Positions 1 through 7,540 of a stretch of DNA of 7,540 nucleotides are shown here, piece after piece. The notes beneath the pieces are model-generated. The model did not search any database and had not been told where the DNA came from. It was given only the letters and a program-made list of their open reading frames with translations. The translations under genes were made by a program, and so were the position numbers. This DNA is from Candidatus Zixiibacteriota bacterium (GTDB lineage Bacteria > Zixibacteria > MSB-5A5 > SM23-73-2): assembly GCA_030615745.1 (NCBI GenBank), contig JAUWYR010000063.1, forward strand, positions 1 to 7,540, given 5' to 3'. Position 1 is the first letter of the stretch, and each line of letters starts with the position of its first letter.

Positions 1-342
1 CTCCTTCTCCTCATATAAAGTGCCCACTACATAGGCAGCTAAAACCAAAAACCCTCCCCAGATAACCAGATTAAAAAAAAGCTTCAAAGTTGAACCAACT
101 TCCAAAAATGAGGCTGAGTCTAATATCGCTATGAAAGTAACCAAACATACCACAAGACAACTTGTGAAAATCGCCTGCTTTTTCCCCAAAAAGTAACCAG
201 CTATAAGAACAGGAAGATAATAGAAATTCAAAAATGCTAACTTCTGCAAAACAAAATAATTGGTGACAACTATTGCCCCGATCAACCCTATAAGCAAAAG
301 CTTTTCAAAGTGTCTGCCCAAAAATTCTTTTAACTTCTCCAT
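1..342 (-). CDS. N-terminal part of a polytopic membrane protein, probably a sensor (partial, C-terminus outside window)
   Basis: An uninterrupted 114-codon frame begins with ATG at 342-340 and is still open at base 1. A strong Shine-Dalgarno GGAGG (complement of 351-355) sits 8 nt upstream and fixes the start. The protein opens MEKLKEFLGRHFEKLLL and has about four hydrophobic segments: residues 15-33, 38-53, 58-75 and 91-108. The stretch FYYLPVLIAGYFLGKKQA (residues 40-57) resembles the membrane-embedded input modules (MASE or DUF4118 type) in front of histidine kinase, GGDEF or HD-GYP output domains. The last visible residues, TLYEEKE, look like the start of a cytoplasmic linker or coiled coil. 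No catalytic domain is visible, so the sensor role is inferred from the N-terminal architecture alone; another four-TM protein is possible. It follows the 566-2119 gene on the same strand after 223 nt and probably has its own promoter. Confidence 0.7.
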   Translation of the reverse strand, partial: MEKLKEFLGRHFEKLLLIGLIGAIVVTNYFVLQKLAFLNFYYLPVLIAGYFLGKKQAIFTSCLVVCLVTFIAILDSASFLEVGSTLKLFFNLVIWGGFLVLAAYVVGTLYEEKE

Positions 343-472
343 TTTTAATTCCTCCGAAGTTAAAAACTTATAAGACTTATCTGAGTTCTGTTTTGTTATT
401 TTTTTTATCGGTATATTCCCTTTAAAGTTTATTCAAAAGATGAGTCTGAAGATTAAAAAAATGCGAGGTCTC

Positions 473-512
473 TTATAGGTTGTGTCAGGATTTTTTATAG
501 GTTGTGTCAGGA
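473..512. repeat. Direct repeat, 18 bp twice (period 22)
   Basis: The 18-mer ttataggttgtgtcagga occurs at 473-490 and again at 495-512, separated by tttt. The second copy runs into the palindrome at 504-527, so this looks like a partial duplication of the left half of that element. It lies between two minus-strand genes. No function is apparent. Confidence 0.8.
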
Positions 513-527
513 CCTCAGTCCTGACAC
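504..527. repeat. Perfect 10-bp palindrome with CTCA loop (copy 1 of a dispersed hairpin)
   Basis: The arms gtgtcaggac and gtcctgacac are perfectly complementary around ctca. Bases 501-525 recur as an exact 25-bp inverted match at 5519-5543. It lies about 40 nt beyond the stop of the dockerin gene on that gene's strand. No T-run follows on the minus strand, so it is not a typical intrinsic terminator for that gene; on the plus strand CCTTTTT follows, but no plus-strand gene ends here. A stabilising or attenuating 3' hairpin is possible. Confidence 0.8.
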
Positions 528-565
528 CTTTTTAAGCATCAAGAGTAGAGCTCCTGACGCAATTA

Positions 566-2119
566 TTAAAGCGTAAATCTTTTCTGGCAGGGGAAAGGGA
601 TATTTCTAAAGATGTAGTTGGCTAAATGCATCAAATCTGAAAGCCCAACTTTCCCATCGCAATCCAGATCTACGCTTTCGAAATCACAAGGAGGTGGACC
701 TGATTTAAAAAGATAAAAAGCTAAATAGATAATATCAGCCACCTCCACCCCATTTTCATCGTCTGCGTTTCCCAAAAATGTAGTGTATTCCAAAGCTCCC
801 AGATCGACTCTTTCATTTTCACCCAACAAAAGATCAAAAACACCTGCTTTCCTGCAAGGAGAACCACATAAAAGCTGGTATAGATTTTTATCTGGATTTA
901 AAAAAAATGGGTCTTGTGAAAAATTATAAAAACTATCGCAGGGGGTTCCATTGAAATTTTCTCCCCAAGATGTATCTCCCACCCCGGAGGGACAACCAAA
1001 AAAATTGCCCCCTTTATTGTTCCAGACATCGTTATAATTTAAAGAGGGTAAAGAGCCATCCTTACAAAAAATCCCACATCCATTTTTGCTATTGCACACG
1101 ATATTGTTTAAAAGCTGAGGATGGTAGCTGGAACCGCTCAAAACCAAACCACCACCAACTTCAGCATAGTTTCCAACGATTGTATTATTTGCTATTAAGC
1201 TATTGCAATTTCTCTGGTAGATTCCGCCCCCATAACCAGCGATATTTTCATAGATCAGATTTTCCCTTATAACCCCGAACGATTCTACAGAACTATATTC
1301 TCCTCCACCATTTTCTTTAGCCTGATTAAAGGCAATTATGTTGCCAATTATCTTGGTAGAAGAGTATGTGGTGTATATTCCACCTCCATTCACCTCAGCG
1401 TAATTATCTGTGATTTCATTTCCGACTATCAAAGGGTTTGCAAACTTACAAAAGATACCTCCTCCTCTGTAACTAGCCTCGTTGTCAACAATCCTGTTGT
1501 TGAGGACAGTGGGTGAGGAATCAAAGATGAAAATTCCTCCTCCCACTACTCCTTCATTTTGGATGAAAAGGTTCTCAACTATCTTTGCCCGGCACGCTTT
1601 GTACATGCAAGCGATCCCACCTCCGAAATGATCTTTGTTTTTCGTTATTTTATTATTTCTTATAATAGGTGAGGAAGAACAATAAATACCACCACCATAG
1701 AAAAACTCGTCAATGCGAAAACTTCTGCCATTCTGAATAGTGAAACCAGCTAAAACCGAATTAGAATCCTCTCCTGATACAAAGACCACCACACTTTTTT
1801 CACAAGAGCCATCGATTATAGTGGAGTCAACAGTCTTTTGATCTTGGTCAAATATGAAGTCGCTTGCAACCAAGATTTTTTTGCCCGAAAAATCGATGTT
1901 TTCATAATACAACCCCGGTAAAACCAGAACAGTATCCCCATCAAAAGCACTATCTATCCCTTTTTGAATGGTTGAAGAATCAGTCGGAACATAGATTATT
2001 TTTGCGGTAATTGCCCCTGGAAAAGCCAACCAGATAAATAATAAAAAGAAAATGACAAAATTTAGGTATCCACAGTCAGCTCTTGGTTGTCGGCGTAGTT
2101 TTGTAAATAACACTCTCAA
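566..2119 (-). CDS. Secreted right-handed parallel beta-helix protein with C-terminal dockerin-like domain
   Basis: 517 residues. The start is TTG at 2119-2117, supported by an AAAGGAG Shine-Dalgarno (complement of 2128-2134) with 8 nt spacing; the in-frame GTG two codons later is too far from it. Residues 18-39 form a hydrophobic segment ending near GAITAK, a signal peptide with a long basic n-region. Residues 43-130 match the DUF1565-like opening common in secreted beta-helix proteins (YVPTDSSTIQKGID, then GDTVLVLPG). Residues 141-345 carry at least eight GGG(I/E/L) turns, near 142, 166, 193, 219, 245, 271, 297 and 322, spaced 24-27 residues and each followed by N-rich NN.I..N rungs: a parallel beta-helix. 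The C-terminus has two dockerin-like EF loops: a degenerate one (N451, D453, D462) and a canonical one (D484, D486, D488, G489, D495). Such proteins are usually exported surface or matrix proteins; any ligand or enzyme activity is unknown. The start overlaps the stop of the upstream NTPase gene by 2 nt. Confidence 0.88.
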   Translation of the reverse strand: MRVLFTKLRRQPRADCGYLNFVIFFLLFIWLAFPGAITAKIIYVPTDSSTIQKGIDSAFDGDTVLVLPGLYYENIDFSGKKILVASDFIFDQDQKTVDSTIIDGSCEKSVVVFVSGEDSNSVLAGFTIQNGRSFRIDEFFYGGGIYCSSSPIIRNNKITKNKDHFGGGIACMYKACRAKIVENLFIQNEGVVGGGIFIFDSSPTVLNNRIVDNEASYRGGGIFCKFANPLIVGNEITDNYAEVNGGGIYTTYSSTKIIGNIIAFNQAKENGGGEYSSVESFGVIRENLIYENIAGYGGGIYQRNCNSLIANNTIVGNYAEVGGGLVLSGSSYHPQLLNNIVCNSKNGCGIFCKDGSLPSLNYNDVWNNKGGNFFGCPSGVGDTSWGENFNGTPCDSFYNFSQDPFFLNPDKNLYQLLCGSPCRKAGVFDLLLGENERVDLGALEYTTFLGNADDENGVEVADIIYLAFYLFKSGPPPCDFESVDLDCDGKVGLSDLMHLANYIFRNIPFPCQKRFTL

Positions 2120-2625
2120 CTCGGTAGCTCCTTTAATAAGAGATCGACCAATTCATCTCTGTTCTTTCTTGTCACCTCGAGTATTTTAACATCACTCCTT
2201 TTTTTAACCTTATCGCCAAAAGGATGCTTTACCGCCATAATTGTTCCCAACACAGGATTTTTCGAGTCCAAAGCTCTCCAAACAATATCTTGAAATCTTT
2301 TTGAAAAAAGCTCCATTTTCCCAATCTCATCTATCACAATGATCTTTTTTTGTGCTAAAGCCTCTTCAATCTCTTTCACCCCGATTTTATCCAGGGTATT
2401 TATCCCCACACCATATTTTCCAACTCTAAATTTGCTTTTGAAATCCTTATGAGATAAAATCCCTTTGCGACCGGAAAGAGTAACAATCATAAAACCAACT
2501 CTAACATTATCCTCCTTTATCTCCTCAGTATAAAATCCACCTGCTTGCTTTTTGAGCTTCTCAATTACTTTTTTCAACAAAGTGGTCTTCCCCACTTTTG
2601 GTAGACCAGTTAAAAGGTAGTTCAT
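2116..2625 (-). CDS. THEP1-family nucleoside-triphosphatase (P-loop NTPase)
   Basis: 169 residues, the normal size for the THEP1/NTPase_1 family. The Walker A motif GLPKVGKTT is at residues 7-15, almost at the N-terminus as usual for this family, so the ATG at 2625 is well placed. The Walker B strand KKIIVIDEIGKMEL is at residues 93-106, with D99 and E100 and the family-typical GKMEL continuation. GGFYTEEI (29-36) also fits. Members hydrolyse NTPs to NDPs with broad base specificity and resemble nucleotide kinases; the cellular role is poorly defined. The site upstream of the ATG is weak (AAGG about 10 nt away, then GCTGAG). It is the first gene of a pair: its TGA overlaps the TTG start of the beta-helix gene, implying translational coupling. 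The heptanucleotide array at 2686-2797 lies in its upstream region, and no convincing minus-strand promoter was found there. Confidence 0.9.
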   Translation of the reverse strand: MNYLLTGLPKVGKTTLLKKVIEKLKKQAGGFYTEEIKEDNVRVGFMIVTLSGRKGILSHKDFKSKFRVGKYGVGINTLDKIGVKEIEEALAQKKIIVIDEIGKMELFSKRFQDIVWRALDSKNPVLGTIMAVKHPFGDKVKKRSDVKILEVTRKNRDELVDLLLKELPS

Positions 2626-2685
2626 CTCAGCTTAACCTTTTTGTCAACGGATGGAACCAATTAAACAGATTTACCTTTTTCCGTC

Positions 2686-2797
2686 TACTATTTACTACCT
2701 ACTGTTTACTGCCTACTGTCTACCGTTTACTGTTTACTGTCTACCGTTTACTGTCTACTGTTTACTGTTTACCGTTTTCTGTCTACTGCCTACTGTT
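2686..2797. repeat. Heptanucleotide tandem array, about 16 units of TACTGTY
   Basis: Sixteen consecutive 7-bp units follow the consensus TACTGTT/TACTGTC, with variants TACCGTT, TACTGCC, TACTATT, TACTACC and TTCTGTC. The repeat decays at both ends. It starts 61 bp upstream of the NTPase start codon and extends away from it. The open plus-strand frame through it is an artefact: a 7-bp unit makes a 7-residue peptide repeat with few stops. Heptanucleotide tandem repeats (STRR) are known in filamentous cyanobacteria; here the function is unknown. Possible roles are spacing, protein binding or a slippage-prone leader. Confidence 0.9.
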
Positions 2798-2820
2798 TTT
2801 TATCATCTACCTGAAAAAGG

Positions 2821-2849
2821 TTGACTTTTCGGATTTATTTTGAAATAAT
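2821..2849 (+). promoter_or_regulatory. Candidate sigma-70-type promoter (distal) for the 2999 gene
   Basis: TTGACT at 2821-2826 and AATAAT at 2844-2849 are 17 nt apart; each matches the consensus at five of six positions. It lies 150 nt upstream of the small membrane-protein start. Prediction is by consensus only, in A+T-rich DNA where chance matches are common. Confidence 0.35.
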
Positions 2850-2919
2850 AGGTTCATCCTAAATTTTCTACGATAAATTAACTTTGTCTTTTAATAAAAT
2901 ATTCGACAGAAAAATAATC

Positions 2920-2948
2920 TTGACTTTACAAAAACATCCTTGTAAATT
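2920..2948 (+). promoter_or_regulatory. Candidate sigma-70-type promoter (proximal) for the 2999 gene
   Basis: TTGACT at 2920-2925, a 17-nt spacer and TAAATT at 2943-2948 would start transcription near 2955. This leaves a leader of about 45 nt with an AGGGAG ribosome binding site at 2987-2992, 6 nt before the ATG. The -35 hexamer is identical to that of the candidate 99 nt upstream. Confidence 0.5.
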
Positions 2949-2998
2949 CCAATAAAATTTTTTTTAACAAATCGAAAACAACTAACAGGGAGAAAAAA

Positions 2999-3259
2999 AT
3001 GAAACTTCACTTGACCGCATTAGGCTTTGCAGCAGGAATAATCTGGGGAGTCTGTTTATTTGTTATCACTTTAGTCTCGCTCTCTTCTGGATATGGAGAT
3101 AAATTGCTTAAAGGAGTTGCATCGATATATCCTGGTTATTCAGTAACTGTTGGAGGAAGTTTTATTGGTCTTTTGTATGGATTTGTGGATGGATTTATCT
3201 GTGCTCTTATCTTCGGTTTAATCTATAATGCCATAGCTAAAGAAAAACCATCTGCCTGA
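2999..3259 (+). CDS. Small two-TM membrane protein of the 'bacteriophage holin' annotated type
   Basis: 86 residues with a clear ribosome binding site (AGGGAG at 2987-2992, spacing 6 nt). Two hydrophobic segments (about residues 5-28 and 52-78) flank a short polar loop containing YPGY. The second segment has a glycine-spaced pattern, GGSFIGLLYGFVDGF and then FGLIYN. This layout matches small proteins in environmental genomes that are often labelled bacteriophage holin. I recall that family by its pattern and cannot confirm lysis activity. No lysin, portal or other phage structural gene accompanies it here, so a host-encoded membrane protein of unknown role is equally likely. It stands alone on the plus strand and converges on the ribbon-helix-helix gene, with a pair of inverted repeats between them. 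Confidence 0.75.
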   Translation: MKLHLTALGFAAGIIWGVCLFVITLVSLSSGYGDKLLKGVASIYPGYSVTVGGSFIGLLYGFVDGFICALIFGLIYNAIAKEKPSA

Positions 3260-3283
3260 AGCCTCGATTTGCTCTTTTTTGCA

Positions 3284-3306
3284 CACTATCTCTTGATGCG
3301 TCCGCA
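3284..3306 (+). repeat. Dispersed element, short form, copy 1 (intergenic)
   Basis: It contains the core TCTTGATGCGTCCGCA. The whole 23-bp segment is an exact inverted match to 3856-3878 inside the sigma-like gene. It is the only one of five copies that touches no coding region. It lies just beyond the stop of the small membrane protein and faces copy 2 in inverted orientation across 36 bp. Confidence 0.85.
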
Positions 3307-3342
3307 TTTTTAATCTTGGTCGAGGTGTAACTTTTCATTTTC

Positions 3343-3376
3343 TGCGGACGCCGAAGGTCAAGAGACATCAAGAGAT
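3343..3376 (-). repeat. Dispersed element, long form, copy 2 (supplies the stop of the RHH gene)
   Basis: This 34-bp copy is an exact inverted match to 4093-4126. Relative to the short form, it carries 15 extra bases, TCTCTTGACCTTCGG, inserted after CTTGATG. Read on the minus strand it encodes the last five residues, SLDVS, and the TGA stop of the ribbon-helix-helix gene. With copy 1 it can form a stem of about 8 + 11 bp with a 15-nt bulge between the convergent genes. Confidence 0.88.
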
Positions 3377-3636
3377 TTGGGGATAGGTTCATCTATTTTC
3401 ATCTGCTTAACTTTTCTCCATTTCCTGATCACTTTGATATAATCGTCTAAAAGTCTTTTTTCTGCCTCAGATAGTCCTTCAAGAATTGGGATACCCACTC
3501 TTAAAAGTGTCCTGACAATGTCAGCCATTGTCCGGTCATACTTTTTAGCCAGATCCGAAATCTTTTCTTTGAGCTCATAGGAGACAAAAATATTTATGCA
3601 ATGTTCACCCCTCGTTTTTTTTATCCTCTTTTTCAT
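3358..3636 (-). CDS. Ribbon-helix-helix (CopG/MetJ-like) DNA-binding protein
   Basis: 92 residues. Residues 11-50 have ribbon-helix-helix form: a strand (CINIFVSY, 13-20), a helix (ELKEKISDLAKKYD, 21-34), a turn, then a helix (TMADIVRTLLRVGIPIL, 36-52). The basic N-terminus (MKKRIKKTRG) fits DNA binding. Residues 55-80 form a further charged helix; the tail KSLDVS and the stop codon come from the dispersed element at 3343-3376. RHH proteins bind operators as dimers, often on tandem sites, so self-regulation through the 21-bp tandem repeat at 4372-4414 is possible. No Shine-Dalgarno precedes the ATG: the 38 nt upstream are the A/T heptamer array, so initiation may depend on an A/U-rich leader or on coupling to the gene that ends at 3673. 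The true C-terminus before element insertion may have been longer. The domain call is strong; the target is unknown. Confidence 0.8.
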   Translation of the reverse strand: MKKRIKKTRGEHCINIFVSYELKEKISDLAKKYDRTMADIVRTLLRVGIPILEGLSEAEKRLLDDYIKVIRKWRKVKQMKIDEPIPKSLDVS

Positions 3637-3675
3637 TTTGAATTTTGAATTTTTAATTTTTAATTTTTAATTTTA
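3634..3675. repeat. Heptanucleotide tandem array, six units, bridging stop and start codons
   Basis: Six 7-bp units: CATTTTG, AATTTTG, AATTTTT three times, and AATTTTA. The first unit includes the start codon of the ribbon-helix-helix gene and the last contains the TAA of the upstream sigma-like gene, so the repeat fills the whole intercistronic gap. It removes any ribosome binding site between the two genes. Confidence 0.88.
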
Positions 3676-4338
3676 TTTGACCATATGTTTTTTTTGATGA
3701 GTGATTAAAATCTGAGGAGTTTTGATATCAACTCCATAGTCTTTTTTAAATAACTTAATCAACCTGCTCCAGGTCTGATTTTTTTTCTTTTTTTTGATCA
3801 ACTCATCCAAATTTTTTTTGTGCGGGCTTTTGCAGATGATACAATCCATATCTTTTGCGGACGCATCAAGAGATAGTGAAATTCCAAATCTTTTTTTGAC
3901 AAAATTTTTTAAGACAAGTTTTAATTTCTCTGTTGCATCTTTATGGATTTTTTCTAATTTATATTTTTTCTTGCCCAATATTTGAGAGATTTTTTCATAG
4001 GAAAAACAGTCATAATAAAAATATTGAATGAATCTTTTTTCCTCCTCGTTTAACTTATCTAATGCTTTTTCCACTGTGGTCTCCAATTCTATATCTCTTG
4101 ATGTCTCTTGACCTTCGGCGTCCGCATCTTTTTGGGAATCCGAAGGATTCGCAGAAAAGAATAGGTCTTTTTCAAAAGGGGAGCAGAAATCGACCTTTCC
4201 TTGTGCCCATTCTAAATATCTAATTCTCGGTCTTTTTTTCCTTCCATATCCTAAAGAGCAGGTGTAATAATCCACAAAATGATTTCCAAACCTTCTGTCT
4301 TTGCGAGAAGCAAAAGAGTTTTTTTTATCAGTTTTCAT
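3673..4338 (-). CDS. Sigma region 4-like HTH protein fused to a CxxC zinc-finger-like domain
   Basis: 221 residues. The N-terminal 60 are basic and aromatic (YGRKKRPRIRYLEWAQGKVD, 31-50) and not recognised. Residues 88-145 resemble sigma-70 region 4: ALDKLNEEEKRFIQYFYYD, then the helix-turn-helix FSYEKISQILGKKKYKLEKI and a helix ending near LVLKNF. Residues 166-218 carry C-x2-C-K-S-P, then LDELI, a helix around TWSRLIKLF and a terminal THQKKH; this CxxC...HxxxH layout is seen in small DNA-binding and terminase-small-subunit-like proteins. A regulator or phage-type DNA-recognition protein is inferred. Both linkers are repeat-derived: about 64-82 (hairpin 4136-4150 plus a 34-bp element) and 155-161 (a 23-bp element). 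The 8-A runs over residues 181-187 are possible slippage sites. The upstream site is weak (GCTGAG next to the ATG). The ribbon-helix-helix gene follows after 36 nt. Confidence 0.65.
   Translation of the reverse strand: MKTDKKNSFASRKDRRFGNHFVDYYTCSLGYGRKKRPRIRYLEWAQGKVDFCSPFEKDLFFSANPSDSQKDADAEGQETSRDIELETTVEKALDKLNEEEKRFIQYFYYDCFSYEKISQILGKKKYKLEKIHKDATEKLKLVLKNFVKKRFGISLSLDASAKDMDCIICKSPHKKNLDELIKKKKKNQTWSRLIKLFKKDYGVDIKTPQILITHQKKHMVK
3856..3878 (-). repeat. Dispersed element, short form, copy 3 (inside coding sequence)
   Basis: An exact 23-bp inverted copy of 3284-3306. In the sigma-like gene it encodes residues 155-161 (LSLDASA), the linker between the sigma-4-like helices and the CxxC domain. 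It is read sense relative to the core TCTTGATGCGTCCGCA and leaves the frame open. Confidence 0.9.
4093..4126 (+). repeat. Dispersed element, long form, copy 4 (inside coding sequence, antisense)
   Basis: An exact 34-bp inverted copy of 3343-3376. The gene reads it in the orientation opposite to copy 3, giving residues 72-82 (ADAEGQETSRD), a polar linker between the N-terminal segment and the sigma-4-like domain. The element therefore has an open frame on both strands. Confidence 0.9.
4136..4150. repeat. Short hairpin beside element copy 4, in coding sequence
   Basis: gaatcc and ggattc pair around gaa. It lies 9 bp from element copy 4 and encodes residues 64-68 (NPSDS region) of the same linker. 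CCGAAGG at 4140-4146 is also the inverse of CCTTCGG at 4112-4118 within the element. The 11-mer ccgaaggattc recurs at 4590-4600, where its AAGGA forms the likely ribosome binding site of the 4608 gene. Confidence 0.6.
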
Positions 4339-4371
4339 CTCAGCAAAAAAAGTCTATCTTTAAAAAAAGAC

Positions 4372-4414
4372 AATCACTTTTCTGTCACCTGAAATCACTT
4401 TTATTTCACCTGAA
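4372..4414. promoter_or_regulatory. Tandem 21-bp direct repeat, candidate operator of the 4338 gene unit
   Basis: AATCACTTTT-N3-TCACCTGAA occurs at 4372-4393 and 4393-4414, with a period of exactly 21 bp, two turns of B-DNA. Each unit contains a near-palindrome, (t/g)TCACCTGAA. It lies 34-76 bp upstream of the sigma-like start codon on that gene's side. Tandem same-face sites suit a ribbon-helix-helix regulator, and the second gene of this unit encodes one; the link is inferred. Confidence 0.4.
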
Positions 4415-4459
4415 GCTGGGCTCCCTTTATTCTCTGTTGATCTTAAGACTAACAGATAG

Positions 4460-4475
4460 CTGAACATCCGTTCAG
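4460..4475. repeat. Small inverted repeat in the divergent control region
   Basis: CTGAAC-ATCC-GTTCAG, 6-bp perfect arms with a 4-nt loop, lies between the divergent gene starts at 4338 and 4608. It could be an operator or an mRNA hairpin. Nothing recognisable ties it to a known regulator. Confidence 0.35.
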
Positions 4476-4503
4476 AGCAAGTTTTTGAACTTTAGCAGGA
4501 AAT

Positions 4504-4532
4504 AAAATATTTCTTTTGATTTTGAAACTCAA
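4504..4532 (-). promoter_or_regulatory. Candidate promoter for the sigma-like/RHH unit
   Basis: On the minus strand, TTGAGT (complement of 4527-4532), a 17-nt spacer and TATTTT (complement of 4504-4509). It would give a leader of about 160 nt that includes the inverted repeat at 4460 and the 21-bp tandem repeat. It overlaps the plus-strand candidate at 4516-4543. Consensus match only. Confidence 0.3.
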
Positions 4533-4543
4533 TCCCTTATATT
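4516..4543 (+). promoter_or_regulatory. Candidate promoter for the 4608-5505 unit
   Basis: TTGATT at 4516-4521 and TATATT at 4538-4543, with a 16-nt spacer, lie 65 nt upstream of the start codon of the DUF5668-like gene. Consensus match only, in A+T-rich DNA. Confidence 0.35.
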
Positions 4544-4607
4544 AGCGTAAGTTTTAAAAGATTGGTCATCAAAAAGAAAGGGGTTTTTCCCGAAGGATTC
4601 ATAGAAT

Positions 4608-4802
4608 ATGAAAAATAAAGAGTCTCGAAATGGTAGTATAATTGGTGGGTTAATACTTTTGGGATTGGGAATTTTGTTTTTGTTAAACAACTGGGATATT
4701 CTTGATTTCGAAGAGAGTTGGCCTTTAATTTTAGTTATCATAGGTATAGGTCTTATCATAAAAGCCTCCAAAAAATCAAAACAGGACAAAAACCAATTTT
4801 GA
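4608..4802 (+). CDS. Small two-TM protein, LiaF/DUF5668-like transmembrane region
   Basis: 64 residues. AAGGA at 4593-4597 lies 10 nt before the ATG. Residues 11-26 (IIGGLILLGLGILFLL) and 39-53 are two hydrophobic helices linked by NNWDILDFEESWPL. The N-N-W turn and the WPLILVIIGIGLI second helix are typical of the LiaI/LiaF-like or DUF5668 transmembrane module. Members are inner-membrane proteins, in some cases linked to envelope-stress sensing; no partner or ligand can be read here. The tail is short and basic (KASKKSKQDK). The CPBP protease gene starts 31 nt downstream on the same strand, so the two are probably co-transcribed. The ribosome binding site lies in an 11-mer shared with the hairpin at 4136-4150. 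The opposite strand is also open, but that frame has no recognisable product. Confidence 0.75.
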   Translation: MKNKESRNGSIIGGLILLGLGILFLLNNWDILDFEESWPLILVIIGIGLIIKASKKSKQDKNQF

Positions 4803-4825
4803 AACCGCCTACCTATTCGCTCAGG

Positions 4826-4844
4826 ATCTCTTGATGCGTCCGCA
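4826..4844 (+). repeat. Dispersed element, short form, copy 5 (at the CPBP gene start)
   Basis: The 19 bp are identical to the shared part of the short-form copies. The ATG inside the core (4834-4836) is in frame with the CPBP protease and has AGGA 7 nt upstream, so the element probably provides the initiation codon. An alternative ATG lies just past its end at 4846, but 19 nt from that AGGA. Confidence 0.85.
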
Positions 4845-5505
4845 AATGAAGAAAGGCATCCTGCCCACTATAACTTTATTATTTTTCCTTTTAATCGGCT
4901 GGCCCTTACTATCTTATCTGGTTATGAGCCAGGCAGAGGAGGAGATTACTGTAGCACTGGTCAACCCAACTATCCAGCTTTATCTTCCAACCATCATAAT
5001 AGAATCTTTAATCTTTTTGTTAATCTTTTTAGTGCTTAAAAGAGAAGGAGAGAATTTAAAAGTTGTGGGCTGGAGAAATCTCACTTTTCAAAACATTTTA
5101 ATAGGCTTTGTTTTCTTGATATTCGCAAATTTAGTCCTTTTAATAATCACAAAACTTTTCAGTGTAACCCAGCCTGCTGAGATTAAATACCTTCTGCCAA
5201 GAAATACAACTGATAGAATATTCTGGACTTTAATGTCATTAACCGCAGGAATAGCTGAGGAAACTGGTTTTCGTGGATACGTTTTAACAAAGCTTAATCT
5301 TTTTTTTAAAAACTGGTGGGCAACTGTTATAATATCCTCTTTTTTCTTCGGGATAGGGCATTTTTATCAGGGATTGGGAGGAATGATCCTTACCGGGGTT
5401 TATGGGCTTTTGTTCTGTCTCCTTTTCATCTGGAGGAAGAGCCTTTACCCTGGCATTATAGCTCATTTTTTACATGATGCCTCGGTTCTTTTCATCCCGA
5501 TCTAA
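4834..5505 (+). CDS. CPBP-family intramembrane glutamic metalloprotease (CAAX protease/Abi)
   Basis: 223 residues from ATG 4834, the usual size for this family. Several hydrophobic helices (about 8-30, 50-69, 86-108, 128-140, 161-180, 185-200) make it polytopic. The three family motifs are present: EE142-143 with R147 (AEETGFRGYVL), H176 in FFFGIGH, and H211...D215 in HFLHD. Related enzymes include the eukaryotic Rce1 CAAX protease; bacterial members include bacteriocin self-immunity and export or maturation proteases. The substrate here is unknown. The start is chosen for AGGA (4823-4826) at 7 nt; TTG 4831 and ATG 4846 are alternatives. The first residues, MRPQ, come from the dispersed element and are probably not part of the conserved protein. 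It is the second gene of a unit with the DUF5668-like protein. A hairpin begins 9 nt after the TAA. Confidence 0.9.
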   Translation: MRPQMKKGILPTITLLFFLLIGWPLLSYLVMSQAEEEITVALVNPTIQLYLPTIIIESLIFLLIFLVLKREGENLKVVGWRNLTFQNILIGFVFLIFANLVLLIITKLFSVTQPAEIKYLLPRNTTDRIFWTLMSLTAGIAEETGFRGYVLTKLNLFFKNWWATVIISSFFFGIGHFYQGLGGMILTGVYGLLFCLLFIWRKSLYPGIIAHFLHDASVLFIPI

Positions 5506-5513
5506 ATTAAATA

Positions 5514-5543
5514 GTTGCGTCAGGACTGAGGTCCTGACACAAC
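5514..5543. repeat. Palindrome, copy 2 of the 504-527 element
   Basis: GTTGCGTCAGGAC pairs with GTCCTGACACAAC around TGAG, 13-bp arms with one mismatch. Bases 5519-5543 are an exact 25-bp inverted copy of 501-525. It starts 9 nt after the protease stop. No T-run follows, so it is a 3'-end hairpin rather than a classical terminator. Confidence 0.85.
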
Positions 5544-5559
5544 AAAAACGTGGATCGTT

Positions 5560-5585
5560 AGTCAGGGGTGCCCTCACCCCTGACT
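5560..5585. repeat. Palindrome, 11-bp arms, CCCT loop
   Basis: AGTCAGGGGTG and CACCCCTGACT are perfectly complementary. It is G+C-rich within an A+T-rich setting and is the second of the hairpins between the convergent genes. No similar copy elsewhere in the window. Confidence 0.85.
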
Positions 5586-5600
5586 GATTAAACTTTCTAC

Positions 5601-5628
5601 TCAGCGGGGATGTTATCATCCCCGTTGA
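5601..5628. repeat. Palindrome, 8-12-bp arms, TTAT loop
   Basis: CGGGGATG and CATCCCCG pair around TTAT (5605-5624). In RNA the stem extends to 12 bp with one G-U pair (TCAGC with GTTGA). It is the third hairpin of the cluster. Confidence 0.8.
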
Positions 5629-5691
5629 ACTTGACCTTAACCCTTACAATTTCATCGAAATATCGATAGATGGAGCTCCCAGTTCCACCAA

Positions 5692-5710
5692 GCTGGGCTA
5701 AATGCCCAGC
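5692..5710. repeat. Palindrome, 7-bp arms, TAAAT loop
   Basis: GCTGGGC and GCCCAGC pair around TAAAT. The 10-mer aagctgggct at its left edge also occurs at 4413-4422. The preceding 25 bp contain GGAGCTCC and a CCCAG that could compete for pairing with CTGGG. Confidence 0.7.
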
Positions 5711-5737
5711 CCTATCATAAAAAATTCAGATGTAGAT

Positions 5738-5793
5738 GTAGGTCGGATTTCCAAATCCGACTATAGAAAGTCGATTTTAGAAAATCGACCTAC
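5738..5793. repeat. Pair of inverted GTAG-headed REP-like hairpins (BIME-like)
   Basis: Left half: GTAG at 5738-5741, then GTCGGATTT-CC-AAATCCGAC (5742-5761). Right half: GTCGATTTT-AG-AAAATCGAC (5770-5789) followed by CTAC (5790-5793), the inverse of GTAG. Each hairpin has 9-bp perfect arms and a 2-nt loop, and the outer GTAGGTCG/CGACCTAC also pair. A GTAG head before a palindrome, in inverted pairs, is the known layout of bacterial REP/BIME sequences mobilised by RAYT transposases. It ends 4 bp before the stop codon of the convergent gene. No RAYT gene is in the window. Confidence 0.8.
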
Positions 5794-5797
5794 TCTT

Positions 5798-7540
5798 CTA
5801 TTTTACCAAAACCATCTTCCGAGTCTTTTTTTCTTCCCCTGTTTTAAGCTGGTAAAAATAGATTCCAGAGGAAACTTCATTGTTAGAATCATCCTTTCCA
5901 TCCCATTTAGCTTTATGTTTTCCAGGTCTCAAATCTTCATCCACCAAAGTTTTGACTAACTGACCCCTGATATTGTATATCTTAAGGGTAGTGGGGATGG
6001 CGGGCTTGCCCCTTGCCCCTTGCCCCTTGCCACTAACGTGGAAGGGAATTTGGGTGGTTGGGTTAAAGGGATTGGGATAGTTCTGAGAAAGCTCAAAGCT
6101 TGCAGGTAAAGATTTGTGGTTTTCCTCATCTACATTAACTGTGCGATAAGTTATTGTTTTGGCAAAAATATCAAAACCGTGGCCAGTTATACGATTGTCA
6201 ACCCATGCTGAATAAATATAGCCCATTGACAAGGACACATCCGGGGTCATCTGAATAGCATAGCTTGGTTGATTTAATCTGGTATTTGCTCCTGTTTTTA
6301 TTCCATTGTGCTCAAATACCTGATAATAGATATTAGGCTCACCTTCTCGGTAATCTGTCCATACTACCACAAAATAGCTGTCAGGGTCCATATAAACCTC
6401 AGGGCTTTCCGGATAACTCGTAGTATCATCGGTGACTAAGATATTTCCCCCTACAGGTGTAACGGAGGAATCATAAATTTGCGCATTGATTGCCTTGGTA
6501 GATTCTGAACTTACCCAGACCACCGCAAAATCACCCTTTGTATTCATACCCAGGTCGAAATCCTGTTTAGCAGGGTCGGTGCTGTCAGCGGAAATAGCAA
6601 TATTACTATCGATCTTTGTCCCGGAAGAATCATATCTTTGAATATATATCCTGTGATTATTATTCCGCTCATCATACCAAACTGCCGCGAAATTCCCTAA
6701 ACTGTCAGTGCCAACTTTGGGATAAATATGATCCACATCCTGGTCGTCATCGTTTACTTTGAATGACGAACCTTTGGCTGTGCCATCTCCATTATATCTT
6801 TTAGCATATATATCTCTTATTCCAGATTTTATGGCTGACCAGACCACTACAAAATCTCCATCCCAAAACTTTGCAACCGAAGGTGTGGCGCAAAGAGACT
6901 CAGAGCTTACGCAGAAATTATCTCCATCCGGATTTCCGAACTGGTCGAAAAGCTGTGCATATATATTTAACCCATTTCTTTGGTCTTCCCAGACCACAAC
7001 AAAATCATCATCTTCTGATACTGCAAGATCCGGAGATGATTGTTCAACTAACAAGGGATTATCGTTAACTTTTTTATCATCGAATAATCCTGTTCCCCAT
7101 CGGTTGAATTTCTTCAAATAGATATCTGATTTACCTCTTCTTTTATCCTCCCAGCAGATTATAAGATTACCATCTTTATCTGTTGCCAAAGTTGGTCTGT
7201 TCTGCATCGCTCCTGTGGAATCCAGATTTAGCTTCAAATTCATCCCCAGCAAACTCCCATCGGAAACCCTCTGGCAGTATATGTCATCATGTAAATTCCT
7301 TTCATCCTCCCAACTCACAACATAAAAACCATCCTGATTCACAGATAAGCTAACTTTCTCTCTTATCCCGGTAATTGAAAAATCAGAAATCATTGTGTTA
7401 ATTCCCACACGAGTTCCCGCAGTATCAAAAATTTGATTGTAAATTGCCCACCCATCCCTTAAATCGGTCCAACAAACTACATATTTCCCTTCAGAATATG
7501 AACCCACACAAGGGTCCCACTGATAATCAGAGCCCAAATC
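5798..7540 (-). CDS. Secreted nine-repeat (beta-propeller-like) protein with T9SS type A-like sorting domain (N-terminus outside window)
   Basis: The frame is open at 7540, so the N-terminus and signal peptide are missing; a TTG at 7537 is not a credible start. Counting from that codon, nine repeats of 50-54 residues each have a core like FVVVWEDxRxGxxDIYxQxF followed by a turn and a VN/IS strand; their tryptophans are at 23, 76, 129, 183, 233, 287, 341, 393 and 445. The periodicity and all-beta look suggest a beta-propeller or sialidase-like fold (inferred). Residues 480-579 are a C-terminal sorting domain: SQNYPNPFNPTT, LKIYNIRGQLVKTL, WDGKDDSNNEVSSGIYFYQL and a basic KKTRKMVLVK end, as in FlgD-like/T9SS type A domains of FCB bacteria. 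Export and surface attachment or release is the likely fate; the ligand is unknown. Residues 503-511 (GKGQGARGK) are an insertion encoded by a heptamer repeat. Confidence 0.88.
   Translation of the reverse strand, partial: DLGSDYQWDPCVGSYSEGKYVVCWTDLRDGWAIYNQIFDTAGTRVGINTMISDFSITGIREKVSLSVNQDGFYVVSWEDERNLHDDIYCQRVSDGSLLGMNLKLNLDSTGAMQNRPTLATDKDGNLIICWEDKRRGKSDIYLKKFNRWGTGLFDDKKVNDNPLLVEQSSPDLAVSEDDDFVVVWEDQRNGLNIYAQLFDQFGNPDGDNFCVSSESLCATPSVAKFWDGDFVVVWSAIKSGIRDIYAKRYNGDGTAKGSSFKVNDDDQDVDHIYPKVGTDSLGNFAAVWYDERNNNHRIYIQRYDSSGTKIDSNIAISADSTDPAKQDFDLGMNTKGDFAVVWVSSESTKAINAQIYDSSVTPVGGNILVTDDTTSYPESPEVYMDPDSYFVVVWTDYREGEPNIYYQVFEHNGIKTGANTRLNQPSYAIQMTPDVSLSMGYIYSAWVDNRITGHGFDIFAKTITYRTVNVDEENHKSLPASFELSQNYPNPFNPTTQIPFHVSGKGQGARGKPAIPTTLKIYNIRGQLVKTLVDEDLRPGKHKAKWDGKDDSNNEVSSGIYFYQLKTGEEKKTRKMVLVK
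6005..6032. repeat. Heptanucleotide tandem repeat, four units of CTTGCCC, inside coding sequence
   Basis: Units at 6005, 6012, 6019 and 6026 (the last ends in A instead of C). Read on the minus strand they give GKGQGARGK, a G/K-rich loop between two strands of the sorting domain. Seven is not a multiple of three, so a change by one unit would shift the frame for the last 70 or so residues. Confidence 0.9.

Follow-up and report, generated by a model that had tools for sequence, protein, structure and literature searches.

Introduction

In cyanobacteria, the SDRs (small dispersed repeats) have been called 'very small mobile repeated elements' (Elhai et al. 2008, as referred to in PMC4390886, PMC3116915, and PMC2884548), and one of them, SDR5, is stated in papers citing Elhai et al. 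2008 to insert precisely inside another short sequence, HIP1. For REPs, movement as doublets is assumed (PMC3116915).

The stretch of DNA analyzed here, called the window, is 7,540 nucleotides long and corresponds to a whole contig (C71) of a bacterial genome of 2.28 Mb (74 contigs, 98.6% complete). It contains five copies of a short repeat that, according to an earlier note written without database searches, could represent a new family of very short mobile elements lacking a transposase. This reading is supported and is the best backed of those considered below. On balance, we lean towards mobile elements of a new family, ultra-short (15-18 bp) and non-autonomous, which would travel as single-stranded hairpins with the help of a trans-acting enzyme; this enzyme has not been identified, the movement step is inferred, and the named SDR sequences were not compared.

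Genome Samples and Analysis

About 1.12 Mb of the genome itself (G000) and 0.65 Mb of a same-genus sister genome (G001) were sampled. The genome-wide number of units is a rough extrapolation from those counted in half of the genome, part of this half having been picked around known copies. To find empty sites, unit-bearing genes were translated and aligned against the sister genome. The share of sequence in ORFs was derived from a simple greedy ORF call.

Results

Five Copies in the Window

The earlier note had claimed five exact copies on both strands, and all five were confirmed, in position as well as in strand. The 16-mer core had three matches in the window, versus 0.02 in shuffled sequences. 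The lengths of 19 and 34 bp that had been proposed held only in part, as the repeat ends at 18 bp (TCTCTTGATGCGTCCGCA) or 33 bp; the leading A and a longer 23-bp match (CACTA...) consist of flanking target bases outside the 18-bp unit. The features are as follows (a slash marks the junction):

3289..3306, + strand: 18-bp element, TCTCTTGA followed by the hairpin TGC-GTCC-GCA (loop GGAC on the other strand); intergenic
3343..3375, - strand: 33-bp nested element, whose TGA is the stop codon of a 92-aa ORF (3358-3636, - strand)
3351..3365, - strand: inner 15-bp element TCTCTTGACCTTCGG, at the junction CTTGATG/CGTCCGC
3856..3873, - strand: 18-bp element, in frame (SLDASA), in a sigma-region-4-like gene (3673-4338, - strand)
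4094..4126, + strand: 33-bp nested element, in frame on the opposite strand (DADAEGQETSRD), in a linker of the same gene
4104..4118, + strand: inner 15-bp element TCTCTTGACCTTCGG, nested in 4094..4126
4139..4156, - strand: second-family double mini-hairpin TTCTGCGAATCCTTCGGA, 18 bp, in the sigma-region-4-like gene
4589..4606, - strand: second-family copy TTCTATGAATCCTTCGGG, 18 bp, intergenic
4827..4844, + strand: 18-bp element at the start of an Rce1-like protease gene, with a possible ATG at 4834

The sigma-region-4-like ORF encodes 221 aa with a match to sigma-70 region 4, and thus carries two in-frame copies of the first family. The copies had been proposed to supply a stop codon, two protein linkers and a start codon. 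This held, with the start codon being only a possibility: the ATG at 4834 follows an AGGA by 7 nt in front of the Rce1-like ORF, which has another ATG of its own, at 4846, that could also serve. The two forms had been thought to differ by a clean 15-bp insertion after CTTGATG. The 15-bp difference is real; it is a second element, TCTCTTGACCTTCGG, nested between the TG and the C of the 18-bp element, and not an expansion, so that the long form reads TCTCTTGATG, TCTCTTGACCTTCGG, CGTCCGCA, i.e., a 15-bp unit within an 18-bp unit.

Other repeats were also observed in the window. An inverted pair of REP-like hairpins (GTTGTGTCAGGACCTCAGTCCTGAC) lies at 501-525 and 5519-5543, with similar copies in relatives, and a double hairpin with a GTAG tag (GTAGGTCGGATTTCCAAATCCGAC...AAAATCGACCTAC), of which the sister genome has many copies, lies at 5730-5794. 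A degenerate heptamer array (CTACTGTTTACTGTC...), spaced in multiples of 7, extends over 2690-2800 and is present in relatives too.

A Constant 8-mer Followed by a Covarying Mini-Hairpin

In the 1.12 Mb sampled, TCTCTTGA was found at 214 sites and 131 units were counted. Each unit is composed of this constant 8-mer and then a mini-hairpin with a stem of 2-3 bp and a loop of 3-4 nt, for a total of 15-18 bp; read on the opposite strand, it ends in TCAAGAGA. The hairpins observed were TGC-ATAC-GCA, TGC-GTCC-GCA, TGC-TTCC-GCA, TCG-ATAC-CGA, TCC-ATAC-GGA, TC-TTC-GA and CC-TTC-GG, among others, and the sister genome has a stem of its own, TTC-ATAC-GAA. A fixed 19/34-mer model was discarded, because the hairpin behind the constant 8-mer varies across the genome. 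The 16-mer core, for which a genome search and a count of forms had been proposed, covers only a small part of the family.

At 78 out of the 166 sites of the first sample, TCTCTTGA was followed by a hairpin with 3 bp in the stem and 3-4 nt in the loop; across 300 other 8-mers, the share averaged 5.6% and did not exceed 15%. Among 18-mers with an NTNC loop, which fall into eight main stems, 91 out of 102 were paired (background, 2.1%), and when the 3' arms were shuffled among distinct forms, none of 20,000 trials reached the observed pairing. Loops read on the opposite strand were G-N-A or G-N-A-N in 76 out of 79 cases, compared with about 6% of all such hairpins. GNA-type loops are unusually stable in DNA, and 'GNA trinucleotide loop' mini-hairpins are cited in the literature. 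Nearest-neighbor hairpin energies were small (0 to -1.6 kcal/mol), and most forms were not better than shuffles; the proposal that the unit folds as single-stranded DNA therefore rests on covariation and loop type.

Precise Insertion without Target Duplication

Units insert whole and precisely, without target duplication, at a target of the C-N-W-A type, directly after the A. The comparison of occupied and empty sites in orthologous genes, which had been proposed as a check, revealed eight genes whose same-genus orthologues lack exactly the element (gap of 15, 18 or 33 bp), as in DAL[CVCIKR]EDDP versus DALEDDP, or CKSG[ANASRD]KIILGRD versus CKSGRIILGRD in the sister genome. Because the length of the insertion equals that of the unit, no target was duplicated. 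For the sigma-region-4-like gene of the window, same-order orthologues lack roughly the length of the element at 3856..3873.

Paralogous empty sites likewise showed clean insertion without target duplication. For the junction CTTGATG/CATACGC, the sampled genome had 9 occupied and 30 empty copies; the corresponding counts were 3 and 11 for CTTGATG/CGTCCGC, 1 and 8 for CTTGATG/CTTCCGC, and 2 and 3 for TGCGAAG/CATCTTG. The target is characterized by C at -4 (59 out of 90), T or A at -2, A at -1, and W at +2 and +3, from which the CCTTCGG subtype departs.

Genes, intergenic DNA, other repeats and the units themselves all serve as insertion places. Double nesting was observed, with an 18-bp unit after CCTTCGG (L131, L133), and both genomes contain head-to-tail tandem copies. 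Two different small units have hit a longer repeat, GGAGTGTGCGAAG/CATCTTGACGATAAAGCTTTAGCTTTAC (L049, L045, L135:7600-7650), at GCGAAG/CATC, a shared hot spot within a TGC-GAA-GCA mini-hairpin.

Copy Number and Distribution

The genome contains 12 instances of the 16-mer core, which are spread over eight contigs in unrelated contexts; the whole family is extrapolated to about 200 copies. The earlier note had named two outcomes that would refute its reading, absence of the core elsewhere in the genome and segmental duplication of this locus as the source of all copies. Neither was met, the second because insertion is evident from both the orthologous and the paralogous empty sites. TCTCTTGA itself is over-represented (98 observed versus 13.8 expected in 350 kb), and without the hairpin it occurs at about chance frequency (214 sites: the 131 units, plus nested ones).

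The burst is essentially confined to this genome. The form TCTCTTGATGCNTNCGCA was found 75 times here and once in the sole same-genus genome, and was absent from 96 other relatives. The sister genome has about five copies at three loci, two of which hold them in tandem, and no convincing copies were found in the phylum outside the genus. A species-wide search gave eight exact matches in 85,000 species, which is not above chance (an estimated 15 or so expected). Viruses, phages and plasmids yielded no convincing relatives, the sole viral hit being an isolated match in an apparent phage tail protein.

Taken together, the copies were not significantly clustered along the genome (p 0.28). Neighbors within 3 kb were of the same subtype in 15 out of 39 cases, versus 5.1 expected (p ~2e-4), and all five window copies belong to the GGAC-loop subtype, which is uncommon (14 out of the 131 sampled units). 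Together, these two observations suggest local copying, and spread is likely to be partly local. A strand bias with GC skew, as lagging-strand transposition of single-stranded DNA would predict, was detected overall (82 out of 131, p 0.005), with no significance outside genes (26 out of 44); it is weak and confounded with gene orientation, and was left out of the evidence. Its weakness speaks against the movement preferred here.

Some individual loci may be mentioned. One unit lies just upstream of an apparent tRNA gene (L121:19136-19153; GCGGGTGTAATTCAGCGGTAGAATG...), and in the sister genome tandem units lie directly before ruvC, near yebC (L177, G001 C78:6271-6296). Five copies of a GGAA-loop unit (L024, L025, L029, L032, L034) occupy one position of a longer repeat, between AATGTTTCCAAAATAACATT and TATTTTAGCCTGTCATTGCG, and this unit was therefore carried along by another repeat family.

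Units inside Genes

Most units were found in ORFs (87 out of 131), with 8 at ORF edges and 36 in intergenic DNA; ORFs make up 88% of the sequence. None of the 87 intragenic copies uses the reading frame that contains TGA, and the 17-bp copies were all intergenic (3 out of 3). Lengths of 15, 18, 33 and 51 bp keep the frame, by which copies may persist in genes, with the resulting peptides supposedly tolerated in linkers and surface loops.

A Second Family of Double Mini-Hairpins

An unbiased scan for adjacent mini-hairpins also revealed the dispersed forms TTCTATGAATCCTTCGGA (12), TTCGAAGAATGCTTCGCA (9) and CTCGAAGAGTCCTTCGGA (7). These represent a second family of 18-bp double mini-hairpins, for example TTC-TAT-GAA followed by TCC-TTC-GGA. 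TTCTATGAATCCTTCGGA was counted 19 times in this genome and was absent from 128 others; two copies of it, each slightly changed, lie in the window. The same scan of the sister genome gave nothing comparable, and no empty orthologous sites were found in the sampled sister stretches.

The target is similar to that of the first family (C at -4 in 13 out of 16, p 1.5e-7), and both families interrupt each other at exact positions. The junction TTCTATG/AATCCTT was occupied 3 times and empty 15 times, and TTTTCTA/TGAATCC was occupied once and empty 4 times. Two adjacent hairpins are present in the second family, whereas for the first this layout depends on accepting TC-TCTT-GA as one of the hairpins.

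Discussion

Proposed Movement and Candidate Enzymes

A hairpin-reading enzyme acting on single-stranded DNA is inferred from the precise unit, the conserved structure, the absence of target duplication, the short one-sided target, and the nested and tandem copies. Such a trans-acting enzyme, for which there is no biochemistry, would recognize the hairpin in single-stranded DNA in the manner of HUH enzymes (IS200/IS605, REP-RAYT or rolling-circle types). It would cut at the ends of the unit and join the piece, or a copy of it, beside a C-N-W-A site, often close by; head-to-tail tandems would fit a rolling-circle or end-joining variant.

A bolder reading is somewhat less likely than not. It holds that these are the smallest transposable units described, 15-18-nt GNA-loop mini-hairpins read largely by structure by an undescribed enzyme, without target duplication, and forming, within one genome, several tag families that have a common target preference and nest into composites.

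Three RAYT-like Y1 transposase genes above the Pfam cut-off were found in this genome, each between inverted hairpins of its own, e.g., GTAGGTCAGGAGCC...GGCTCCTGACCTAC:

L181, G000 C17:32268: RAYT-like Y1 gene
L182, G000 C25:17668: RAYT-like Y1 gene
L183, G000 C65:20014: RAYT-like Y1 gene

The three loci look like ordinary REP-RAYT systems. No RVT_1 reverse transcriptase was detected in this 98.6% complete genome or in the sister genome, in a search whose control worked. A search for IS91-type Y2 transposases gave no match, but its control was silent, so that this result is uninformative.

Alternative Explanations

It seems unlikely that the units are REP-like and depend for their movement specifically on one of the three RAYT (Y1) transposases. 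The presence of these genes speaks for it, as does the combination of a tag and a hairpin, the lack of target duplication and the short one-sided target, which resemble REP/IS200 logic. However, the flanking hairpins of each RAYT gene are unrelated to the family and no TCTCTTGA units lie within 1.5 kb of the three genes, which argues that the RAYTs serve those REPs and not the TCTCTTGA family. Moreover, Y1 genes were present in seven out of seven relatives searched, yet copies of the element are few or absent there, and the units have stems of 2-3 bp, no long palindromes, and no GTAG or CGTC tag.

It is also improbable that no dedicated enzyme is involved and that a hairpin-prone sequence was copied nearby by replication-fork template switching or end repair. 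The excess of same-subtype neighbors and the tandem copies would agree with this. However, the ends are exact every time, at orthologous as well as nested sites, there is a target motif, and copies occur genome-wide; template switching would predict variable tracts carrying flanking sequence.

Retro-insertion, i.e., insertion of the reverse transcript of a small hairpin RNA, appears very unlikely. Group II intron retrohoming shows exact insertion without target duplication, but the search for RVT_1 gave no match in either genome and no known RNA family was found in the window.

A non-mobile functional word multiplied by selection (uptake sequence, Chi-like sequence or regulator site) would account for the over-representation of TCTCTTGA and is practically ruled out by the near-chance frequency of the hairpin-less 8-mer and by the empty sites, which show insertion. 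An assembly, adaptor or barcode artefact, conceivable in a draft of 74 contigs with oligonucleotide-sized units, can be set aside almost entirely, given the covarying stems, the avoided stop frame, the nested copies and the roughly five copies of the second genome.

Implications

If the preferred reading, a trans-mobilized single-stranded hairpin, is true, the units are among the smallest mobile DNA known. A length of 15-18 bp is near the lower limit for a sequence able to carry its own recognition site. The units multiply within genes at 5-6 codons per insertion and would naturally give rise to short in-frame insertions in proteins. The covarying stems offer a direct handle on the structure read by the enzyme not yet identified, and the exact occupied and empty sites in the sister genome make the process testable.

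Comparison with Known Systems

The SDRs resemble these units in being dispersed and about 20 bp long and, to judge from the citing papers, in lacking their own gene; they differ in belonging to another host group, the cyanobacteria. What characterizes SDR-like repeats, dispersed units of about 20 bp with sites empty in relatives, was met here by the eight exact orthologous empty sites and the paralogous ones.

REPs and REPINs with their RAYTs (PMC3733652, PMC3116915) also have a tag beside a hairpin, are dispersed and lack an autonomous gene, and some REPs lie within genes and supply stop codons. However, the GTAG/CGTC tag of REPs is missing, the constant tag being TCTCTTGA or, on the other strand, TCAAGAGA. 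REPs are 20-40 bp palindromes, whereas these units have 15-18 bp and 2-3-bp stems; REPs are mainly extragenic, whereas most units here lie inside ORFs; and REPs flank their own RAYT, whereas these units adjoin none of the three. REPs are also assumed to move as doublets, whereas these elements are single units, which counts against our preferred reading.

Yeast mitochondrial GC clusters and related hairpin elements (PMC4478555) are likewise tiny, spread within their genome, and merge and shuffle into new composites. GC42, with 42 nt and a putative target duplication, is mitochondrial, whereas the present units are bacterial, shorter and without duplication. Rickettsia palindromic elements, to which the earlier note had likened the repeat, are also accepted in frame in many unrelated genes, and the likeness holds solely for this tolerance: they measure about 100-150 bp, whereas these units add 5-6 codons. 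MITEs are defined by terminal inverted repeats and target-site duplication, which these units do not meet, the insertion being as long as the element.

With the mechanism not settled, we place the family among the very small mobile repeats. It functions like the cyanobacterial very small repeats, REPs and mitochondrial hairpins but fails the tested features of REPs, MITEs and Rickettsia palindromic elements.
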